Virus record (IMG/VR): IMGVR_UViG_3300026183_000930
Coordinates: 1 to 64,000 of that record
Origin: a virus
Direction: 5' to 3' (one strand)
DNA: 64,000 nt
Shown here piece by piece: positions 1-64,000 of the stretch. Numbering within the stretch: position 1 is the stretch's first letter; each line of letters opens with the position of its first letter. The notes under the pieces were generated by a model. That model was not told where the DNA came from and did not search any database. It saw only the letters and a program-made list of their open reading frames with translations. Position numbers and translations under genes: made by a program.

Positions 1-708
1 TTGCAAATATTATTAATGCGAACACAACAACAAATTGAAAAAATTAAAAAAGGTCAAGGCGATCCTTACTCAATTAACAATGTTGTTGATGTTGAATCGC
101 TTTATAACTATTATGTTTCTAACGAAGGCAATGTTGTTCAAAAAAATACAGGGCCAAAAATATTAAAAGTAGATCCTACAGAAGATTTGTTTGATTCTTT
201 GATAAAGTCTTTAAAAAAACAAGTAGGAGATTTTGATGTAAGATATATGCACTACTTTGATGTCACTGATCCTCACATCATACACAATGATGATGAGTTT
301 GAATATCCAGATTGTTACAAAGCATTTACTATTCCTTTGCGAATTTATGGAAGCAGTGATGATGTCAAGTTAATTGTTTTTGATCAATACTATTATGGAG
401 GTCCTGCAAAATTTGTCAACGGTAGTGATATGTCAGATTATCCTGTGCATTATAATAAATTCTTAACTGACTATAATGATATTGAACAACAATCAAATGT
501 TGAACTAAATGACGCCGAGCTTGAGCATTTGACTCATCTGCAACCTAGTTGGTTAAAAGGATTAAGTATTAATAAAATACTGCCATGGTCTATAGGAAAA
601 GCATTGTGCTTTGATAGTTTGGCACTACATTGCTCATCTGATTTTAAAAGTAAAGGAATAACAAGAAAAATTGGGTTAAGTATATTTACAACCAGGAGTA
701 ACGTATGA
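1..708 (+). CDS. 2OG-Fe(II) oxygenase-like protein (5' end at window edge)
   Basis: The reading frame is open from base 1 (TTG), so the true start may lie outside the window; an in-frame ATG is at 16. The protein resembles double-stranded beta-helix Fe(II)/2-oxoglutarate oxygenases. An HxD-type motif (HND, about residues 96-98), a distal His near 210 and an Arg about 12 residues later in a hydrophobic strand fit a metal triad plus 2OG-binding Arg. The substrate cannot be read from sequence. The next gene starts inside its stop codon (ATGA overlap), so the two are probably translated together. The family assignment is inference from the motif pattern. Confidence 0.5.
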   Translation: MQILLMRTQQQIEKIKKGQGDPYSINNVVDVESLYNYYVSNEGNVVQKNTGPKILKVDPTEDLFDSLIKSLKKQVGDFDVRYMHYFDVTDPHIIHNDDEFEYPDCYKAFTIPLRIYGSSDDVKLIVFDQYYYGGPAKFVNGSDMSDYPVHYNKFLTDYNDIEQQSNVELNDAELEHLTHLQPSWLKGLSINKILPWSIGKALCFDSLALHCSSDFKSKGITRKIGLSIFTTRSNV

Positions 709-893
709 AACTAAATATGGAAGAAGTGAAAAAAGAATTAGATTTATTATTTCCAGAATCATACTGTGCCAATTGTGGTAGAGTAGGACCACATGAAAAC
801 CCACTGTATGAAGAATTTATTGACGGTGATAATAAACCAGTGATAATTGAAGTATGTAAACACTATGTTAAACAAAAAATAAAAAAGGATTAA
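705..893 (+). CDS. Small CxxC protein, function unknown
   Basis: A 62-residue protein whose ATG overlaps the stop of the upstream oxygenase-like gene by 4 nt. It carries one CxxC pair (about residues 21-24) and a third Cys near the C-terminus, so a metal-binding knuckle is possible but incomplete. The C-terminus is Lys-rich. No family recognised. It is the second gene of a plus-strand run that ends with peptide deformylase. Confidence 0.55.
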   Translation: MKLNMEEVKKELDLLFPESYCANCGRVGPHENPLYEEFIDGDNKPVIIEVCKHYVKQKIKKD

Positions 894-895
894 AC

Positions 896-1000
896 ATGAT
901 AAAATGGTTGAAAAATATTTGGTATGAGTTTAAAATACATTTAGCATATAAGAAAAAAATAAAAGAATTAAAAAAGAAAGATCCTTTTATTTACAAATAG
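896..1000 (+). CDS. 34-aa basic micro-protein
   Basis: A short frame of 34 codons starting 2 nt after the preceding stop and ending 9 nt before the deformylase ATG. Its N-terminal half is aromatic and hydrophobic (Trp, Leu, Ile, Tyr) and its C-terminal half is Lys-rich, as in an amphipathic membrane-associated peptide. Its tight packing between two genes on the same strand supports it. Its stop region also forms the TAGGA ribosome-binding site of the next gene. No homology recognised. Confidence 0.45.
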   Translation: MIKWLKNIWYEFKIHLAYKKKIKELKKKDPFIYK

Positions 1001-1009
1001 GAATATAAT

Positions 1010-1525
1010 ATGAAATTAGTTTTTTATCCAGATGCGTGGCTCACAAAAAAAGTAGAGACGTTTGACTTCGAAAAGTTAGATGCTGAACAGATTGAAAAAC
1101 AAATGATAACCTTGATGAAGATTTCAAAAGGTGTTGGCTTGGCCGCTAACCAAGTGGGCCTTGATGCACAAATATTTGTTATGACAAACAAGTACGGAGA
1201 AAACTTTTCAATTATCAATCCAACTATAGTTGCCGCAAGTCAAGAAACAGTCATGGGCGAAGAAGGTTGTTTGAGCTTTCCAGGATTGTTTTTAAAAGTT
1301 AAAAGAGCTCAATCACTTGCTGTTGAGTTTTACGATCCTAAAGGCAACAAGCAAAACATAGAATTCACAGACTGGGACGCAAGAGTTTTTCAACACGAGT
1401 TTGATCACTTGTACGGAATAAACTTTATCAATAGAGTTAGTAAACTTAAACTAGATATGGCTAAGAAAAAGCAGGAAAAATTAGTTAAAAAGATTATGAA
1501 CGATATTGAGCAAAATAAAAAATAA
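1010..1525 (+). CDS. def: Peptide deformylase
   Basis: Removes the formyl group from the initiator methionine of nascent proteins. All three family motifs are visible: GxGLAAxQ (residues 41-48), EGCLS (85-89) supplying the Cys ligand, and HExDH (129-133) supplying two His ligands and the catalytic Glu. At 171 residues it has normal bacterial length, unlike the shortened deformylases of some cyanophages, and has a basic C-terminal tail. A TAGGA ribosome-binding site overlaps the upstream stop. Phage deformylases are known in marine myoviruses and are thought to support processing of proteins made during infection. Confidence 0.95.
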   Translation: MKLVFYPDAWLTKKVETFDFEKLDAEQIEKQMITLMKISKGVGLAANQVGLDAQIFVMTNKYGENFSIINPTIVAASQETVMGEEGCLSFPGLFLKVKRAQSLAVEFYDPKGNKQNIEFTDWDARVFQHEFDHLYGINFINRVSKLKLDMAKKKQEKLVKKIMNDIEQNKK

Positions 1526-1526
1526 T

Positions 1527-1844
1527 TTAGATACTCCAATAATAATTCATTAAGCCACCCACTAACAACGTCACAAGTATTGCATTTAAAAATAGCAGTG
1601 CTCGGTCGTGCCATAAGTAACCAACCCATGCCCAACCAATTGTACCAAACAATCCAAACCACATATCCACATGTGGAATGGTTCCTACACTTCTAGAAGC
1701 AGTTGCTATTAAAATAAAAAATACTGATACCCATTTAACGTACCATGACAGATCACCTTTGGGTGTGACTTTCTTTATTACTCTAGATGAATTTAATTTC
1801 TTTATCTTGTCGTCAAGTTTTTCTTTTATAGGTTCAATTGTCAT
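1527..1844 (-). CDS. Small integral membrane protein, unknown
   Basis: A 105-residue protein with a charged N-terminal 30 residues followed by about three hydrophobic segments (near 33-50, 58-78 and 84-102), predicting an inner-membrane protein. Its start overlaps the 3' end of the NAD synthetase gene by 11 nt, so it is the last gene of a minus-strand run from 4002 to 1527. It converges on the deformylase gene with only 1 nt between stops. No family recognised. Confidence 0.7.
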   Translation of the reverse strand: MTIEPIKEKLDDKIKKLNSSRVIKKVTPKGDLSWYVKWVSVFFILIATASRSVGTIPHVDMWFGLFGTIGWAWVGYLWHDRALLFLNAILVTLLVGGLMNYYWSI

Positions 1845-2562
1845 TTTTAAATACCGGTATTGGATTCATTTTGTGTAAATTAACTTTTCTTATTTTTTGA
1901 TATGTGTCATAGTATTCACTGTTTGATCCATGTGTCATTGCATGTTCCATTTGTTCATATGTTAAGCCACCTAATTGATCTAGATCAGTTCTGCCATCTT
2001 CCCACAAACCATCTGTAGGAGGTGCATCTATAATTTCTTGTAACACATTTAAATCTTTACCCAACTGCCATACTTGTGATTTCATTAGATCTGCAATTGG
2101 TGATATGTCCACTCCACCATCTCCATACTTTGTGTAAAAGCCAACTCCAAAGTCTTCTACTTTGTTGCCTGTGCCAACAACTAAACCTTGTGTGGCACCT
2201 GCAATGTGATGCAGTGTGACCATTCTTATTCTTGATTTGGTATTTGCAAAAGCATGTTGATTGTTAAAGTCTATCTGCATTTCAAATTTGAATGCATTGT
2301 ACACTGTGTCTAAATCAACTGTGATGTGTTCAACGTTTGAAAACTTGTCTGTTAACCATTCACCATGTTTAATACTTAGATCGTGTTGTGATTGAATTTG
2401 TTTGATTGGCATTGACACTGCATACACAGGTAACTCTGTCATTGCACACAGAGTACTAACCACAGATGAATCAATACCACCAGACACTCCTACAACCAGT
2501 GTTTTACGATTGTGTTCCGTTGCATAATTTTTTATCCAGTTAGATATTTTGTTTTGTAACAT
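1834..2562 (-). CDS. nadE: NAD+ synthetase, ammonia-dependent
   Basis: Amidates nicotinic acid adenine dinucleotide to NAD+. The ATP-pyrophosphatase P-loop SGGIDS is at residues 27-32, and the conserved downstream segments (NKVEDFGVGFYTKYGDGG, then DISPIADL, and a C-terminal PTDGLWEDGRTD) match the family. At 242 residues it is the short, glutaminase-free form that uses ammonia. It follows the 60-residue gene by 1 nt. A phage copy suggests support or restoration of the host NAD pool during infection; that role is inference. Confidence 0.92.
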   Translation of the reverse strand: MLQNKISNWIKNYATEHNRKTLVVGVSGGIDSSVVSTLCAMTELPVYAVSMPIKQIQSQHDLSIKHGEWLTDKFSNVEHITVDLDTVYNAFKFEMQIDFNNQHAFANTKSRIRMVTLHHIAGATQGLVVGTGNKVEDFGVGFYTKYGDGGVDISPIADLMKSQVWQLGKDLNVLQEIIDAPPTDGLWEDGRTDLDQLGGLTYEQMEHAMTHGSNSEYYDTYQKIRKVNLHKMNPIPVFKNDN

Positions 2563-2563
2563 C

Positions 2564-2746
2564 TTATACTAATTCATTTTCATATTGTTTTTTACTAATC
2601 ATTTCACATTCCACAGCATCTACTTTTGCAACATCATACAGCAATTGAATTGATTGTTCAAAACTGCTGTAATCTTTTTCCCACCAAAGCACAGTGGCTT
2701 CTTGTGTTCCTTTAGTTACAGTCACTTTGTAATAACAGTTTGACAT
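2564..2746 (-). CDS. 60-aa hypothetical protein
   Basis: A small acidic protein, predicted mixed beta-alpha, starting directly upstream of nadE with 1 nt between the two. It contains adjacent Trp residues and a short helix-forming region. No family recognised. Its position in the same-strand run, with 8 nt to the upstream gene, supports translation as part of an operon. Confidence 0.6.
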   Translation of the reverse strand: MSNCYYKVTVTKGTQEATVLWWEKDYSSFEQSIQLLYDVAKVDAVECEMISKKQYENELV

Positions 2747-2754
2747 AATATTTT

Positions 2755-2964
2755 TTACTGCTTTAATGGATCATACACAAACTCATATCCACTCATGTTT
2801 GCTATGTACATGTTTTTGTTTGGCATTTTTACAAACCTTAATCTTATTGATCCGTTTTCCAAAGTCATTACTATGCCGTGTTGGTTACTTGAAATTACCA
2901 ATGCGTCCAGATATTGATCTTTGTCCGTGCAATGAATTTTAACTGTTTCATTTTCGTAATGCAT
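2755..2964 (-). CDS. 69-aa hypothetical protein
   Basis: A small protein of alternating hydrophobic and polar residues suggesting a beta-barrel such as an Sm or SH3-like fold. It lies between the radical SAM gene (3 nt gap) and the 60-residue gene (8 nt gap). No catalytic motif is visible and the family is not recognised. Confidence 0.6.
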   Translation of the reverse strand: MHYENETVKIHCTDKDQYLDALVISSNQHGIVMTLENGSIRLRFVKMPNKNMYIANMSGYEFVYDPLKQ

Positions 2965-2967
2965 ATT

Positions 2968-4002
2968 TTATATAATACTATGTTTTACAATTTTGTCAAC
3001 CTGAGAAAGGCTTTTGTTAAACATTCCATCCATTGACTTTGTTTGTTCTATCAACTGTTTATTAAGTTCCGGGCTGTGTACTGCTTGTTCTAAAAACTTT
3101 TCATTGGTTACGTTTTTAACTGTTTCTATATATGCAGGTGGCAGTGCATTCAAAGAAAGATATGGAGGCCAACTTAACACAGCAGGTATCCAAAATATGT
3201 TTCGCTGTTCAACATATTCTTTGATGTTTTGTGTGTCATGCACATTGTAAGCCTGTATCACAGTGTGGGCTGATATTGTTATGTTGCTATTGTTGTTCCT
3301 AAAATCTAGCCATTGGTTAATGACTTCTTCTTTAGTTTTCCAATCTGTTCCTTGTCTCACATATTCATCTACTTTGTTAATTCCATCAATGCTTAACATG
3401 AGATACAGCATTTTGAATTTTTTCAATTTGTCAATGTACTTGCTGGGAAAAAAAGTAGCATTGGTATTGACTTGAAGACTTATATTTTCAGCAACATTCT
3501 GCTGTTCCAGTATCTCTATCAATGATTTAAATTCAGGTGTGATAAAAGGTTCTCCGCCTAGATATTTGATTCTAGTGACATGATTCAAATCTATTGAATC
3601 AAGTATTTTTGTTAAATCTTGTTTTTCAACAGTTACATTTTTTATTTCAGCCCACTTGCTACTGTACTGTGGACTACACATTCTACAAGTGATGTTGCAT
3701 TGATTACTGACACTGATTTCTAAAAATTGTATTTTGTTACCAGATAACTCTGCATTTAAATTCTGCCTCATGCTTTTTCGCACACCTGCTTGTTCTTCTT
3801 TTTTGCATTTCAAACAGCCATCGTCCCAGTTGTCATCTTGCATGTTGTTTACCAAAGACTTGTAAAATTCAGAATTACGAAATTCAGAAAAAGAATGCTC
3901 GTTGATATTGTATCCAGACTGTTTGCTGTATCTACAACAGGGCTTGAAATTTCCTGCTACATCAATACAGACATGATTGTGAAAAGCATTGCAATTTGGC
4001 AT
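2968..4002 (-). CDS. Radical SAM protein with N-terminal twitch domain
   Basis: Contains the radical SAM CxxxCxxC motif (C102, C106, C109) that binds the 4Fe-4S cluster cleaving S-adenosylmethionine. N-terminal cysteines (C4, C12, C22, C23, C63, C66) resemble a SPASM/twitch auxiliary-cluster domain placed before the catalytic barrel. A GGEPF segment follows the cluster motif, as expected for SAM binding. This N-terminal-twitch arrangement recurs in marine phage proteins of unknown substrate. It is the first gene of the minus-strand run to nadE. It shares the same cysteine layout with the protein at 20243-21436. Confidence 0.88.
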   Translation of the reverse strand: MPNCNAFHNHVCIDVAGNFKPCCRYSKQSGYNINEHSFSEFRNSEFYKSLVNNMQDDNWDDGCLKCKKEEQAGVRKSMRQNLNAELSGNKIQFLEISVSNQCNITCRMCSPQYSSKWAEIKNVTVEKQDLTKILDSIDLNHVTRIKYLGGEPFITPEFKSLIEILEQQNVAENISLQVNTNATFFPSKYIDKLKKFKMLYLMLSIDGINKVDEYVRQGTDWKTKEEVINQWLDFRNNNSNITISAHTVIQAYNVHDTQNIKEYVEQRNIFWIPAVLSWPPYLSLNALPPAYIETVKNVTNEKFLEQAVHSPELNKQLIEQTKSMDGMFNKSLSQVDKIVKHSII

Positions 4003-4043
4003 TCCTGTATACTAACAGAGAATACATAAATTGTCAATTGATA

Positions 4044-4055
4044 AAAAGATCTTTT
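4044..4055. repeat. AAAAGATCTTTT palindrome, copy 1
   Basis: A perfect 12-bp palindrome in non-coding DNA just downstream of the start of the radical SAM gene on the opposite side. The same 12 bases recur at 17625, 19017 and 54899, always between genes. Confidence 0.6.
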
Positions 4056-4102
4056 ATGTGTTGGTATTTTGTTTTAACAGTCTCGGCAAGAATTCAATTG
4101 CA

Positions 4103-4283
4103 TTTGTATGTGTATTAGCAAATTTTGTATGTGCAATTACATAATTTGTATGTGTTTGTAAAATTTGTATGTGTTACACAGTTTGTATGTGCATTTCGTA
4201 AATTTTGTATGTGCTATTACATAATTTGTATGTGTATGTCGCATTTTTTACAAAACGTGTATGTGTTGTATTGTTTGTATGTG
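4103..4283 (+). repeat. TTTGTATGTG iteron-like direct repeat array
   Basis: Eight exact copies of the 10-mer TTTGTATGTG start at 4103, 4124, 4145, 4164, 4182, 4204, 4225 and 4274. Spacings are 21, 21, 19, 18, 22, 21 and 49 bp, that is about two helical turns. A degenerate copy (CGTGTATGTG at 4256) fills part of the wider gap. Sequences between copies differ, so the 10-mer itself is what is conserved. This is the layout expected of a protein-binding iteron array. Confidence 0.8.
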
Positions 4284-4428
4284 TATTAGAAGTTTTTTTA
4301 AAAAGGCGGGGGTTTTAAACAAAATAGTATGTGCAACGATTTTTACGGTGTCAGAATCCACATCAAAGGATGTACGGTTATGCCTGTTCGCACAGCTCAC
4401 AGGTACTGTTTCCACTGTGTGTAACAGT

Positions 4429-4505
4429 GCTGTAAAGTTCACACCCAAGCACCCATGCTAAAGACCTGTTTAAACAGCTTTACAGCGTCTTACAGTGGGG
4501 TCTTT
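4429..4505. repeat. Interlocking inverted repeats (possible pseudoknot)
   Basis: GCTGTAAAG (4429-4437) is perfectly complementary to CTTTACAGC (4478-4486). AAAGACC (4460-4466), inside that loop, is complementary to GGTCTTT (4499-4505), outside it. The two helices cross in the order of an H-type pseudoknot or could be alternatives. CTGTTTAAACAG (4466-4477) is also self-complementary. Either strand could carry the structure. Confidence 0.4.
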
Positions 4506-5176
4506 GACTGTGTAAGCATAAATGTGTGTCAAAGCACAAACCCTGGCTAAAAACAGTGAAAATCTGGTACCCAAAGCACACACCAAAGCACACAATTGGA
4601 ACACAATTAGTCATTGGCCTTAGCATGATCACATAGTGCATATAATAGCAATTGGCTAACCCTATAACCCTTGTTAAACTAGTACCATAGTGGATCACTG
4701 TTCGCTTTGCTCACCTCTGTTGACAGCCCGGCGAGTTCTGTTAAAAACACACCAAAGCAGTGTCAAGCATTATCAAGCATTGACCACAGTGTGTGCGAGT
4801 GCATAACCCTGATCACACAGTTGACAGCTGTGTCTGAGGGTGCTAGACCACATTCCGCATACAAAATCTATACATAACCGCAAGTTGCAAATACACCGCC
4901 GCCTATATGTACACCACATTTTTTTACTGCGTAATTTTTCAAAAACTCCAGAACATCAACCCCATCAAGTTTTAAAACCACTGTGTGTCCACATCATGCT
5001 CTAAACCAAGTTGCGTTTCCGCAACTCGTAGTAAATGCTTCGCATTAGCAGTTGCCCTTTCTTACCTCGCCCTCCGCCTATGTTATAGCCCATTTTTTTT
5101 GCTGTGCAACTAGCGCCAGGATCCAGGTTTCCAAGCCCCGGCTAGATCACATGGTCGGTGGGGTGATTTGAAAAAA

Positions 5177-5884
5177 TTATTTCATGAAGGTGTGGTTGCC
5201 CAACACACCTATGTACTGTTTACTATCTGCCCAGTGTGGATACACTAGATTGTGTGCATAGTAGAATACTGCACCATGGGTGTTATCACTGATCGTTAAC
5301 CCTGTACTGCCTGCTATCATTATGGCAAGTTCAACTGACTCCCGCCAAGCTCTGGCATTGCCTGTTATGGTTTCGCCTGTTGATTCGTAGTTGGCCCATA
5401 TCACATCCCGGTTACCATCACAGTACCATGAGAACTTGCATCTGTGCTTGACAGGATAGTACACTCTGTCTGCATCAGCTAGGTCTTTGTGTTGCTTGGT
5501 TTTCCATGATTCTCTCACAGGACCCTGTTGTACCACAGCACAATATGTACTGGGCCATCTTGAATCTAACACTCTATTACGAGTAACATTGCCCACTGCG
5601 GCTTTGCCCGAATATGATTCTGCCCTTGCTTCAAAGTATATGTTCTCTGCTAGACACACAACCTCATTGTGTTGGCTTTTGGCTACATCATTTGCATCCA
5701 ATTCTGTCCACAATATGTGCTGGGCCTGTGTGGTTAATTCTGCTACAGGTTCTGCCGATCGAGCTATACCTGTCAAAGTGGCACCTGTGATGACAGCTGT
5801 GACTATGATCACACACAGGGTTCTATACCAGATCCATGCTGTGTGGTACCAAGCAGTTGTTTGTCTTTGTGTATCGTTTTGCAT
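5177..5884 (-). CDS. SleB-type cell wall hydrolase with N-terminal membrane anchor
   Basis: Predicted peptidoglycan hydrolase of the SleB/CwlJ (Hydrolase_2) family. The signature with catalytic Glu (AENIYFEAR, Glu near residue 85), followed by GKAAVGNVTRNRV, is clear. Residues 21-41 form a hydrophobic segment with few positive charges after it, fitting a signal-anchor or signal-arrest-release endolysin that crosses the inner membrane. A sigma70-type promoter (5909-5936) and AGAGAGGTA leader precede the ATG. If this promoter is early, it is an odd place for a lysis gene; an alternative is remodelling of the envelope during infection. Confidence 0.85.
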   Translation of the reverse strand: MQNDTQRQTTAWYHTAWIWYRTLCVIIVTAVITGATLTGIARSAEPVAELTTQAQHILWTELDANDVAKSQHNEVVCLAENIYFEARAESYSGKAAVGNVTRNRVLDSRWPSTYCAVVQQGPVRESWKTKQHKDLADADRVYYPVKHRCKFSWYCDGNRDVIWANYESTGETITGNARAWRESVELAIMIAGSTGLTISDNTHGAVFYYAHNLVYPHWADSKQYIGVLGNHTFMK

Positions 5885-5908
5885 ATGTTACCTCTCTGTT
5901 ATATAAAC

Positions 5909-5936
5909 ATATTAGCATGTTAGGGGATCTTGTCAA
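5909..5936 (-). promoter_or_regulatory. Sigma70-type promoter for the SleB-type hydrolase
   Basis: On the minus strand: TTGACA (-35), 16-bp spacer ending in TGC, TAATAT (-10). An AGAGAGGTA Shine-Dalgarno leader follows before the ATG at 5884. Confidence 0.85.
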
Positions 5937-5958
5937 CCCCCTAACTGCTGTTGATTTG

Positions 5959-6339
5959 TTAGTCTGCTCTCGATTCCATGTGTGCATCCATGCCGTATTT
6001 GTTCAGCACTTCAGCAAAAGCATCACAGCCGTGTTCTTTGATGTCCATTGATTGTGTATGGCACCATTTGTGATCTGACATGATGTCATAGTAGCTGATG
6101 TACCAACCGCCTCGGTAAGCATTAGATCCAATGCCCACTTTCTTTAAGAAGTCTACAAACTTACCTCTTGCCGGACGGATCTTCACATTGGCAAATCCAC
6201 AGTACATGGGTTCACCGTGTCTTGACACAAACTGTTCCACAGCCAATTTAGCGGCCACACAAGCTTCGGTCCAAATCACACCCGGGTCTTGGCCTTCTGC
6301 CACAAACTGTCTTATTTCTTTTTGATCTTGTTTTAACAT
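5959..6339 (-). CDS. Conserved-looking hypothetical protein, 126 aa
   Basis: A soluble mixed alpha-beta protein. It has several aromatic pairs and a run of His, Cys and Asp residues in the C-terminal half, but no classical catalytic motif. It has its own sigma70-type promoter (6370-6397) and the AGAGAGGTA-type leader, so it is an independently transcribed early-type gene. I have the impression of similar phage proteins but cannot name a family. Confidence 0.75.
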   Translation of the reverse strand: MLKQDQKEIRQFVAEGQDPGVIWTEACVAAKLAVEQFVSRHGEPMYCGFANVKIRPARGKFVDFLKKVGIGSNAYRGGWYISYYDIMSDHKWCHTQSMDIKEHGCDAFAEVLNKYGMDAHMESRAD

Positions 6340-6369
6340 AAGTACCTCTCTATTGTTGTTTATGTTTTA

Positions 6370-6397
6370 ATATTAACATGGATTGTATTTTTGTCAA
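6370..6397 (-). promoter_or_regulatory. Sigma70-type promoter for the 126-aa gene
   Basis: TTGACA, 16-bp spacer ending in TGT, TAATAT, then an AGAGAGGTA leader on the minus strand. Confidence 0.85.
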
Positions 6398-6455
6398 CCA
6401 CACAATTAACAGGCCAACAGCTATAAAATGTAGCGGAGTTGGCTTGTGTTTGAGC

Positions 6456-6689
6456 CTAGGCACTTTTACGAGCCTTTTTTTGTTGCAGTTGTTTAACAGT
6501 AAATTGTAAAGTGGTCAACAATGCGTCAAACTCAGCAAGTTGTGTTGCATCGGGTTTACGAATAACATGCTTGGCACTGTTGGCAGTTACTTCGTAAAAC
6601 GGAGTTTTAGTTTTGTAAATGTAAATTGTGTTTGTAGATGTGCAGTGTGTTGCAAGTTGTTTTGCATTTAGTTGTTTTGTTGTGTGCAT
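6456..6689 (-). CDS. 77-aa basic hypothetical protein
   Basis: A small Lys- and Thr-rich protein, with a C-terminal helix rich in Gln, Lys and Arg. The ATG follows an AGAGAGGT ribosome-binding site and a promoter at 6720-6747. No family recognised. A basic C-terminal helix would allow nucleic-acid binding, but nothing proves it. Confidence 0.65.
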   Translation of the reverse strand: MHTTKQLNAKQLATHCTSTNTIYIYKTKTPFYEVTANSAKHVIRKPDATQLAEFDALLTTLQFTVKQLQQKKARKSA

Positions 6690-6719
6690 TATAAACCTCT
6701 CTGTTTGTTTATTAAGTTT

Positions 6720-6747
6720 ATAATAGCATAATAATAGAATCCGTCAA
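6720..6747 (-). promoter_or_regulatory. Sigma70-type promoter for the 77-aa gene
   Basis: TTGACG, 16-bp spacer ending in TGC, TATTAT on the minus strand, placed immediately after the upstream terminator (6755-6782). Confidence 0.8.
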
Positions 6748-6754
6748 CCATAAA

Positions 6755-6782
6755 AAAAAGCCCCTTTTTACGGGGGCTTTTT
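6755..6782 (-). terminator. Intrinsic terminator after the polysaccharide lyase gene
   Basis: AAAAAGCCCC (6755-6764) pairs with GGGGCTTTTT (6773-6782) across an 8-nt loop. In the minus direction the stem ends in a run of U, so it terminates the gene that stops at 6802. It also has T residues on the plus side and may act in both directions. Confidence 0.85.
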
Positions 6783-6801
6783 GAGGTACATCCTTCGAGG
6801 A

Positions 6802-7740
6802 TTAGTTATAAGGTCGGGTCACTGCTTCAAAACTTTTGCCATATGTTCTCACATCATCGTAATACACAACCTGTGTTGGATATGGATCTGCTTTGTTTTT
6901 TGTAGTTCCATCGATCCATGGCATGGGTGGAGTGTGATTGATTCTGCTGACATGAGTTTGATACAATCCAAATTTGAAATAGTTCTTGCCACCATCGGAT
7001 GTCTGTCCTTTGTAATCATATTTCAATTCACCGTTGATCCAAACTCTCACAATACCATCTTTGTTTTTACTGCTTTTAAACTCCAGCACAACATCTGTCC
7101 ATTTGCCCAACATGTCTTTGATGTCAAGCAAGTGTGCATTCTTTTTGTAGTAGCCTGAATAAGAATCTTTTTCTTGATAGAATGCTTTTAGATATCTCAC
7201 AGCCCAGTACCCACCGTTGTTGATTTCAAAACCCAAGTTGTGAGCAAAAGTTTTTCCATCTGGTTTATAGTTAGGCATGACTTGGTGTATCTGTGCCGCT
7301 TGTAGTTGCACAGGATCTACTGACACAAAGTCTTCTGGTAAGTAGATAGACCATGCAAAGAACTTGTGCTTGAATCCTTTTTTAACAGAAGTCAATTCCG
7401 ATCTGTGTCTATCGTTTTCACAATCATTCCAACTTTTGTCCCATGAACAATCACCTTCTCTGATTTCAAATTTGATAGACTGTGTGCCTGACTTTACTGG
7501 ATGTCCGTCTTCTGCATTCACAATTTGAATCTGATGTTTGTTATGAGTGTCACCTACAGATCTACCCCAATTGGTACCCGAAGCAATATCCTTAGGCAAT
7601 GTAGTACCCCATGGCATTTTGTAAAGTGACTTGCTGTCTGCTAAAGCAGGAACACTGGCAATGCCTAACATGATCATGATAGCAACTGTGCCACCCACTG
7701 TTAGGATTGTTAATTTGATAAATTCAATTGTTTGTTTCAT
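6802..7740 (-). CDS. Secreted polysaccharide lyase-like protein
   Basis: The protein begins with a signal peptide (hydrophobic segment about residues 10-30 followed by a VPALADS cleavage-like site). The mature part resembles the heparin-lyase-like Polysacc_lyase fold (concanavalin-like jelly roll). It has a Cys-containing GDCSW segment, an NDRHRSEL motif near 110, a segment of paired aromatic residues, a strand WVVLEF-like region and a C-terminal YYDDVRTYG motif. At 312 residues it is a single-domain enzyme. It has its own promoter (7763-7790) and terminator. It could digest capsular or extracellular polysaccharide. As it carries a signal peptide rather than being part of a tail fibre, it would be exported by the infected cell; substrate unknown. 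Confidence 0.7.
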   Translation of the reverse strand: MKQTIEFIKLTILTVGGTVAIMIMLGIASVPALADSKSLYKMPWGTTLPKDIASGTNWGRSVGDTHNKHQIQIVNAEDGHPVKSGTQSIKFEIREGDCSWDKSWNDCENDRHRSELTSVKKGFKHKFFAWSIYLPEDFVSVDPVQLQAAQIHQVMPNYKPDGKTFAHNLGFEINNGGYWAVRYLKAFYQEKDSYSGYYKKNAHLLDIKDMLGKWTDVVLEFKSSKNKDGIVRVWINGELKYDYKGQTSDGGKNYFKFGLYQTHVSRINHTPPMPWIDGTTKNKADPYPTQVVYYDDVRTYGKSFEAVTRPYN

Positions 7741-7762
7741 TGTACCTCTCTGTTTATTCTTT

Positions 7763-7790
7763 ATACTAACACAAAAGGGCGATATGTCAA
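7763..7790 (-). promoter_or_regulatory. Sigma70-type promoter for the polysaccharide lyase-like gene
   Basis: TTGACA, 16-bp spacer ending in TGT, TAGTAT, then AGAGAGGTA before the ATG at 7740. Confidence 0.85.
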
Positions 7791-7814
7791 CCGCCCTCTT
7801 AAAACTTTTTACAA

Positions 7815-8066
7815 CTACTGCTTGTTCTGTGATTCGTTGATCTGTTTGCCTAATTCATCACCTGCACCACAACCCACAACTGCTCCCACGATTGTTGCAA
7901 GTGTCTTACCTGAGCCTGAGCCTACATGACTACCCAAATAACCGCCACCCACACAACCGGCCACAGTAGAAATCTGTCTCACAGATTTATCTGACATACT
8001 GCCAGTGGTTGCACTACAAGCCGACAAACCGATTAGGGCTACTAGAGCCAATGCCAACTTTTTCAT
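7815..8066 (-). CDS. Glycine-zipper lipoprotein
   Basis: An N-terminal signal sequence ends in a lipobox (LSAC, Cys at about residue 17), predicting lipidation and outer-membrane or periplasmic location. Residues 35-75 contain GxxxG-type repeats (GCVGGGYLG, GAVVGCGAGDELG) typical of the glycine-zipper 2TM/17-kDa surface antigen group. The ATG overlaps the stop of the upstream membrane gene (TAATG), so the two are translationally coupled. Possibly an envelope modifier. Confidence 0.8.
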   Translation of the reverse strand: MKKLALALVALIGLSACSATTGSMSDKSVRQISTVAGCVGGGYLGSHVGSGSGKTLATIVGAVVGCGAGDELGKQINESQNKQ

Positions 8067-8275
8067 TATTGTGCCTCCTTATTTGTTTGTGTTGCTAATG
8101 CAACTAAACCAAAAAATATTGTTCCTAAGATTGAAACTCCTGCAACTGCCCATCTCCACAATGCGTTAGCATCTTCCGGCATACAAGCACCGCCACAATC
8201 TTCTAGCACTCCTACGCCTACTAAAGCACAGAAGAATACCATAAAGATTGAAAAGTATGATATAATGTTTTTCAT
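8066..8275 (-). CDS. Small membrane protein, 69 aa
   Basis: Two hydrophobic segments (about residues 4-24 and 42-62) flank a short Cys-containing loop (DCGGACMPED). The start at 8275 is chosen because AGAGAGGTA lies just upstream; a longer frame to 8311 would run through the ribosome-binding site. It overlaps the lipoprotein gene by TAATG. A Cys-rich periplasmic loop between two membrane segments is its only notable feature. Confidence 0.75.
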   Translation of the reverse strand: MKNIISYFSIFMVFFCALVGVGVLEDCGGACMPEDANALWRWAVAGVSILGTIFFGLVALATQTNKEAQ

Positions 8276-8299
8276 TTGTACCTCTCTGTTCATATTATT

Positions 8300-8327
8300 A
8301 ATATAGCACATTTTGGAATTCCGTCAA
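8300..8327 (-). promoter_or_regulatory. Sigma70-type promoter for membrane protein and lipoprotein
   Basis: TTGACG, 16-bp spacer ending in TGC, TATATT on the minus strand. Confidence 0.85.
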
Positions 8328-8358
8328 CCTCTTATTTTGTTCCATGACATGGAATAAA

Positions 8359-8427
8359 TTTAAGGGCAATAAATGAATACTGCCCTTAAATCCGAAACAG
8401 TTTAACTGAGAGGTTAGTAACTGTTTC
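8359..8427. terminator. Two tandem hairpins downstream of the AAA ATPase gene
   Basis: TTTAAGGGCA (8359-8368) pairs perfectly with TGCCCTTAAA (8381-8390). GAAACAGTT (8394-8402) pairs with AACTGTTTC (8419-8427). In the minus direction they follow the AAA gene. There is no long U run, so RNA 3'-end protection or a weak terminator are both possible. Confidence 0.55.
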
Positions 8428-8457
8428 TGTCGCATCATCTTTGAAGAGAGGTTTTGA

Positions 8458-9516
8458 TTATGATGCGAATTTTGTTCCTGTGTAACCTGGTTGGGCTCCA
8501 CGTTTCATACAAGTCACTCTTGCCAACTTTTGCCAATCATCTGACATCTTTTTCAAGTCTGCAAGTTTAGTAACCATTCTTAATGAAATCTCATTTAGCT
8601 GATCTTTGTGATCTTCCATGAACTGTATAAGGCCTTGACCTTCTTGTTCAGAGAAGCCGTATTCTCCCAGCATGTTACCATCTTTGATAACTTGCTTACA
8701 TCTAAGAAACTTGTCTCTAGCAGAGTCCATTGTAAGATCCAAGTAGTGACATCTTGACATGATCGCCGCCAAGTGATCTTGCAACTTCTTAGACTTCACA
8801 TAGTTGAACTTGATGTTTGTGATCATGATCACTGAACCTCGATATTCAAATCTATCAGGCACACCTTCATGTGCAAGTACTCTAGACTCTGAGTTCCAAC
8901 TGATGTAACGTTTCTTACTGCTGTCCAAAGCCGCTTTCAAGATGTTAAGTGATACATCATCAAACAGTACTGTATCACAATCGTCTAGCACTAGTATGTT
9001 GCCTGGGTCTGAAAACTTGTACAACTTTTGATAAAGACCCAGTGCTGACATTGAACCTCTAACAACTTCAAACTTGGGTGGCACATCTGCCATCTTGTTA
9101 AAGATGTCCGAACGGTTCAGTTGTTCTTCAACACCGTAACTTTTACCAACACCCGGAGGTCCGGACACAATCATTGCTCTAACGTTGCCTTCTTGTGTTG
9201 CCTCTGTCATTTGTGTTAACACCTCGAACCTTTCACGTATACGTTCGATGGCTTCTTCATCTGTTTCTGTTACAACTTCTTTCTTCTTAGGTTGTACTCC
9301 ATCTAGCACAACATAGTCTGCGTCACGTTGATCAGCAACACGTACCCTAATTGGCTTAGCCGGAAACTCTCCTTCTGATGCTGTGCGTCCATCTACTAAG
9401 AAGAAACCGCCGCCCTTTTTCAATGGGCTCCAATCTCTGATCATTGTAAACACAACATCTTCAACCGGTTGGTCGTTGTAAATACCTGTTTTAATTTTAA
9501 CTGCGTTTGCTTTCAT
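8458..9516 (-). CDS. AAA-family ATPase
   Basis: A 352-residue protein with Walker A GPPGVGKS (about residues 119-126) and a Walker B segment ILVLDD followed by CDTV (about 180). Its N-terminal 90 residues look like a separate small domain with a basic surface. The start at 9516 is preferred because GAGAGGA lies 5 nt upstream; the frame extends 10 codons further without a ribosome-binding site. The promoter sits inside the end of the next gene upstream (9555-9582). Role unknown; phage AAA proteins of this size may remodel protein complexes or load helicases. Confidence 0.85.
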   Translation of the reverse strand: MKANAVKIKTGIYNDQPVEDVVFTMIRDWSPLKKGGGFFLVDGRTASEGEFPAKPIRVRVADQRDADYVVLDGVQPKKKEVVTETDEEAIERIRERFEVLTQMTEATQEGNVRAMIVSGPPGVGKSYGVEEQLNRSDIFNKMADVPPKFEVVRGSMSALGLYQKLYKFSDPGNILVLDDCDTVLFDDVSLNILKAALDSSKKRYISWNSESRVLAHEGVPDRFEYRGSVIMITNIKFNYVKSKKLQDHLAAIMSRCHYLDLTMDSARDKFLRCKQVIKDGNMLGEYGFSEQEGQGLIQFMEDHKDQLNEISLRMVTKLADLKKMSDDWQKLARVTCMKRGAQPGYTGTKFAS

Positions 9517-9549
9517 TTGTCCTCTCTTCGTTTTGTTAATTTGCAATTG

Positions 9550-9714
9550 TTAATATACTAACACAGATCCATGATTTGTCAACCGCTTAGATAATTCTCT
9601 AATTTTTTTATCTGCGACCTCTTGGATCCATTTGTTCTCTTTGTTTCTGTCTTTCCAAGCCTGCAACCTTTTGGCAATTGCTTGTGCTTGATCTTCTGTT
9701 AACATTTTTTTCAT
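9550..9714 (-). CDS. 54-aa basic helical protein
   Basis: A small Lys/Arg-rich protein predicted to be mostly one or two helices. The ATG at 9714 follows an AAGGT site placed immediately after the hairpin at 9724-9745. Its last codons contain the complete -35 and -10 elements of the AAA ATPase promoter, so protein and promoter share sequence. No family recognised. Confidence 0.6.
   Translation of the reverse strand: MKKMLTEDQAQAIAKRLQAWKDRNKENKWIQEVADKKIRELSKRLTNHGSVLVY
9555..9582 (-). promoter_or_regulatory. Sigma70-type promoter for the AAA ATPase, inside upstream gene
   Basis: TTGACA, 16-bp spacer ending in TGT, TAGTAT on the minus strand, wholly within the 3' end of the 54-residue gene. 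Confidence 0.85.
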
Positions 9715-9723
9715 ATATACCTT

Positions 9724-9745
9724 CACTGGCTCTAATGAGCCAGTG
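9724..9745. repeat. Perfect hairpin over a stop codon
   Basis: CACTGGCTC (9724-9732) and GAGCCAGTG (9737-9745) form a 9-bp perfect stem with a 4-nt loop. The loop holds the stop codon of the 123-residue gene, and the ribosome-binding site of the next gene starts immediately after. It could act in RNA processing or translational coupling. Confidence 0.7.
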
Positions 9746-10103
9746 TCCCATCGTTGTTCATGTACAGTGCACCTGTCCACTTAACAATGTAATCTCCAAA
9801 GATATTTCCTCGAGGAGCATTCAGTGCCGGGTTGGCCCATGATGCCGCTTTAAGAATATCTCCTTGTTTGAACTGCACACCTTTAGAAGTTGCGAAGTCT
9901 GTTTTAACAATAAATGAATGAACAGACTTTTGTGTTCCGTGTTTGGTTGTAACTTTGATAAACTTTTTACCAGCACTAGTTTCAATACCTTCACAAAACT
10001 CTTTGTCCATGTTTTGTTTCACAGTATCATTTTTACTAGCACCTCTCCAACCAATGTAGTCTTGCTTGATCTTTTCGATATAGTTGTTTAATTGTTCTTG
10101 CAT
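9732..10103 (-). CDS. Hypothetical protein, 123 aa
   Basis: A soluble protein with an amphipathic N-terminal helix and a beta-rich C-terminal half. It has its own promoter (10128-10155) and a GGAGAGGTA leader. Many Lys residues and a KGxxFKxGDILKAA segment suggest a small barrel, but the family is not recognised. Confidence 0.7.
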   Translation of the reverse strand: MQEQLNNYIEKIKQDYIGWRGASKNDTVKQNMDKEFCEGIETSAGKKFIKVTTKHGTQKSVHSFIVKTDFATSKGVQFKQGDILKAASWANPALNAPRGNIFGDYIVKWTGALYMNNDGTLAH

Positions 10104-10127
10104 TTACCTCTCCTTGTTATTTTAATA

Positions 10128-10155
10128 ACTATAGCACATCTTTGGAATTTGTCAA
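10128..10155 (-). promoter_or_regulatory. Sigma70-type promoter for the 123-aa gene
   Basis: TTGACA, 16-bp spacer ending in TGC, TATAGT on the minus strand. Confidence 0.85.
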
Positions 10156-10156
10156 C

Positions 10157-10657
10157 CTATGCTGTTTTTTCCAATTTATAAGACCTTTTTAGGATGCCAA
10201 TGTGTTCCTTAACTGCATCAATCATCAAAGGCTTCCATTGTGGATTGTCGTAATGCGAATAAAACCAAGTGCCTACTGGTCTACCCAAAAAGTCTTTGTC
10301 GCCTACATTTTTCATCAAGTAAATGTATTCCTCACCCGATCTAAATCCGTTTTCCAAATAATCGTTTTCGTCTTTGTAAACTCTATACTTGCAATCCTTC
10401 TCGCCTCGGTCTCTCATGTAATAAACATTTTGAAAGTTATATGTCTCGGCTTGTCTGTTATCAAAATCAATTGTTTCGCCGATAAACATTCCCCAACTGC
10501 TGGCATCACCAAGTTTAATTGCTTTGCCAACTTTGTTGGGATCTTCCCAATGCTCAATTAACTTGTAACCTAACCCGCCCGGGTATCCATCCCAATGCTG
10601 ATAGCTCGAGATGATTTGTTTGTTTTGCTGTAAACCTATTCTTGCTCTTGTTGCCAT
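10157..10657 (-). CDS. Conserved-type phage hypothetical protein, 166 aa
   Basis: The N-terminus (MATRARIGL, then a QHWDGYPGGLG segment) is a pattern I associate with small conserved phage proteins of unknown function. It is rich in Tyr, Trp and Gly and has no transmembrane segment. Independent promoter (10687-10714) and AGAGAGGTA leader. Its stop lies 2 nt from the -35 of the next promoter. Confidence 0.8.
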   Translation of the reverse strand: MATRARIGLQQNKQIISSYQHWDGYPGGLGYKLIEHWEDPNKVGKAIKLGDASSWGMFIGETIDFDNRQAETYNFQNVYYMRDRGEKDCKYRVYKDENDYLENGFRSGEEYIYLMKNVGDKDFLGRPVGTWFYSHYDNPQWKPLMIDAVKEHIGILKRSYKLEKTA

Positions 10658-10686
10658 TTTACCTCTCTAGTTGTTTTTATTATTTT

Positions 10687-10714
10687 ATATTAGCACGTTT
10701 ATTTAATTTGTCAA
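10687..10714 (-). promoter_or_regulatory. Sigma70-type promoter for the 166-aa gene
   Basis: TTGACA, 16-bp spacer ending in CGTGC, TAATAT on the minus strand. Confidence 0.85.
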
Positions 10715-10723
10715 CCTCTAGCA

Positions 10724-10963
10724 CTAGTAGTCGTCTCCGTAGTAACCGTAGTCTTCATCAGTACCAAACCCTGCTGAAGCAAGTGCTTCACCGTCATCGT
10801 ATAGATCATCGTAATCGTGATCTTCGTAATCGCTGTACTCATCGTCCTTAGCAATGTGCACCATACCATCGTATGCTACTTCATATTCAATCTTAAGCGT
10901 TTCCGCCTCGTCAAGCGTTTCTGCTGTGTCAATGATTTCGTTGTTCCAAATTAAGTTGTACAT
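10724..10963 (-). CDS. Very acidic 79-aa protein
   Basis: The second half is dominated by Asp, Glu and Tyr (for example DDLYDD and YYGDDY), giving a strong negative charge. Such early phage proteins can mimic DNA or bind basic host factors, but no specific target is indicated. Promoter at 10989-11016 and GGAGAGGCA leader. Confidence 0.7.
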   Translation of the reverse strand: MYNLIWNNEIIDTAETLDEAETLKIEYEVAYDGMVHIAKDDEYSDYEDHDYDDLYDDGEALASAGFGTDEDYGYYGDDY

Positions 10964-10988
10964 GTGCCTCTCCTTTGTTTATAGTTTT

Positions 10989-11016
10989 ATATTAACATAA
11001 GTTGGATTCTTGTCAA
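10989..11016 (-). promoter_or_regulatory. Sigma70-type promoter for the acidic 79-aa gene
   Basis: TTGACA, 16-bp spacer, TAATAT on the minus strand. Confidence 0.85.
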
Positions 11017-11020
11017 CCTC

Positions 11021-11395
11021 TTATTTTGTTCCACTTTGTGCGGATTCTGTAATGCTCCATATGGGATCTTCTTCGTATGCTTCCCAGTGAAGTGTGTTGC
11101 TGGATTCAAGTTCATACCACAGCTCTTCGATCTCCTTGTATTCTGCTTCTAGGTCTTCTCTAGACATCTTGTGAAAACCTCTAAAGCCACCTTCTAAGAT
11201 ATATGACAGAGTTGAATAATCTCGTTCTAGATAATCGGAATAGATCTTGTGTGCTTCAACCTGCATACATCGTTCAGCCATCACATAATGCGACAACTTC
11301 ATTGCCCTACTGTCTTCGTAGTAGGGCTCATGTGAGTCTTGGTCATTTAAGTCTGCAGGCAGTGTGCCCAGTGGATCAAATCGTTCATCAACCAT
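11021..11395 (-). CDS. Hypothetical acidic protein, 124 aa
   Basis: Mostly helical and Glu/Tyr-rich. The start at 11395 is preferred because GAGGAGGAAT precedes it; the frame continues 8 codons upstream through that site. It is the last gene of a three-gene unit transcribed from 12196. No family recognised. Confidence 0.65.
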   Translation of the reverse strand: MVDERFDPLGTLPADLNDQDSHEPYYEDSRAMKLSHYVMAERCMQVEAHKIYSDYLERDYSTLSYILEGGFRGFHKMSREDLEAEYKEIEELWYELESSNTLHWEAYEEDPIWSITESAQSGTK

Positions 11396-11399
11396 TTGC

Positions 11400-11567
11400 T
11401 TATTCCTCCTCTTGCACATCTACTGTTATGGTATATGATATACCTGTGATGCCCGGAGAGTCTTTAAAGGCATCATGTTGTTGCACATATTCCCATATCA
11501 TTTCGGAAACATATTCTTTATCTTTCTTGTTGAAGTCTTCGTTGATACCTACTATTTGTTTAGCCAT
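11400..11567 (-). CDS. 55-aa hypothetical protein
   Basis: A small acidic protein. The ATG at 11567 has a GAGGAAG site upstream and overlaps the end of the Api92-like gene by 8 nt, indicating coupled translation. The longer frame to 11618 would run antisense-like through the neighbour's end and is less likely. No family recognised. Confidence 0.6.
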   Translation of the reverse strand: MAKQIVGINEDFNKKDKEYVSEMIWEYVQQHDAFKDSPGITGISYTITVDVQEEE

Positions 11568-12141
11568 TTGCCGCTTCCTCCTTTTGATCTTCTTCATACT
11601 GTTGCATACTTTCAACAATGCCCATGTAGTCGTCTAATAGTCGACCATCTTCTGTTTCCCAAAAGTCTGAATCAGACTTGGGTGCATCTTCACTACATGA
11701 ATAGCAACGATCATCAAAGTCTTCCCAAATGCCCATAAAGTCCATTCCGGGTTCATAGTAGATCAATCGTATTGAGCAATCTTTGTTGTGTTCTAAATAT
11801 TCTTCACACGCTCCAATTGGCGGGGCCCACGCTGAGTCAAAGCCAATTGACAATCTAGCATTGTCTCCATCACCTTCCACTTTGATGTTGTCGTCATATA
11901 GATCAACATCCCATTTGGTAGACCATTTAGCAACACGCCAATCATACCAATTGTTGTGTCCGTCTACCACAGGTTGTTTTGACATTTTCTCAGTATCGCT
12001 TGAGCTTTCTGTATCCTCTAACTCTTTGGGCATTGGATACAAAGTGTTTAGCAATTGACCTTCTTTGGCACCTTCTAGAAGTTTATCTAATTTGTGCTTT
12101 GGTCCTGTTATTTCAATATTGTTATTACACCAGTTTGGCAT
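11560..12141 (-). CDS. Api92/DUF1281-like ferredoxin-fold protein
   Basis: The N-terminus MPNWCNNNIEITGP and the later WGTKWD-like segment (here WSTKWDVD) followed by FDSAWAPP match the phage and plasmid DUF1281/Api92-like family with a ferredoxin-like fold. Function unknown. Here the family core is interrupted by an acidic insert and followed by an acidic C-terminal tail. First gene of a three-gene unit, promoter at 12169-12196. Confidence 0.75.
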   Translation of the reverse strand: MPNWCNNNIEITGPKHKLDKLLEGAKEGQLLNTLYPMPKELEDTESSSDTEKMSKQPVVDGHNNWYDWRVAKWSTKWDVDLYDDNIKVEGDGDNARLSIGFDSAWAPPIGACEEYLEHNKDCSIRLIYYEPGMDFMGIWEDFDDRCYSCSEDAPKSDSDFWETEDGRLLDDYMGIVESMQQYEEDQKEEAANG

Positions 12142-12168
12142 ATTTTACCTCTCTCTGTTTATGTTATT

Positions 12169-12196
12169 ACTATAACAGCCTTTCCAAATTTGTCAA
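12169..12196 (-). promoter_or_regulatory. Sigma70-type promoter for the 12141-11021 unit
   Basis: TTGACA, 16-bp spacer, TATAGT, then an AGAGAGGTA leader on the minus strand. Confidence 0.85.
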
Positions 12197-12199
12197 GTG

Positions 12200-12448
12200 T
12201 TATATTTGATTATCTGTAATATCAAATACCCACTGATCCCATGGTTCAGTAGTTGTTGCTTCTAACACATTTGGAATGACTTCTGTGTGAGTGTAGTCTT
12301 CAATCGCATTTTTGATTGTGTTTGCTACATCCTTGTTGATGTAGTCGCACCATACTGATCCATTTTCAAACCATGGATCAATTTGATCGTTGTGTGCTAC
12401 TGCTACCTCAAATTTGATTTTGTCTAATACTGTTTTTTCAAATGCCAT
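12200..12448 (-). CDS. 82-aa hypothetical protein
   Basis: A small acidic alpha-beta protein with several Trp residues. Independent promoter (12468-12495) and GAGAGGTATATG start context. The stop lies 3 nt from the -35 of the next promoter, showing how tightly these single-gene units are packed. No family recognised. Confidence 0.65.
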   Translation of the reverse strand: MAFEKTVLDKIKFEVAVAHNDQIDPWFENGSVWCDYINKDVANTIKNAIEDYTHTEVIPNVLEATTTEPWDQWVFDITDNQI

Positions 12449-12467
12449 ATACCTCTCCTTTATTTTT

Positions 12468-12495
12468 AATATAACACATCTTTGAGATCTGTCAA
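12468..12495 (-). promoter_or_regulatory. Sigma70-type promoter for the 82-aa gene
   Basis: TTGACA, 16-bp spacer ending in TGT, TATATT on the minus strand. Confidence 0.85.
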
Positions 12496-12499
12496 CCTC

Positions 12500-12678
12500 T
12501 TAGTTTCGAGCTAGAGTGGTTAGTTCTAGCTCTAAGGATTTAATTTATAAAGTCTCTATCCCTGAAATGACTTGCATCATTGTTATTAAGTTTATAGAGC
12601 TAATAACCCCGCGACTGGGAAGAAGGGCTCTTCTTTCATTGTGCATACTATAACCGATTACCAACCACGGACCTCAAG
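12500..12678. other. Intergenic segment with inverted repeats
   Basis: No gene visible. GAGCTAGA (12508-12515) pairs with TCTAGCTC (12525-12532), CTCTAT (12554-12559) pairs with ATAGAG (12594-12599), and a GAAGA/TCTTC hairpin lies near 12618-12635. On the minus strand it would be the 3' untranslated region of the 13564-12679 operon; a processed or independent RNA is possible. Confidence 0.4.
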
Positions 12679-13074
12679 TTATACCTCAGCACATGAAACC
12701 TTTAATTCTAATTGTTTGTACAATTCTGTAGATTCTTTTTTGGCTTCTGCAATTGCTTCATCAATGCAATCACCATACCAACAATCATCATTGTGTTCTG
12801 CTTGTTTCTCAATCACTGACTCTGCATGATCATCTTTGTAGTACAAGCCTCCTAGACCCGATGAACCCATCAAGTGGCCTCTAAGATAAACCCTTGCACC
12901 AAACACAAACCATGCATCATACCCTTCATCAATTCTTTTGGCCATATGGTCTGTGTCTGTTTCATCACAGTACAAGTCTTTGGGATGAATGTCTTCGTAA
13001 TAGTATCCTACACGAATATCAAAACCATCTTTGGTATGACGCAAATGTTCTATCTCGTTAAAGTGATCTGACAT
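12679..13074 (-). CDS. Hypothetical protein, 131 aa
   Basis: An acidic, Tyr- and His-rich protein. The start at 13074 is chosen because its ATG overlaps the upstream stop (TAATG) with AGAGG nearby. Third gene of the operon from 13616. The WFVFGARVYLRGHL segment and repeated Tyr suggest a compact soluble fold; family unknown. Confidence 0.65.
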   Translation of the reverse strand: MSDHFNEIEHLRHTKDGFDIRVGYYYEDIHPKDLYCDETDTDHMAKRIDEGYDAWFVFGARVYLRGHLMGSSGLGGLYYKDDHAESVIEKQAEHNDDCWYGDCIDEAIAEAKKESTELYKQLELKVSCAEV

Positions 13075-13427
13075 TACACTGCCTCTCTTTTCCATTCAAA
13101 CTCATCTGTAGACCATTCACAATCTTCATAGTCTATAGAATCCGAATCTTCATATGGAACACATTCAGCAACCTTTACTGCCTCGAATGATTCCGAAGAA
13201 TCCGGATTGTAGTCTTGTGCATGAACTTCTACAGGCTCACCATCATGAAAGCCTTCACTCCATTCAATTCTTTCAATGCCACCATGGTCGATAACAGCAT
13301 CTATGGCTTGATCTTTATTGGTTGCAACAACATCATACTCTACCCAGCAAGTGTAGGCTCGACGAACTCTAAACTTCTGTTTGCCAATATCCTTGTGAGG
13401 ATTGTCTTTACCGTATTCTTTTTTCAT
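13074..13427 (-). CDS. Hypothetical protein, 117 aa
   Basis: Basic N-terminus followed by an acidic C-terminal half. The ATG at 13427 overlaps the stop of the 46-residue membrane protein (ATGA). A longer frame to 13523 exists only because it reads the membrane-protein gene in another frame. Second gene of the operon. No family recognised. Confidence 0.7.
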   Translation of the reverse strand: MKKEYGKDNPHKDIGKQKFRVRRAYTCWVEYDVVATNKDQAIDAVIDHGGIERIEWSEGFHDGEPVEVHAQDYNPDSSESFEAVKVAECVPYEDSDSIDYEDCEWSTDEFEWKREAV

Positions 13428-13564
13428 AACATTAACCCCGCCAGTATTGCTAAAGTAAATCCAAATGCTAGCCACCCTGCGATGTAGCCAATGCCAAATG
13501 CTATTGCTCTGTGTATTAACCAAATAATAGCACCGCCTCTTGTTTTTTTATCGTATATTAACAT
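13424..13564 (-). CDS. 46-aa membrane micro-protein, paralogue of 56735-56839
   Basis: One hydrophobic segment covers most of the C-terminal 25 residues. The motif AFGIGYIAGWLAFGF (residues 22-36) then TLAILAGL is nearly identical to the 34-residue protein at 56735-56839, where the neighbouring gene also starts in its stop region. Conservation of sequence, start context and gene arrangement at two distant loci supports it as real. First gene after the promoter at 13589-13616, with AGAGAGGTAC before the ATG. Confidence 0.75.
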   Translation of the reverse strand: MLIYDKKTRGGAIIWLIHRAIAFGIGYIAGWLAFGFTLAILAGLML

Positions 13565-13588
13565 AGTACCTCTCTTTGTTATAGTTTA

Positions 13589-13616
13589 ATAATAGCACAA
13601 CTCTGTTTGTTGTCAA
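13589..13616 (-). promoter_or_regulatory. Sigma70-type promoter for the 13564-12679 operon
   Basis: TTGACA, 16-bp spacer ending in TGC, TATTAT on the minus strand. Confidence 0.85.
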
Positions 13617-13629
13617 CCTCTTAAAAGTG

Positions 13630-13704
13630 TTAATTTGCGTAGGTTATTACTGACAAAACAAAGTTAGCAACAATCATTGCACCCACAATATCTAAAACTA
13701 TCAT
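13630..13704 (-). CDS. 24-aa hydrophobic micro-protein
   Basis: A possible 24-codon frame whose ATG overlaps the stop of the zinc-ribbon gene (TAATG). Nearly all residues are hydrophobic, so it would be a single membrane-spanning peptide. Third frame of the unit from 14266. Supported only by coupling and composition. Confidence 0.4.
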   Translation of the reverse strand: MIVLDIVGAMIVANFVLSVITYAN

Positions 13705-13940
13705 TAGTTCCACTCGTCCCAATTGTAAATGCCTTCGACACCTTGGTTGCCGTATTCTTTGTCTTGCATTTCTTCATATGACACAGTATCGTCTTCTACC
13801 ATGCCACCGTCGTTTTGACTGAGCCATGTGCTACCACAAACCGGACACGCATCTTTGTCAGTGTTGATTGGTCCGTGATCGCAATCTTTACAATACCAAT
13901 CGTCTACATACTCGTCTTCAAGATAAAAAGGATCTTGCAT
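13704..13940 (-). CDS. Zinc-ribbon acidic protein, 78 aa
   Basis: Two Cys pairs, CxxC (about residues 17-20) and CxxC (32-35) in the form WYCKDCD and CPVCGS, make a rubredoxin-like or zinc-ribbon knuckle. The remainder is very acidic. It overlaps the upstream gene by TAATG. Likely a small metal-binding adaptor; no enzymatic residues seen. Confidence 0.75.
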   Translation of the reverse strand: MQDPFYLEDEYVDDWYCKDCDHGPINTDKDACPVCGSTWLSQNDGGMVEDDTVSYEEMQDKEYGNQGVEGIYNWDEWN

Positions 13941-14215
13941 TATGCCACCTTCCTTTCTTTAGTTAATAGGTTGCCGGGCACGTTCCATCTCACAGAACCT
14001 GTGTCGACAACTACGTTTTTGATTTTGACTTTGGTCACTGTGCCTGTTTCAGTTCTACCATATCTGCCTTTGAAAGAAACAGTGTCACCTACTTTGAATG
14101 TCTGTGCTTGTTGAGTGTGAATTTGATTTCTTCTCAACTTGATTGCATCAATCACAGTGTTTAGGTCTTCGTTGTTTAATTTGTAAATTGTGTCTATTAC
14201 TTTTTCTAATGTCAT
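13940..14215 (-). CDS. 91-aa protein with KOW/SH3-like barrel
   Basis: A helical N-terminal half is followed by a barrel-like sequence: VGDTVSFKGRYGRTETGTV, then KNVVVDTG and RWNVPGNLL. This resembles KOW or tudor-type small barrels that bind nucleic acid or proteins. First gene after the promoter at 14239-14266, AGAGAGGTA leader. Confidence 0.7.
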   Translation of the reverse strand: MTLEKVIDTIYKLNNEDLNTVIDAIKLRRNQIHTQQAQTFKVGDTVSFKGRYGRTETGTVTKVKIKNVVVDTGSVRWNVPGNLLTKERKVA

Positions 14216-14238
14216 GTTTACCTCTCTGTTATTAAATT

Positions 14239-14266
14239 AATATAGCATGAATCCAAAATGTGTCAA
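14239..14266 (-). promoter_or_regulatory. Sigma70-type promoter for the 14215-13630 unit
   Basis: TTGACA, 16-bp spacer ending in TGC, TATATT on the minus strand. Confidence 0.85.
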
Positions 14267-14274
14267 CCTCATTT

Positions 14275-14535
14275 TTAATCCAACAAAATCATATACTCTT
14301 TTGGATAATGTTCTTTAAACCAATCAAGGCCGTCTCTCACAGTTTGCCACAACTCATGTCCGCCATCATCAATATTGTTTTGATGAGCTAACATCTCTGC
14401 GCCTTTGATTGCATCGTACACCGCAACGGCTGTTGGCTGTAACGTACAGGCTTGTCCCGAATAAGGATTCTTAACTTCAACTGGTTCTGTGTCAAATAGT
14501 TCTACCACAAATGGTGGGTTTGGTTCTTTTTGCAT
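14275..14535 (-). CDS. Hypothetical protein, 86 aa
   Basis: The pattern of Pro-rich N-terminus, a VKNPYSGQAC segment and a C-terminal helix ending DGLDWFKEHYPKEY recalls short phage proteins of unknown role. The start at 14535 follows AGAGAGGA; the ORF reaches 14556 only by passing through that site. Own promoter at 14562-14589. Confidence 0.7.
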   Translation of the reverse strand: MQKEPNPPFVVELFDTEPVEVKNPYSGQACTLQPTAVAVYDAIKGAEMLAHQNNIDDGGHELWQTVRDGLDWFKEHYPKEYMILLD

Positions 14536-14561
14536 AATGTTCCTCTCTGTGTTCATATCTT

Positions 14562-14589
14562 AATGTAGCATAGTTCTAATACTTGTCAA
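14562..14589 (-). promoter_or_regulatory. Sigma70-type promoter for the 86-aa gene
   Basis: TTGACA, 16-bp spacer, TACATT (weaker -10) on the minus strand. Confidence 0.75.
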
Positions 14590-14645
14590 CCACTTTTTGT
14601 AGTGCCTACCTGTTACAGTAAACACTACATTTAGTTTGTTATATG

Positions 14646-15254
14646 TTAAGCAACTTCTTGTTGTGTTGCGTTTACAAATTGCACAAGCTCATCGTTGCAT
14701 TTTTTCCAAAAGTCCGCGTCCATGTCCACGTCCAAATTAACAGCACCGTCATCTTGCATGCCTTGTTCACTGTAGTCAAAGTCCAACAAGTCACCTAACA
14801 GTTTGCTGTCAAAGTCACAATGCTCTTCCATGTACTTTATGCTGTTAGCAATAAACCCATCGTCTGTGTAAATCATGCCGTCGCTGTCTTGTTCATGTTT
14901 TATTTTGTTTATTAGTGCATTGTTGTCATCGTCACTGCCATCATACCATGTGCCGTCTTTGCCACTGCCATCGTAACTAATAGTTCCACTAAGTCCGCCA
15001 CTCCAATAGTAGCCACAGTCTTCATCACTGTCTTCGTATTTTGTAACTGTCAAGCCAATGTTTTCAACTTTAACACCCTTCACAACATTTTTGTTCCATA
15101 AACTAGTGCCGTCAGTCCATATTCTGTTGCCACCCACATATATGCTAATGTGTGCTGTAGTGTCGTAATCGTCACCACTGTCCCATTCAAAGTCAACATT
15201 TTTGTTTTGTAAAAACTTAATGCCTGCTTGTATTTGTGCTTGTGTATATTTCAT
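14646..15254 (-). CDS. Acidic hypothetical protein, 202 aa
   Basis: An Asp-rich protein with Gly-Asp-Tyr repeats in the middle (for example YDGSGKDGTWYDGSDDD), predicted beta-rich with an acidic surface. No signal peptide. Own promoter (15283-15310) and AGAGAGGTA leader. A short inverted repeat (TGTAGTG/CACTACA, near 14599-14631) lies downstream and may help end the transcript. No family recognised. Confidence 0.7.
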   Translation of the reverse strand: MKYTQAQIQAGIKFLQNKNVDFEWDSGDDYDTTAHISIYVGGNRIWTDGTSLWNKNVVKGVKVENIGLTVTKYEDSDEDCGYYWSGGLSGTISYDGSGKDGTWYDGSDDDNNALINKIKHEQDSDGMIYTDDGFIANSIKYMEEHCDFDSKLLGDLLDFDYSEQGMQDDGAVNLDVDMDADFWKKCNDELVQFVNATQQEVA

Positions 15255-15282
15255 TGTGTACCTCTCTTTTTGTTATGTTATT

Positions 15283-15310
15283 AATGTAGCACATTTGTGT
15301 GTTTTGTCAA
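15283..15310 (-). promoter_or_regulatory. Sigma70-type promoter for the 202-aa gene
   Basis: TTGACA, 16-bp spacer ending in TGC, TACATT on the minus strand. Confidence 0.75.
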
Positions 15311-15314
15311 GTGT

Positions 15315-15494
15315 TTATTCTACAAATGTGCTGTCTTTGTAACTTTCAAACATTAATGTAATGTACTTTTCTTTTGTTGTACCGTCCATGCGTGTGTCGT
15401 ATTGCAAACGTATAATGTTTTTTTGCAACTGTGGAAATGTTGTTACAGGTTGCTTGTAGTATACGGGCTTTGCTACTTTGCTGTTGTATGCCAT
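15315..15494 (-). CDS. 59-aa hypothetical protein
   Basis: Small basic protein beginning MAYNSKVAKPVYY. The ATG at 15494 follows GAGAGAGGTAA; the upstream extension reads through that site. The central KNIIRLQYDTR and C-terminal KEKYITLMFE strands suggest a small beta fold. Its promoter overlaps the end of the next gene. Confidence 0.65.
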   Translation of the reverse strand: MAYNSKVAKPVYYKQPVTTFPQLQKNIIRLQYDTRMDGTTKEKYITLMFESYKDSTFVE

Positions 15495-15524
15495 TTGTTT
15501 ACCTCTCTCAAATGCTATTGTTTT

Positions 15525-15552
15525 ATAATAACACAACTTTGCGTTGTGTCAA
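15525..15552 (-). promoter_or_regulatory. Sigma70-type promoter overlapping an upstream stop codon
   Basis: TTGACA (15547-15552), 16-bp spacer, TATTAT (15525-15530) on the minus strand. The TGA within the -35 is the stop codon of the 58-residue gene. Confidence 0.85.
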
Positions 15553-15725
15553 CCGTTGTGCCACAGCCTTTGCTCTTCCAAATAGTCTGCGTCCAAATTC
15601 CTTTTTTCCATTTCGTCTTCCAATGCACATTCGTCTCCCGGGTATGCATTTGCCATCACAGCATTGTAAGTCATTACAATTTCTTCGTCTGTCATTTTGC
15701 TGTAGTCTTCTTTATATGTTGTCAT
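15549..15725 (-). CDS. 58-aa acidic hypothetical protein
   Basis: A short, acidic, probably helical protein with an AGAGAGGTAAAA leader and its own promoter (15754-15781). It ends ...LWHNG, and its TGA stop is part of the -35 box of the next gene. The matching promoter, leader and gene length to its neighbours support it although it is short. Confidence 0.65.
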   Translation of the reverse strand: MTTYKEDYSKMTDEEIVMTYNAVMANAYPGDECALEDEMEKRNLDADYLEEQRLWHNG

Positions 15726-15753
15726 GTGTTTTACCTCTCTTTGTTATGTTATA

Positions 15754-15781
15754 AATGTAGCACAGTTTACAATATTGTCAA
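15754..15781 (-). promoter_or_regulatory. Sigma70-type promoter for the 58-aa gene
   Basis: TTGACA, 16-bp spacer ending in TGC, TACATT on the minus strand. Confidence 0.75.
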
Positions 15782-15802
15782 ATTAAAAACAGTAATAAAT
15801 TA

Positions 15803-15985
15803 TTACGCAATGTTTTTAACTTGTTCAATTTTTGTTGTTTGCACAACAATGTACTCTCCCGTTAAATTTACCCAATTTTTTGCCCAACTTTTTGCATCGC
15901 GTTGTGCTTGTTTGCGTGTGTTAAAAGTTGACTTTGTAGTTTCAAAAGTGCCTTGTTTGTTTTTTAGCAAGTAAGTGTATGTCAT
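15803..15985 (-). CDS. 60-aa basic hypothetical protein
   Basis: A basic protein beginning MTYTYLLKNKQGTF with a pattern of strand, Arg/Lys-rich helix and strand, as in small DNA- or RNA-binding folds (compare AP2 or dsRBD-like arm). The ATG at 15985 follows AGAGAGGTAC; a longer frame to 16225 reads through the promoter and is rejected. No family confirmed. Confidence 0.65.
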   Translation of the reverse strand: MTYTYLLKNKQGTFETTKSTFNTRKQAQRDAKSWAKNWVNLTGEYIVVQTTKIEQVKNIA

Positions 15986-16011
15986 GTGTACCTCTCTTTG
16001 TTTGTGCTGTA

Positions 16012-16039
16012 AGTATACACTAGTTCCCCAAACTGTCAA
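16012..16039 (-). promoter_or_regulatory. Sigma70-type promoter for the 60-aa gene
   Basis: TTGACA, 16-bp spacer, TATACT on the minus strand. Confidence 0.85.
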
Positions 16040-16256
16040 CCTCGTTGTGCCTGTTTGTGTGCCTTTTTTTTGTAACAATTGCAACAGGTTTTGCACTGTT
16101 GGAACAGGGGTCTGAAATGGGACACAACATCTAGTGTGAACTACATCTAGTGTCGACCCCTGCCACCATGGCACAAGACCAATCACCTGCATCCGCGGCA
16201 GTATCATTGAGCTAAAAAATTCCAAAAAAATTTGTGCCAGTCTTGATCAACCCCTC

Positions 16257-16360
16257 GTGAACCCCGTCGTGAGGCCTTCGTGAAGCCTTAGTGAACCCCT
16301 AGTGAACGGTCGTGAGGTAGTGAGGTAGTGAGCCGTCGTGAGGGTCAGTGACTGTAGTGA
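16257..16360 (+). repeat. Phased GTGA repeat array
   Basis: Eleven GTGA motifs start at 16257, 16269, 16280, 16291, 16302, 16312, 16320, 16328, 16338, 16348 and 16357. The intervals of 12, 11, 11, 11, 10, 8, 8, 10, 10 and 9 bp average one helical turn. Most are preceded by TC or TA. The array ends 15 bp before a late-type octamer (16375). It is non-coding and GC-rich relative to its surroundings. Confidence 0.8.
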
Positions 16361-16374
16361 ATCAATTCGGACTG

Positions 16375-16382
16375 CATAAATA
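16375..16382 (+). promoter_or_regulatory. T4-type late promoter octamer, 5 nt from ATG
   Basis: CATAAATA followed by CTTGC and the ATG at 16388. With T4 geometry (octamer at -13 to -6) transcription would begin on the A of ATG. Confidence 0.75.
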
Positions 16383-16387
16383 CTTGC

Positions 16388-16639
16388 ATGAAACTTTCAG
16401 AACTGTTACAGACTGCGGAAAACATAGGACCAGCACCCCGATCAGTGTGCAGATCAGGTAAACCAGATTCAGAACTGCCGGCTTCATGGCTAGCAAGTTG
16501 TAGATCACAGGGCCTGCGTAGAAGAGATTCAGACAAAAAGCACACCATAAAAGGCAAACGTATCTCTATAGATGGTAAAAAGATCAAAGGTCGACCGTAC
16601 GGGTCAGCGTCAAACACCACTCCAGATTACTCAGATTAA
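16388..16639 (+). CDS. 83-aa basic protein, late gene
   Basis: Begins MKLSELL directly after a late octamer, the same arrangement as other late genes here. The protein is Ser-, Arg- and Lys-rich, with ELPASWLASCRSQG in the middle and a basic TIKGKRISIDGKKIKG segment after it. I do not recognise a family, though similar short basic late proteins occur in T4-like marine phages. A structural or internal head role is conceivable. Confidence 0.6.
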   Translation: MKLSELLQTAENIGPAPRSVCRSGKPDSELPASWLASCRSQGLRRRDSDKKHTIKGKRISIDGKKIKGRPYGSASNTTPDYSD

Positions 16640-16819
16640 CAGCCAATTGCCACAGCGTACATCTTCGCATGCGGCAATCAGCAAAACCTAATAGCGAGCC
16701 CAGGAGCCCAATAGCGAGCTCTTTCGGAATTTACAGGCCTGCGGCATAAGTTTGGGAGTCGTTCACCTCGTCCCTACCTGTTGCTCTCGAGCCTCCCCGA
16801 TGAACACGCTGAACTGCTA
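16640..16819. other. Intergenic segment with short direct repeats
   Basis: No gene seen. An AATAGCGAGC repeat occurs twice (near 16690 and 16710) around a GCCCAGGAGCCC stretch. The segment is more GC-rich than the surrounding genes. It is the downstream region of both convergent neighbours. Confidence 0.4.
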
Positions 16820-17059
16820 CTAACCAGCCACTGCTTGAGCAGGTGCTTCTTGTTCAAAGCCTTCCTGCACAGATTCAAACACTTGAGCTTTGGTCTTAGG
16901 TGACTCCAGTGCAATCCACTTCACAGAATCCATGTTCACACCATTTTTCAACAGTGTTTTGGTTCTGCTCACAGTGTCGTTGGTAAACAAATGTCTCACT
17001 TTGCCAGTGGGCATTGTTACTGTAGCATAAAATTTATATTGTGTGTCTTTAGTTGCCAT
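16820..17059 (-). CDS. 79-aa hypothetical protein
   Basis: A Lys/Thr-rich protein with beta strands at the N-terminus (KFYATVTMPTGKVRHL) and an acidic, Ala-rich tail. GGAGGGAC precedes the ATG and a promoter lies at 17103-17130. No family recognised. Confidence 0.7.
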   Translation of the reverse strand: MATKDTQYKFYATVTMPTGKVRHLFTNDTVSRTKTLLKNGVNMDSVKWIALESPKTKAQVFESVQEGFEQEAPAQAVAG

Positions 17060-17102
17060 TGTCCCTCCTTTGTTATAGGTTGGCCCTAATTGTTATACTA
17101 GT

Positions 17103-17130
17103 ATAATAACACATATACAGGATTTGTCAA
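17103..17130 (-). promoter_or_regulatory. Sigma70-type promoter for the 79-aa gene
   Basis: TTGACA, 16-bp spacer ending in TGT, TATTAT on the minus strand. Confidence 0.85.
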
Positions 17131-17651
17131 CCACTTTATCGCAGGTCTGATCATGGTTTTTAGACTACATATAGTGGTTTGACTGCGGATCAGAGTGTGG
17201 GAAGTATGGTTTTAAACACCTTTTCTTGTAGGAAGAGAGATAACCCTCAAAGTTTTGACCACCCGGGATTTGATCCTCTGAATCATGGGTTCGTATGGTT
17301 CGTATGACCCTGTTGAATCGCTTCGTATGACTCGTATGATGCAGAAAATAATTCATCTTTTACCATAATAGCACCACTTTTCTCTCAGCAGTCATGTGGT
17401 CTTTGTTACTACTGTTACTACTATGCTCTAGTGCAACACACAGTATTTCTCAGTCAACAAACTCACTAGCAACATGATCACTATAGTCATTGCCAGTGTG
17501 TATCCTTTATGCTGGTTTTTGGGGTGTGCTGACAGTGTTTTTATTGCAGTTGCTTTGATCAAACTCACCCTACAAATCCGTTGCCGATACCTGGTTGACG
17601 GGTGCTGTTGTCAGTTTCTGAATTAAAAGATCTTTTTTATTGTGGTGGCTG
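17131..17651. other. 520-bp non-coding region with TCGTATG repeats
   Basis: No convincing gene; a 63-codon minus frame lacks a ribosome-binding site. TCGTATG occurs at 17291, 17300, 17323 and 17332 (spacing 9, 23, 9). The right end holds an AAAAGATCTTTT palindrome (17625). The rest shows no structure I can name. Confidence 0.5.
17625..17636. repeat. AAAAGATCTTTT palindrome, copy 2
   Basis: Perfect 12-bp palindrome 15 bp after the end of the virion-protein gene; the following T run on one side could aid termination. Confidence 0.6.
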
Positions 17652-18944
17652 TTAGCCTCTCAGCGGTTCAATCCAAGTGATGTTTCCGGCCGCTTTCACA
17701 TTGGGCGAATCACCTGTGGCTATAAGACTCAGCACATCTGCTGTGGAGTCTGATCTGCTCAACTGTAGCTCACGCAACTGTGCCGCTGTGAGTGTACCTG
17801 CACTCTTGTTGATCACATAGTTTGTGGCCAATTCTGTGCTGTTGGCTGTGACAGCACTGTCTGTGGTACTGACGTCAACTGCACCATTTGTGTGTGTAGC
17901 AAATGACAGTGGTGTTGCAAAAGTGGCATTTAATACCAATTTAAATTCAATGTTTTGATTAGAATCTGTAAGCACGTTGATTGATGTAGGTATAACAATG
18001 TCATCTAATCTAGCACTATTGAGTTTTATGCTGGCTAGATGATAGTATGTGCCAGTGCTACTCATGGTATAGTAAGTTAGACCTCTGCCTGCCAAATAAC
18101 TCTTACCTGTTAGACTGTAACCACCTGAGCTGACCACTGTGCAACAAATATGTTTGAGTGTGGTAGCTGTGGCAACGCCTGCTGAGTTACTGATTTCATA
18201 TCTCACTGGCAGTGCCGCTGTGGTCATGTAAGTTTCGTCAATTATGTTAGCATGATGAAACTTGTGTGCTACTACAAATGCACCGTCCACAATAAAGCCC
18301 ACTCTCACAGACCCCACTCCCAACCATTCTATATCAACAAACAGGATCTGACTTTTGGTAAAGTCCAGATCAATGCCTGTGGTTCCTGAACTGTCAAGGG
18401 TGTCCACATTCCAATCTGTTTGTGCTATTCTTGTGTTGACCACACTGCCTGATACACTGCTACGTTTCACAATGTACATGGTGTCGCCGTCTTTTTCTAG
18501 ATAAATTCCGTTTTGTGTGCCAAAGTAACCCACACGTTGACAGGTGTTTGTTTGATTGGCACCCATACAAAAAGAAGCAAATATTTCCAATGCTTTACCT
18601 GGTTGATATGGAAAAACTCTAGTTGTTTCCATGACTGCTTCACTGCCATTTGTAGTATCCACCGTCATGTTTACCAAACTAGCATCTGCGTTGTGTGTTA
18701 TAGTTGCACCGTTGACTGCATTGGTCCAAAACTTGTCATTTTGTGCAAATCTGTGCTGACTGTCAAACAGTGTGACTGGTTGTGCTACCTGCTGTCTACC
18801 AAATGCATCCACATTACCATTACCACTGATACTGGTACTGCTACCTGTAGTGGTACGTACTACTGGTTGTCCAAGAGCATTGTACTCCATAGATCCATGA
18901 AGATTCTGTAAATTGTGATCACTTGGGTGTTGATATGTTGACAT
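17652..18944 (-). CDS. Virion structural protein, jelly-roll type
   Basis: A 430-residue Ser/Thr/Gly-rich, beta-dominated protein. An N-terminal segment with NALGQPVVRTTTG and DAFGRQQVAQP is followed by LFDSQHRF, a pattern I associate with structural proteins of marine T4-like phages. It lacks Lys-rich or catalytic motifs. A late-type octamer (18968-18975) and a GCAGGAGA ribosome-binding site precede the ATG. Receptor-binding, decoration or baseplate roles are all possible. Confidence 0.7.
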   Translation of the reverse strand: MSTYQHPSDHNLQNLHGSMEYNALGQPVVRTTTGSSTSISGNGNVDAFGRQQVAQPVTLFDSQHRFAQNDKFWTNAVNGATITHNADASLVNMTVDTTNGSEAVMETTRVFPYQPGKALEIFASFCMGANQTNTCQRVGYFGTQNGIYLEKDGDTMYIVKRSSVSGSVVNTRIAQTDWNVDTLDSSGTTGIDLDFTKSQILFVDIEWLGVGSVRVGFIVDGAFVVAHKFHHANIIDETYMTTAALPVRYEISNSAGVATATTLKHICCTVVSSGGYSLTGKSYLAGRGLTYYTMSSTGTYYHLASIKLNSARLDDIVIPTSINVLTDSNQNIEFKLVLNATFATPLSFATHTNGAVDVSTTDSAVTANSTELATNYVINKSAGTLTAAQLRELQLSRSDSTADVLSLIATGDSPNVKAAGNITWIEPLRG

Positions 18945-18967
18945 CTGTGTCTCCTGCTCTTATAACA

Positions 18968-18975
18968 TATTTATT
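18968..18975 (-). promoter_or_regulatory. T4-type late octamer for the virion protein
   Basis: AATAAATA on the minus strand, 23 nt upstream of the ATG with a GGAGA site between. Confidence 0.6.
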
Positions 18976-19011
18976 ATAGATCATGATTCTTTTAATAGTA
19001 ATGTAATAATT

Positions 19012-19200
19012 CTAATAAAAGATCTTTTTGATGATTTGTACTGTCATATCTATCACAGCAGAGATCATGCTCCACACAATCATGCCCACAACAAACATCA
19101 CAAATGTCACAATCATGATCACAATCACTGACCAATACATGAGATCATTCAGCAGTTTCATGATCAGTTCTGTGCCGGAGGTGGGAGTCACATTCTTCAT
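19012..19200 (-). CDS. 62-aa membrane protein, holin-like candidate
   Basis: Two adjacent hydrophobic segments (about residues 20-45 and 46-60) and a Lys-rich C-terminus. Size and topology would fit a small holin, but there is no diagnostic motif. The ATG overlaps the upstream stop (ATGA). It is the last gene of a run of very small overlapping genes. Confidence 0.6.
   Translation of the reverse strand: MKNVTPTSGTELIMKLLNDLMYWSVIVIMIVTFVMFVVGMIVWSMISAVIDMTVQIIKKIFY
19017..19028. repeat. AAAAGATCTTTT palindrome, copy 3
   Basis: Perfect 12-bp palindrome overlapping the last codons of the 62-residue membrane gene and the intergenic gap. Confidence 0.55.
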
Positions 19201-19352
19201 TGCTGTTCCTTGGATTTAAAGATCTTTATAAAAATCTTTTTTATTTTTTGCTGTATCTTTTGGATTCTGCTCACAGGTCGGTCATCATTCTGCTGTTCCA
19301 ACTGTTCTATCTGTTTCCAAAACTCTTGGGCATCTTTGTCGCTCATGGTCAT
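19197..19352 (-). CDS. 51-aa charged micro-protein
   Basis: A hydrophilic, helical protein: acidic N-terminal half with Gln-rich stretch, and a Lys/Ile-rich C-terminal half. Starts at ATG 19352 (or 19346) inside the stop of the 26-residue gene and ends inside the next ATG. Overlaps on both sides suggest an operon of micro-genes. Confidence 0.5.
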   Translation of the reverse strand: MTMSDKDAQEFWKQIEQLEQQNDDRPVSRIQKIQQKIKKIFIKIFKSKEQQ

Positions 19353-19429
19353 AACACATATATACCTAAATAAAATGCCACAGCCACAAACACAATGATC
19401 AATACGCCCTGTGTCACATATGAATTCAT
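19349..19429 (-). CDS. 26-aa single-span membrane micro-protein
   Basis: Almost entirely hydrophobic from residue 8 to 26, predicting one membrane span. Its stop overlaps the next ATG and its start follows the upstream stop by 1 nt. Supported by packing and composition only. Confidence 0.45.
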   Translation of the reverse strand: MNSYVTQGVLIIVFVAVAFYLGIYVL

Positions 19430-19430
19430 T

Positions 19431-19655
19431 TTAGTCTCTCCCGTTGTAGTCATCTTCCCATGCTTCATAATGAGTCTTTATTGGAGTATCACCTTTCTGC
19501 ATTTTTGTCAGCAATTCACTGTGTTGCTGGTTGCGTTGACGCAGTTGTTCTGCTCTACAAATCTGATACGGCAGTACTCCTGCACGATACGATGAAACGA
19601 GTCCCATAGTAACAGGCACTGCCAGTATCGCCAACATTATCAAAAATGGTTTCAC
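19431..19655 (-). CDS. 74-aa membrane-anchored protein (spanin-like candidate)
   Basis: GTG start with GGAG upstream. A hydrophobic N-terminal span (residues 3-20) is followed by a charged Gln/Arg-rich, coiled-coil-like stretch, the general shape of an inner-membrane spanin. It overlaps the 61-residue frame by about 100 nt in another frame, as spanin genes often do, but the overlapping partner has no lipobox. Role uncertain. Confidence 0.45.
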   Translation of the reverse strand: MKPFLIMLAILAVPVTMGLVSSYRAGVLPYQICRAEQLRQRNQQHSELLTKMQKGDTPIKTHYEAWEDDYNGRD

Positions 19656-19740
19656 GTACTGCTCCGTTATGATGCCCTACGGCCACACTCAGCACTGTCA
19701 TTATTGCAAACAGTGCCAACAGTAGCCTAATCTTGGACAT
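19555..19740 (-). CDS. 61-aa exported or membrane protein
   Basis: Starts MSKIRLLLALF with a hydrophobic signal-like segment to about residue 22. The remainder is short and polar with two Cys residues. It overlaps the next gene out of frame, so one of the two may be spurious. No family recognised. Confidence 0.45.
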   Translation of the reverse strand: MSKIRLLLALFAIMTVLSVAVGHHNGAVRETIFDNVGDTGSACYYGTRFIVSCRSTAVSDL

Positions 19741-19762
19741 ACATTAGTATTTAACTGAATTT

Positions 19763-19930
19763 TTAGTGAAATTTTCTGTTGAAAATGCTGGGAAATTTTC
19801 CTTTGTTTTGGTATGTGCTGTACGCCCAATACCAGTCTGATCCGTATTCTGTTTTGCAGAAATTAATAATACCAGAGTCAGGATTATGAGAGCTGAAGAT
19901 ACTCCGGAGAGTTTTATATATTTTCGCCAT
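19763..19930 (-). CDS. 55-aa hypothetical protein
   Basis: Starts at an ATG 1 nt after the stop of the 50-residue gene. The sequence has a Tyr/Trp-rich core (SDWYWAYSTY) and a basic C-terminus. I prefer this frame to an overlapping TTG-initiated hydrophobic frame because it has an ATG and better-balanced composition. No family recognised. Confidence 0.5.
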   Translation of the reverse strand: MAKIYKTLRSIFSSHNPDSGIINFCKTEYGSDWYWAYSTYQNKGKFPSIFNRKFH

Positions 19931-19931
19931 G

Positions 19932-20084
19932 TTATATCCAATATCCTTTCCTATTCATTAGTTGTTTTTGTCGCCACTCTAGTTCAGCAAGGCTTTCAGA
20001 TTGAGATAACCATTCTTCTTCGAGTTGTTGTTGTGATTTGACTATGAACAAATTACTTAACAAGTTTGTAAGCTTCTTTAACAT
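19932..20084 (-). CDS. 50-aa helical protein, DUF3563-like
   Basis: Amphipathic N-terminal helix followed by QQQLEEEWLSQSESLAELEW, which resembles the short DUF3563 family pattern (helix, then DLExR-type stretch). Function of that family is unknown. It begins just before the end of the 27-codon frame upstream and ends immediately before the 55-residue gene. Confidence 0.5.
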   Translation of the reverse strand: MLKKLTNLLSNLFIVKSQQQLEEEWLSQSESLAELEWRQKQLMNRKGYWI

Positions 20085-20136
20085 TCTTATTCATTCCCAA
20101 TCTCATCATTGTTAACATTTTTGTAAACAATTTCAT
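20053..20136 (-). CDS. 27-aa basic micro-protein (tentative)
   Basis: A 27-codon frame with a good AGGAGA ribosome-binding site and an ATG at 20136. Met- and Lys-rich. It overlaps the next gene and could simply be a leader peptide that couples translation. Confidence 0.35.
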   Translation of the reverse strand: MKLFTKMLTMMRLGMNKNVKEAYKLVK

Positions 20137-20242
20137 TTGTAATATCTCCTAATTGATTTTTAATTCGTCATATTAATTTATGACAGAAATCTCTAAAAAT
20201 ACAGTGTTATTTGTCAGCGACTGCTGTGCAGATTCAGTACAG

Positions 20243-21436
20243 TTAACGGTGAGTCCAATGCCAAAGTTCTGGATTGACCTGTTGTAATGTATGGGGAGTT
20301 CTAGGATCAAACACACGAGTAAATTCTCGAAACTGTGCTAAAGCCAATTGATGATACTGTTGTTGGCTTCTGTCACTCACAATGCTTTGCAGATGCTTTT
20401 TCATTTTTGTATTGCTTAATGAATCCAATTGCACATGCAATTGATCTAACTGTTGATCCGACAACACTTTTCTTATGTCAGTGTAGGTTGGTTCATAACT
20501 GAAAGAGTTGACCACTGTGTCCAAATATCCTTTTTGCTCTAACCAGTCTATAAAATTCTGTGCTTTATTAATACTCCATACTGTGTGAGTGGCATGAATT
20601 CTAACTTTGATGTTTTGATTTGTTTTGCTGAAATTGACCCACTGTTCAACATTTTTTTCAAATGTGTTCCACTGCAATCCGTTTCTGATATATTCTGCTA
20701 GTTCACTAGTGGCTTCTACACTGCATCTAAGATCTACTTTGCCAAACAATTTTAATAAATCTAGTACTTTTTGTTTTGGAAATATTGTGGCATTGGTATT
20801 GATTTGTAATTCAACGTTTTCAGGTTTTGTTTGTTTAGACAGTAACTCAACAAATTCTTCAAAGTGTCTTGCCATAAATGGTTCACCACCAAATATACCA
20901 ACCTGTTTTATGTAACTTAAATCTTGAGTTTTTAAAAGTTCAATGACATTTTTTTCATATTCAAATGTTTGTGCTGGTGTTGATTTAACTTCTCTCAAGT
21001 ATTTTTGATCCAGTGTGGTCAAGCCTTTATCATATAAGTCTTTCAAATACACTGCTTCATTGTTCCATTCAGTGCTGAGAGTAGGTTGACAGTATTTGCA
21101 TTTTAAATTGCAAAAATTACTAAAAGAAATCTGTAGCAGAGCTATTTTATTTTCTGGAACAGCACTATCAATTTTTAGTGTCTTTGTTCTCATACTGCTG
21201 TCAGATATCTGTTCTTCTTGATAACAATTATTGCAAGAATTATCTTTTAGATATTCATAATTCCAATTAGGATTCTTTTTAGCTTCTAATAGATCTTCCA
21301 GGCCAGAATACTTTTCATTAGTAAACGGCATTATGTCTGAAAATCTACAACAACTTTTTACACCAACTGTGTTTCCAACAGTTGATGGTGTTAAAAAAAG
21401 TCCATGACTTAACCAACTACAACCTTTATTATTCAT
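20243..21436 (-). CDS. Radical SAM protein with N-terminal twitch domain
   Basis: CxxxCxxC at C109, C113 and C116 (CNLKCKYC), preceded by the N-terminal auxiliary cysteines C6, C29, C30, C68 and C71 in the same order as the protein at 2968-4002. A GGEPF SAM-binding segment follows. Length 397 residues. A late octamer ends 6 nt before the ATG, so it is probably expressed late with little or no leader. Substrate unknown. Confidence 0.88.
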   Translation of the reverse strand: MNNKGCSWLSHGLFLTPSTVGNTVGVKSCCRFSDIMPFTNEKYSGLEDLLEAKKNPNWNYEYLKDNSCNNCYQEEQISDSSMRTKTLKIDSAVPENKIALLQISFSNFCNLKCKYCQPTLSTEWNNEAVYLKDLYDKGLTTLDQKYLREVKSTPAQTFEYEKNVIELLKTQDLSYIKQVGIFGGEPFMARHFEEFVELLSKQTKPENVELQINTNATIFPKQKVLDLLKLFGKVDLRCSVEATSELAEYIRNGLQWNTFEKNVEQWVNFSKTNQNIKVRIHATHTVWSINKAQNFIDWLEQKGYLDTVVNSFSYEPTYTDIRKVLSDQQLDQLHVQLDSLSNTKMKKHLQSIVSDRSQQQYHQLALAQFREFTRVFDPRTPHTLQQVNPELWHWTHR

Positions 21437-21442
21437 TTTAAT

Positions 21443-21450
21443 TATTTATT
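21443..21450 (-). promoter_or_regulatory. T4-type late octamer, 6 nt from the radical SAM start
   Basis: AATAAATA on the minus strand with 6 nt to the ATG at 21436; no Shine-Dalgarno site fits between. Confidence 0.65.
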
Positions 21451-21469
21451 GGCTGTTGAGTTGCCGGTA

Positions 21470-21526
21470 TTATTTCTTCTTTGGGTTAGAAATCATTTCC
21501 CATTCTTCATCAGTATATGGCCACAT
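21470..21526 (-). CDS. 18-aa micro-protein (tentative)
   Basis: An 18-codon frame starting MWPYTDEEWE with AAGGAA upstream of the ATG. Very short; the ordered mix of aromatic and acidic residues followed by a Lys tail is not typical of random DNA at this composition, but evidence is thin. Confidence 0.3.
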   Translation of the reverse strand: MWPYTDEEWEMISNPKKK

Positions 21527-21538
21527 GTGATTTTTTCC

Positions 21539-21802
21539 TTAATAGTCTTTTACTTTTCCACTCCAAAACGCTACAGTTTTACCTCTCATGTAGTGTTTGC
21601 TAGGTTCGTACTTGCTTTTGGCTTTTTTAACTTTCATTAATCTCACACGAGCCATGTTATGAAATTTTGATTTTTCTTCCAGTATTCTAATTTCTCTATT
21701 GATTAATTCAACAGCTTCATAATTACCCAATAACATCATATGTTGTCTAGCTCTTATGTAGCCTAGTTTAGAAAACCATTCTATTATTCTATGTAAACTC
21801 AT
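21539..21802 (-). CDS. 87-aa basic hypothetical protein
   Basis: Helical, Lys/Arg-rich, with two predicted helices (residues 1-45) and a basic tail rich in KVKKAKSKY. Could bind nucleic acid. It lies 37 nt downstream of the structured segment at 21840-21956. No family recognised. Confidence 0.65.
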   Translation of the reverse strand: MSLHRIIEWFSKLGYIRARQHMMLLGNYEAVELINREIRILEEKSKFHNMARVRLMKVKKAKSKYEPSKHYMRGKTVAFWSGKVKDY

Positions 21803-21839
21803 AGCACTTCATCCTTTATTATATTTTATTGGATGCTTA

Positions 21840-21956
21840 AGGAAAGCAATACCCCGGAACTTCCCCGGCTGTGCAACAGGTCTTTTCCTGTCGTCGCTCT
21901 TGTAAGGCGTGAGTTACGCCCTAGTCTTTCCTAGTGCCACGCACACGAGTGTGTGC
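21840..21956. ncRNA. Cloverleaf-like structured segment (candidate ncRNA)
   Basis: AGGAAAG (21840-21846) pairs with CTTTCCT (21926-21932) to close a junction. Inside are three hairpins: CCGG/CCGG (21854-21868), ACAGG/CCTGT (21876-21891) and GGCGT/ACGCC (21906-21920). Outside is GCACAC/GTGTGC (21941-21956). No reading frame covers it. It is not a recognisable tRNA, since there is no T-arm consensus. Strand unknown; it lies between two minus-strand genes. Confidence 0.45.
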
Positions 21957-21990
21957 CCAAAGGTATTTATAAAAATTTTAAAAAAAAGCC

Positions 21991-22407
21991 TTAATTATCT
22001 TTTTTTGAAATTCTGTCTCTTAAATCAGTACTACTAAATCTGTGATCTCTACTGTTGAAATACAGTGCAATACCTCTTTGTTGACAAACTTCTTTTCCAG
22101 TAAAGTTTTGGTCTTTGTATTCTTTGCCCAAAATTCTCACATCTATTGGCAGTGTTTGTAGTATATCAACTAAATCATTTTCAGTCTGATAAGGAACTAT
22201 TTCATTAACATATTCTACTGCTTTTAACTGCAAGTATCTTTCAAACATAGTTTGAACTGGAGAATTTTTAGTACGTGGACGATCAATAGTAGGATCACTT
22301 TGCAATCCCACAATCAAATAATCACACTGTGCTTTAGCTTCACGCAACATAACAATGTGTCCTGCATGTAGCAAATCAAATGTACTAAATGTTATTCCTA
22401 CCTTCAT
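21991..22407 (-). CDS. Cytidylyltransferase-like (glycerol-3-phosphate type)
   Basis: 138 residues with the nucleotidyltransferase signature HAGH (residues 14-17) in TFDLLHAGH, a DYLIVGLQSD strand, and a C-terminal RFSSTDLR motif equivalent to the RTxxISTT/RSSSxxR region of the family. Size and pattern fit glycerol-3-phosphate cytidylyltransferase-like enzymes, which activate an alcohol phosphate with CTP. In the phage it may feed glycan or lipid-linked modification. Promoter at 22414-22442. Confidence 0.82.
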   Translation of the reverse strand: MKVGITFSTFDLLHAGHIVMLREAKAQCDYLIVGLQSDPTIDRPRTKNSPVQTMFERYLQLKAVEYVNEIVPYQTENDLVDILQTLPIDVRILGKEYKDQNFTGKEVCQQRGIALYFNSRDHRFSSTDLRDRISKKDN

Positions 22408-22413
22408 AATCTA

Positions 22414-22442
22414 ATAATACAAAAAAACACACACAAAATCAA
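22414..22442 (-). promoter_or_regulatory. Sigma70-type promoter for the cytidylyltransferase
   Basis: TTGATT, 17-bp spacer, TATTAT on the minus strand; short leader without the AGAGAGGTA motif. Confidence 0.65.
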
Positions 22443-22546
22443 CCTCTATTTTATCTCTCATTATCGTATATGTTAATGAACATTGGCATTCTAATTAAAT
22501 AGTATTACAAAGAGCAACGATTAATAATTAACCCAGGAAACACTCG

Positions 22547-22765
22547 ATGAGAAGCAACGAATATACTCGTCGACGGTTACGAAACAAGTACACTGACAAC
22601 AAAAATAATCTTACCAGTGTTCCTGTAACCAACGACAGTAAAGAACAAAATCTAAAAAGGTATCATGAGCTGATAAAACAAGCAGAATCAGAGCAAGATC
22701 CTATTGAAAAAGTCACTCTAGAACAAAGAGCAGAACACTTTAAGAAACTAGCAGAAAACAAATAA
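22547..22765 (+). CDS. DUF4167-like protein
   Basis: 72 residues. A basic N-terminus (RRRLRNKY) is followed by a helical C-terminal half: NLKRYHELIKQAESEQD, then EQRAEHFKKLA. This recalls DUF4167, a family I associate with Alphaproteobacteria in which an Arg/Asn-rich N-terminus precedes a YxKYxxLAxxA...AEHY pattern. If correct it points to an alphaproteobacterial host. Function unknown; the basic arm may bind nucleic acid. Confidence 0.5.
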   Translation: MRSNEYTRRRLRNKYTDNKNNLTSVPVTNDSKEQNLKRYHELIKQAESEQDPIEKVTLEQRAEHFKKLAENK

Positions 22766-22794
22766 GTGCCACTTTAATTAGTATGGAACCATGC

Positions 22795-22802
22795 TATAAA
22801 TA
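22795..22802 (+). promoter_or_regulatory. T4-type late octamer, 5 nt from ATG
   Basis: Perfect TATAAATA followed by TTTGC and ATG at 22808, predicting transcription start on the A of the start codon. Confidence 0.85.
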
Positions 22803-22807
22803 TTTGC

Positions 22808-23077
22808 ATGAGGGATATAATTGCAAACATAATGAAACCAAAAAAGTGGAAAAAAATAAAAGCCAAAGCACCAAAAGTGCCCGGCAACACTTGTCCACAA
22901 ATAGATGAGGTGTTGTTGACTTTGGAAAAAATTCAAACAGGACAAAAAAGATTCACACAGTTTCAACATGATCAGTTGATGAAGAAAATGGAAAAACTGC
23001 GTACAGCCAATGAGTCATTACGTAACAGCGGTATCTATTGGTACGAAGTTTGCAAAGACAATCTTAAACCTGAATAA
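22808..23077 (+). CDS. 89-aa late protein, unknown
   Basis: A basic, helical protein with Pro-rich linker KAPKVPGNTCPQ and a coiled-coil-like segment (residues 38-75). It is preceded by a perfect late octamer. A second ATG at 22832 is possible, but the promoter position favours 22808. Last part has two aromatic residues before an acidic end. No family recognised. Confidence 0.7.
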   Translation: MRDIIANIMKPKKWKKIKAKAPKVPGNTCPQIDEVLLTLEKIQTGQKRFTQFQHDQLMKKMEKLRTANESLRNSGIYWYEVCKDNLKPE

Positions 23078-23108
23078 TAACATACCAGTTAATTTATAAT
23101 ATTTTTAG

Positions 23109-23116
23109 TTTAAATA
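23109..23116 (+). promoter_or_regulatory. T4-type late octamer upstream of phoH, 5 nt from ATG
   Basis: TTTAAATA followed by TTAGT and ATG at 23122; one mismatch to TATAAATA. Confidence 0.65.
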
Positions 23117-23121
23117 TTAGT

Positions 23122-23898
23122 ATGAGTAGACGAAAGCGTGACAAATATCGTCACAAAAAAACTACACATCTAACACCAGAAGAAATTCATGCTTCAGATC
23201 TTATATCAGAAAAATTCAATCCAAACAAAAAAAGAAAGTTACAACCACGTGGATTGTCTCAAAGACAATACGATCGTCTTTTAACTGATTGGTCTAAGTC
23301 ATTGGTGTTTGCTATAGGACCGGCAGGTACTGGTAAAACTTTATTTGCTGTGCATCATGCCATACAGGCTTTCAATTCAAAAGAAATCAGAAAGATAGTA
23401 ATAACAAGACCGGCAGTGTCTGTACATGAAGATCATGGATTCTTGCCAGGAGGCCTTGTGGATAAAATGATGCCTTGGGTCAGACCAATCTTTGATATAA
23501 TGACTGAGTACTGGTCTCCTCAACATGTAAAATGGTTAATGGAAAGTGAACTTATAGAAATTGCTCCGTTGGCTTTCATGAGAGGAAGAACTTTTAAAGA
23601 TGCTTGGATCATAGCAGATGAAATGCAAAATGCAACTCCAGAACAAATGAAAATGATGCTGACTAGAATAGGAGAAAATTCTAGAATGATAATTACTGGA
23701 GACCTTGCTCAGCATGACAGAGGCTATGACAAGAATGGCTTACAGCACATAATTCAAAAAATGGAAAACAGTTCTAGTAGAAGAATATCTACTGTATTTT
23801 TTGGAAAAGATGACATTGAAAGACATCCTGTTGTATCTGAAGTGCTTGATCTTTATGACAATACTGAGTCAGATCAAAAGTTTAAACTATACAAATAG
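23122..23898 (+). CDS. phoH: PhoH-like ATPase
   Basis: 258 residues. Walker A GPAGTGKT (66-73), the family block RPAVSVHEDHGFLPGG, FMRGRTF, and Walker B ADEMQN followed by TGDLAQHD identify the phage PhoH family of ATPases, linked to RNA metabolism and common in marine phages. A basic 50-residue N-terminus precedes the domain. It is preceded by a late octamer at leaderless spacing. Its end converges on the 108-residue gene. Confidence 0.93.
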   Translation: MSRRKRDKYRHKKTTHLTPEEIHASDLISEKFNPNKKRKLQPRGLSQRQYDRLLTDWSKSLVFAIGPAGTGKTLFAVHHAIQAFNSKEIRKIVITRPAVSVHEDHGFLPGGLVDKMMPWVRPIFDIMTEYWSPQHVKWLMESELIEIAPLAFMRGRTFKDAWIIADEMQNATPEQMKMMLTRIGENSRMIITGDLAQHDRGYDKNGLQHIIQKMENSSSRRISTVFFGKDDIERHPVVSEVLDLYDNTESDQKFKLYK

Positions 23899-23926
23899 CA
23901 AATACTTTTTGAATTTACTTAGGAAG

Positions 23927-24253
23927 TTAATTTTGTGCTTCGCCTTCAATTTGATATTGTGGGTTCTTTGGAATCCAACCCTGTGGAGGATCCATCATTT
24001 CTGCTGTATCAATTTGATTCCAAAGATGAACAAATAATTCATCTCTATCTAAATGTATTTCATCACGTGAATCAGTTACATATTCTTCATTAAACTCTAT
24101 AGAGTCTTCAACAACTCTTTCAACATAATCAAACAACTGCTCTTTGTTGTATTCAATTTTACGTTGATAGTCCCAATAAGGTTGTAGATCTGAATAACTT
24201 TTTAACGAAATCATTTGTTTTGTTCCTTCACTACAATTATTTAAGAAACTCAT
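23927..24253 (-). CDS. Acidic hypothetical protein, 108 aa
   Basis: Glu/Asp-rich and mainly helical, with several aromatic residues. No family recognised. A sigma70-like promoter lies at 24261-24289 with only 7 nt between -10 and ATG, so its message would be nearly leaderless. Confidence 0.65.
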   Translation of the reverse strand: MSFLNNCSEGTKQMISLKSYSDLQPYWDYQRKIEYNKEQLFDYVERVVEDSIEFNEEYVTDSRDEIHLDRDELFVHLWNQIDTAEMMDPPQGWIPKNPQYQIEGEAQN

Positions 24254-24260
24254 GTATATT

Positions 24261-24289
24261 AATATAGTATATGTTTGTTCAAATTACAA
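24261..24289 (-). promoter_or_regulatory. Weak sigma70-type promoter
   Basis: TTGTAA, 17-bp spacer, TATATT on the minus strand; -35 matches three to four positions only. Confidence 0.45.
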
Positions 24290-24293
24290 GTGA

Positions 24294-24884
24294 TTAATTA
24301 TTGCTTTTGATTAATTGATAAATTTCTTCCCAAGACTCAACAACATTTACATTGTCTCTTTTGTAATGCATATTGTAATCGTGTTGCATTAACAGAGATT
24401 TTAAACCTTGATTTGATGCAACATTAATATTGTAAATTCTATCATCAATATACCAAAGGTTAGTGTCTTTGAACTTTTTTAAAATTTCATCTTTGGTTTC
24501 ACCAGCACTTAAAAAAATCATTGTGCCAAAACAATCTGTTGGAAAGTAATCTTCTAAATTCAAATATCTATAATATTGGCCAATTGGTTTATCACTGAAA
24601 CTTGTAATACCAATAAATCTCCAACCTTCTTTATAAAATTGATTAATATATTTTACTGAATCTTTATAAGGATTTAGTGTACTTGCAATCATAGAAGTAT
24701 TGAACTCTTCTTTTTTAACTTGTGATTCGTTATAAGGTATATTGAATTGCAGATGAATATCTGCATCGTGATGTGGAACGCCTGAACTAACATAGCCCTG
24801 CATTTCCATCCAGTCGATAAATGATGTGTTCCAATCAAAAACAACACCGTCAATATCAGTTAAAATAATTTTATGCTGTTCCAT
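24294..24884 (-). CDS. HAD-family phosphatase
   Basis: 196 residues. The HAD nucleophile motif DIDGVVFDW (about residues 10-18) is followed by a GITSF motif II and a late WYIDDR motif IV with two Asp, as in deoxynucleotidase-type HAD phosphatases. The start at ATG 24884 has AGAGAGA upstream; a TTG 3 codons earlier is less likely. It may dephosphorylate nucleotides or sugar phosphates; the substrate is not evident. Confidence 0.82.
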   Translation of the reverse strand: MEQHKIILTDIDGVVFDWNTSFIDWMEMQGYVSSGVPHHDADIHLQFNIPYNESQVKKEEFNTSMIASTLNPYKDSVKYINQFYKEGWRFIGITSFSDKPIGQYYRYLNLEDYFPTDCFGTMIFLSAGETKDEILKKFKDTNLWYIDDRIYNINVASNQGLKSLLMQHDYNMHYKRDNVNVVESWEEIYQLIKSNN

Positions 24885-24946
24885 GATAAGCAATCTCTCT
24901 CTGTATTACAATATTTAAGAGAAAACTTATCGAGAAAAGTAAGTAC

Positions 24947-25201
24947 TTACTTCTTGCCTACAGCATCTAAAATAGCTTCTAGTTCTTCAAATGCATGTTC
25001 TTCATCAGCAAAAGATTGTTTATAGGCCACTTTCACTGCTTTTGATAATATAGTTGGTTTGATATCAAGCTCTTGTGCAATATGTTTTATGGTATCATTT
25101 AAACCAGTTTTAAGGTCTTCCATTTCTTGCATGACTTTTGCACCTTCGTTAACAAGAGTAATCAATTTTGTTCTTTGTTCAGGTCCTATTGTTATTGACA
25201 T
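24947..25201 (-). CDS. dsbA: DsbA-like double-stranded DNA-binding protein
   Basis: 84 residues. A long N-terminal helix, then DTIKHIAQELDIKPTILSKAV and an acidic C-terminal helix, matches the layout of T4 DsbA, a dsDNA-binding protein of late transcription (T4 has ELGVDGKMFNRLL in the same place). The presence of T4-type late octamers fits a role in late transcription. Its start lies 1 nt after the upstream gene, with GATAGGA as ribosome-binding site. Assignment is by layout, not by strong identity. Confidence 0.6.
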   Translation of the reverse strand: MSITIGPEQRTKLITLVNEGAKVMQEMEDLKTGLNDTIKHIAQELDIKPTILSKAVKVAYKQSFADEEHAFEELEAILDAVGKK

Positions 25202-25202
25202 T

Positions 25203-25409
25203 TTATTTTCCTATCTTTTTACTTCTACCCATTGGTAGTTTTTGTGTTATTTCGTAAAGTCCGCCTTTCTTGGCTTCCCATTCTACTTTCACTTGTTTGG
25301 CTTTGGTACCACCTTGAAAACTTTTAACGGCTTTTTTATAACTAACAGCATCTACAGTTTTTGTTTCTTCACCTTCTGCATAAAAGGTGAATGTTCTCAT
25401 ATGAGCCAT
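25203..25409 (-). CDS. 68-aa basic hypothetical protein
   Basis: A Lys-rich protein with beta strands at the N-terminus and a basic tail. AAGGAGGG precedes the ATG at 25409. It is first in a two-gene unit with the DsbA-like gene (1 nt gap), which suggests a role in DNA or transcription; the family is not recognised. Confidence 0.7.
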   Translation of the reverse strand: MAHMRTFTFYAEGEETKTVDAVSYKKAVKSFQGGTKAKQVKVEWEAKKGGLYEITQKLPMGRSKKIGK

Positions 25410-25443
25410 AACCCTCCTTAGGTTAAGTTTGTTTAATATGTAC

Positions 25444-25472
25444 AGTATATATAAAATTATTCAACAAGTCAA
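25444..25472 (-). promoter_or_regulatory. Sigma70-type promoter for the DsbA-like unit
   Basis: TTGACT, 17-bp spacer, TATACT on the minus strand. Confidence 0.8.
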
Positions 25473-25501
25473 TACAAAAAAGGTTGTATTTTACCAATAT
25501 A

Positions 25502-25509
25502 GATAAATA
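25502..25509 (+). promoter_or_regulatory. T4-type late octamer upstream of the 50-aa gene
   Basis: GATAAATA, 8 nt before the ATG at 25518. Confidence 0.65.
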
Positions 25510-25517
25510 CTAATTTG

Positions 25518-25670
25518 ATGCACAAGGCTAAAAAACGTCAAAAAACACCTCAGCATCGTCGTTCCGAATACTACGCATATCAATCCAATAATCCACTAAC
25601 CAAATATGTAGAACGTGTTTGTGGAATCAACAGCACAAAACCTAAAAATAAAAGCAAGTCAAAAAAATAG
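25518..25670 (+). CDS. 50-aa very basic late protein
   Basis: Lys/Arg-rich at both ends (AKKRQKT and KPKNKSKSKK) with a Tyr/Asn-rich centre. A late octamer lies 8 nt upstream and a strong hairpin follows the stop. The mix of basic tails and aromatic core would suit a small DNA-binding or internal virion protein; no family recognised. Confidence 0.6.
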   Translation: MHKAKKRQKTPQHRRSEYYAYQSNNPLTKYVERVCGINSTKPKNKSKSKK

Positions 25671-25693
25671 GGTGGGTTTTTATGCCCACCCTA
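25668..25693 (-). terminator. Terminator between convergent genes
   Basis: AGGGTGGG and CCCACCCT form an 8-9 bp stem with a 7-8 nt loop. In the minus direction it is followed by ATTTTTTTG, so it terminates the tail-fibre transcript; it also follows the 50-residue gene. Confidence 0.8.
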
Positions 25694-25725
25694 TACTCAT
25701 TGTTTAATCGTTTACAAGTAAACTA

Positions 25726-28617
25726 TTAGTTCAATGCTTTGTACTCAACAAACACTGTCATAGCACCTGCAGTCGGAGTTGCCGCTGTAGAGCCATCTGA
25801 TTGTTTAAATCTAACAGTTAATGTTGAATTACCTGCTGTTGCAGTAGCACCATCTAAGTCGATGATGTATGAACCAGTTGTTGTTACATCTGATTCGTTT
25901 ACAGAAGCAAGTGTTGTTGTACCGTCATCAATTAACATAGAGTCAACTGAACCACCTGAGTAACCTGAAGTCACGTTGATTGCGATTCTTGTTACATAGT
26001 AAGTTGTTGAACCTGCGTTTGGCATTGTACCAATTGTTTCAGTACCGTTACCGTTTGTGATTGATGCTCTGATAGCCAAGTCATCAGTTGCAGTTACAAC
26101 GTTGTCTAGTACCCATCTTCTAGTTACTAGAGCATCGTCATATGTACCAACGTTTGATTCATAACCATTTGGCACGATCACAAGACCTGAACCTTTTGGA
26201 ACGAAACCAATGTTAACGTTAGTGTCATCACCTGTTGCTGATACTAGTGGAGTACCACCTGTAGCCGCGTTAGTAATAGTAAGTTCATTTACAGCAGATG
26301 AAACGCCATCAAAGATTGCGATTTCATTGTCTGATGTATCTGTGATTTTTACTTTACCTTCTGCAGAACCACCTGTACCACCTTTAATTAACACATCACC
26401 TGATGCGTTAGTTGATGTACCGTTACCACCTTTTAATACAAGGTCACCAGCGTCAGAGGCACTTGAAGCACCACCTGAAACTGTTAATGAAGTATCGTCA
26501 TCACCGATAATGATTGAAGCACCACCAGAGTTGTCTCTGATTAATACTCTACCATTTGTACCTTGTGATTCTAACACTAGGTTAACGTCTGCTGTATTAT
26601 CATCTGGATCTACTGCTTTAATAACAACGTTTGCAGATGTGTTAGACACCTGTAATTTAGTGTTGTCATTTACGTTTGCACTGTCGATTTCAAATACAGA
26701 AGTACCTGCTGTGTCTCTTAATGCAGTTACGTAATCATAAGAAATAGTTGTTCCAGTTGATCTTAGGTATTTGTTCGCTGAACCAAGTGTGAACTCTTCT
26801 AAACCGTTAGAAGCGTCACCTCTTAGTATTGAACCTTGAGCAACAGAAGATAAGTCAATACCTGTACCACCGTTTGATAAACCTAATTGACCTGAGAACG
26901 TGTTGTTCGCAAATGCAATAGTTTTATTTGTAAGTGTGTCAGTAGTGTCTGCTAAAACAACTGTACCTGTAGCATTTGGTAAAGTGATAGTTCTATCTGC
27001 TGTTGGATCCGTAACTGTTAAAGTAGTTTCGAATGCGTCATCAGTAGCACCTTCAAATACAAATGCGTTTTGTACGTTGATTGTAGTTGAGTCAACTGTT
27101 GTTGTTGTACCTTGAACTGTTAAGTTACCTGTTACGATAACGTTACCAGTTAATGTTGGGTCATCTACTATGCCAACTGTTAAAGTTTGGCCTGAAGCAG
27201 AAGTTTCGATCTCATTGGCTGTACCAGCAATAGTAAAAGTTTGAGAACCTAAAGAAACAGTTCCTGAACCTGTACCAGCACCGATAGTTTGTGAGATTGA
27301 ACCAGCACCTACGTTGTCGTCAACATATTTTTTAGTTGCCGCTTCGTAATCACTTGTTGGTGTGTTAAGACCAATTAAGTGATAACCGTCTGTGCCGTCT
27401 GTTGAACCTAAGCTGATGTTAGCAGTTGATGTAACACCGTTAAATGTTACTGCATCACCTGTACCTAAGCCTAGAGATGTTCTTGCTGTAGCACCTGATT
27501 CTAACACGAAGTTAGTACCGTCACCAACAATGATGTTGCCATCAGTTGGTGTTAAGCCAGCAATGTCAGCCAATTGTGCATCATAAGCCTGTACGTCTGT
27601 ACCGATTGCTAAACCTAAGTTAGTTCTAGCACCAGCCGCCGTAGTAGCACCTGTACCACCGTTCGCTACTGGCAAAGATCCAGATACTTGTGAAGCAAGG
27701 GCTAATGAACCACCCATGTTCGCAAGGTCTAAGTTTGCTTCAGCAACGTCAAGTGTTAAGTTAGATCCACCACCAACAAGCACACCAGTACCACCTGTTA
27801 CAGTGATTCTTGATGAACCTGCATCAGTTACGTTGTCTAATGATGTTTGACCAGTACCACCATTAGCTACTGCTAATGTACCAGTCACGTCGTTTGTTGA
27901 ATCAGATAAGTCAATTGTTACGTCTAACGCACCACCTACAAATCCAAGTGCTGAGTCGGCCGCAATGTCAACAGCAATATCGTTTGCGTTTGCTGTAATA
28001 CCATCACCACCTACAACGTCAAGTGTGTTACCTGATTTAGTCATACCAGCACCAGCAGTGATTTGACCACCACCAGAGAACTGTGAGAATGCTAATGAAG
28101 TTGTGTCAACTGTGATATCATCATCAGTAGTTAATACAAAACCATTGTCAGCATTTGTTGTACCTTCTTCAACAAAGAAGAAAGCGCCTGCTGTTACTTC
28201 TGAATCTGCATCGAAGTCAGCCGCTCTTGCCGGTGTCGCACCAGCAACGTATACACCGTTTTCAGAACCAGTTACTTGATCTTTAACAAGAACTCTGTCT
28301 CCGTCTGCAAGTGTAATACCATCAATTGTGTCACCAACGTTTAGGTCTGAAGCAATAGTAATAGCCGCTGTTGTAGCCACTCTCACTGATGCTTTTACAT
28401 CAAGACCGTTAATTGTTGAATCTACATATGATTTTGAAGCGATGTCGTTTGCGTCTGACGGATTAGTTGCCACTCTAGCCTGAACTAAAGTTGAACCATC
28501 TGCCGCAGTAAATTTAAAGAACGATGATGATGAATCATATATGATTCTACCGCCGCCTTTACCATACTGGACGTCACTACCGACACCTTTCAAGCCGTAG
28601 TTTTTAATGTCTGCCAT
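25726..28617 (-). CDS. Long tail-fibre protein
   Basis: 963 residues, Gly/Thr/Val/Asp-rich with many repeats of the type VANGGTG, GTANEIETSASGQTLTVGIV, TVDSTTINVQNAFVFEGATD and DRTITLPNATGTV, typical of trimeric fibre shafts in marine T4-like phages. The N-terminus carries TNPSDANDIASKSYVD, a common attachment-domain pattern. The start at 28617 (MADIKNYG) has GGGAGAAA upstream. The C-terminal 110 residues form a distinct, probably receptor-facing domain. Confidence 0.88.
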   Translation of the reverse strand: MADIKNYGLKGVGSDVQYGKGGGRIIYDSSSSFFKFTAADGSTLVQARVATNPSDANDIASKSYVDSTINGLDVKASVRVATTAAITIASDLNVGDTIDGITLADGDRVLVKDQVTGSENGVYVAGATPARAADFDADSEVTAGAFFFVEEGTTNADNGFVLTTDDDITVDTTSLAFSQFSGGGQITAGAGMTKSGNTLDVVGGDGITANANDIAVDIAADSALGFVGGALDVTIDLSDSTNDVTGTLAVANGGTGQTSLDNVTDAGSSRITVTGGTGVLVGGGSNLTLDVAEANLDLANMGGSLALASQVSGSLPVANGGTGATTAAGARTNLGLAIGTDVQAYDAQLADIAGLTPTDGNIIVGDGTNFVLESGATARTSLGLGTGDAVTFNGVTSTANISLGSTDGTDGYHLIGLNTPTSDYEAATKKYVDDNVGAGSISQTIGAGTGSGTVSLGSQTFTIAGTANEIETSASGQTLTVGIVDDPTLTGNVIVTGNLTVQGTTTTVDSTTINVQNAFVFEGATDDAFETTLTVTDPTADRTITLPNATGTVVLADTTDTLTNKTIAFANNTFSGQLGLSNGGTGIDLSSVAQGSILRGDASNGLEEFTLGSANKYLRSTGTTISYDYVTALRDTAGTSVFEIDSANVNDNTKLQVSNTSANVVIKAVDPDDNTADVNLVLESQGTNGRVLIRDNSGGASIIIGDDDTSLTVSGGASSASDAGDLVLKGGNGTSTNASGDVLIKGGTGGSAEGKVKITDTSDNEIAIFDGVSSAVNELTITNAATGGTPLVSATGDDTNVNIGFVPKGSGLVIVPNGYESNVGTYDDALVTRRWVLDNVVTATDDLAIRASITNGNGTETIGTMPNAGSTTYYVTRIAINVTSGYSGGSVDSMLIDDGTTTLASVNESDVTTTGSYIIDLDGATATAGNSTLTVRFKQSDGSTAATPTAGAMTVFVEYKALN

Positions 28618-28847
28618 TTTATTTCTCCCTTTATATAGCAATTATAATCATGACCGTTTAGTCAGATTAATTTTAAATGTTCGCCTTGTTATTGTTATTG
28701 CGGGAGGGTCTGCCTCGTTGTTGTTTTAATGCCTTTTTCGTTCGGAAAGGCTTCAATGTATATTTACCATCTATGGATAGAATTATAGTAGTTATATAAT
28801 AAAAAAAGGGCGACAGTTTCCCATCGCCCTTTAAAGTTTCGTAAAAC
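28618..28847. other. Leader and terminator region before the tail fibre
   Basis: No gene. GCCTTT/AAAGGC (28731-28751) forms a hairpin in the fibre leader. A GGTAAATA-like late octamer lies near 28757-28764, and the terminator of the next gene is at 28805-28832. Confidence 0.5.
28805..28832 (-). terminator. Intrinsic terminator after the 88-aa virion gene
   Basis: AAAGGGCGA and TCGCCCTTT form a 9-bp stem with a 10-nt loop; a T run follows in the minus direction. Confidence 0.85.
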
Positions 28848-29114
28848 TTATGCTATTGAACCAAAGTCTTCTGACGTATTAGTTGTTGTCCCTAATCCAC
28901 CAAGTGAAAAACTTGCACCTAATAGTACTGTGTGTTCTAGACCAGCACCTTTGTTAGGAAAATCATCACCTGCTGAACCAATACTGCCCCAGTTTGCGAA
29001 AGCCGAGTCAGTTAAGTCAACTGTTTTCTTAGCATTCCAAGAAACACCAAGACCGTTATACTGTCCAAGACCTGATAATCCAGATAGGTTAAAATATCTA
29101 AATGAGTTAGCCAT
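28848..29114 (-). CDS. 88-aa virion-associated hypothetical protein
   Basis: Gly/Ser/Leu-rich protein starting MANSFRYFNLSGLSGLG, placed between two fibre genes and followed by its own terminator. Likely a small structural or fibre-assembly component; this is inferred from position and composition only. Confidence 0.65.
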   Translation of the reverse strand: MANSFRYFNLSGLSGLGQYNGLGVSWNAKKTVDLTDSAFANWGSIGSAGDDFPNKGAGLEHTVLLGASFSLGGLGTTTNTSEDFGSIA

Positions 29115-29136
29115 TATTTTATCCTCCTATTCTGTA

Positions 29137-30366
29137 TTACATTAAGTTAACAAGTACTTCGATAACTCCTGACTCACCGTCAAAGTTTTCTAATGCTTTA
29201 CCAATCATCGCACCACCTTTGAACTCGCCCGCTTCTGCGTGACCAGCCATTGCTGATGAGTGAAGTAAATCACCTTTTCTAATTGAACCTGTTACTTTAC
29301 ATGGTACACGACCTGCTAATGCAACATATGGATGAGTTGAATCATCACCTGCATCTCTGTTCATCATGTATGCTGGTGCTGTAGATATAACACCTGCTAC
29401 TCTTGTTGAACCTGCTTCGTTGCACATTTCGATTTCGTTGTCGCCACCAAAACATACTACTGAACCTGCTTCAACTGGAGAACCTGCATGGTATCTTTCA
29501 GCCAAGTCGGCGTATTGAGCCGATGTTGCTGTACCTTGGAATTCACCACTTGTGAAAACATTTTTGTCAGCAAATGTCCATCTGTCATTTGTTTCATCCC
29601 ATAGGAATGATACGTTAGTGTCGTCACCTCTTTCGATTTCAATACCAGCGTCTTCAGTTGCTGAACCAGTTGCATTAGAGTTTAACATGATTGTGTTATC
29701 TGCTAAATTAATTGTTTCAGTGTTAACTGTTGTAGTTGTACCTGATACTGTTAGGTCACCTGTTACAATCAAGTTTCTTCCTACAGTTGCATCACCATCA
29801 CCATTAAGTATTAATGGAGTTGAGTCTGAACCACCTGAAGTTTTTGTTTTGAATGTAATTGAATCACCGTTTACTTGGTCTTTAAAAAACCAACCACTGC
29901 TGTTTGATGTTATCATATGCCAGACGCCACCAGAAGTATTGTTCATGTAAACTTCTGTTGTTCCGCCTGCTAGTGATGGGTCACCAAGGAATAATCTAGC
30001 GTTTTGGTTAGTACCATATACTTCATATCCTTTGATGTTGTTTGATGCTATCATATCGCCGGTTACGTCTAAACCTGATGATGAAAATAGACCACGAGTT
30101 GAACCACCTGTGTTAATTTGTACTGTATCTGCGTCTGCTGATGTTTCTACTTTTACGTAAGTATCAGAATCCGCATCTATAAGTGTGTCTGACGATAAAT
30201 TGTCTACTGACGCTTTTGTCGCCAACTCAGTACCGCCTGCTGTTGAACCATCGTGTACGTGAATTGAAGAATTCGACGTGTTAACTGTGATTTCACCAAC
30301 AAGACCAGTAAATGAAGAGTGCTCTGCTGAAGTACCTCTTCTTAATTGAATTGCGTAATTTGCCAT
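29137..30366 (-). CDS. Tail fibre with LRRGT N-terminal domain
   Basis: 409 residues. The N-terminus (IQLRRGTSAEHSSFTGLVGEITV) matches the attachment domain seen in major-tropism-determinant-like and phage fibre proteins. The middle has shaft repeats (VTGDLTVSGTTTTVNTETI). The C-terminal part (YADLAERYHAGSPVEAGSVV...VALAGRVPCKVTG...KGDLLHSS) resembles fibre chaperone/IMC-type or peptidase-G2-like domains of marine phages. A late octamer lies at 30469-30476. Confidence 0.85.
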   Translation of the reverse strand: MANYAIQLRRGTSAEHSSFTGLVGEITVNTSNSSIHVHDGSTAGGTELATKASVDNLSSDTLIDADSDTYVKVETSADADTVQINTGGSTRGLFSSSGLDVTGDMIASNNIKGYEVYGTNQNARLFLGDPSLAGGTTEVYMNNTSGGVWHMITSNSSGWFFKDQVNGDSITFKTKTSGGSDSTPLILNGDGDATVGRNLIVTGDLTVSGTTTTVNTETINLADNTIMLNSNATGSATEDAGIEIERGDDTNVSFLWDETNDRWTFADKNVFTSGEFQGTATSAQYADLAERYHAGSPVEAGSVVCFGGDNEIEMCNEAGSTRVAGVISTAPAYMMNRDAGDDSTHPYVALAGRVPCKVTGSIRKGDLLHSSAMAGHAEAGEFKGGAMIGKALENFDGESGVIEVLVNLM

Positions 30367-30392
30367 TTTTTCTGCTCCTATCGATAGTTAAA

Positions 30393-30410
30393 CACTGACC
30401 CATGTCAGTG
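30393..30410. repeat. Hairpin in the fibre leader
   Basis: CACTGAC and GTCAGTG form a 7-bp stem with a 4-nt loop in the 5' leader of the fibre gene (minus strand). Confidence 0.6.
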
Positions 30411-30468
30411 CCTTGTTCTTTTGTTCCATATTTTTACGTATGGTTAGTAATTACTATTGAACTCTTTG

Positions 30469-30476
30469 TATTTATA
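30469..30476 (-). promoter_or_regulatory. T4-type late promoter for the tail-fibre genes
   Basis: Perfect TATAAATA on the minus strand, about 100 nt upstream of the ATG at 30366. Confidence 0.8.
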
Positions 30477-30566
30477 TGTTATTATTAATAAACAAAAATG
30501 TTCAATATTATTTAAGTTAAATAAGCATATAATAATATACACATATAAACCGCAAAGAAAGAAACA

Positions 30567-31928
30567 ATGAAGAAAATAAACCTTGTTTGGGATAACTGGA
30601 GTGATAAAGACACACCAATGCCAAACGGATTGCACCACAAGTATCGAGACCAGTGGAAAACACACTGGAAAAACAAATATGAAATCAACGTTTTAACACG
30701 TTTCATTCCATATGATCGATACAATATTGGGTTTTTTCCTTTGTTGCTCTCTCAATGCAGTGTTACTTATAATAATATAAAGCCTGATCAAATATCACAT
30801 AATGATAATTGTGAAAACTGGTATGTTATGGAACCTAATCATATGGATGTTAGTTTGATAACAGAAAATATGTTTGGGTGCATTGATGAAAAAAGTCTTA
30901 AACTGCTCAGAGAAAAGAAAATGAAAATCATTTTCTACTATGCCTATGAGGCATTTCCTTTCTGGCAAGTGGATTGGATGAGAATGTTACAGCGAAGTTT
31001 GGGTTGGCTCAAAATACCAAGCTCTCAGTTTGTGTTGATATTTGGAGATCTCAACGTTGGAGAAAACTATCAAAAGTATATGTCAGATCATGAACAATAC
31101 TATGGTTACTATTTTGAAAATATTTTTGTGTTTGATCACTTTGGTTGGGAACTACATGACTACATAAAAAATTTTGTGTTGACAAACCCTGATCAAAAAG
31201 AAGTATTACCTGCCACAGATGAAATAAGAGACCATAAAAGATCTCACAAGTTCCTTTGTTTAAATGGTGGAGGCAGACCACACAGAAAGTTTATGCTGAC
31301 TGAATTAAAAAGGCAAGGCATACTAGATGATGGCTTATGGAGTTATCTAAACAAATTTGACATTCCATATGAACCTGCTGACTACTGTTTTAAACCAATC
31401 AAAAAAGGCACAGGTGATATGTCTTTTATAGAAATGATTTCATATCACAAAACATACGGTAATCAAATAGTTGAAAAACATCTTGATGTGAATGCTGAAC
31501 AAGACGCATGGCACAACAGAGGAATGACTGCTGATCACTACAAAGAAACTTATTTTAATATTGTCACAGAAACATGGCCGGCAGATCCAAGTTTCTTTGT
31601 CACAGAAAAAATATTCAAACCTATTGTTAATTTACAACCATTTGTGGTTTGTGGGTTACCAGGCAACATCAAGTATTTAAAAGACAAAGGATATGAAACA
31701 TACAACGATTGGTTTGTTGAAGATTACGATAATGTGCAAGGACACAAACAACGAATGTATTATTTGATGCAGGAAATTGTTAGAATAGCAAAAATGCCAA
31801 AAGAAGAATTACATAAAAAATATCAGCAATCATGGGAAAAACTTTTGTATAACAGAAATCATTTTTTCAATTATGATCACACAAAAGGATTTAAAGATCT
31901 TGTTGAAGGAATACAACAACTAACTTAA
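30567..31928 (+). CDS. Glycosyltransferase-like protein
   Basis: 453 residues. The C-terminal half carries FVTEKIFKPIVNLQPFVVCG, then LPGNIKYLKDKGYETYNDW, a pattern like the sugar-nucleotide binding region of fucosyltransferase/exostosin-type GT-B enzymes. The N-terminal half contains many aromatic residues and a NGGGRPHRK segment. It shares the VTEK..K...N pattern with 46514-47503. First gene of a plus-strand run with a carbamoyltransferase and a sugar dehydrogenase, so a glycan or modified-base pathway is plausible. Acceptor unknown. Confidence 0.6.
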   Translation: MKKINLVWDNWSDKDTPMPNGLHHKYRDQWKTHWKNKYEINVLTRFIPYDRYNIGFFPLLLSQCSVTYNNIKPDQISHNDNCENWYVMEPNHMDVSLITENMFGCIDEKSLKLLREKKMKIIFYYAYEAFPFWQVDWMRMLQRSLGWLKIPSSQFVLIFGDLNVGENYQKYMSDHEQYYGYYFENIFVFDHFGWELHDYIKNFVLTNPDQKEVLPATDEIRDHKRSHKFLCLNGGGRPHRKFMLTELKRQGILDDGLWSYLNKFDIPYEPADYCFKPIKKGTGDMSFIEMISYHKTYGNQIVEKHLDVNAEQDAWHNRGMTADHYKETYFNIVTETWPADPSFFVTEKIFKPIVNLQPFVVCGLPGNIKYLKDKGYETYNDWFVEDYDNVQGHKQRMYYLMQEIVRIAKMPKEELHKKYQQSWEKLLYNRNHFFNYDHTKGFKDLVEGIQQLT

Positions 31929-31931
31929 ATG

Positions 31932-31939
31932 ATTAAATA
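31932..31939 (+). promoter_or_regulatory. Late-type octamer upstream of the carbamoyltransferase
   Basis: ATTAAATA, 21 nt before the ATG, with an AGAGAAAA stretch between; a weaker match than others. Confidence 0.45.
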
Positions 31940-31960
31940 CTAAAAAGAGAAAAATTAAAA

Positions 31961-33457
31961 ATGGTCACATGGGGAATAACAGCACTAGGACATGATGCTT
32001 CAATCACAGTTTTAGAAGATTCTAAAATTTTGTTTGCGGCACATTCAGAAAGATATTCTAGAATCAAAAACGATGAATATTTAAACGAACAAATAGTCAA
32101 TGATGCATTACAGTATGGAATACCAGAAAAAATAATTTGGTATGAAAAACCTTTGCTTAAGAAAACAAGACAGATATATGCTGGACAATGGTCTGAGGCT
32201 CTGTCAAATAAAAACTTACCAAAAAATTATTTGAAACAGTTTTTTGATTTTATTGAACCAATGCCCAAAATAAAATATGTTCCTCATCACCAAAGTCATG
32301 CGGCCGCTGGTGCTTACACTTCTCCTTTTAACAAAGCAACAGTTGTGGTACTAGATGCTATTGGTGAATGGGACAGTTGCAGTGTTTGGAAATATGATAG
32401 AAGTAAAACTGTTAGTCCTTTAAAAAAATTAGAATCATCTAGATACCCACACAGTTTTGGATTACTGTATTCGGCATTTACTCAGCGTTGCGGACTCAAA
32501 CCCAACGAAGAAGAATATATTTTAATGGGTATGTCTGCTTATGGCAAACCAATTTATGCTGATCAAATAAGAAAAGATTTCATTGAAAATGTGTTTCCTT
32601 TTAGATTAAAAATTAATCCTCATGCTGGTATTGGTAATTATTTGCCAGAAGCATCAAACGAAGATCTTGCAAGTTCAATACAATTTATTGCTGATGAAGT
32701 CATATTTAGATATGTGTCTGCCGCAATTAATTTAACAAAAGAACGTAATTTAATTTTTATGGGCGGTGTTGCACTTAACTGTTTATCAAATAGAAAACTG
32801 TTAAACATCTGTGACAGTATATGGATTATGCCTAACCCGGGTGATGCTGGTAATTCATTAGGTGCCGCCTGTTTAGAACACGGACCAGTTTATTGGGAGT
32901 CACCATTTTTGGGAACAGAAATCAAAGGTGAGTATCCTGTTGATGAAATCATACAAGAACTAACAAAAAATAAAATATGTGGAGTAGCCAATGGTCGTGC
33001 AGAGTTTGGGCCAAGAGCATTAGGCAATAGATCATTACTTGCTGATCCACGTGGATTAGAAATCAAAGACAAAGTAAATGAAATCAAACGCAGACAAAAG
33101 TTTAGACCTTTTGCACCAAGTATTCTATCTGAACATCTCAGCGATTACTTTGATGTAAACACAAATCAAAGTCCATACATGCAATTTATTGCTGATGCTA
33201 AACCTAATACAATAAAAGAAATGCCAGCAATAATACATGCCGATGGTACTGCTAGAGTACAAACAGTTTCACAAAATGACAATCCAGGATTTAGAAAATT
33301 GCTTGAAGCATGGTATGAAAAAACAGGTTGTCCAATGTTATTAAATACTAGTCTAAACATTAGAGGAGAACCTCTAGTTAACAATGAACAAGATGCAGAA
33401 GCGTTTGAAAAAAAATATAACGTAAAAGTTTTTACAAAAGGAGTTAACAATAAATGA
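31961..33457 (+). CDS. Carbamoyltransferase, TobZ/NodU/CmcH family
   Basis: 498 residues. The N-terminal Kae1-like part has GHDAS, HHQSHAAAGAYTSP (around residues 107-120) with metal-binding His residues, DAIGEWDS and GGVALNC. The C-terminal YrdC-like part has GRAEFGPRALGNRS, FRPFAPS and NTSLNIRGEP. These motifs identify O-carbamoyltransferases that use carbamoyl phosphate. Family members modify sugars or antibiotics, and viral members have been linked to carbamoylation of 5-hydroxymethylcytosine. Which applies here is unknown. Confidence 0.92.
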   Translation: MVTWGITALGHDASITVLEDSKILFAAHSERYSRIKNDEYLNEQIVNDALQYGIPEKIIWYEKPLLKKTRQIYAGQWSEALSNKNLPKNYLKQFFDFIEPMPKIKYVPHHQSHAAAGAYTSPFNKATVVVLDAIGEWDSCSVWKYDRSKTVSPLKKLESSRYPHSFGLLYSAFTQRCGLKPNEEEYILMGMSAYGKPIYADQIRKDFIENVFPFRLKINPHAGIGNYLPEASNEDLASSIQFIADEVIFRYVSAAINLTKERNLIFMGGVALNCLSNRKLLNICDSIWIMPNPGDAGNSLGAACLEHGPVYWESPFLGTEIKGEYPVDEIIQELTKNKICGVANGRAEFGPRALGNRSLLADPRGLEIKDKVNEIKRRQKFRPFAPSILSEHLSDYFDVNTNQSPYMQFIADAKPNTIKEMPAIIHADGTARVQTVSQNDNPGFRKLLEAWYEKTGCPMLLNTSLNIRGEPLVNNEQDAEAFEKKYNVKVFTKGVNNK

Positions 33458-34719
33458 AAAAGAAAGTTGCAATGATAGGTGTTGGCAAACTAGGTGAACC
33501 TTGTGCTGAAGCCATGTCAGAATATCATGACGTTGTAGGTTATGATGTATTACCAAGAACACCAAAGTTTCCAATCAAAGAATCAATTCAAGAAGCAGTG
33601 GCTGATAGAGATCTTATTTTTATTGCCGCTCCTACACCTCACAATGCCAAGTATGATGGAAGACATCCTACAGCACACTTAGACAACAAAGATTTTGATT
33701 ATACTATTGTAAAAAACATTCTTAAAGAAGTAAACAAATTTGTAAACAAAAAACAGTTGGTAATTTTAATTTCAACAGTGCTTCCAGGCACAGTAAGAAG
33801 AGAGCTTGAACCATTGATAACAAATGCAAGATTTGTTTACAATCCATATTTGATTGCCATGGGCACAGTCAAATGGGATTTCTTAAATCCAGAAATGGTC
33901 ATGATTGGCACAGAAAATGGATCAGAAACTGGTGATGCCAAAGAACTTGTAGACTTTTATAAAACCATGATGCAGAATGATCCAAGATATGTTATTGGCA
34001 CATGGGATGAATGTGAATGTATCAAAGTATTCTACAACACATTTATTTCTGCAAAAATATCATTGGTAAACATGATACAAGATGTTGCTGAAAAACAAGG
34101 CAACATAAATGTGGATGTTGTTACCAAAGCACTTGCTGATTCCGATCAAAGAATTATGGGACCAAAATACATGACAGCAGGCATGGGTGATGGCGGCGCT
34201 TGTCATCCAAGAGACAATATTGCACTGCGTTACATGGCAGAAAATTTAGGACTGGGTTACGATTTGTTTGATGCTGTAATGAAAGCAAGAGAAATACAAG
34301 CAGAAAATCTTGCTAAGAAATTAGTCAGTTATGGCAATCCTGTAATTATTGTTGGTAAAGCATACAAACCAAATGTCAAATACATTGATGGATCTTACAG
34401 CATACTTGTGGGTCATTATGTAGAACAAAATGGAACACAACTGTATTATCATGATCCTTTGTGTGGAGAAACTGCGCCAGAAACAGCAGGACCATACACT
34501 TACTTAATGGCACATGATCCATCAGTTTCGTTCTTGATGAGCAAAAAACCCACCGAGGGTGAAGATATCAGCATAGCATTTCAACCAGGATCAGTCATTG
34601 TTGATCCATGGAGAAAGATGAAATCAGTGGATCAATGTCAAGTGGTTTCATACGGTAACACAAGAACTGACAAAAAGCCTGAGCTAGTAGTACTGCCTGT
34701 TAATAATAAAACAGCATAA
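33454..34719 (+). CDS. UDP-glucose/GDP-mannose dehydrogenase family protein
   Basis: 421 residues. Rossmann motif GVGKLG (9-14), an APTPHN segment, and the catalytic region GGACHPRDN with the nucleophilic Cys near residue 250 identify the family that oxidises NDP-sugars to uronic acids through a thiohemiacetal. The family KD after Cys is RD here. The ATG overlaps the carbamoyltransferase stop, indicating coupling. It may make a uronic acid for glycan modification. Confidence 0.88.
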   Translation: MKKKVAMIGVGKLGEPCAEAMSEYHDVVGYDVLPRTPKFPIKESIQEAVADRDLIFIAAPTPHNAKYDGRHPTAHLDNKDFDYTIVKNILKEVNKFVNKKQLVILISTVLPGTVRRELEPLITNARFVYNPYLIAMGTVKWDFLNPEMVMIGTENGSETGDAKELVDFYKTMMQNDPRYVIGTWDECECIKVFYNTFISAKISLVNMIQDVAEKQGNINVDVVTKALADSDQRIMGPKYMTAGMGDGGACHPRDNIALRYMAENLGLGYDLFDAVMKAREIQAENLAKKLVSYGNPVIIVGKAYKPNVKYIDGSYSILVGHYVEQNGTQLYYHDPLCGETAPETAGPYTYLMAHDPSVSFLMSKKPTEGEDISIAFQPGSVIVDPWRKMKSVDQCQVVSYGNTRTDKKPELVVLPVNNKTA

Positions 34720-34722
34720 ATA
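34715..34722 (+). promoter_or_regulatory. T4-type late octamer, 5 nt from ATG
   Basis: CATAAATA followed by CTAGT and ATG at 34728; it overlaps the last codons of the dehydrogenase gene. Confidence 0.75.
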
Positions 34723-34727
34723 CTAGT

Positions 34728-35849
34728 ATGAAATACATTGAGCTAATCACAGAAGCCCCAAATCCTGACAAAGAACAGGCACAGCGAGACTTAGATAGAC
34801 TGAATTATATCAATACCTATCTAAAAAACAATCCTGCTGAGTTGGGTAGATTTCACAAAGCACTTAGACAAAAAGAAAGAGAACAAAAAGTTGCCGCAGG
34901 AGATATGGATGCTGATGATATTTTACCAAAATTAGATCTAAAAAGAACTGATCCAGAAAGAGATCACAAGCCTCTTGTGAAACGTTTCATTGAAGCCATG
35001 GTACAAGCAGATGGTGATGAAGATGACATGATTAACTTTGTTAACACTTATGGCAAAGTCAGTTACATAGACACAGAAAAACTAAGAACTGAAGGTGCAA
35101 GACAAGATATTAAATCATGGTTAGGCGGACGTGGTGAAGTGAGTGATCAATTCATTTACAGTTTGTTTTCTAGTTTGTTTCCAAAAGACTCTTATGGTGG
35201 TCCAGGAGAAACTGCCATGGCATTGTTATCTCCATCAATCACAAGACCAGAAGGCAACAAAGGTGACTTAATTGTTGACAAAGTCAAAGTAGAAGTCAAG
35301 GGTGAAGATGCCAAGGGTGGAGGAAGATTTAAAGATGAAGCCACAAGTATTGGTACTCCTGACATCAAACCAATATATGCCAAAGTGTTAGCCAAACAAC
35401 CAGACATAAAAGTTGACGGACTTGATTTGCCAACATATGACAGAATATCTTCCAGCACAAAAGACAAAGTTATTAAGAACAAGTTTCCATTATTAAATGT
35501 TGCAAGAGCAATTGATCTTGTTGACAACAAACTAGCAGATGACTTTATGAAAGAAATGTTAACAAAAACATTTGTGAAGTCAGCAGAAAACTACAGCAGT
35601 TTGTTTAAGAACTGGAGACAGATGAATCATGCTCAGTTGAATCGTGCCGCAACAAAAATGAGCTATTTGAATTACAAAACAGAATTAGATGCCAAAGGTT
35701 TTGAACACATTCTGTTAATTAACAAACCAAAAGCAGTGTCACTATATTTTAATACAAATGACTTTGATACAGCAAGAGAGCTATTTAAGTTAGGATCAGT
35801 AGACTTCGGTGACAAGCAAAACATGGGCGCCGCCCAAGCATCATTGTAA
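34728..35849 (+). CDS. Late protein with PD-(D/E)XK nuclease-like core
   Basis: 373 residues beginning MKYIELITEAP. A conserved-looking GETAMALL segment is followed by GNKGDLIVDKVKVEVKGED (about residues 176-194), which matches the D...ExK core of restriction-type nucleases, with a preceding Glu. The N-terminus is charged and helical. Late promoter with leaderless spacing suggests a virion or packaging-stage role, such as DNA trimming or repair. Catalytic activity is unproven. Confidence 0.55.
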   Translation: MKYIELITEAPNPDKEQAQRDLDRLNYINTYLKNNPAELGRFHKALRQKEREQKVAAGDMDADDILPKLDLKRTDPERDHKPLVKRFIEAMVQADGDEDDMINFVNTYGKVSYIDTEKLRTEGARQDIKSWLGGRGEVSDQFIYSLFSSLFPKDSYGGPGETAMALLSPSITRPEGNKGDLIVDKVKVEVKGEDAKGGGRFKDEATSIGTPDIKPIYAKVLAKQPDIKVDGLDLPTYDRISSSTKDKVIKNKFPLLNVARAIDLVDNKLADDFMKEMLTKTFVKSAENYSSLFKNWRQMNHAQLNRAATKMSYLNYKTELDAKGFEHILLINKPKAVSLYFNTNDFDTARELFKLGSVDFGDKQNMGAAQASL

Positions 35850-35883
35850 TCGCTAAAACATAGTATAAAGTCTAAGATTTTAA

Positions 35884-35891
35884 ATTAAATA
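35884..35891 (+). promoter_or_regulatory. Late-type octamer
   Basis: ATTAAATA, 8 nt before the ATG at 35900. Confidence 0.5.
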
Positions 35892-35899
35892 ATAATGTT

Positions 35900-36634
35900 A
35901 TGAAATTACGAGATTACATTCTAGGTATACCTATCTTTATAATATTGATGTATATCATCATAACCAAAGTGCTATTTGGCAGTTCATTACCAGAATTTCA
36001 AAAAGCAGAAAAGACTTGGTTAACCTTTTCTAGTTACAATCGTACTGATATTGGTAATTTATCATTAATGAATCAAAGAGGATACGGAGTATATCCTGCT
36101 GAACCAATTGTACATTCGTGGGAAATAAAAAACAACAGTAACCAAGAGTTTCACGGCATAGTTAATTTAATTTTAGAAAAGCAAGATAACTCAATAAAAA
36201 TGTATTACACATTTAACAATTTGAGAAACGAAATAAAAATACCTCCAGGGGCAACAGTACGTGTCACATTACTTGGATATCTTAATCCAGAAATTTTATT
36301 AACTGATAAACTTAAAAACTATTACAATAGATCACTATCAATTAGTTTAGTTGTACATGATATAAATGAGTATGATACCTTTTATTGGGACTCTAGAAGT
36401 TATTATTTTGCACATGAACATTATAATACAGAAACAGATGATTACAAATTAGCATCAATTCAATTTATTAATGAAACATGCAGTCAATTAAAAGAAAAAT
36501 ATGCTGTAAGATGGAATATACAACCAAAAATTTGTTACAACAGAAATCAAGATAGTAACGTAAGCAATGTAGATGTTAAAGCAGGATCATCACCTGCAAG
36601 ATCATCACCTGTACCAATGTCAGTTCCTTATTAA
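35900..36634 (+). CDS. Membrane-anchored protein, unknown
   Basis: 244 residues. A single N-terminal span (about residues 8-27) is followed by a beta-rich domain with an EIPPGATVRVTLLGYL-like strand pattern and a Ser/Pro-rich C-terminal tail. It would sit in the inner membrane with the domain in the periplasm. It converges with the 80-residue membrane gene. No family recognised. Confidence 0.65.
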   Translation: MKLRDYILGIPIFIILMYIIITKVLFGSSLPEFQKAEKTWLTFSSYNRTDIGNLSLMNQRGYGVYPAEPIVHSWEIKNNSNQEFHGIVNLILEKQDNSIKMYYTFNNLRNEIKIPPGATVRVTLLGYLNPEILLTDKLKNYYNRSLSISLVVHDINEYDTFYWDSRSYYFAHEHYNTETDDYKLASIQFINETCSQLKEKYAVRWNIQPKICYNRNQDSNVSNVDVKAGSSPARSSPVPMSVPY

Positions 36635-36639
36635 AACAG

Positions 36640-36882
36640 TTAAACTATTTCTTCAACAATACCTAATACTTCTGCTAAGAATAACACTGCACCAGCCAGC
36701 ATCATAAACAATCCTGAATCAGCAATAAAAATATCTGAATACATGTTTGCTGACCACAAGACATAACCTGCCCAGCCTAACAATCCTGATGCTACAAATC
36801 TAAAAATGCTTTTGATTATACTAACTGAAAAATGACCTTTGCCTGGATCTTTTGTTGCGATTTTCATTTTGATTTTATCCAT
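36640..36882 (-). CDS. 80-aa membrane protein
   Basis: Two hydrophobic segments (about residues 25-43 and 52-74) after a basic N-terminus. ATG at 36882 is chosen; a GTG at 36903 would add 7 residues. There is no clear ribosome-binding site. It may be reached by transcription from the promoter at 37130-37158, through the structured segment. Confidence 0.6.
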   Translation of the reverse strand: MDKIKMKIATKDPGKGHFSVSIIKSIFRFVASGLLGWAGYVLWSANMYSDIFIADSGLFMMLAGAVLFLAEVLGIVEEIV

Positions 36883-36904
36883 TCTAAGAAATGACTTTAA
36901 CACT

Positions 36905-37129
36905 ACTTGGAAGGCCTTGCTGTGAACTCACCTCCAACTTTCGGATAGCAGATCACATCTATAATTTTGCAAGGTTTAGATATGAAACCTACTTCCAACC
37001 ACCTCCATCTAAACCGAGCCACTTGGCCGCTTAAAAGACTTTAGTGTGCATTACTCCCCTGCCGAAGAGTTATTCTGCCACAAGTGCTAAGAATTAATTA
37101 CTTTCTTAGTTTGTGTTAAAGTTAATAGT
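36905..37129 (-). ncRNA. Candidate structured ncRNA with its own sigma70 promoter
   Basis: No reading frame covers this segment. On the minus strand the promoter at 37130-37158 would start an RNA here. It contains a CTAAGAA/TTCTTAG hairpin close to the start, and GGTTTAGAT pairing with ATCTAAACC (36973-36981 with 37007-37015). A GCGGCCAAGTGGC hairpin and an ACTC/GAGT hairpin lie between. The dense pairing and absence of codons suggest a functional RNA or a structured leader of the 80-residue gene. Confidence 0.5.
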
Positions 37130-37158
37130 AATATAACACAAGAGAGTATTCTTGTCAA
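37130..37158 (-). promoter_or_regulatory. Sigma70-type promoter for the candidate ncRNA
   Basis: TTGACA, 17-bp spacer ending in TTGTGT, TATATT on the minus strand. Confidence 0.85.
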
Positions 37159-37171
37159 CCTTTTTTTTAAA

Positions 37172-37330
37172 TTATTTTTTAAATGGATTTAAGCCTTTGA
37201 TCTTGTCTGAAACACCTTTTGTGGCCTGTTTAGTTTTGTTGGCCATAGATTTAGTCAAACCTTTTGCTTTGCCTGTGACATCTGGCATTTTAGGCATTTT
37301 GATCTTGGGCATTTTAATTTTATCAAACAT
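37172..37330 (-). CDS. 52-aa Lys-rich protein with KMPK repeats
   Basis: Starts MFDKIKMPKIKMPKMP, a short repeat of basic residue, Met, Pro, followed by a Lys/Thr-rich helix ending GLNPFKK. AAGGAA precedes the ATG and a late octamer lies at 37355-37362. Strongly basic, so a nucleic-acid or membrane-surface ligand is likely. No family recognised. Confidence 0.6.
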   Translation of the reverse strand: MFDKIKMPKIKMPKMPDVTGKAKGLTKSMANKTKQATKGVSDKIKGLNPFKK

Positions 37331-37354
37331 AATAAATTCCTTTATTTGAAGTTG

Positions 37355-37362
37355 TATTTATT
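37355..37362 (-). promoter_or_regulatory. T4-type late octamer for the Lys-rich protein
   Basis: AATAAATA on the minus strand, overlapping the stop of the 37-residue gene. Confidence 0.6.
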
Positions 37363-37471
37363 TCAGTTTTTTATCTTTTTGTCGTTGTACCACTTTTTCA
37401 ATTGGGAATAGAACCACATTTTTATACTGTAACAAACTGATTCTCCACTTTAAATACTCAATATATTTCAT
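37358..37471 (-). CDS. 37-aa basic micro-protein
   Basis: A 37-codon frame starting MKYIEYLKWRI with a perfect late octamer (37480-37487) 8 nt upstream. Amphipathic N-terminal half, Lys-rich C-terminus. Its promoter is the main support. Confidence 0.5.
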   Translation of the reverse strand: MKYIEYLKWRISLLQYKNVVLFPIEKVVQRQKDKKLK

Positions 37472-37479
37472 TGCTTTTT

Positions 37480-37487
37480 TATTTATA
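37480..37487 (-). promoter_or_regulatory. T4-type late promoter for the 37-aa gene
   Basis: Perfect TATAAATA on the minus strand. Confidence 0.75.
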
Positions 37488-37502
37488 ATAGCACTTTTTG
37501 AA

Positions 37503-37510
37503 GATAAATA
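37503..37510 (+). promoter_or_regulatory. Late-type octamer upstream of the porin gene
   Basis: GATAAATA, about 100 nt before the porin ATG; the porin has a separate AAAGGAAAGGAA ribosome-binding site. Confidence 0.5.
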
Positions 37511-37611
37511 AATGGTGACGATATATAATTAAATCAAAGGTTGCAAAAAATTAAAAAATATTATATAATACGATCTGTTTTTAAAAAAATCCAAAGGAAA
37601 GGAATAATAAT

Positions 37612-38547
37612 ATGAAAAAAACAATAGCAATCATCGTGGCGGCAGTCGTGGTAGTATTAGCATGGCTATTTTGGCCATCAAAACCAGCTGAAGCATCTGA
37701 GATTGAAGTTGGCAGTGCCCAAGTGGAATTCTACGGTACTTTGAACTACAAACTCAGCAACGACGAGAATTCAAGTGGTAACACTTATACCAAAGCCGAA
37801 AACAACGGTTCAATTCTAGGAGTGAATGTGTCTGAATCAATCACAGACGGCATTTCTGGTTTTGCTACAGTTGAACTAGGTTTAGATGCTGATGACAGCA
37901 ACAACAATCCATTAGACTCAAGACTGGCTTTTGCTGGTATTGACTTTGGAACAATTGGTGCCATTTCAGCAGGTAGACAAGCATCACCATTCACATCAAA
38001 TGTATCTGGTCACACAGACGTGTTTGAAGTGTACGGTTCAGGTGCAGACCAAAGTTTATTTGTACGTGACACAAACACTATTGCATACAGCAATAAAGTT
38101 GGTGCACTGACATTTGATGGTTTGGTCAAAATAGATGGCTCAACAGGTCAAGACGGTATTGATGTGCAAGAAGGCACAGTGTCAATATCAGAAGGCATGG
38201 TTTCAGCATCAGCAGGTGCTTCAAGAGACAGAGTCAATGATATCAACTATTATGGTGCAGGTGCCACAGTGGATCTAGAAATAGCCACAGTTGGTTACAC
38301 TCACACTATCAAAGATGCGGCAACAGACGTTACTGCCAATGAATACATTGTGTCAAAAACAATTGATGCAACCACATTCACAGGCGGCTACGGCAAAGTT
38401 GAAGATTCAACAGCCTACTACACAGCAGGTGTATCTCACAACTTTAGCGAACAGTTGTCATCATATGTGGAATATCAACAGCAGGACAACACCGGTGCCA
38501 CACTGGACACTGAAAGTTATTCAGCTGGTATCAAGTTCACATTCTAA
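37612..38547 (+). CDS. Outer-membrane porin
   Basis: 311 residues. A signal peptide (hydrophobic 3-24, then AEAS) precedes a beta-barrel of alternating residues. The start QVEFYGTLNYKL, the AGIDFGTIGAISAGRQ segment and the final strand ending in Phe (AGIKFTF) match Gram-negative general porins: FG-loop motif and C-terminal Phe used by the Bam machinery. A strong ribosome-binding site and a dedicated terminator (38581) suggest high expression. It would insert in the host outer membrane, perhaps altering permeability or masking receptors. Acquisition from a bacterial host is likely. Confidence 0.85.
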   Translation: MKKTIAIIVAAVVVVLAWLFWPSKPAEASEIEVGSAQVEFYGTLNYKLSNDENSSGNTYTKAENNGSILGVNVSESITDGISGFATVELGLDADDSNNNPLDSRLAFAGIDFGTIGAISAGRQASPFTSNVSGHTDVFEVYGSGADQSLFVRDTNTIAYSNKVGALTFDGLVKIDGSTGQDGIDVQEGTVSISEGMVSASAGASRDRVNDINYYGAGATVDLEIATVGYTHTIKDAATDVTANEYIVSKTIDATTFTGGYGKVEDSTAYYTAGVSHNFSEQLSSYVEYQQQDNTGATLDTESYSAGIKFTF

Positions 38548-38580
38548 TACATTCTAATACATTGTGATAAAAACATTAAA

Positions 38581-38602
38581 GCCCGCTCCGGCGGGTTTTT
38601 TT
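38581..38602 (+). terminator. Intrinsic terminator after the porin gene
   Basis: CCCGC and GCGGG stem with a TCCG loop followed by seven T residues on the plus strand. Just before it, ATTCTAATAC is duplicated directly after the stop codon. Confidence 0.9.
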
Positions 38603-38609
38603 GTGGCTG

Positions 38610-39704
38610 TTATGAATTACTGATAATATTAGTTAATGTTTTATTTGCTGTGCAATGCAATAAACACACTGTACATTTGTCATGATGACCAGCAAAACTG
38701 TCAGGCAACCATTTTGTATAGAGATCATGTTCAAGCATGTCGAGGATAGTGTTGCTTTTACTGAGTTGATTGAAATTTAATTTGTACATTTTATCAAACA
38801 TGGCACTCCAATCTTTCCATCTGCTTCTACCATATTTCCAATTACCTTCATCTTCTACAGCCCAAAAACAACAAGGCCACAGTTTGCCCCATTGATCCAC
38901 AAACAGATAACCTTCTTTGGTTGTTCTACAGTCTATGGAAACAGATTGATCTTGATCCAGTGTGTGCCATGATTTGGCTTGTTGTTCTATTTTTGCAGGG
39001 TCACTAGCTTCTGCTGGTTTTATGGTAAAACCTTGTTGTTTGATTTTTTGATCCACTTTGTTTATTTTGGGTGAATATTTTTTAGAGTTCACATTTATTG
39101 TGCTGTCTGGTTTTGAAAAACGATTGCTCACAACAGTGGAGAACTGTGTGAATCCCATTTTTTTAGACAGCTCACGTGCCTGCTCCACTTGATGCTGATT
39201 GTGATCAAATATGATGTACTTCCATTCAGCCTGACCTCCAGCATCTATAAACGCCTGTGCGTTGGCCATTATGCGATCAAAGTCAGTGTTGATTCTGTAC
39301 AATGCATTTGTGTCTGCCAACCCATCGATGCTGAATCTTATTGTGAAATTGTTTTTGTGTGCCAGTCTACGATAGAATTCTGGTGTTCTTGCACCACCGT
39401 TTGTTTCCATAAACACATCTTTGTAGTACTGCAACCCAATGTCTATTATTTGTTCTATGTTGGCATGACTGACTGCATCGCCAGTGGTACCACAGAATGA
39501 TGCTGTGATGTTGCCAGCATGTGAACCCAATCCCTGTGCTATGGTTTCAAACAGTGCAGGCGATATGCTGGTCAAATGCAATTGATTTGTATCTCCACTG
39601 TGTTGCCATTCCAACATCTGTGTTCTAGCACAACCCGGACAACCTGCGTTGCAACGATTTGTTATGTTGAATTCTATGTAGTTGATCTGTTCCGGAGCAA
39701 TCAT
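38610..39704 (-). CDS. Radical SAM/SPASM protein
   Basis: 364 residues. CxxxCxxC at C18, C22 and C25 (CNAGCPGC) at the extreme N-terminus, and a C-terminal SPASM-like cluster region with WPCCFW and CTVCLLHC. This is the usual domain order, unlike the two N-terminal-twitch proteins. Peptide or protein modification is the usual role of SPASM enzymes; no obvious peptide substrate lies next to it. It diverges from the 95-residue gene with back-to-back late octamers. Confidence 0.88.
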   Translation of the reverse strand: MIAPEQINYIEFNITNRCNAGCPGCARTQMLEWQHSGDTNQLHLTSISPALFETIAQGLGSHAGNITASFCGTTGDAVSHANIEQIIDIGLQYYKDVFMETNGGARTPEFYRRLAHKNNFTIRFSIDGLADTNALYRINTDFDRIMANAQAFIDAGGQAEWKYIIFDHNQHQVEQARELSKKMGFTQFSTVVSNRFSKPDSTINVNSKKYSPKINKVDQKIKQQGFTIKPAEASDPAKIEQQAKSWHTLDQDQSVSIDCRTTKEGYLFVDQWGKLWPCCFWAVEDEGNWKYGRSRWKDWSAMFDKMYKLNFNQLSKSNTILDMLEHDLYTKWLPDSFAGHHDKCTVCLLHCTANKTLTNIISNS

Positions 39705-39712
39705 TCTATACG

Positions 39713-39720
39713 TATTTATT
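39713..39720 (-). promoter_or_regulatory. T4-type late octamer for the radical SAM gene
   Basis: AATAAATA on the minus strand, 8 nt before the ATG at 39704, close to the divergent octamer at 39726-39733. Confidence 0.65.
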
Positions 39721-39725
39721 GATTA

Positions 39726-39733
39726 TGTAAATA
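39726..39733 (+). promoter_or_regulatory. T4-type late octamer, 5 nt from ATG
   Basis: TGTAAATA followed by CTGTT and ATG at 39739. Confidence 0.65.
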
Positions 39734-39738
39734 CTGTT

Positions 39739-40026
39739 ATGAACAAACAACAAGTGTTAGACAGTTTAAAACAGTTGATTCCTTATCGCAAGTATCAAAA
39801 CGAAGGCCATGAAGCAGTGCATATTGCTGACACCATAGGACCCGATCGTGTGTTCAACGACAGATCCATCTGTGCTTTGATCAGTGCTATCCATGAAATC
39901 ACTGACGATCCAGACATCAAGCAGTTGGCACTGGAAGCCATATGGATGTCAGGTCGTATGCACAAATCCATACGTGAAGCCAAACACAGCAATGACATAT
40001 GGCCCGATGTTCTTCGCGACGATTAA
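39739..40026 (+). CDS. 95-aa helical late protein, unknown
   Basis: The start at 39739 is set by the late octamer; an upstream in-frame extension to 39682 would overlap the radical SAM start. Mostly helical, with repeated His/Asp/Glu positions (NEGHEAVHIAD, SAIHEITDD) that could be metal ligands of an HD-like bundle, but spacing does not prove it. No family recognised. Confidence 0.65.
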   Translation: MNKQQVLDSLKQLIPYRKYQNEGHEAVHIADTIGPDRVFNDRSICALISAIHEITDDPDIKQLALEAIWMSGRMHKSIREAKHSNDIWPDVLRDD

Positions 40027-40464
40027 CCACACAAGGCCCTGCCTTGTGTATGTGCGGAGTTTACTCTGCACTTAGGCCTCTCGGCGGTTATCAGGAGTAA
40101 GAGGCATCCAATTTCCTTTATTCTACTAGATCGGGCAGGCCAACGGTGCAAGAGATATCTCTCAAATCTAGTCAACCGCACACAGGCTACTCAGAATACC
40201 TTCTAGTCTAGAAGTCATGATCCAGATTCCATAGATTTCAGTCACTGTTGTCACAGTAGTCAAAAGTACTAACCCTGCTGTCAGACTTGCTGTAAGGTGC
40301 TTAAAATGTGTTTAAAAGGTGTTTTTAACGTGTATATATGCTAGATCATTCTTCACAGCCTCTCAACGGTGGGTCACGCTCAGGAGGGCGTGGTGGGTTT
40401 CCGCGGCGTTTTCACATACATTGCTCTCTTACAATAAACGGGGTCACATACAATTGGTCGTATG
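40027..40464. other. 440-bp non-coding region with hairpins
   Basis: The left end (40030-40105) has three hairpins listed separately. The remainder holds short palindromes (for example CTAGTCTAG near 40204) and a GTGCTTAAAATGTGTTTAAAAGG stretch similar in style to 56980-57010. No gene is seen. It lies between convergent genes, so both transcripts may read into it. Confidence 0.45.
40030..40105. ncRNA. Three-hairpin structured segment
   Basis: CACAAGGC/GCCTTGTG (40030-40048), GTGCGGAGT pairing with ACTCTGCAC (40052-40071, one G-U), and GCCTCT/AGAGGC (40076-40105). It starts 4 nt after the stop of the 95-residue gene. It could be a 3'-end structure of that mRNA or a small RNA. Confidence 0.4.
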
Positions 40465-40668
40465 CTATTTGCTGAGCCTGTTGACAATACGATCATGTGA
40501 TGACACTTTTTCAGTTATCACATATCCTTTGGCTCCGTTATATGGGTTCTGCATATAACTTTCATTAGTCCAATAGTGTTTTAAGAAAACAAAATTGCCA
40601 TCAGATAGTTTTGTTGGATACCAAGCAAATGCTTTCTTCCATCTTGATCGCAATTGTGGAAGATTCAT
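40465..40668 (-). CDS. 67-aa hypothetical protein
   Basis: Basic, Trp/Tyr-rich protein with AWYPTKLSDGNFVFLKHYW in the middle, a pattern I associate with small conserved phage proteins. It is the last gene of a minus-strand run from 42676. Function unknown. Confidence 0.65.
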   Translation of the reverse strand: MNLPQLRSRWKKAFAWYPTKLSDGNFVFLKHYWTNESYMQNPYNGAKGYVITEKVSSHDRIVNRLSK

Positions 40669-40678
40669 AAATTGAAAA

Positions 40679-40834
40679 CTAAATTTTCCAACTTTTCAAT
40701 TGGTCTTTAGTAGGCTTCATTGGTTTGAGCTTTTCTATTTTGCCACCTTTTTCCAAAAACTTTTTCATCTTTTCATCTAATTGACGTTGCAGTTCTTCTG
40801 GTGATGGTTTTACATAGTCTCTTTTAATTGTCAT
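40679..40834 (-). CDS. 51-aa basic helical protein
   Basis: Lys/Glu-rich helix (residues 10-38) and a basic Pro-containing tail. Its ATG overlaps the stop of the HIT gene (ATGA), and it ends 10 nt before the next gene, so it is embedded in the operon. No family recognised. Confidence 0.6.
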   Translation of the reverse strand: MTIKRDYVKPSPEELQRQLDEKMKKFLEKGGKIEKLKPMKPTKDQLKSWKI

Positions 40835-41271
40835 AGCTTTTTATTATTTAGTGTGCTGAGTGTGGCTTCCACAATTTCTTCAATTGAATATTTGCCATAC
40901 ATCTTTTTTTCTAATTCTTTATCTACTTTTTTGTAATTGCCTTTTTCTGGAATAACATGTCTAACTCCGCCTCTTGGGTCTTCCATGTCTCCTTTACGTC
41001 TTGGAATCAAATGCACATGTGGCCACATCACAGTTTGCCCTGCTTCTGCTCCAATGTTCTGTCCTATGTTGTAACTGTCACAATAACCTTTTTGTACCCA
41101 ATCATAACCCCAAGCATAGGCGGCTTTGTAGCATTTACTTAAATGTTCCCAGTCTTCTACTTTAGGAACAAACAACACATGACCTTCTGTGACCGGAAAT
41201 CCATCTTTGAACACTGTGTAATCTCTAGTGTCTATTACAACGTCTTTCCAAGGTATGTCTTTGAATTCCAT
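40831..41271 (-). CDS. HIT-family protein
   Basis: 146 residues. The histidine-triad segment WPHVHLIPR (H85 and H87; the third His position is not conserved, being Pro-Arg) with upstream QNIGAEAGQTVMWPH matches HIT hydrolases or transferases acting on nucleoside phosphates. The HxHxH pattern ends as HVHLI, so the last His is missing and activity may be altered. It overlaps its neighbours at both ends. Confidence 0.8.
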   Translation of the reverse strand: MEFKDIPWKDVVIDTRDYTVFKDGFPVTEGHVLFVPKVEDWEHLSKCYKAAYAWGYDWVQKGYCDSYNIGQNIGAEAGQTVMWPHVHLIPRRKGDMEDPRGGVRHVIPEKGNYKKVDKELEKKMYGKYSIEEIVEATLSTLNNKKL

Positions 41272-41537
41272 TATTCAGTTACCTCAATTATCTTTTCTAT
41301 TCTAAAAGCTCTCCAACCTTTTGCATTTACATCCCATACACTCAGTGTTTCAGGTTTTGGTTCTTTGTTGTTTTGTTTGCTTTGAACTTTGGCTGGTTCT
41401 GGTAACAAACTTTCTTGTAGAGTACAAGTCATTTCTCTAAACTCTCCATTCAGTTTGTTAAACTTAACAGTTATTGTTCCTTGTTTTAATTTTTCAATCA
41501 GTTCAGATCTTTGTTTTTTAATTTGTTCTATGTTCAT
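41271..41537 (-). CDS. 88-aa small-barrel protein (DUF2693/SH3-like)
   Basis: An N-terminal helix is followed by TITVKFNKLNGEFREMTCTL, a Lys-rich linker and TLSVWDVNAKGWRAFRIEKI. This two-part pattern resembles a phage SH3-like barrel family (DUF2693-type) of unknown function. Coupled by TAATG to the HIT gene and by overlap to the GNAT gene. Confidence 0.65.
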   Translation of the reverse strand: MNIEQIKKQRSELIEKLKQGTITVKFNKLNGEFREMTCTLQESLLPEPAKVQSKQNNKEPKPETLSVWDVNAKGWRAFRIEKIIEVTE

Positions 41538-42022
41538 GATAAGTTATACTCAAAGTTTTGTGTTTCTTCATTGATGTGTATTTGCTTGGCTCCATGCCTA
41601 ATATGAAAGTGTGTAGCCATTGGTGTTAAAGGTGACAGTGTAACTAACCTATCAATCAAAGAATCTTTTTTACATTGTTCTTTTAATTTTTTAATAATTT
41701 CTTTACCTGCTCCTCTTTTTCTACTCCACACAGTGTAAGCAACAGCCACATTCTTTTCATCTAGTTTTGTATCAACTCTTGACATGTAATCCATTTCTCT
41801 CACAGTGTAAGGTACTTCAGGACAAAAAGCAACACACACAATTGCTTCAACTTCATTTTCATATTTCAATCCAAATATTTTTCTGCCATTTGTGATTCTA
41901 AATCCCAATGTGAGTTCAGGCCTTACTGGATCTTCTGACACATCAATGTCATCTAGTTCAACCAGCTCTGTGCCTTTGACCCATTTAAAAAAATCATTTA
42001 TGTTGTCTTTAAACTTTTTCAT
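41534..42022 (-). CDS. GNAT-like acetyltransferase
   Basis: 162 residues. The central VAVAYTVWSRKRGAGKEIIKKL matches GNAT motif A (beta-strand 4 then the RKRGAGK acetyl-CoA pyrophosphate loop), followed by LVTLSPLTPMATHFHIRHGA as motif B. Likely acetylates an amine on a small molecule or protein; target unknown. Confidence 0.75.
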   Translation of the reverse strand: MKKFKDNINDFFKWVKGTELVELDDIDVSEDPVRPELTLGFRITNGRKIFGLKYENEVEAIVCVAFCPEVPYTVREMDYMSRVDTKLDEKNVAVAYTVWSRKRGAGKEIIKKLKEQCKKDSLIDRLVTLSPLTPMATHFHIRHGAKQIHINEETQNFEYNLS

Positions 42023-42384
42023 ACTATTTTTCTTCTTCTCTTTTTGAATTTTGTGTTGTTAACTCCTGGATTGTCTCTGATCCATTTTTCCAATGCAATA
42101 CGTTTTGCTTTGGCTTCTTCCCAAATTTTGTTTCGTTTTTCTCTGTAAATCTGTATGTCTTCATCAGTGTGATATCTTTCTTTGTCTGTAAGAGCATTCC
42201 ATTCTTTCCTGGTTATTTTCATTCTTGTCTGACACACTGGTGCACTCATGTAGACCCATTTTGTTCCTATCACTACCCACAACATACGTAGGCCACATAA
42301 TGCAAACTTGTTGTCCCATAATCCAACTTGCCATCGTTCTGCTTTTTGCCATTTCTTTGCTTTAGGAGGTTGATAAACCGACAA
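42019..42384 (-). CDS. Basic hypothetical protein, 121 aa
   Basis: Lys/Arg/Trp-rich protein; the C-terminal half is a long charged helix ending in KKRRRKIV. It overlaps both neighbours (4 nt and 23 nt). No family recognised; nucleic-acid binding is possible from charge. Confidence 0.6.
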   Translation of the reverse strand: MSVYQPPKAKKWQKAERWQVGLWDNKFALCGLRMLWVVIGTKWVYMSAPVCQTRMKITRKEWNALTDKERYHTDEDIQIYREKRNKIWEEAKAKRIALEKWIRDNPGVNNTKFKKRRRKIV

Positions 42385-42676
42385 CTGAACTCTCCGCTAT
42401 CTGTTCTGGATTCACTCCGGTTTTTTGTTTAAGTTTTAAAATGATATTGTCAATGTCTTGCTCTGACTGATGTCCTTTTACAGTGTCGCCTGGCATTGTG
42501 ATATTTTGTACTTCAACCATTTTACCATTGTCATTAAACATGCCTATTTCATATAATCCATCTTTGTAACCATATGATCCTGAATGCTTGACCACACTCA
42601 AAGTCAAATGTCCAAAATTAATTTTTGCTGACACGCCATCTAAATAAGATTCAAATTTGATATCATTAAATTTCAT
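42362..42676 (-). CDS. Hypothetical protein, 104 aa
   Basis: Beta-rich N-terminal part (about 60 residues) and a helical acidic C-terminus. AAAAGGCAAAC precedes the ATG and a sigma70-type promoter lies at 42702-42728. First gene of the run down to 40465. No family recognised. Confidence 0.65.
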   Translation of the reverse strand: MKFNDIKFESYLDGVSAKINFGHLTLSVVKHSGSYGYKDGLYEIGMFNDNGKMVEVQNITMPGDTVKGHQSEQDIDNIILKLKQKTGVNPEQIAESSVVGLSTS

Positions 42677-42701
42677 TTGTTTGCCTTTTGTTTTGTTATA
42701 T

Positions 42702-42728
42702 AATATAGCAAAATGCTATTATTGTCAA
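42702..42728 (-). promoter_or_regulatory. Sigma70-type promoter for the 42676-40465 operon
   Basis: TTGACA, 15-bp spacer, TATATT on the minus strand. Confidence 0.7.
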
Positions 42729-42751
42729 CCTGTTAAGAGTCTTTGAATAGT

Positions 42752-42828
<77 letters not shown>

Positions 42829-42879
42829 ATTATTATCAACTATGTATTTGGTATTCTCTCTTAATTAAAATGTATAGTA

Positions 42880-42907
42880 ACTATAACACAAATAGATTAT
42901 GTGTCAA
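42880..42907 (-). promoter_or_regulatory. Sigma70-type promoter for tRNA-Arg
   Basis: TTGACA, 16-bp spacer, TATAGT on the minus strand, about 50 nt upstream of the tRNA 5' end. Confidence 0.8.
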
Positions 42908-42920
42908 CCTGTTTCAGGTA

Positions 42921-43220
42921 TTATTTGATATCTTTGTCTGCTTGATTAAACTCTTCTGTGATTTGCTTGTTGTACTCTTGTTGAGTTTGATGTGGATTGT
43001 CTTGTGTTTTTTGTTTGAGTTTTATACACTCAGGATCGTTAGGTGCAAACACACAGCCAATTATTGCACCAATGCTTTTCATTTTACCAACTGAATCAAT
43101 TGTGGTTGGTTGTTTTGGTCCTTGTGTTTCTAATGATTTTTTAGCACAGCCAGACACAGCGATTGCAACTAACACTGCTACAATTATCATTATAAATTTT
43201 TTACTGTTGAAGAATTCCAT
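42921..43220 (-). CDS. Small lipoprotein, 99 aa
   Basis: Basic N-terminus, hydrophobic segment and a VSGC lipobox (Cys near residue 25) predict a lipidated periplasmic or outer-membrane protein. Two further Cys lie in the mature part, and the C-terminal third is an acidic helix. A late-type octamer (43227-43234) is 6 nt from the ATG. Could be an o-spanin-like or envelope factor; no family. Confidence 0.75.
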   Translation of the reverse strand: MEFFNSKKFIMIIVAVLVAIAVSGCAKKSLETQGPKQPTTIDSVGKMKSIGAIIGCVFAPNDPECIKLKQKTQDNPHQTQQEYNKQITEEFNQADKDIK

Positions 43221-43226
43221 TGTGAA

Positions 43227-43234
43227 TATTTAAT
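43227..43234 (-). promoter_or_regulatory. Late-type octamer, 6 nt from lipoprotein ATG
   Basis: ATTAAATA on the minus strand, followed by TTCACA and the ATG at 43220. Confidence 0.55.
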
Positions 43235-43245
43235 AATAAAAACTA

Positions 43246-43452
43246 CTACTTAGAATGCGGTGGCATTTTCTTTTCAACAAACCAAACATGTTTTTGTAGA
43301 ACAGGATCAAACTTTCTTTGTCTCAACTTCATTGTTCTCTTTTCACCTTTGGTTGGCTTTCTAACATAATACCTTGTGCCTGTGTCTGTTTTGTTGTCCT
43401 CAGGAACCAACATCTTAAGTTCAAATGTTTTCTTACTGCTTTTCTTTGCCAT
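43246..43452 (-). CDS. Ribosomal protein bL33-like
   Basis: 68 residues, very basic. The segment TGTRYYVRKPTKGEKR, then MKLRQRKFDPVLQKHVWF follows bacterial bL33 closely (TGFFYTTxKNxR...LELxKYDPVxRKHVxF), including the K(F/Y)DPV and KHV signatures. bL33 is a small large-subunit protein near the E site. The N-terminal extension is longer than usual and no Cys ligands are present. Late-type octamer 6 nt upstream. Phage-encoded ribosomal proteins are known, so incorporation into host ribosomes is possible. Confidence 0.8.
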   Translation of the reverse strand: MAKKSSKKTFELKMLVPEDNKTDTGTRYYVRKPTKGEKRTMKLRQRKFDPVLQKHVWFVEKKMPPHSK

Positions 43453-43458
43453 ACCTAA

Positions 43459-43466
43459 TATTTACT
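43459..43466 (-). promoter_or_regulatory. Late-type octamer, 6 nt from the bL33-like ATG
   Basis: AGTAAATA on the minus strand, followed by TTAGGT and the ATG at 43452. Confidence 0.55.
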
Positions 43467-43680
43467 TTTTCAGCCATTTGTCCACATTGTATAATCTTGG
43501 ATTGAATCCTTCTGGCCATTTAAAATTAAACTCATATGTGTTGTCGTTTTTACACACAACCCTAATTTGATGTCCATTTACTTCGGAATCAGACCAATAC
43601 CTTTCATAGTTCTCTATGTCAATGACAGTGTGGGTTGGATTTTTATTTTTGTTTTTGTAAACTTTTTTTGTTTTTTTCAT
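43462..43680 (-). CDS. 72-aa basic hypothetical protein
   Basis: Lys/Asn-rich N-terminus and a beta-rich remainder with YEFNFKWPEGFNPRLYNVDKW. The ATG at 43680 has no clear ribosome-binding site, although a good promoter is present (43719-43747). No family recognised. Its last bases overlap the late octamer of the bL33-like gene. Confidence 0.6.
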   Translation of the reverse strand: MKKTKKVYKNKNKNPTHTVIDIENYERYWSDSEVNGHQIRVVCKNDNTYEFNFKWPEGFNPRLYNVDKWLKK

Positions 43681-43718
43681 ATAGTTATAAGCAAACTTTG
43701 TAGAATGCTTATAACTAT

Positions 43719-43747
43719 AATATACTTTGTATTGTGTAAAATGTCAA
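43719..43747 (-). promoter_or_regulatory. Sigma70-type promoter for the 72-aa gene
   Basis: TTGACA, 17-bp spacer, TATATT on the minus strand; GCTTATAACTATA palindromic sequence follows. Confidence 0.8.
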
Positions 43748-43756
43748 CCTTACTGT

Positions 43757-43951
43757 TTACCAATTATTTGTGGATTTAACAGATTTATGACCTAGTATTT
43801 TGCCTTCATTTTTACCATGTTTTACCAAGTATCCTGAAGTTCCATTACCATTAATATCTACTTCTTTCTTTGCACTGAACATTACCATTGCCTTACGAGC
43901 AAGTGATGAGTTCTTTGCATAGTTTTTGAGTAGATGACTGAATCGTGCCAT
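43757..43951 (-). CDS. 64-aa basic hypothetical protein
   Basis: Starts MARFSHLLKNYAKNSSLARKAM, an amphipathic basic helix, followed by a Gly-rich basic half. GGGGAGGGTG provides a strong ribosome-binding site. Possibly a small nucleic-acid-binding protein. No family recognised. Confidence 0.65.
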   Translation of the reverse strand: MARFSHLLKNYAKNSSLARKAMVMFSAKKEVDINGNGTSGYLVKHGKNEGKILGHKSVKSTNNW

Positions 43952-44079
43952 ATCACCCTCCCCGGTTAAAGTTTAGGTGCGTTCCTTCGCTTTATGCTAC
44001 TTCCGACCCTAATGGGTTGAACGTATTTGTATTTAGCATACCAGGTATGCAATTTTTTAATACTAGTTTACCCATAAAA

Positions 44080-44104
44080 AAAGGGCGACACAAAGCCGCC
44101 CTTT
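44080..44104 (-). terminator. Intrinsic terminator after the 80-aa gene
   Basis: AAAGGGCG and CGCCCTTT form an 8-bp stem with a 9-nt loop, followed by a T run in the minus direction. Nearly identical to the terminator at 28805-28832. Confidence 0.85.
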
Positions 44105-44128
44105 AAATGTTTTTTATAAGACTAAAAA

Positions 44129-44371
44129 TTAGTCGTTAAAAGAAACTACTGCAGACACACCTGCGATTGTAGGTAATGTTGCTGTACCTTGTACTGCGAT
44201 GTATGAAGTTGTAGCATCGTCATCGTTCACACCTGCGATAGTGTGTGTTAATGCCAATTCAGCTACTGCATCTGCTGTAGGTGTAGTTGCTTTTGTGCAA
44301 GATAGTACAGAAGTTTTTGGACCTAAGCCGTTACCGCTTCTTACTACTGCGTTGTTTGAAATTACTGCCAT
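44129..44371 (-). CDS. 80-aa virion-type hypothetical protein
   Basis: Ala/Thr/Val-rich, beta-dominated protein starting MAVISNNAVVRSGNGLG, similar in style to the small protein at 28848-29114. AAGGAGAAAT precedes the ATG, with a late octamer (44451-44458) upstream and a terminator downstream, so it is a single late gene, probably a minor structural protein. Confidence 0.65.
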   Translation of the reverse strand: MAVISNNAVVRSGNGLGPKTSVLSCTKATTPTADAVAELALTHTIAGVNDDDATTSYIAVQGTATLPTIAGVSAVVSFND

Positions 44372-44450
44372 TTTATTTCTCCTTAAAATGAATTTGTTAA
44401 ACCCAAATAGTCACAATCCTTTGAACTGTGATCTTAACTGGATGTACTTT

Positions 44451-44458
44451 TATTTATG
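44451..44458 (-). promoter_or_regulatory. T4-type late octamer for the 80-aa gene
   Basis: CATAAATA on the minus strand, about 80 nt upstream of the ATG. Confidence 0.6.
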
Positions 44459-44485
44459 AAAATAAAAAGAAATAAAGCACTAATT

Positions 44486-44938
44486 TTATACAAAACCAGC
44501 AAAAGTGCCGTTTTTATTAATGGTCAGCGTCTGTTTTCTGTTTTTGTCATTGTCAGCATAACTCACATGCACCCATCCACTGCGTGGATCAACACCATTA
44601 TAAAACTCCAATATCAACTGATCAAAATCACAGTTGTCTCTGATCCATTCTGCAACTTCTTTGTTGCTGACTGTGGGTACTTCAATGTCTGCCGCCTGTC
44701 CTACCATGTGCTGACTTTTGTTGCTAGAGCCAACTGCTTTGTTCAGTTTTGGACATCTGTATCCAGAATTAATAGTAACTGGACCAAATTGATTTCTCAC
44801 AGGCTGTAATACTTTTTCACAAAGTGTTTGTAAATTGGTAATCACACTGGGTTCATGTGGAGCATTGTTTATGCCTTTACGCAATGCGGTCTGTGACTTT
44901 AGCATTTCTGACAAAGAAAAATTTTCAGTTAATTGCAT
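44486..44938 (-). CDS. Peptidase M15A-type D,D-carboxypeptidase/endolysin
   Basis: 150 residues. Zinc ligands H77 and D84 in SQHMVGQAADIEVP, and H124 in WVHVSY, fit the M15A (VanY-like) fold, preceded by NSGYRCPKLN. These enzymes cut D-Ala-containing peptide links of peptidoglycan. No signal peptide, so release would need a holin or tail delivery. It is the second cell-wall enzyme in the window. Directly followed upstream by the MazG-like gene with no gap. Confidence 0.87.
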   Translation of the reverse strand: MQLTENFSLSEMLKSQTALRKGINNAPHEPSVITNLQTLCEKVLQPVRNQFGPVTINSGYRCPKLNKAVGSSNKSQHMVGQAADIEVPTVSNKEVAEWIRDNCDFDQLILEFYNGVDPRSGWVHVSYADNDKNRKQTLTINKNGTFAGFV

Positions 44939-45340
44939 TTACAAATCTCCTTGTTTTCTGTTTTCCGAATAGTAAACATCAAACTCACCACCCGGATAAC
45001 GTTTTTTTAATTTATTTACATTTTCTTCAATTACTTCGTTTGGGTTAAGACCAAGGCTCCTACAAGCATTAATCCAATACCACATAATATCGCCCAACTC
45101 TCGTTTAAGATGAAATACAGTTTCATCGTCCAATGGTTTGCCTTGGAATATACATTTTTTAATGATTTCATTAAACTCGCCTCCTTCACTTGCTATACCA
45201 ATACCGCCTGTCAGCAGTAAAGATATATTAACACCTTTTTTTTCCAGTTCAGTCATTTGCTGAACCATTGGTGCCAATTCATTACTTTCAGCAGATGTCA
45301 CTGCTTGTACAAATTCTTTATATCGGTTTAGGTCAATCAT
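44939..45340 (-). CDS. mazG: MazG-like nucleotide pyrophosphohydrolase
   Basis: The all-alpha NTP-PPase motif is present: GIASEGGEFNEIIKK (ExxE) followed by LKRELGDIMWYW (ExxD). 133 residues from the ATG at 45340, chosen because GGAG lies 8 nt upstream; an ATG at 45355 is also in frame. Marine phage MazG proteins hydrolyse dNTPs or related nucleotides; a role in ppGpp control has been proposed but is uncertain. Overlaps the radical SAM gene end slightly. Confidence 0.87.
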   Translation of the reverse strand: MIDLNRYKEFVQAVTSAESNELAPMVQQMTELEKKGVNISLLLTGGIGIASEGGEFNEIIKKCIFQGKPLDDETVFHLKRELGDIMWYWINACRSLGLNPNEVIEENVNKLKKRYPGGEFDVYYSENRKQGDL

Positions 45341-46506
45341 TTTTGTTTTCTCCATGTTTCATCTCCAGGCCACAATGGCAACTGTGTTCCTGGTGCTCTT
45401 TTTGGTATTTTTGAGTCAGCACTTGATACGCAAGTTGGTGATATACATTGTTGTGGTCGATCAAACAACTTGAATCCTGTTTCAATGTTTCCAATAGGCT
45501 TGTCATGACAACTGTAACTTCTTTTTATACTGCCATCTGGTTCTCTAATAATAATTGATCTATAACCAGAACTACATTCCCAGCCATTAAATCTATTAAA
45601 ATTAAAAGCATTAAATCTTTCTGCTTGATCCATGTACCATTCTTTGTGTTCAGAGTCTTTGAACTCTACTTGAAAGTGTTGTGGTATATTTTCTTTTTCA
45701 AAATTTTGATATATTGGATCAGGTATTTTATTAAATGTGGCTTTGGGTCTTTCAACATTTTTGTTTTTGTGTTCTGTGAAAGCACGTTGTGGCATTCCAT
45801 TGTGTAACTTTTCCAACATCTCATCTGTGTAGCCTTCAACAACTTTTGACGCTGTAGGATCTGATTGAGGTTTGAGCGTGACGTTAATACCTCTGTTGTG
45901 GAAATACAATGATTCCTCATATAGTTCATCGAACCATTCTGGTACCATGACTTGGTTGATTGTGACCTGCACATCCCATTCTTGTGCAAAACAAAGTTTG
46001 TCTGCAAACTGTTCTCTTTTCTCTTGTGTGTTAACGTGTTCCCTGTGGTATGAAGCCGTGATACTGGCTCTATGGAACGGTGCGACTGTGTTGACATATT
46101 GTTCAAACCATTTCATATTTCTACTGCAATTACTGGTCATGTGTACTGATGTGTAATTGGTATTGCTTACATCTTGTGCAAGGTGTTGGAGAATGTCCAA
46201 GTACCCAGGATGAAATGTGGGCTCTCCACCTGACAATGAAAAATGAAATGAATTGAATCCTCGTTCTCTGGCTTGCCGTTTGATTTCATCAATAGTGAGT
46301 AAACACAGTTCAGTGGGTCTGTGATCTTTTTTGTCTGATCTTGCATAGGGCCAACAGTAACTACATCTGTAATTACAGAACCTACCAAGCAACCAACTGA
46401 CAGTGAACATGTCACGATACAACATGGTACGTTGTCCAACTCTGACTAGATCGTCAAAAGGAATTTTGGTAAAATCGTATTCGCTCCATTTTAAATCATT
46501 ACTCAT
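45337..46506 (-). CDS. Radical SAM protein, SPASM-like C-terminus
   Basis: 389 residues. CxxxCxxC at C44, C48 and C51 (CNYRCSYC) and SLSGGEPTFHPG as SAM-binding motif. C-terminal cysteines (YSCHDKP and CISPTC) may hold an auxiliary cluster. It lies upstream of mazG and downstream of a glycosyltransferase-like and two SGNH-like genes in the same orientation. Substrate unknown. Confidence 0.88.
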   Translation of the reverse strand: MSNDLKWSEYDFTKIPFDDLVRVGQRTMLYRDMFTVSWLLGRFCNYRCSYCWPYARSDKKDHRPTELCLLTIDEIKRQARERGFNSFHFSLSGGEPTFHPGYLDILQHLAQDVSNTNYTSVHMTSNCSRNMKWFEQYVNTVAPFHRASITASYHREHVNTQEKREQFADKLCFAQEWDVQVTINQVMVPEWFDELYEESLYFHNRGINVTLKPQSDPTASKVVEGYTDEMLEKLHNGMPQRAFTEHKNKNVERPKATFNKIPDPIYQNFEKENIPQHFQVEFKDSEHKEWYMDQAERFNAFNFNRFNGWECSSGYRSIIIREPDGSIKRSYSCHDKPIGNIETGFKLFDRPQQCISPTCVSSADSKIPKRAPGTQLPLWPGDETWRKQK

Positions 46507-46513
46507 GTGTATA

Positions 46514-47503
46514 CTATAACACTAATTCTGTTATGTGTCTATCAATTTTAGAGTCAAACAACAGTTTTTTATTGTGTCTTAATCTTTGTTCTAAATTATT
46601 AATCACAGGTTTTTCTTTAATAAACTTTTCTAATTCGTTAACAGCACCAATATATCTCAGCACATGATCAGTTTGGTTATCATAGATATGATCTATAACA
46701 TCATCAAACACATCAAATCCTTGCTGTCTAAAATAACTCACAGTACCTGGTAATGCTATCCATATTGGTATTTGCAAATTGGCAAAAGCCTTATATGATT
46801 TTTCAGTAACAAACAAAAGGTCATAATTTAATTCTTCAGCAGTGTAACTGTGTGCGTATCCTACATCATTGGTGTGTCCATACGACTCAGTTATTAAAGA
46901 CACTAGAATATTTTGATATAAACTATTGCTTTGTTCTCTATCGTTACGACTATGCTCATTGTCAAACTCATAATCAATCACAAGTTTCTTATTATTTGTA
47001 TAAAGGTCTTTTATATAGTTTACTGATTGTTTGTCTGTTTGCCATGTTTCAAGTTGTTTGAGGTCATTATCATAATTGCCATGATATCTGTTTAACAAAC
47101 TAACTTTGCCTAATGACATTAGATTTCTTTTATATAGTTCACTAACAACAAACATTCTGTGAAGTTTTGATGTTGCGTTCAAACAGATAAAATTATACTT
47201 GGTTGATACTGTATCATTTAAATGTATACTATTATTTGTAATACTGTAAACATACTCATAACGAAAATAGTCAAATGGCTTGCAATTTTTACATTCAAAG
47301 TTAAGATTACCATGTAACAAAATTTTATCAGTGCCAGAAATGCTTTTAATAAATTTTTTATTTTTGTGTACATAGCCTTCATAAAAGTTAAAAACTTTAT
47401 ACTTGCTTTCATGCTTGGTTATACTACTACTAATATCTGATAAAGGATACACTGAATCTCCCAACATTTGTTTGATTAGACTTTTATTATTAAAGTTTGT
47501 CAT
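46514..47503 (-). CDS. Glycosyltransferase-like protein
   Basis: 329 residues. LLFVTEKSYKAFANLQIPIWIALPGTVSYFRQQGFDVFDDV is broken here into parts: the VTEK and ALPG segments match the same C-terminal region in 30567-31928. This is like the donor-binding half of GT-B fucosyltransferase-type enzymes. A CxxC pair lies near residue 72. The N-terminal half is divergent. It overlaps the SGNH-like gene by 4 nt. Confidence 0.55.
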   Translation of the reverse strand: MTNFNNKSLIKQMLGDSVYPLSDISSSITKHESKYKVFNFYEGYVHKNKKFIKSISGTDKILLHGNLNFECKNCKPFDYFRYEYVYSITNNSIHLNDTVSTKYNFICLNATSKLHRMFVVSELYKRNLMSLGKVSLLNRYHGNYDNDLKQLETWQTDKQSVNYIKDLYTNNKKLVIDYEFDNEHSRNDREQSNSLYQNILVSLITESYGHTNDVGYAHSYTAEELNYDLLFVTEKSYKAFANLQIPIWIALPGTVSYFRQQGFDVFDDVIDHIYDNQTDHVLRYIGAVNELEKFIKEKPVINNLEQRLRHNKKLLFDSKIDRHITELVL

Positions 47504-48285
47504 AGTTTTGCTTTTTTATTTCTAAAATCTTGTTGCTCTGTTTTCCATTCTGGCGTTTGTGTGTCTACTGGGTTGTTCCATATTTTATTGTTCCATTCCA
47601 ACATCCAACTTTTTGATTTGTCAGATATAGTTATTTCAGTCAGTACAGTTTCAATATACTGAACATGTTCTTCAGGTGTTGGGTGCAATTCTTCTTGTGG
47701 CTTTCCATTGGTTATAGTGGTTGGTCTTGATTTAGAATGCCAATCATTTTGAAATACAACTTCAAAATAACTTTTTCTTATATCCGGAAAAAGATTTTGG
47801 TATAACTGGTACACTTCATTGTATGAGTTATTCATTTTGGTGTTCCATTGATTAAACATTTTTTCAATTGGTACCATGCTTAAAAAATACCAAGTACATC
47901 CTGACAGTCTAAGAATATCCCTAACTGCTTTTATATAAGCACAGTCTCTAACAAAAAATCCTTCTTGATCGCAGTAGTTTTTTACAAATTGCTTATCGTA
48001 ATATGTTTGAGTGTATATGTTTCCAGAATTTAACCAGTCTTGATTTATTCTTCTGTCTTCACGCATTACATTGGTCCAACACACAATCACTAAATCATCT
48101 TTGTTAAATTTGTAGTGTTGGTCCGCTTGTGAAACATGATTGAATGCAAAGTGATTGCCACTGCCACTAGAACCATAATTGTAGTATTCTGGCATGTCGT
48201 AGCCAACAGCATCTGCCCAAGTAGGCCAAATATAATTTGTAAAACTGCAACCAAATGCAAAAAATCTTTTAAACATATTCTTCAT
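47500..48285 (-). CDS. SGNH/GDSL-like hydrolase
   Basis: 261 residues. FAFGCSFT at the N-terminus supplies the block-I nucleophile Ser, YGSSGSGNH the Gly/Asn oxyanion blocks, and LHPTPEEH a block-V-like His. This resembles SGNH esterases or acyltransferases acting on glycans. Paired with a second SGNH-like gene upstream (17 nt overlap) and a glycosyltransferase-like gene downstream, suggesting glycan decoration. Confidence 0.7.
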   Translation of the reverse strand: MKNMFKRFFAFGCSFTNYIWPTWADAVGYDMPEYYNYGSSGSGNHFAFNHVSQADQHYKFNKDDLVIVCWTNVMREDRRINQDWLNSGNIYTQTYYDKQFVKNYCDQEGFFVRDCAYIKAVRDILRLSGCTWYFLSMVPIEKMFNQWNTKMNNSYNEVYQLYQNLFPDIRKSYFEVVFQNDWHSKSRPTTITNGKPQEELHPTPEEHVQYIETVLTEITISDKSKSWMLEWNNKIWNNPVDTQTPEWKTEQQDFRNKKAKL

Positions 48286-49036
48286 TCTTTATCTTATCAA
48301 GTGTATACTTCAATGAGTAATCTTGTTCTACTTTACCAAAGTGTGATAAGTCTCTAGCCAAATCTTTTTTATAGTCTGCTTGATAATTTAATCTTCCAGT
48401 TGGTATCACAATTAAATTTATACTGTTTTGTTTACACTGTTGTTTAATAAATTCAAGCATAGAATATCGGTACCACTTGCTATTACTATCATCTATTATA
48501 TCAATTAATGGTCTTGATTCATTGATTTTGCAACTCATTAGCTCTTCTTGTTCAAATTGGCAAGTTGAAACCACAGTCTCTTGATCCCACCAATTGAATC
48601 TTTCCATAGGTGGTTCTTTTAATACAACAGTTTTTGGTTTCAATATTGGTATCCAATAGCACAATCTTTGAGCCACGTGTTGCCAATCTGCGCCACCGCA
48701 GGCAATGTTATGATAAGGAACGTTTAATTGTTCTGCCACACGCGATGCCCATAATACATCTAGAGAAAGCCCAACTCCTACAGTTTGACTGCAACCTGTA
48801 AACAGCATTTCACAAGGTATATCAAAACTGTCACATCTGTACCCATGCTCATTGAAACTGTAAGTTATTTCTTTATCAAGCCACCCATTCATTTCAAGCA
48901 GTTTTTTAGTTTTTTTATCTGCAATATGTTTGTTAAAAGATTTTTCACTATCCATATCCAGCCAGAAATGAGTAGAATTTCCACAACGTTCGTAATGAGA
49001 TCTTCCCCAAATTTTTAATATTTTTTTTTGCTTCAT
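48269..49036 (-). CDS. SGNH-like protein, second copy
   Basis: 255 residues. MLFTGCSQTVGVGL supplies a block-I GCS motif near residue 80, NIACGGADWQH the Gly block, and a C-terminal DLSHFG the Asp-x-x-His pair. The N-terminal 70 residues are an extra domain, giving layout GCS in the middle rather than at the start. Late octamer at 49079-49086. Together with the neighbour it may modify a carbohydrate; substrate unknown. Confidence 0.65.
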   Translation of the reverse strand: MKQKKILKIWGRSHYERCGNSTHFWLDMDSEKSFNKHIADKKTKKLLEMNGWLDKEITYSFNEHGYRCDSFDIPCEMLFTGCSQTVGVGLSLDVLWASRVAEQLNVPYHNIACGGADWQHVAQRLCYWIPILKPKTVVLKEPPMERFNWWDQETVVSTCQFEQEELMSCKINESRPLIDIIDDSNSKWYRYSMLEFIKQQCKQNSINLIVIPTGRLNYQADYKKDLARDLSHFGKVEQDYSLKYTLDKIKNEEYV

Positions 49037-49078
49037 TGGTGTCCTTTTTTTATTAACTTTTTAAAGCATATCATTATC

Positions 49079-49086
49079 TATTTATC
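49079..49086 (-). promoter_or_regulatory. T4-type late octamer for the SGNH-to-M15 run
   Basis: GATAAATA on the minus strand, 42 nt upstream of the ATG at 49036. Confidence 0.6.
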
Positions 49087-49092
49087 TGCCAT

Positions 49093-49100
49093 ATTAAATA
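49093..49100 (+). promoter_or_regulatory. Late-type octamer for the 153-aa gene
   Basis: ATTAAATA, 20 nt before the ATG at 49121, with AAAAGGT between; divergent from the octamer at 49079-49086. Confidence 0.5.
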
Positions 49101-49120
49101 CACAAAAGGTACTTACTTAG

Positions 49121-49582
49121 ATGTCAAACTCTTATTGTTTTAAATTAATTCCTAATAAAAATGTAATGGGTCATACCTATACCTGTTTAGAAGATGATAT
49201 TAATTTAAAAGCATGGCAAAATATCAGCAGTGCCACATTCTTTGATATTAAAATTGTTCCTAGGTTTGATATAGATGTTTATAAACCTATCTTAACAAAA
49301 ATTAAAGAAATTATCAAAACAAAAGATTGTGTTGTTCATTTTTCAAATGAGTTCACAGATAGATGGACAACTAAACACGAAAAGTTTTTTTGGGAGCTTT
49401 TAAAAAGACTTGAAGGAGAAAAATTTTCTCTGGAACTTCAAGTAAGGCCGTTGTTAGCAGGACATTATGATAATTTAATTGAAAAGATAAAAAACTACGC
49501 TTCTAGCAATAACATCTTGTTTTGTGAATTTTCTATATCAAGAACAAATTTTGTTGAACACACCCTTTACAAAAATTATTGA
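49121..49582 (+). CDS. Hypothetical protein, 153 aa
   Basis: A soluble alpha-beta protein with several Phe and Lys-rich helices; no signal peptide. AAAAGGT upstream. No catalytic motif recognised. It converges on the basic 29-residue gene. Confidence 0.65.
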   Translation: MSNSYCFKLIPNKNVMGHTYTCLEDDINLKAWQNISSATFFDIKIVPRFDIDVYKPILTKIKEIIKTKDCVVHFSNEFTDRWTTKHEKFFWELLKRLEGEKFSLELQVRPLLAGHYDNLIEKIKNYASSNNILFCEFSISRTNFVEHTLYKNY

Positions 49583-49632
49583 ATACAGGTAGGTTGTCGT
49601 AAAAAGAAATAACAAAATTTACTAATTTTGAA

Positions 49633-49722
49633 TTATCTTTTCTTTTTGTTTCTTCTTCTGGCTCGTCTTTTTTTAGAGCCTCTTTTTCGTCTACCACGAT
49701 GTGTTTTATCTTGTCTTGCCAT
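49633..49722 (-). CDS. 29-aa Arg/Lys-rich micro-protein
   Basis: Seventeen or so of 29 residues are Arg or Lys, with no acidic residue after position 5. A perfect late octamer TATAAATA (49731-49738) lies 8 nt upstream, which makes expression likely despite the short length. Its composition recalls protamine-like DNA-condensing peptides or small ribosomal peptides such as bTHX. Neither is proven. Confidence 0.55.
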   Translation of the reverse strand: MARQDKTHRGRRKRGSKKRRARRRNKKKR

Positions 49723-49730
49723 AGTGAGCG

Positions 49731-49738
49731 TATTTATA
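49731..49738 (-). promoter_or_regulatory. T4-type late promoter for the basic micro-protein
   Basis: Perfect TATAAATA on the minus strand, 8 nt before the ATG. Confidence 0.8.
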
Positions 49739-49750
49739 ACTCAGTCAAAA

Positions 49751-49790
49751 AAAAGCCCCGGACTAGTGTAACCAAATGTTACTGCCGGGG
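49751..49790 (-). terminator. Intrinsic terminator at the end of the hairpin array
   Basis: CCCCGG (49756-49761) pairs with CCGGGG (49785-49790), with an inner GTAAC/GTTAC stem. Eight A residues on the plus strand give a U run on the minus strand, so a minus-strand transcript coming from the hairpin array would end here. Confidence 0.85.
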
Positions 49791-49822
49791 TAAACAAAAA
49801 TACTTTTTTGTCTGTTATCATA

Positions 49823-50123
49823 TTCGAGCTTGTTGGCAGAATTTTATAAGCCTTTTTAAGAACATTCGTTCCGCTAACTGCCAGCTCGAACAATATGAGC
49901 ATTTTTAAACTACTGGAGTCGCTCAAAGCAAAGACATTTTTAAGCCACTATAGCCGTCTTTAAATAAAGGCACTCTTTATATCCTAAACGGAAGCCTTTT
50001 AAATGTAAGCCTTTTTACTTGCTACTGCATCGCTTACTAAAACGAAAGCCTATTTAAACTACTAGAGTCGCTTTCAATACTTGCTAAAGCATTTTTAAAC
50101 CTAAGTCGCTTTGTGTTGCAAGT
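49823..50123. repeat. Tandem array of hairpins with conserved loops and differing stems
   Basis: At least six units. Stems: TTCGAGCT/AGCTCGAA plus GGCAG/CTGCC (49823-49890), TGAGC/GCTCA (49896-49925), AAAGAC/GTCTTT (49930-49961), GTAAGC/GCTTAC (50005-50037), GAAAGC/GCTTTC (50044-50075) and AAAGC/GCTTT (50086-50112) inside ACTTGC/GCAAGT (50079-50123). Loops are about 20 nt and share a core like ATTTTTAAACTACTGGAGTC. Stems differ between units yet stay complementary, as expected when pairing is selected. No reading frame covers the array. Confidence 0.8.
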
Positions 50124-50272
50124 GTAATTAGTTATGACCTAAGATTGTTCTATATGTATCCAGTTAATATTTTTTTTATTAACACATCATATATCTGTTA
50201 TACTGCTTTTTTATTTTGCCACTTGGCCAATTAAGTAATTGTGCAATGAATGTTTGAACAGGAGATACTACT
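50124..50272. other. AT-rich gap upstream of the acidic gene
   Basis: No gene. Contains AT-rich runs and a TATACT-like -10 near 50197 on the plus strand without a good -35. I see no convincing promoter for the hairpin array on the minus strand here. Confidence 0.35.
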
Positions 50273-50587
50273 ATGGACAGGAACAAAATAGAACAGTTAG
50301 AAGAAAGACTTGATGAACTTGAAACAAAACTTGACGACATCATGTCTGTGCTGGAAATGGATAATGAGCATGATGATTACGAGTACGAAAATGATGAGCA
50401 TGACAATGAAGATGAAATTTGTGAAGATTGTTATGAGGCTCCATGTGCTTGTTACAACCATGATGATGAAGACAACGATTTTGAAGATGATGAAGATGAG
50501 GACGAAGAATACGTAGACGAAAACGATTGGGATTCATCTAATGATGATGAAGACGAAGATGAATATGACGACGAAAATGACAAATAA
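50273..50587 (+). CDS. Acidic protein with coiled coil and Cys cluster, 104 aa
   Basis: Residues 1-28 form a heptad-like coiled coil (IEQLEERLDELETKLDDI). Then comes an acidic stretch, a cysteine cluster CxxCxxxxCxC near 50-59, and a C-terminal run of Asp/Glu/Tyr. AGGAGATAC precedes the ATG. Strong negative charge fits a DNA mimic or a metal-dependent protein inhibitor; neither is shown. A 10-bp hairpin follows the stop. Confidence 0.7.
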   Translation: MDRNKIEQLEERLDELETKLDDIMSVLEMDNEHDDYEYENDEHDNEDEICEDCYEAPCACYNHDDEDNDFEDDEDEDEEYVDENDWDSSNDDEDEDEYDDENDK

Positions 50588-50602
50588 ATCACTTATTACT
50601 AG

Positions 50603-50625
50603 GTCAGCATAGTTTCTATGCTGAC
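50603..50625. terminator. Perfect hairpin after the acidic gene
   Basis: GTCAGCATAG and CTATGCTGAC form a 10-bp stem with a 3-nt loop. The following sequence is only weakly T-rich, so termination efficiency is uncertain. Confidence 0.65.
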
Positions 50626-50666
50626 TATAGTAAAACATTATAAAAATTAATAATATTAATTAACTG

Positions 50667-50695
50667 TTGACACCCTTGTAAATTTAATATACTAT
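50667..50695 (+). promoter_or_regulatory. Sigma70-type promoter for the oxygenase-like operon
   Basis: TTGACA, 17-bp spacer, TACTAT (or TATACT at 15 bp) on the plus strand. A TAAATA octamer-like word also ends 6 nt before the ATG at 50723. Confidence 0.7.
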
Positions 50696-50722
50696 GTAAC
50701 AAATACAAGGTAAATATGAATT

Positions 50723-51277
50723 ATGTTGTGGTATAAAAAATTCAAAATAAGTATGCCTCAGGATTTGAAAAACGTTTGTAAAACTTACATAACTCAATTT
50801 GATCATGAACCTTTTTGGACATACAAATCAGTGGCTGATTCTAAATTATGGACAGTGCCACCACTAGGACCAAACAGAGTCAGAATGTACGATATTGTTC
50901 CAAATGAAACATTAGAACAATTTGAAAAAATGAGAAAACTAGTGACTGACATTTCTATGCTAGATGTTGAAGATAAGTTACCAGTCACTACCTTATGGGA
51001 ATATGACGAAAAGTTTACTCATTGCCCAGTACACATTGACCACGGAGGAGAACACACAGGATCATTAATAAACTCTATATCAGGCAATTTTAAACTGCAT
51101 TTGCATTCCAAAGACAAACAAGATGCACCTATTATAGATACAGTTGATGTAGATGAGTCAACTCTACTTGCATTAAATAACACTGAATTTCCACATTCAG
51201 TTGAAGGACAAGGATTACTGTTGGTGTTTGGCACAGATAAAAAAATAAATCCACAGGAGTATTTTGCAGATGTATGA
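50723..51277 (+). CDS. Fe(II)/2OG oxygenase-like beta-helix protein 1
   Basis: 184 residues. HxD in PVHIDHGG (around residue 111) and a distal His in EFPHSVEG followed by GLLLVFG fit a double-stranded beta-helix with a 2-His-1-Asp metal site. The N-terminal 80 residues are a separate cap. It is related in layout to the next gene. Substrate unknown; the downstream TauD-like gene suggests a joint oxidative pathway. Confidence 0.55.
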   Translation: MLWYKKFKISMPQDLKNVCKTYITQFDHEPFWTYKSVADSKLWTVPPLGPNRVRMYDIVPNETLEQFEKMRKLVTDISMLDVEDKLPVTTLWEYDEKFTHCPVHIDHGGEHTGSLINSISGNFKLHLHSKDKQDAPIIDTVDVDESTLLALNNTEFPHSVEGQGLLLVFGTDKKINPQEYFADV

Positions 51278-51779
51278 TTTAGAAAATTACAATTGGTGTC
51301 ATGTACAAGATTATAACGTTGAACAATTTGACTTGCCAACATTTATAGATGCCAACAAACAAACATCAGATGGCACATGGTGGAACATATACGAAAGCAG
51401 AGAACAATTCAGCGAACACACAGCTCAATTGAGAAAAGAATTAGAAACTATGTTTGATGATGAATTTCCATACATGGGAGTATGGGATTACTATCCAGGG
51501 TTTGTTGATATTCAAGGACCACACTTTGATAAAGGCAATTTAGAAAATGCAGTTATTTTTATGGTACCAAGGGGTGAACTTACAGTCACACTGCATGATC
51601 CAGAAAACAAAGAAGTACTTGATTCTAAAACACTGTCTGGTAATAACATAATGGTGTTACATCATACAAAGTTCATGCACGATGTCAAAGGAGTTGGTGA
51701 ACTAGTAGTTTTTGGATTATCTAAAAAGTTTGACACAGAAAAGTTTTTTAAAAAAGACAAACTGTCTTTTGAAAAGTAG
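51270..51779 (+). CDS. Fe(II)/2OG oxygenase-like beta-helix protein 2
   Basis: 169 residues from ATG 51270, which overlaps the upstream stop region and has GGAG 15 nt upstream; a TTG at 51264 is also possible. GPHFDKGN gives HxD and KFMHDVKGVGELVVFG gives the distal His. The order and spacing match the preceding protein, so the two probably arose by duplication. An Arg is not obvious at the 2OG position, so cofactor use is uncertain. Confidence 0.55.
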   Translation: MYDLENYNWCHVQDYNVEQFDLPTFIDANKQTSDGTWWNIYESREQFSEHTAQLRKELETMFDDEFPYMGVWDYYPGFVDIQGPHFDKGNLENAVIFMVPRGELTVTLHDPENKEVLDSKTLSGNNIMVLHHTKFMHDVKGVGELVVFGLSKKFDTEKFFKKDKLSFEK

Positions 51780-51798
51780 TAAACAGTTAGGCATATAA

Positions 51799-52662
51799 AT
51801 GCAAACAATTAACATACCAATAATAGATGATGTGTACAGTGTTCTAGAACAACAAAAATACATGTTGCCTTACGACAAAGGTCAAGCACTCAAAGAACTA
51901 GAATCAGTTGAAACTGCTCACAGAAAATGGGTCAATGAAATTGTCGATCTATCAGACTTTCCACACTGTTACTTTGTTAATGGTCTAGAAGATGCTATAC
52001 ATCATTGGAAACTTACAGAAACACGACCATGGCAAAAACTTGAAGGCGAATATGACTATCCTGATACTATAGGTGAATCAGCCACAGTGTGTTGTGATGT
52101 GCCAGGACAGTATATGAATCAAGAACTTGGCAGATCAGCCATACCTGCAGATGTTAAAAATGATAGACCTTTGTATCTATCAATACCTTCTCATGCAGAT
52201 GGAAATTTTTTTAGTCCTAAGCCAATCAATGCTCCAGTGATACTTGATTGTTCCTTTGTTGGATCCACAAATATTCAAACAATAAATGTTCCAAAAAACA
52301 CTGAACAAGTTTTCTTTGATTTCACAAGAGGGTTTGGAAAAGTTGTACAAGGTATTGGTTTGGTTTATACCAAACAGCCACATGCTTCATTGGAGAAACT
52401 AAAAGAATTGGAAAATTGGAATTACATTGGTGTAAAAATAATTAATTCATTAATATCTAACTTTGCAGTAGATGAAATGTGGAACAGACACAAAGACCAA
52501 CAATTTAAAATTTGCAATGATCATAATATCAAACCGGCTGATTGCTTTTACATGGCAACATCAAGACATGAAGATTATAAAAATCATAGACTAATGAGAT
52601 GGAACGACACTGCAAAAATTTGCATCACCTCATTGTTTGATAAATATAATAAACGGAGATAA
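51799..52662 (+). CDS. Unknown protein, weak PLP-aminotransferase-like features
   Basis: 287 residues. The middle region YLSIPSHADGNFF...DCSFVGST and later VFFDFTRGFGKVVQGIGLVYTK recall the region around the PLP-Lys in fold-type I aminotransferases (S/T-x-x-K-x-x-G then R-x-G), but conserved anchors are missing and the N-terminal part is short. I treat this as a suggestion only. Its place between oxygenase-like genes (18 nt and 8 nt gaps) implies one pathway. Confidence 0.4.
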   Translation: MQTINIPIIDDVYSVLEQQKYMLPYDKGQALKELESVETAHRKWVNEIVDLSDFPHCYFVNGLEDAIHHWKLTETRPWQKLEGEYDYPDTIGESATVCCDVPGQYMNQELGRSAIPADVKNDRPLYLSIPSHADGNFFSPKPINAPVILDCSFVGSTNIQTINVPKNTEQVFFDFTRGFGKVVQGIGLVYTKQPHASLEKLKELENWNYIGVKIINSLISNFAVDEMWNRHKDQQFKICNDHNIKPADCFYMATSRHEDYKNHRLMRWNDTAKICITSLFDKYNKRR

Positions 52663-52670
52663 AAATAAAA

Positions 52671-53543
52671 ATGAACAAACAGATACTAGATTATACAAAT
52701 GAAGAATTTACACAATTGGTAAATCAAATTGTGGACAAAGGTTCTATAGTATTACACGATCAAAATTTAACTAGACAACAACTTGCTGAAGTTTGTGCTA
52801 GAATGGGAGAAGTTGAAGAATTAGATTACTTTATGAATCCAAAAGATTCTCCACAGATCAGTATTGTGTCTGGTAAAGTTGTTGATGGTAAACCAATTGG
52901 TATGTTTGGTCCAACGGAATTAGAATGGCATGCCAACGGAACTGGTAGATACAACTTCAAAGAAATCTGTGTAAGTTTATATTGTGTTGAAGAATGTGTT
53001 GACACTGTGCTTTCTATTGTGGATCAGAAAAAAGCATTTGAAGAACTGTCAGAAGAAGATAAGAATTATTATCGTAATATAGACATACACTTGAATAATG
53101 AAAAAGGTGTGGCACCATCAATATGGAGAGACGATGGAATCTATTCAAAAGCATACAAAACAGTAGGCGAAGAAAGTTTTAGACAAGGTAAAGAACATTA
53201 CAAAGAAACAATTGATAGACGACCATTAGTTGCAAAACATCCTGTTGACGGCAAAGAATATTTTTATCCAATGTTCATATATCTTTACAAAGCATTCTAC
53301 AGAGATGGCAATGGTGCAGAAGTAGAAGACTTTGAAGCATTTAAAAATAAACTATACAATGTAATCACAAGATCAAAATATATGGTACACCATGTGTTTA
53401 GAAAAGGTGACCTGTTGTTTATGGATCAATTGTTAACTAGTCACAGAAGAAGTGCTGTCAAAAACAAAGATAGACAGTTGTGGAGAACAGCATTTGATTA
53501 TTCTAAATCAGTTACTGACTATAAACCAGTTATTTTTGAATAA
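52671..53543 (+). CDS. TauD/TfdA-type dioxygenase family protein with HxN motif
   Basis: 290 residues. The iron motif that is normally WHxD reads WHAN (H87, N89). The distal His is H258 (LLTSHRRS) with a 2OG-binding Arg at 272 (LWRTAFD), the usual TauD spacing. Replacing the Asp ligand by Asn would weaken iron binding or change chemistry, since related halogenases lose this ligand to open a halide site. Last gene of the operon. Confidence 0.7.
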   Translation: MNKQILDYTNEEFTQLVNQIVDKGSIVLHDQNLTRQQLAEVCARMGEVEELDYFMNPKDSPQISIVSGKVVDGKPIGMFGPTELEWHANGTGRYNFKEICVSLYCVEECVDTVLSIVDQKKAFEELSEEDKNYYRNIDIHLNNEKGVAPSIWRDDGIYSKAYKTVGEESFRQGKEHYKETIDRRPLVAKHPVDGKEYFYPMFIYLYKAFYRDGNGAEVEDFEAFKNKLYNVITRSKYMVHHVFRKGDLLFMDQLLTSHRRSAVKNKDRQLWRTAFDYSKSVTDYKPVIFE

Positions 53544-53549
53544 AATTAA

Positions 53550-53858
53550 TTAATCTTTATTAAGAATTCTACTAACGTTAGTTTCAACAACACGTTTGAG
53601 TTTTTCAATGTCAAGATAGATTTCAACATCTTTTGTGTTTTCCCAAAGTTTTGAAATTTCTTGATAGTTGACAACTCCTACATTAGGAGAAACTCCCTGT
53701 ATTTCTTCATTGGTTAAATCTTTGTGATCTCCGTTACTGTAAATTACTCTAACTCCTTTCACAAAACCAATAGGAACTTCTTGCGGGAATATTTCTCCTA
53801 ACAATTTATCAAATTCACCAGTGTCTTTATCTGGATCTGATGCTTTAAATTTACGCAT
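53550..53858 (-). CDS. Hypothetical protein, 102 aa
   Basis: An acidic N-terminal helix is followed by FVKGVRVIYSNGDHKDLTNEEI, beta-rich, and an amphipathic C-terminal helix. Its start overlaps the next gene by 8 nt. This gene order (three small genes ending with a Pro/Ala-rich protein) looks conserved among T4-like phages in my memory, but I cannot name it. Confidence 0.65.
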   Translation of the reverse strand: MRKFKASDPDKDTGEFDKLLGEIFPQEVPIGFVKGVRVIYSNGDHKDLTNEEIQGVSPNVGVVNYQEISKLWENTKDVEIYLDIEKLKRVVETNVSRILNKD

Positions 53859-54468
53859 TAGATTTTTCTTTTAGTAGTGGTGATGCAGGTGCACCTGATT
53901 TTGGTCTACCTCTAGGTCTTTTTGTTTCGTCATTTATACCTGGTGATATTGATTCTGCTTGAGCTCTTTTCTTTCTTGCATCTTCTTCCATTAGTTGTGC
54001 TTGAATGATAAGATTTCTAGCCTGACCTTTTCTTTCTTGTTCTTCAGTTAGTTCACCTTGAGGCGCACTAGGTCTCTGTAACTCTGCCACATCCGGTGAT
54101 GGTGCTAACGCTTCAGTGACATTTTTTAAATTTGTGTTGTGCTCTACTAGAGTGATTTCTTTGTTTGGTGCTGGTGTCAATACAATTTCTTCAACTGGTA
54201 CTTTAGTTAACCAGTTTTTTCTATGAAGTGTTTGTAAAATGCTTTCACCATCAAAGAAGTATTTTCTATTTAGAACATCATAACAATCATTGTTTGCCTG
54301 TGCTTCAAGTGATTCAATTGCACTCATTAGTCCGTCATGATATCTGTCTAACAGAGTTCCTGTGTCAACCACAAGAGCATTAGCAGTATCATTTGGAACT
54401 TCTCTAAAGACTACAACATACTTTCTTTTTGATTTAGAGTTGTAACCTAAATGTTTCAAATGGGCCAT
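53851..54468 (-). CDS. Conserved-type phage protein with AT-hook-like motif, 205 aa
   Basis: The start at 54468 has AAGGAGAATAAT upstream; the frame extends to 54645 only by reading the neighbour's repeats in another frame. The N-terminal domain has a Lys-rich strand then VFREVPNDTANALVVDTG. The C-terminal tail contains KRPRGRPKS, an AT-hook-like GRP core for the DNA minor groove. Role unknown. Confidence 0.65.
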   Translation of the reverse strand: MAHLKHLGYNSKSKRKYVVVFREVPNDTANALVVDTGTLLDRYHDGLMSAIESLEAQANNDCYDVLNRKYFFDGESILQTLHRKNWLTKVPVEEIVLTPAPNKEITLVEHNTNLKNVTEALAPSPDVAELQRPSAPQGELTEEQERKGQARNLIIQAQLMEEDARKKRAQAESISPGINDETKRPRGRPKSGAPASPLLKEKSNA

Positions 54469-54469
54469 A

Positions 54470-54832
54470 TTATTCTCCTTGTTTTGTCTCAGTAGAAGCT
54501 GGTGCTTCTGCTGGTGCAGGTGCAGATGTTTCTGCTGGTGCTTCTGCTGGTGCAGGTGCAGATGTTTCTGCTGGTGCTTCTGCTGGTGTTGTTTCACCCT
54601 GTGCTTTGGCTTCTGCTTCTGCTTTTGCTTTTTGTTGATCAGCAATCATTTTTAAAAATTTAGCAAATTTGTCAGCAACTGCTCCGACTTGTGAAAGTTC
54701 ATTGGCTCTGAAAGCACCTCTTGATGATGCTAAATCTACAATGTTAAGCATTGATTGTACATCAGCAATTTGAATACCTGTAGGTTCTGTTGGAGCCTGT
54801 TGTGTTTCTTGATTAGTAACTACTTCAGTCAT
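54470..54832 (-). CDS. Ala/Pro/Glu-repeat protein, 120 aa
   Basis: A helical core (residues 20-70) is followed by two copies of a PAEAPAETSAPA-type repeat encoded by tandem direct repeats of about 36 bp. The ATG follows AAGGAGAAAT and a late octamer lies at 54886-54893. It ends 1 nt before the start of the next gene. Similar helical proteins with variable tails occur in T4-like phages; function unknown. Confidence 0.7.
   Translation of the reverse strand: MTEVVTNQETQQAPTEPTGIQIADVQSMLNIVDLASSRGAFRANELSQVGAVADKFAKFLKMIADQQKAKAEAEAKAQGETTPAEAPAETSAPAPAEAPAETSAPAPAEAPASTETKQGE
54500..54590. repeat. Tandem coding repeat (PAEAPAETSA)
   Basis: Two to three near-identical units of about 36 bp (containing TCTGCTGGTGCAGGTGCAG) within the 120-residue gene, the kind of slippage-prone tract that varies between strains. 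Confidence 0.7.
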
Positions 54833-54885
54833 TTATTATTTCTCCTTATTAATTTTTAATTAAAACACATTTTAATTGATACTTT

Positions 54886-54893
54886 TATTTATC
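54886..54893 (-). promoter_or_regulatory. T4-type late octamer for the 54832-53550 run
   Basis: GATAAATA on the minus strand, 53 nt upstream of the ATG. Confidence 0.6.
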
Positions 54894-54898
54894 ATCTA

Positions 54899-54910
54899 AA
54901 AAGATCTTTT
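54899..54910. repeat. AAAAGATCTTTT palindrome, copy 4
   Basis: Perfect 12-bp palindrome between divergent genes, beside the late octamer at 54886-54893. Confidence 0.6.
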
Positions 54911-55013
54911 ATTATTTTATAATCAAATACTACATGATTTTAAAATATAAGTCAACTTTTTAATACAACTTTTAGAAATCAATAACACAGTTGTTATGCT
55001 TTTACAAGTTCTC

Positions 55014-55021
55014 CGTAAATA
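55014..55021 (+). promoter_or_regulatory. T4-type late octamer, 5 nt from ATG
   Basis: CGTAAATA followed by TTTTT and ATG at 55027. Confidence 0.6.
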
Positions 55022-55026
55022 TTTTT

Positions 55027-55518
55027 ATGAGAAAACTACTCTTAACCTTATTCTTGTTGTGCTTTTTACCATTTAATTCATTTGCTGAAAACCACGAAGC
55101 CGAACTTGAAAAACAACTTGAGATACAAGAAAAGATCACAAGCATAAGAGACCTTACATCTTGTGGAGTTCTATACTACAATCTCAGTTTATATTTTGCT
55201 GTTGCACACAGTATAGGTGTAGAGTTTAACCACGATCCACAATTACTGGAAACTTATAAAACCATACACCAAAACGCATTTACAAAACACAAACAGTTTA
55301 GTGACAAAAATTTTGAAGTGTATTCTGAATTGATTGCAATGGGTGTTCCAGAAACATTTGCATCTCAACCAGGATATGCTGGACAACGAATGGCCATTGA
55401 CAGTATCACTGCTATGACCAAAAGTCTAACTGAAGACATATCAAAAGGTAATACCTTTCTTACAGGCTTGTTAGATGTTTCAGATACTTGTGATCAAATC
55501 CTATTAGAACTAGACTGA
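55027..55518 (+). CDS. Exported late protein, 163 aa
   Basis: A signal peptide (MRKLLLTLFLLCFLPFNSFAE) of about 20 residues precedes a helical periplasmic protein with two Cys that could pair. The start at 55027 is set by the late octamer at leaderless spacing; the upstream extension to 54991 lacks a signal sequence at its start. It converges on the VWA gene. Function unknown. Confidence 0.65.
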   Translation: MRKLLLTLFLLCFLPFNSFAENHEAELEKQLEIQEKITSIRDLTSCGVLYYNLSLYFAVAHSIGVEFNHDPQLLETYKTIHQNAFTKHKQFSDKNFEVYSELIAMGVPETFASQPGYAGQRMAIDSITAMTKSLTEDISKGNTFLTGLLDVSDTCDQILLELD

Positions 55519-56735
55519 TCTTCTTCGTAATGACAAGTTACACCAAACGGTGCTTGTAACTCTTTGTCATAATTGCTATGTATAACCCAAAGTGTGTCAC
55601 AGTAATTTGGGTCACCCCATGACCCCCAAGGATAACCATCTGTGAACACAATCAGTTTCTTAGGTTCAATGCCTTGTTCTTTCATAAATGTCCAATTGGC
55701 ATCAAACTCTGTTCCACCAAATCCTTGTGGTTGATATGTGGTGATATCTCTGTCTGGTGTAAACACTTCTGGATTATGAACTTCTGTGTCAAAACTCCAA
55801 ACATGAATCTTGTAATCAGTGTACTGATCCATAATACTTTTGACTTCACTAAAAAACACATTCAATTGTCTTTCACTAATTGATCCTGATGTGTCTACTG
55901 CTACACAGATATCAATAGTTTCTGAATTTTTAAGTCCAGGAAATATTGCATCAGTGTGCCAAGACTTTCTGCTGGGTTTCATAAAAGTAAAGTCATCTTT
56001 GATCACTGAAGTTATCTGCTGATCCAACATAGATTTCCAATCCAGTTTGGGTTCAGTTAAATCTTTGATCATTCTTTCAACACTTTTAGGAACATTACCT
56101 GCACCGGCAATCTGAGCTGAATTCAACATTGCATTTTTAACTTCATCTTTGATCTGATCTTTTTCTTCTTTGGTCAAAGCCTTAGGACCTTTTTGGTTGC
56201 CAGGTGCATTTGCAGATCCTGAGTCTTTTTGTTTTTCCATTTCTTCAATCAACTTGTCTATGTGCATGTCAAGAGTTTCTTGTTTTTCTACTTGACGAGC
56301 ATACAGGTCTTCATAAATTTCTTCTGTGTATTTGTCACTGTATGAAGGATCCCATAATCCCACTTCAGGCATTTTACCAATGTGCTGATTTTTAAGATCA
56401 TCATTGATCACATAGTCACCTGCCATGTTCCAATACTGTGGATCCCTTGTGGCACGTCTATCAAAGTGATCATAAACACAGTGCATCACTTCATGAGCAA
56501 TCACAAAGTCCAATTCATCATCTGAAAGAGCACCAAGAAAATTTTTGTTATAATAAAGATGTTTGCCATCAGTGGCCGCAGTAGGGCACCATTCTGTTCC
56601 ATCTTTGACAATAAGCCTTGTGGCCATATTACCAAAGAAAGCATGATTCATCAACAGTCTAACACGTGATTGAACTATTCGTTTTTTAACTTCATCACTG
56701 TCAAATTCTTTTACTTTTTTTTCTGCCATAACCAT
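55494..56735 (-). CDS. VWA-domain metallopeptidase-like protein
   Basis: 413 residues. HEVMH (81-85) in a GALSDDELDFVIAHEVMH context is a zincin motif of the DUF2201 N-terminal domain. A central Lys/Glu-rich linker is followed by a von Willebrand A domain with MIDAS DTSGS and a FTDGYPWG segment. The start at 56735 overlaps the stop of the 34-residue membrane gene (TAATG). With the MoxR ATPase upstream it forms the usual MoxR-VWA pair, probably a chaperone-like remodelling machine. Confidence 0.9.
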   Translation of the reverse strand: MVMAEKKVKEFDSDEVKKRIVQSRVRLLMNHAFFGNMATRLIVKDGTEWCPTAATDGKHLYYNKNFLGALSDDELDFVIAHEVMHCVYDHFDRRATRDPQYWNMAGDYVINDDLKNQHIGKMPEVGLWDPSYSDKYTEEIYEDLYARQVEKQETLDMHIDKLIEEMEKQKDSGSANAPGNQKGPKALTKEEKDQIKDEVKNAMLNSAQIAGAGNVPKSVERMIKDLTEPKLDWKSMLDQQITSVIKDDFTFMKPSRKSWHTDAIFPGLKNSETIDICVAVDTSGSISERQLNVFFSEVKSIMDQYTDYKIHVWSFDTEVHNPEVFTPDRDITTYQPQGFGGTEFDANWTFMKEQGIEPKKLIVFTDGYPWGSWGDPNYCDTLWVIHSNYDKELQAPFGVTCHYEEDQSSSNRI

Positions 56736-56839
56736 TACAGTACCAACCCTGCCAATATTGCTAAAGTAAATCCAAATACTAACCAACCTGCTATGTAACC
56801 TGTACCAAATGCAAGTATTCTTTTTATTAAGTGTATCAT
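56735..56839 (-). CDS. 34-aa membrane micro-protein, paralogue of 13424-13564
   Basis: The motif AFGTGYIAGWLVFGF then TLAILAGL matches the 46-residue protein at 13424-13564 almost residue for residue. One membrane span. AAGGAGAGC precedes the ATG and a promoter lies at 56864-56891. Its stop overlaps the start of the VWA gene. The paralogue is likewise fused by overlap to its downstream gene, so it may anchor or regulate these partners. Confidence 0.75.
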   Translation of the reverse strand: MIHLIKRILAFGTGYIAGWLVFGFTLAILAGLVL

Positions 56840-56863
56840 TCTGCTCTCCTTGTTATATTATAT

Positions 56864-56891
56864 ATAATAGCACAAAATTGGATTCTGTCAA
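56864..56891 (-). promoter_or_regulatory. Sigma70-type promoter for the micro-protein/VWA pair
   Basis: TTGACA, 16-bp spacer ending in TGC, TATTAT on the minus strand. Confidence 0.85.
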
Positions 56892-57130
56892 CCTCTAAAA
56901 ATCGCTTAAATTTGCTTTTTAAACAGGGTTTTAATTTAGGGTGTTCAAATGTACTAAAAACAAAAAGACCCCGCTTAAAAGACCTTAAAATGCGTTTAAA
57001 CCAGGTTTTTTCTGGGTGTTTAGTCATAAAAAAAGGAACAGTAATGTTCCTTTTAATATCCTTTGTAGAAAGGGCGGAAAGCCTACTTATTTGATAAGAG
57101 CAGAGAGAGGTAAGCAGGCTCTCCATATGT
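56892..57130. other. Intergenic region with TTTAAA-rich repeats and hairpins
   Basis: No gene. GCTTAAA-type words recur (near 56906, 56977), and CGC/GCG flanks a 17-nt loop (56975-56997) in a form similar to the 49823-50123 array. CCAG/CTGG (57001-57014) is another hairpin. A terminator lies at 57031-57054. The right end has a GAGAGCC stretch paired with the mRNA end. Confidence 0.4.
57031..57054 (-). terminator. Intrinsic terminator after the MoxR ATPase gene
   Basis: AAAAGGAAC and GTTCCTTTT form a 9-bp stem with a 6-nt loop and a T run on the minus side. Confidence 0.85.
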
Positions 57131-58213
57131 TTACGCCTCTGTAATTAGAGAGCCGTATCTTTTGTAAAAGTCATCAAAACTAGACAACTTTTTAGGGTTA
57201 AATGGTAGACTGTAAGTCTTAAGAGCAGTTCTGGCTCCTAACACTACCATTTCAGTTTCAAAGTTATTCATCATAAACTTTAAGAAACAGTCTGCCATTT
57301 TATGCCAGTCATCCATCTTTTTGGATTTCTGAGCATTTTCACACTCACCTTTTAACTCATAACACATTGAAGTGATCAGAGTGTACATAGCACTAATCTC
57401 TTTTGTCTTTAGAGATTTCACTTTGCCTTTTAGAATTTCTGATGGATTTGGAAGATCCCCAGAAATCTTTCTGTGAGCCTGAAACTTGGTTGCAAGACCT
57501 TCACCAACAGCACCAGAAATAATATCTGTCATCTGTACAGTTGGCATTTCGTCATCTATCACTTCAGAAACGAAACTCCATGATCTTGGTGTTGCAAAAC
57601 CTCTTGAACTTGATGATGGATCAAAATCATATAAGTCTTGTTTTGCAAATGTTAAATAACCTACAACTTCAGGATGAATTTGGTTTTCTGTAGCCCATAC
57701 TAACCAATCATCAAAGTTAGGTTCCATTTCAATATGAATTACCCTGTTTGCAAGTGGACTAGGCATTCTGTAAGTAACACCTTTGTCACTTTCTCTGTTA
57801 CCGGCCGCCACTACTGACACACCTTTGGGCAACACATAAGTACCAATTCTTCTGTTAAGAATCAACTGATACGCCGCCGCCTGGGTAGCCATTGGAGCCG
57901 CATTTAATTCGTCCAAAAACAATATGGCTGTGCTTTTAGGATCTGAAGGTAGATCAACTGGTGGTGCCCAATCCATTTTGTTTTGTGATTTGTTGTAATA
58001 TGGAATACCTCTAAGATCAGTAGGTTCCATAAGAAGCAAACGTAGATCAATAACTTCACGATCAAGTTTTTGACCTATCTGTGCAATGATATCTGATTTA
58101 CCAATACCTGGAGGTCCCCATATCATTACTGGTCGTTGCTTTTTGATTAGATGCTCTACTTCTGCTATTGCATCTGATGGTCTAGTAGTTCTGTGTGTAC
58201 TAACTTTTGACAT
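57131..58213 (-). CDS. MoxR-type AAA ATPase
   Basis: 360 residues. Walker A GPPGIGKS (33-40), Walker B ILFLDELNAA near residue 95, and a downstream GNRESDKG sensor-1 block (AAGNRESDKGVTYRMP) identify a MoxR-like ATPase. It has its own promoter (58255-58282) with an AGAGGTAA leader and its own terminator. With the VWA protein it probably remodels a protein complex during infection. Confidence 0.9.
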   Translation of the reverse strand: MSKVSTHRTTRPSDAIAEVEHLIKKQRPVMIWGPPGIGKSDIIAQIGQKLDREVIDLRLLLMEPTDLRGIPYYNKSQNKMDWAPPVDLPSDPKSTAILFLDELNAAPMATQAAAYQLILNRRIGTYVLPKGVSVVAAGNRESDKGVTYRMPSPLANRVIHIEMEPNFDDWLVWATENQIHPEVVGYLTFAKQDLYDFDPSSSSRGFATPRSWSFVSEVIDDEMPTVQMTDIISGAVGEGLATKFQAHRKISGDLPNPSEILKGKVKSLKTKEISAMYTLITSMCYELKGECENAQKSKKMDDWHKMADCFLKFMMNNFETEMVVLGARTALKTYSLPFNPKKLSSFDDFYKRYGSLITEA

Positions 58214-58254
58214 TTGTTTTACCTCTTTCTGCTTTTGTTAAACTCTATATTGTA

Positions 58255-58282
58255 ATAATAACACAAAACAGAATTCTGTCAA
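58255..58282 (-). promoter_or_regulatory. Sigma70-type promoter for the MoxR ATPase
   Basis: TTGACA, 16-bp spacer, TATTAT on the minus strand. Confidence 0.8.
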
Positions 58283-58333
58283 CCAGAAAAATACTGTAAA
58301 AAAATGTTGATTTTGCTAGGTTTTTAAAGAAAA

Positions 58334-58771
58334 TTAAAATTTTTCTTCTGGTAAAGAGGGAGGTTCTTGGTAGTTTTCGTCTATGTATCTTGCTCTGGCC
58401 CATTTGTCAAGATCGCCATCTTGTAGTTTTATATCCAAAGAATCCTTGCCATTGAACAATATCAATTGTTTATTGTCTAAATAATAAGGATAGTTTAGTT
58501 CTCGTTCAAGATATTTGATGTGTACATTTTTGACTTGGAAACCCTGTTTCAAAGGTATAACATAAGTTTTAAACATTGTCTTCAATTCAAACAAACCTGC
58601 TTTGTTTATTCTAAGACTGTTTCTTGCATTGTATTCGTTGTGCCAAATCAAAGGTGCATCTGAATCACCATAATATGGAATATCTTGTTGTTTTTTGATT
58701 GCTTGATCAACAATGCTGTTTCGTTGTTTGAGTAATAGATTAATTACTGTCTGACGATTTAGTTTGCTCAT
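58334..58771 (-). CDS. Hypothetical protein, 145 aa
   Basis: A Lys/Asn/Tyr-rich protein, mixed helix and strand, with no signal peptide or clear motif. Its start overlaps the upstream gene by 32 nt. Likely co-transcribed with it from the late octamer at 59096-59103. Function unknown. Confidence 0.6.
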   Translation of the reverse strand: MSKLNRQTVINLLLKQRNSIVDQAIKKQQDIPYYGDSDAPLIWHNEYNARNSLRINKAGLFELKTMFKTYVIPLKQGFQVKNVHIKYLERELNYPYYLDNKQLILFNGKDSLDIKLQDGDLDKWARARYIDENYQEPPSLPEEKF

Positions 58772-59063
58772 CTTGTTGTTCTGTTATAACTTTTCCAGAA
58801 GTAAGTTTTACCACTTGAAAATCTTTGCAATTAAATCGTTTGTTTAATCTTTCAGCAAGATTAAAAGCATGACCTGAATTTGAAAAGGATACTTTTTTGT
58901 ATTTTGGTCCTGGGTAATTTACCAAAGTATTCATACTTCTTAAATTAATAGGTTTACCTTGATAGAACACAGAATAGATTGCATCCGCTTTCAATACTTG
59001 CTCTGCTTTGTACGACTTTGGATTTGTGTATTCTAGTATTATGTCTGGTTTAGGTCTGCTCAT
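58740..59063 (-). CDS. Hypothetical protein, 107 aa
   Basis: Basic protein beginning MSRPKPDIILEYTNPKSYKAEQVLKAD, with a hydrophilic Ser/Gln-rich tail. No family recognised. The tail overlaps the next gene. A late octamer upstream suggests late expression. Confidence 0.6.
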   Translation of the reverse strand: MSRPKPDIILEYTNPKSYKAEQVLKADAIYSVFYQGKPINLRSMNTLVNYPGPKYKKVSFSNSGHAFNLAERLNKRFNCKDFQVVKLTSGKVITEQQDEQTKSSDSN

Positions 59064-59095
59064 TTGTGTGTTCCATTTCTGTTATATACGTATAT

Positions 59096-59103
59096 TATTT
59101 ATC
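59096..59103 (-). promoter_or_regulatory. T4-type late octamer for the 59063-58334 pair
   Basis: GATAAATA on the minus strand, 32 nt upstream of the ATG at 59063. Confidence 0.6.
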
Positions 59104-59119
59104 ATAATTTAATAGAAAA

Positions 59120-61093
59120 TTACATATAACTTACTAAAACTTTAGCACTTCCTGTTGTGGAAGAACCAATGTTTAAGTAAGCAACGATATCCGAATCTGA
59201 ACCTGTGGCATATTGGTATGCTGGTTGCACTGCATAAGTGCCTATTGATGTTAAATCAATGTCATCGTTTTCAACAAGTCTAGCATTGTCACTTGCATCA
59301 CCCACAGTTAATGTTGCGTTGGCATCATCAAATGCTTGAGTGACTTCTACTGATACTAGAGTGACTCTTGCATTGTTTGAAACTGTACCAATTGTTGTGT
59401 TACCTGTACCACCTGCCTGTGTGACTGTGGCTGTGATTGTTTTTGCGTCAACATCCGCTGAATCTTCATCTGAAAGTTGTATCCATGATGTACCGTTGTA
59501 AATCATGTACTTCCATTCACTGTTGCCTGAATCAATCACGTATGCTGTGTCGCCTGTCTGTGCCGACAAGGCATTGAGAGCAAAATTGTTTGCCACTACT
59601 GTTGTACCACCTGATGTTCTAATACCTTGTTCAACTGTGACTGCTAGAGGTGGACGACCATTGTGTACTGAAAACACACCTAAATCATTCAAAGGTGTAC
59701 CAGTGGTTTGGTCTAACAGTATTTCTCCACCATCTGTTCTTGTTAGTTTTAATGATGAACCTGTTGAAGCACTTGTGGATAGATCCCAACCTGTACCTGA
59801 ATTTGGACCTGCTACAGGATTGCCTGAACCATCATTGCTTGTGTTAACAATAGTGATTGATCCACCTGTTGATTCTGTTAGCACACAGTTTGAACCTGAA
59901 ACTGATGCTGTGATGTTTGTTGGTGCCGCGGCATTGATATCATCTGCAATATCTTGTGCAATACCAACTGCAACACCATATGCGGCTTGACCCGCTGTGG
60001 TTGTTGAAAATGAAACTGCTGTTCCGTTGATTGTGATTGCACCACCTGGATACACACCAACTAGTCCATACACCAAACTCTGTGAGGCTGTTGTTGCCGT
60101 GGTTGGTGTAGGTGCGGATGAAGCCGTAACACCATGTGTTGCTGTGCCACCATTGATATCTAATATTGTTTGTGCTAGTGTTGTACTTGTCAATGTGACT
60201 GCTGTCTCGTTAATTTCTAATACATCACTTGCTGTCACTGTTGGATTAACCACTGTGCCAGTAACTGATGATTCTATAGGATCTGCTATTTTTAAAAACT
60301 GTATCTTTCCTGATGTTGATGTTGTTGTAAATGCACCAGGCGTGGCCGTGTCTGCATACACAAAGTCACCAACTGATCCTGGTATCTCAGGTAAGAAGTC
60401 AATAATTCGTGTGTTTGGTCTCAGCATGAATTGATTAGCACCAACTGTGTTTGTTACTGTGCCAATCACTTTGTCTGTGGTTGATGAATTTGTTTTTACA
60501 AAACCAGTTGACCCACACGACACAAGATCACCTACACCAAATCCATGTGCTGTTTTGTCTAATACATAGTGCATCTGTGGATTTAGATATTGAAATCTTG
60601 AATTGATGTTTAGGTAAAAGTCTGATGATGTAATAGAAACTGGTACTGGATCAAGCATTGGATGACCATTTTCATTCAATTGAAATATCACACAATATCC
60701 TGTTCCAAATATACCTGAACCAATAGATGATCTAAATGTGTTGTATCTCAACCAATCTTCAACCACCATTGTAACTGTTGATGCTGTTTTTGAACTAATT
60801 GAAACAATTCTACAACAAGTTCCTGTAGTAGCACCTGCAATCCAATCACCTACCTGTACATCAAGTCCGTTGTACTCAAAGTCTTTTCTTGTCAAGTGTG
60901 ATCCGTGTGTTTGTGCTGAAACTGTACCTGTGATTTCCCATTGATAGTATTTTGGATTAGAACCGCCTGACCACCATTTGTCACCTTGGCCATCATTTTC
61001 TGTCCACTGTGCATTATTGTTAATTGACGTTACGTTAATACTTAAAACTTTTGCTGGTTTGTTTACATCAATGTAATTTGTTTTGTAGGCCAT
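59120..61093 (-). CDS. Tail-fibre or virion structural protein, 657 aa
   Basis: Thr/Ser/Gly/Val-rich protein of beta repeats with an N-terminal domain (about 150 residues; NVTSINNNAQWTENDGQGDKWWSGG) that has paired aromatic residues, a Pro/Ala/Thr-rich middle and a C-terminal TATVTQAGGTGNTTIGTVSNNA domain. A virion fibre or baseplate wedge role is likely. It starts 3 nt after the stop of the long fibre gene, so both come from one transcript. Confidence 0.75.
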   Translation of the reverse strand: MAYKTNYIDVNKPAKVLSINVTSINNNAQWTENDGQGDKWWSGGSNPKYYQWEITGTVSAQTHGSHLTRKDFEYNGLDVQVGDWIAGATTGTCCRIVSISSKTASTVTMVVEDWLRYNTFRSSIGSGIFGTGYCVIFQLNENGHPMLDPVPVSITSSDFYLNINSRFQYLNPQMHYVLDKTAHGFGVGDLVSCGSTGFVKTNSSTTDKVIGTVTNTVGANQFMLRPNTRIIDFLPEIPGSVGDFVYADTATPGAFTTTSTSGKIQFLKIADPIESSVTGTVVNPTVTASDVLEINETAVTLTSTTLAQTILDINGGTATHGVTASSAPTPTTATTASQSLVYGLVGVYPGGAITINGTAVSFSTTTAGQAAYGVAVGIAQDIADDINAAAPTNITASVSGSNCVLTESTGGSITIVNTSNDGSGNPVAGPNSGTGWDLSTSASTGSSLKLTRTDGGEILLDQTTGTPLNDLGVFSVHNGRPPLAVTVEQGIRTSGGTTVVANNFALNALSAQTGDTAYVIDSGNSEWKYMIYNGTSWIQLSDEDSADVDAKTITATVTQAGGTGNTTIGTVSNNARVTLVSVEVTQAFDDANATLTVGDASDNARLVENDDIDLTSIGTYAVQPAYQYATGSDSDIVAYLNIGSSTTGSAKVLVSYM

Positions 61094-61096
61094 CTA

Positions 61097-64000
61097 TTAA
61101 GCCCCCATCACAAATCTCACCCAAGCATGAGTGGTTGTACCAAACGATCTTGAAGCACCTGTTTCTGATTCACTAACTCTAATATTTAAACTTGAGAAAG
61201 AACCAAATGCTGTTGGTGATCCTGATGATCCGCCACCTGGTACTTTTCTCAGTGTAGTACCTGTTGAGCCCAGTGTGTTCATGTTATATTCATTTGATGG
61301 ATAGTTGTAACCATAAAACATAACTGATAGCGGTGGAGTTGTGTAACCTGTAAAGTTAACTGTCAAATCACCACCTGTTGCTGAATCAATTGATACACTT
61401 GATACACCCGATGATGTATCTGAAATACTAGATATGTCACCGTTAGTTGCATAATTGATTTTAAATTCTTCATACTCAGTACCTGCTGATCCACCTCCAC
61501 CTGCGATTGTGATAGTTTTAGTTGCACCTGTACCTGATGCTGTAACACCTGCACCAACAAAGTTAAGTGTTGTGGCCGCTGTTGCTAATGATGAACCTTC
61601 ATCTTGTACTGTCAATGCACTGCCACCTGACTGTGCCACCCAAGCATAGTCTGAACCATTCCATGATAACACAAATCCTGATGTTGGATTTGATTGGTTT
61701 AAGTGTGTGTCTACATCTGAGTCTGTGTATAAATCTGTTGTCAATGCAACTGTACCATCAGCATCTGGTAAGTTAATTGTTCTGTCTGCTGTTGGATCAA
61801 TTGCTTGAAGTTTTGTTTCATTTGCATCTGCTGTTGAACCTTCAAACGCAATACTTGTGATGCTGTTGATGTCTGCCGCTAAACTCAATGATACATTGTT
61901 TGCGGCAATATCTGCATTAATCTGTCCTGTTGTTCCTAGGAATGTTAATGTTTCAGTTGCTGTGTCAAATGTGTGTGTTCCTGTGTTACCTGCTATGCCA
62001 AATGTGCCACCACCTGCATTTTTCCATTTGAATGAAGTTGAGGCATGATCGTAGTATAAAACTTTTCCGTCATCACCTGCTCCTGTTACTGCGTCAACAT
62101 CTGACAATGTTGTTAAACCTGAGCCAGTTAAACTTGTTAGGTAACCCGCAGTTGAATGATCTCCCCAACTGTATGCTGTGTCCCAGTTAGTTGAGTTTGT
62201 AAGTTGTGAATCATTTGCCATCTTGTTCCAACTGCCACCATGTGCAAAATACATAGCACCATCTGAATGACTGTGTGCTATTGCGCCATGATAAGTTGTT
62301 GCATTTGGAAATGCGGCTTGGTTGGCATAGTAGAAAGGAATAACTGCTGTTGTTGTTGTGGTTGCTCCTCTGCCTGTTACTGTAGCAAGTGTGTCTGCTT
62401 CTGCTGTCAAGTAACTTTGTAGATCTGAAATCTGTGATTCTGTAATTGACAATGCTGTTTGGTGCTGTGTTACTGAACTCTGTGTGATGTTCGCATCTGG
62501 AACATTTGCCCAAGTAACTGCACTTGATAGGTCATTTGTCTCTGCTGTCAGGTAACCTGCCGTGCCGTGGTCTCCCCAACCATAAGCAGTATCCCATTGA
62601 CCAACTTTTGCGTCACTGATGACATTTGTGCCCATGTCAATGTTAGAATTAACATTAACAACACCTGTACCATTTGGTGTTAATGAAATATTGCCACTTG
62701 ATGCAGTTGTTTCAATTGTTAAGTTGCCTGCCGCTGATACACTTGGTGATGCACCTGTTGTTGTTACTGATCCAACTGTTAATTCATCTGTAGTTTTGTT
62801 GTAAGTAAAACCAGCATCGCCACCCATAACACCACCGTCATTGAACTGTACTTGTGTGTCTGAACCGGCCGCTGTTGAAGCCGTTACTGTTGCGTTCTCC
62901 CATTGTGATGTTGATGAGTTGTATTTTAAAAACTGATTGTTTGCCAACGATGCCAATGTGACATCAGTCATTTCACCTAATTCGTTTGCTGTTGCTACCT
63001 GTGAGTCAACGTATGCTTTAACAGATTGCTGTGAAGGAATTTTTGTAGCACTGTCTGATACCATGTTGTCTTCATCAATCAACCAGTTGCCTGTGATTCT
63101 TGAATCAACTCTTGTATCTGTGTAATATAAATTTGTGCCTTCAGTTAGGTTAGTTGTTGTCTTTGTACCTAATCTTGTGTCAAAGTCTGTGTTGAAACTT
63201 GTGTAACCTGTGTTGTCAATCCAAGCATAGTCTGATCCATTCCAAGATAAAACATATCCTGCTGTTGGATTTGATTGGTTTAGATGTGCATCAACATCTG
63301 AATTTGTATAACCATCTGTGATACCATATCCTGCAAGTGTAGTTGGTTTGCCTGTTAGTGAAGCAAACGATTGTGCTGGTACACTTGTTAGATAACCTGC
63401 ACTTGCATGATCACCCCAACCAAATGCTGTGTTCCAGTTGGCTGAGTTGTCAGTCAGTATGCTGTAAGATCCTGCACTTGCACCACGTAACATGATGCCT
63501 TGTGATGTAAAGTCGCCATCTACTACCACATCTGCATGTGATGTTTCTGCTGTCAAATAACTTTGTAGATCTGAAATCTGTGATTCTGTGATTGTTAAAT
63601 TTGCTTGGTGCTGTACCACACTTGATGATGTGATATTTGCATCTGGTACATTTGCCCAAGTAACTGCTGAACTCAAATCATTTGTTTCTGTGAAACTTGT
63701 CAAGTAACCAGCAGTTGAGTGATCGCCCCAACTGTATGCTGTGTCCCACTGACCAACTTTTGTGTCAGTAATGACATTTGTTCCCATGTCAATGTCATTG
63801 CCGTTTGCGTCCAGTGTTCCACCTAATTGAGGAGTAGTGTCCTCAACAAGATTAGACATTGTTCCGCCACCGCCTGCTGACTGAGCCACCCAAGCATAAT
63901 CACTTCCGTTCCAACTTAGAACATATCCTGCTGTTGGATTTGATTGGTTTAGGTGTGTGTCTACATCTGAATCTCCATAACTACCTGACTGTGCCACCCA
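61097..64000 (-). CDS. Very long tail-fibre protein (5' end outside the window)
   Basis: At least 966 residues. The frame is open at the window edge; a GTG near 63997 falls inside a repeat unit and is not the true start. At least three types of repeat recur: SDVDTHLNQSNPTAGYVLSW followed by NGSDYAW, VGQWDTAYSWGDHSTAGYL, and SSAVTWANVPDANIT with a following QHQ-SQISDLQSYLTAE block. The C-terminal 130 residues differ and probably form the receptor-binding tip. Confidence 0.88.
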   Translation of the reverse strand, partial: WVAQSGSYGDSDVDTHLNQSNPTAGYVLSWNGSDYAWVAQSAGGGGTMSNLVEDTTPQLGGTLDANGNDIDMGTNVITDTKVGQWDTAYSWGDHSTAGYLTSFTETNDLSSAVTWANVPDANITSSSVVQHQANLTITESQISDLQSYLTAETSHADVVVDGDFTSQGIMLRGASAGSYSILTDNSANWNTAFGWGDHASAGYLTSVPAQSFASLTGKPTTLAGYGITDGYTNSDVDAHLNQSNPTAGYVLSWNGSDYAWIDNTGYTSFNTDFDTRLGTKTTTNLTEGTNLYYTDTRVDSRITGNWLIDEDNMVSDSATKIPSQQSVKAYVDSQVATANELGEMTDVTLASLANNQFLKYNSSTSQWENATVTASTAAGSDTQVQFNDGGVMGGDAGFTYNKTTDELTVGSVTTTGASPSVSAAGNLTIETTASSGNISLTPNGTGVVNVNSNIDMGTNVISDAKVGQWDTAYGWGDHGTAGYLTAETNDLSSAVTWANVPDANITQSSVTQHQTALSITESQISDLQSYLTAEADTLATVTGRGATTTTTAVIPFYYANQAAFPNATTYHGAIAHSHSDGAMYFAHGGSWNKMANDSQLTNSTNWDTAYSWGDHSTAGYLTSLTGSGLTTLSDVDAVTGAGDDGKVLYYDHASTSFKWKNAGGGTFGIAGNTGTHTFDTATETLTFLGTTGQINADIAANNVSLSLAADINSITSIAFEGSTADANETKLQAIDPTADRTINLPDADGTVALTTDLYTDSDVDTHLNQSNPTSGFVLSWNGSDYAWVAQSGGSALTVQDEGSSLATAATTLNFVGAGVTASGTGATKTITIAGGGGSAGTEYEEFKINYATNGDISSISDTSSGVSSVSIDSATGGDLTVNFTGYTTPPLSVMFYGYNYPSNEYNMNTLGSTGTTLRKVPGGGSSGSPTAFGSFSSLNIRVSESETGASRSFGTTTHAWVRFVMGA
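61620..61720. repeat. Coding repeats of the long fibre gene
   Basis: The 100-bp unit encoding the DTHLNQSNPTAGYVLSW segment recurs at about 61620-61720, 63205-63300 and 63880-63990 with high identity. Other units recur near 62140-62200, 62560-62620, 63390-63440 and 63710-63760. These repeats can drive recombination within the gene. Confidence 0.75.

What the first reader, a model, noticed from the sequence alone, without database searches (positions are those of the whole stretch)
49823..50123. Array of small hairpins with conserved loops and covarying stems
Six or more hairpins follow one another in a non-coding gap. Loops share a 20-nt core (for example ATTTTTAAACTACTGGAGTC) while the stems differ: TGAGC/GCTCA, AAAGAC/GTCTTT, GTAAGC/GCTTAC, GAAAGC/GCTTTC, AAAGC/GCTTT. 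Stems that change yet stay complementary are the mark of selected pairing, in RNA or in single-stranded DNA. An intrinsic terminator on the minus strand (49751-49790) closes the region. The array is not CRISPR-like (no spacers, no constant palindromic repeat). It could be a multivalent RNA that binds several copies of a protein, or a DNA element read as hairpins.
Basis: seen in the sequence. Interest (0 to 1): 0.87.

Follow-up and report, generated by a model that had tools for sequence, protein, structure and literature searches.

The report
Multi-hairpin noncoding RNA of marine phages
A large marine virus of bacteria carries an apparently undescribed gene for a structured RNA, not a protein, built from up to seven look-alike hairpins whose pairing is preserved across five related viruses, and it most likely works by binding several copies of some protein at once.

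Summary
The region holds seven hairpin units, not chance repeats. They belong to a gene-sized element on the MINUS strand (~50,127 to 49,747) that ends in a conserved intrinsic terminator. Each unit is: outer stem; G; short inner stem-loop; an A-rich 3' bulge (UUAAAAAK); outer stem.

I found the same element in four other phage records: 242 kb, 328 kb and 75 kb marine records, and a 13 kb phage contig inside a MAG. The last was found only through a protein neighbour and then proved to carry a five-unit array. Outer stems, inner stems, a closing helix and both terminator helices change on both sides while staying paired. Unit number varies from 1 to 7. No Rfam family matches. In three records the upstream neighbour gene is divergent, so the RNA is not a UTR there.

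Best reading: a new family of stand-alone structured phage RNA, probably a multivalent protein-binding RNA. It is built like the CsrB/RsmZ sponge RNAs but lacks their GGA code. The RNA family is well supported. The protein-binding role is inferred. Transcription is not shown.

The parts
49747..50127 (-). whole predicted noncoding RNA gene (about 380 nt), 5' end near 50,120-50,130, 3' end at the terminator
   Evidence: homologous elements with the same order of parts in L463, G001, G009 and G014; 5' end inferred
49747..49790 (-). intrinsic terminator: outer stem CCCCGG/CCGGGG, inner stem GTAAC/GTTAC, 3' bulge ACTAGT, eight U
   Evidence: both helices covary across five phages, bulge (C)TAAGT-like in all
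49792..49813 (-). pre-terminator hairpin AGACAAAAA/TTTTTGTTT
   Evidence: identical in L463, covarying in G001 (AGACTAAAAC/GTTTTTGTCT)
49823..49890 (-). compound 3' hairpin: P1 TTCGAGCT/AGCTCGAA, P2 GGCAG/CTGCC, then unit 1
   Evidence: P1 and P2 covary in L463, G001, G009 and G014
49847..49877 (-). unit 1 (inner stem GAAC/GTTC)
49896..49925 (-). unit 2 (TGAGC/GCTCA; inner ACT/AGT)
49931..49960 (-). unit 3 (AAGAC/GTCTT; inner GCTA/TGGC with a U-G pair)
49965..49998 (-). unit 4, divergent unit, 34 nt identical in L463
50006..50036 (-). unit 5 (TAAGC/GCTTA; inner TGC/GCA)
50045..50074 (-). unit 6 (AAAGC/GCTTT extended to GAAAGC/GCTTTC; inner ACT/AGT)
50086..50112 (-). unit 7 (AAAGC/GCTTT; inner AC/GT)
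   Evidence: same loop sequence in L463 9152-9178
50079..50123 (-). 5' closing stem ACTTGC/GCAAGT around unit 7
   Evidence: same closing stem in L463
50124..50200 (-). probable promoter region (GGTCATAACTAATTACACTTGC; GATAATTA-like motif in L463, G001 and G009)
   Evidence: by eye, not a scored promoter (one search lists none here)
50273..50587 (+). divergent neighbour gene: acidic 104-aa protein; homologous and in the same divergent position in L463. Context, not part of the RNA

Best explanation
The minus strand carries a stand-alone noncoding RNA gene of about 380 nt that ends in its own intrinsic terminator. The transcript folds into a string of hairpins. Each presents the same small shape: a single G opposite an A-rich 3' bulge (UUAAAAAK), set between an outer stem of free sequence and a short inner stem-loop of free sequence. 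Because only the shape and the bulge are kept while unit number drifts from 1 to 7 between relatives, I infer that each unit is one binding site and that the RNA works by valency, titrating (or gathering) several copies of one RNA-binding protein during infection. Shown: homologous family, covarying helices, conserved terminator, variable copy number. Inferred: transcription, protein binding, sponge action, and whether the target is a host regulator or a host defence factor.
For: Units: outer helix 97.8% paired, 8 of 9 pairs with double changes; 0/500 shuffles reach the percentage paired, cells changed on both sides, or covariation score. With L463, G009 and G014 added: 87.3% paired, covariation score 0.633 against 0.234 in shuffles. 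Closing structure in five phages: 10 of 14 pairs with double changes against 4.1 in shuffles, 0/500. Terminator and outermost helices also covary. Hold-out recovery: model R2, built without them, finds L463 (2.9e-6), a second G009 copy (3.0e-6) and G014 (1.8e-4), and nothing at E<=0.05 in 48 other large-phage records or six cultured phages. L463 was fetched only by a neighbour protein and holds five tandem units. The element lies divergent from its upstream neighbour gene in the window, L463 and G009, so it is not a UTR there. No Rfam match. Wobble pairs fall on the minus strand, 5 to 0. UUAAAAA is enriched over shuffles in all five RNAs.
Against: No transcript data. No protein partner identified: no neighbour gene is shared by all five. 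Only five genomes, and paralogous units within one array are not fully independent; the alignments used for counting were fitted to the model. Folding energy is not unusual. G014 carries only one recognisable unit, which weakens a pure valency argument, and unit 4 is frozen in sequence, so the units are not all equivalent. The wobble count is small and the helices were drawn by me on the sense strand.
Confidence: 0.45

Rival explanations
1. The RNA is an anti-defence decoy of the type III antitoxin kind: tandem ~35-nt units mimic ToxI/AbiQ-type repeats and neutralise a host endoribonuclease, as the pseudo-ToxI of phage PhiTE does.
For: Unit length and head-to-tail order (start-to-start spacing 34-49 nt), A-rich single strands, variable copy number; precedent for phage pseudo-ToxI repeats (PMC5086642, PMC5449768).
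Against: ToxI monomers are H-type pseudoknots; no consistent loop-to-linker pairing was seen by eye in these units. Unit sequences are much more diverse than the near-identical repeats of ToxI (the latter from general knowledge). No ToxN found in the five genomes, although that search had no positive control and a decoy would not need one.
Confidence: 0.12
2. The transcript is a precursor or array of small base-pairing regulators: the conserved parts, above all unit 4, act as antisense seeds against phage or host mRNAs.
For: Unit 4 is identical over 34 nt in L463 while other units vary, as a seed would be.
Against: The loops of the other units vary freely, opposite to seeds. The complement of the unit 4 loop has no second site in the window at up to 3 mismatches. 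The rest of the genome and the host were not tested.
Confidence: 0.15
3. A structural RNA that self-associates through A-rich bulges (A-minor contacts), in the manner of the GOLLD and ROOL phage RNAs, making a scaffold or compartment.
For: Large phage noncoding RNA, many adenosine-rich bulges, nested helices; GOLLD and ROOL are phage RNAs that multimerise through A-minor and kissing contacts (PMC12286853).
Against: Variable unit number and single-stranded linkers are unlike a rigid cage. No Rfam match to GOLLD or ROOL. No conserved kissing loops seen.
Confidence: 0.1
4. A single-stranded DNA element (replication origin or recombination/packaging site) whose hairpins form in DNA.
For: Nearly all pairs are Watson-Crick; GC and AT skew change sign near the array.
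Against: The skew change coincides with the switch of coding strand. The conserved terminator with its U tract sits at the 3' end of one strand only. Five wobble pairs on that strand and none on the other.
Confidence: 0.06
5. No function: repeat expansion of mobile hairpins (REP-like) or chance.
For: Units are repeated and vary in number.
Against: Covariation above shuffles in paralogous and orthologous comparisons; conserved terminator and closing helix; a single locus per genome, not dispersed.
Confidence: 0.03

Closest known systems
CsrB/CsrC and RsmX/Y/Z sponge RNAs (CsrA/RsmE-binding)
   Same: Stand-alone RNA of a few hundred nt or less with an intrinsic terminator; several hairpins repeating one recognition element; acts by titrating a protein copy by copy (PMC4005645).
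   Different: Recognition element is not A(N)GGA: GGA is at or below chance in all five RNAs. Here the repeated element is a 3' A-rich bulge below an inner stem. Encoded by a phage. No Rfam match.
GOLLD and ROOL phage noncoding RNAs
   Same: Large structured RNA genes of phages, function unknown, A-rich contacts possible (PMC12286853).
   Different: Sequence and secondary structure differ; no Rfam match; here serial hairpins of one type with variable number, no evidence of a cage.
Type III antitoxin RNAs (ToxI, AntiQ, CptI) and phage pseudo-ToxI
   Same: Tandem units of about 35 nt with A-rich single strands; phage-borne mimics are known (PMC5086642).
   Different: No pseudoknot seen, unit sequences diverse with covarying stems, no ToxN found in the genomes.
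Glutamine riboswitch (RF01739), the riboswitch that lies ~6 kb away in the same window
   Same: Structured RNA of marine phages.
   Different: Cis-regulatory, one copy before a gene; the array is not upstream of any gene on its strand before the terminator.

Membership tests
CsrB/RsmZ sponge RNAs | multiple GGA motifs, most in hairpin loops | tested here: not met
   GGA counts 2, 1, 0, 3, 0 in the five RNAs; shuffles average 2 to 3.4
CsrB/RsmZ sponge RNAs | match to the Rfam models of that group | tested here: not met
   no match to them at gathering or E<=10, nor in homologs at E<=1
CsrB/RsmZ sponge RNAs | stand-alone RNA with several hairpins and an intrinsic terminator | tested here: met
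   (from sequence; transcription not shown)
CsrB/RsmZ sponge RNAs | binds several copies of CsrA/RsmE | not testable with these tools
   needs pull-down or in vitro binding
Type III antitoxin RNA | tandem repeats of ~35 nt | tested here: met
   start-to-start spacing 34-49 nt
Type III antitoxin RNA | each repeat an H-type pseudoknot | tested here: inconclusive
   no consistent loop-linker complementarity by eye; no pseudoknot predictor at hand
Type III antitoxin RNA | encoded with a ToxN-family toxin | tested here: inconclusive
   PF13958 not found in G000, G001, G009, G014, G052, but the control genomes did not ring either
GOLLD / ROOL | match to their covariance models | tested here: not met
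   Rfam release 15 scans
GOLLD / ROOL | homo-oligomeric assembly | not testable with these tools
   needs biophysics
CRISPR array | constant repeat with unique spacers | tested here: not met
   stems vary and pair, bulge is kept, no spacers

The most novel reading that the evidence does not exclude
A previously undescribed family of phage RNA in which an A-rich bulged hairpin is a modular, copy-number-tunable binding site. A clade of large T4-related marine phages uses it as an RNA sponge against a host RNA-binding regulator or defence ribonuclease, and adds or loses units as an evolutionary dial.
Probability: 0.35. Interest if true: 0.85.

Novelty: new variant of a known kind. Interest (0 to 1): 0.66.

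Why it matters
Few structured noncoding RNA families of phages are known beyond tRNAs, riboswitches and the GOLLD/ROOL group. This one adds a family from uncultured large marine phages, with a clear structural model, covariance models and five members, so it can be found and tested elsewhere. If the sponge reading is right, it would be a phage RNA that titrates a protein by repeated units, with natural variants carrying 1 to 7 units that allow a direct dose test.

Tried and rejected
Exact loop-core pattern in viral contigs: no hit. BLASTN of the region against phage records: only chance matches; likewise for the homologs. Relatives by the VWA-like protein and radical SAM protein: loci did not contain the array, but two of their full records did once searched with the model. 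Relatives by the 51,264 protein: synteny broken upstream, no array. Gapped patterns returned mostly coding-sequence chance hits; only records of the family were real (one apparent tandem, L295, is a protein-coding repeat). Candidate matches in G011 and G031 were chance. Window 4461-4491 scores 16.9 bits and was judged chance. Photosystem reaction-centre gene (PF00124) absent from the five genomes, so no sign of a cyanobacterial host. Skew as evidence for an origin was rejected because it follows gene direction. Complement of the unit 4 loop: no target in the window. A basic ~100-aa protein found in all five RNA-bearing genomes and in none of seven others was considered as partner; it may simply mark the clade.

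Full report
What was checked. The window is part of a 124,221-base virus record. The region 49,583-50,272 holds no convincing protein gene: only short overlapping frames on either strand. A strict hairpin rule finds five of them in this region against 0.04 per dinucleotide shuffle, maximum 2 of 2000. The array is the only such cluster in the record. Minimum free energy is not unusual.

Anatomy. Read on the minus strand, each unit is: outer stem of 5-6 pairs closing with C-G; one G; inner stem of 2-4 pairs with a loop of 3-6; single-stranded UUAAAAAK on the 3' side; outer stem. Unit 1 is nested in two further helices, P2 (GGCAG/CTGCC, with a second A-rich 3' bulge UAAAAUU) and P1 (UUCGAGCU/AGCUCGAA). 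Unit 7 is closed by ACUUGC/GCAAGU. After P1 comes a hairpin AGACAAAAA/UUUUUGUUU and then an intrinsic terminator with eight U. The terminator itself has an inner stem and a 3' bulge.

Relatives. A pattern built on the units matched 99 stretches of IMG/VR. All but one looked like chance on inspection; the exception, IMGVR_UViG_3300020477_001008 (G001, 242,646 bases), has two tandem units followed by the same hairpin and terminator. A covariance model of the units (R1) run over 50 whole records of related large phages found two further tandem units in the 328,149-base record G009 (E 5.7e-5 and 0.002) and a weak match in the 75,415-base record G014. Reading them showed the full architecture in both, including the closing helix and terminator; G009 has a third unit. 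A model of the compound 3' hairpin (R2), built from three sequences only, recovered the held-out second G009 copy and G014.

An independent prediction. The four genomes share a close HAD-family protein (53-70% identity; related by annotation to T4 gp30.2). Searching bacterial and archaeal genome contigs for that protein alone returned one contig, NZLM01000038.1, filed in a Euryarchaeota MAG but by content a phage contig. It carries five tandem units and the compound hairpin at E 2.9e-6, next to a divergent homolog of the window's acidic protein. It is the closest relative: 3' hairpin identical and terminator nearly so, unit 4 identical over 34 nt, other units changed, P1 wholly replaced by a different complementary pair. 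None of the other 48 related large-phage records nor six cultured phages has a match at E<=0.05. Many of those records are fragments, so absence is only suggestive.

Covariation. Nine units from two phages: 88.9% of cells paired against 65.3% shuffled; 25 double-changed cells against 7.8; covariation score 0.735 against 0.254; none of 500 shuffles reaches these three. Fifteen distinct units from five phages: 87.3% and 0.633 against 66.3% and 0.234. Compound hairpin of five phages: 91.4% paired, 10 of 14 pairs with double changes against 4.1, 0/500; the closing helix P2 is 100% paired. Sliding the partners by 1-3 columns destroys the signal in each case. P1 and both terminator helices pair in all five with different sequences. 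Limits: shuffle counts are not probabilities, units of one array are related, and the alignments were fitted to the models.

Strand and transcription unit. The terminator stands at the 3' end of the minus strand and is conserved in all five. Wobble pairs are 5 on this strand and 0 on the other, which is few, and the helices were drawn on this strand. In the window, in L463 and in G009 the upstream neighbour gene is divergent, so the RNA needs its own promoter there; in G001 and G014 a gene on the same strand lies upstream. A GATAATTA motif precedes the element in L463, G001 and G009 with a weaker form in the window; this was seen by eye, and the sigma-70 scan lists nothing there. That scan also does not list the terminator, because its inner stem makes the loop too long for the rule used.

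What it is not. No Rfam family matches the window element or its relatives. It is not a CsrB-type RNA by sequence: GGA is not enriched. It is not filed as a type III antitoxin: no pseudoknot seen and no ToxN found, though that protein search had no positive control. It is not GOLLD or ROOL by covariance model. A literature search for phage noncoding RNAs of this form returned nothing matching within the papers held; only titles and abstracts of most hits were seen, and subscription papers are not covered.

Mechanism. The parts kept are the bulge, the closing C-G pair and the geometry; stem sequences and loop sequences are free; unit number runs from 7 (window) through 5 (L463), 3 (G009) and 2 (G001) to 1 (G014). 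That is the pattern expected of a multivalent binding RNA, so the best single reading is a protein-binding sponge or gatherer, with confidence 0.45 for that role and about 0.93 that this is a real, selected RNA structure. Exceptions are the frozen unit 4, which may have a role of its own, and the single-unit G014 member. A basic ~100-aa protein occurs in all five genomes that carry the RNA and in none of seven others, adjacent to the RNA in G001; it is a candidate partner but may only mark the clade. Host unknown; G001 and G009 carry a T4-type capsid protein, and none of the five genomes has a photosystem reaction-centre gene.

Noticed in passing
window 43976-44025 (-); L182 2388-2440 (+): Glutamine riboswitch (RF01739) in the window phage and another about 0.8 kb downstream of the homologous RNA in the 242 kb record.
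   Followed up: no
window 50273-50587 (+): Very acidic coiled-coil protein with a C-x-D-C-Y-x-x-P-C-A-C motif, no family match; homologs in L463 and G001.
   Followed up: partly
window 22808-23077 (+): Small basic protein (APKxPxxTCPxID) found in all five RNA-bearing genomes and none of seven related ones tested; weak match to phrog_1034 of unknown function.
   Followed up: partly
window 49965-49998: Unit 4 is identical over 34 nt in the closest relative while its neighbours changed, suggesting a separate constraint.
   Followed up: partly
L350 7570-7650: In the 328 kb phage the same RNA also carries four plain hairpins with short varied loops (GAGAAC/GTTCTC, GGAAGC/GCTTCC, GGAAGA/TCTTCC, TAGAC/GTCTA) between bulged units.
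   Followed up: no
window 45337-46506 (-), 31961-34719 (+): Radical SAM protein (up to 85% identical in other large uncultured phages, absent from the cultured phage set), Nol-like carbamoyltransferase and UDP-glucose dehydrogenase genes.
   Followed up: no
L463 (NZLM01000038.1): A contig filed in a Euryarchaeota MAG looks like a phage contig (PhoH-like, gp30.2-like, tail-fibre-like genes), i.e. a probable binning error.
   Followed up: partly
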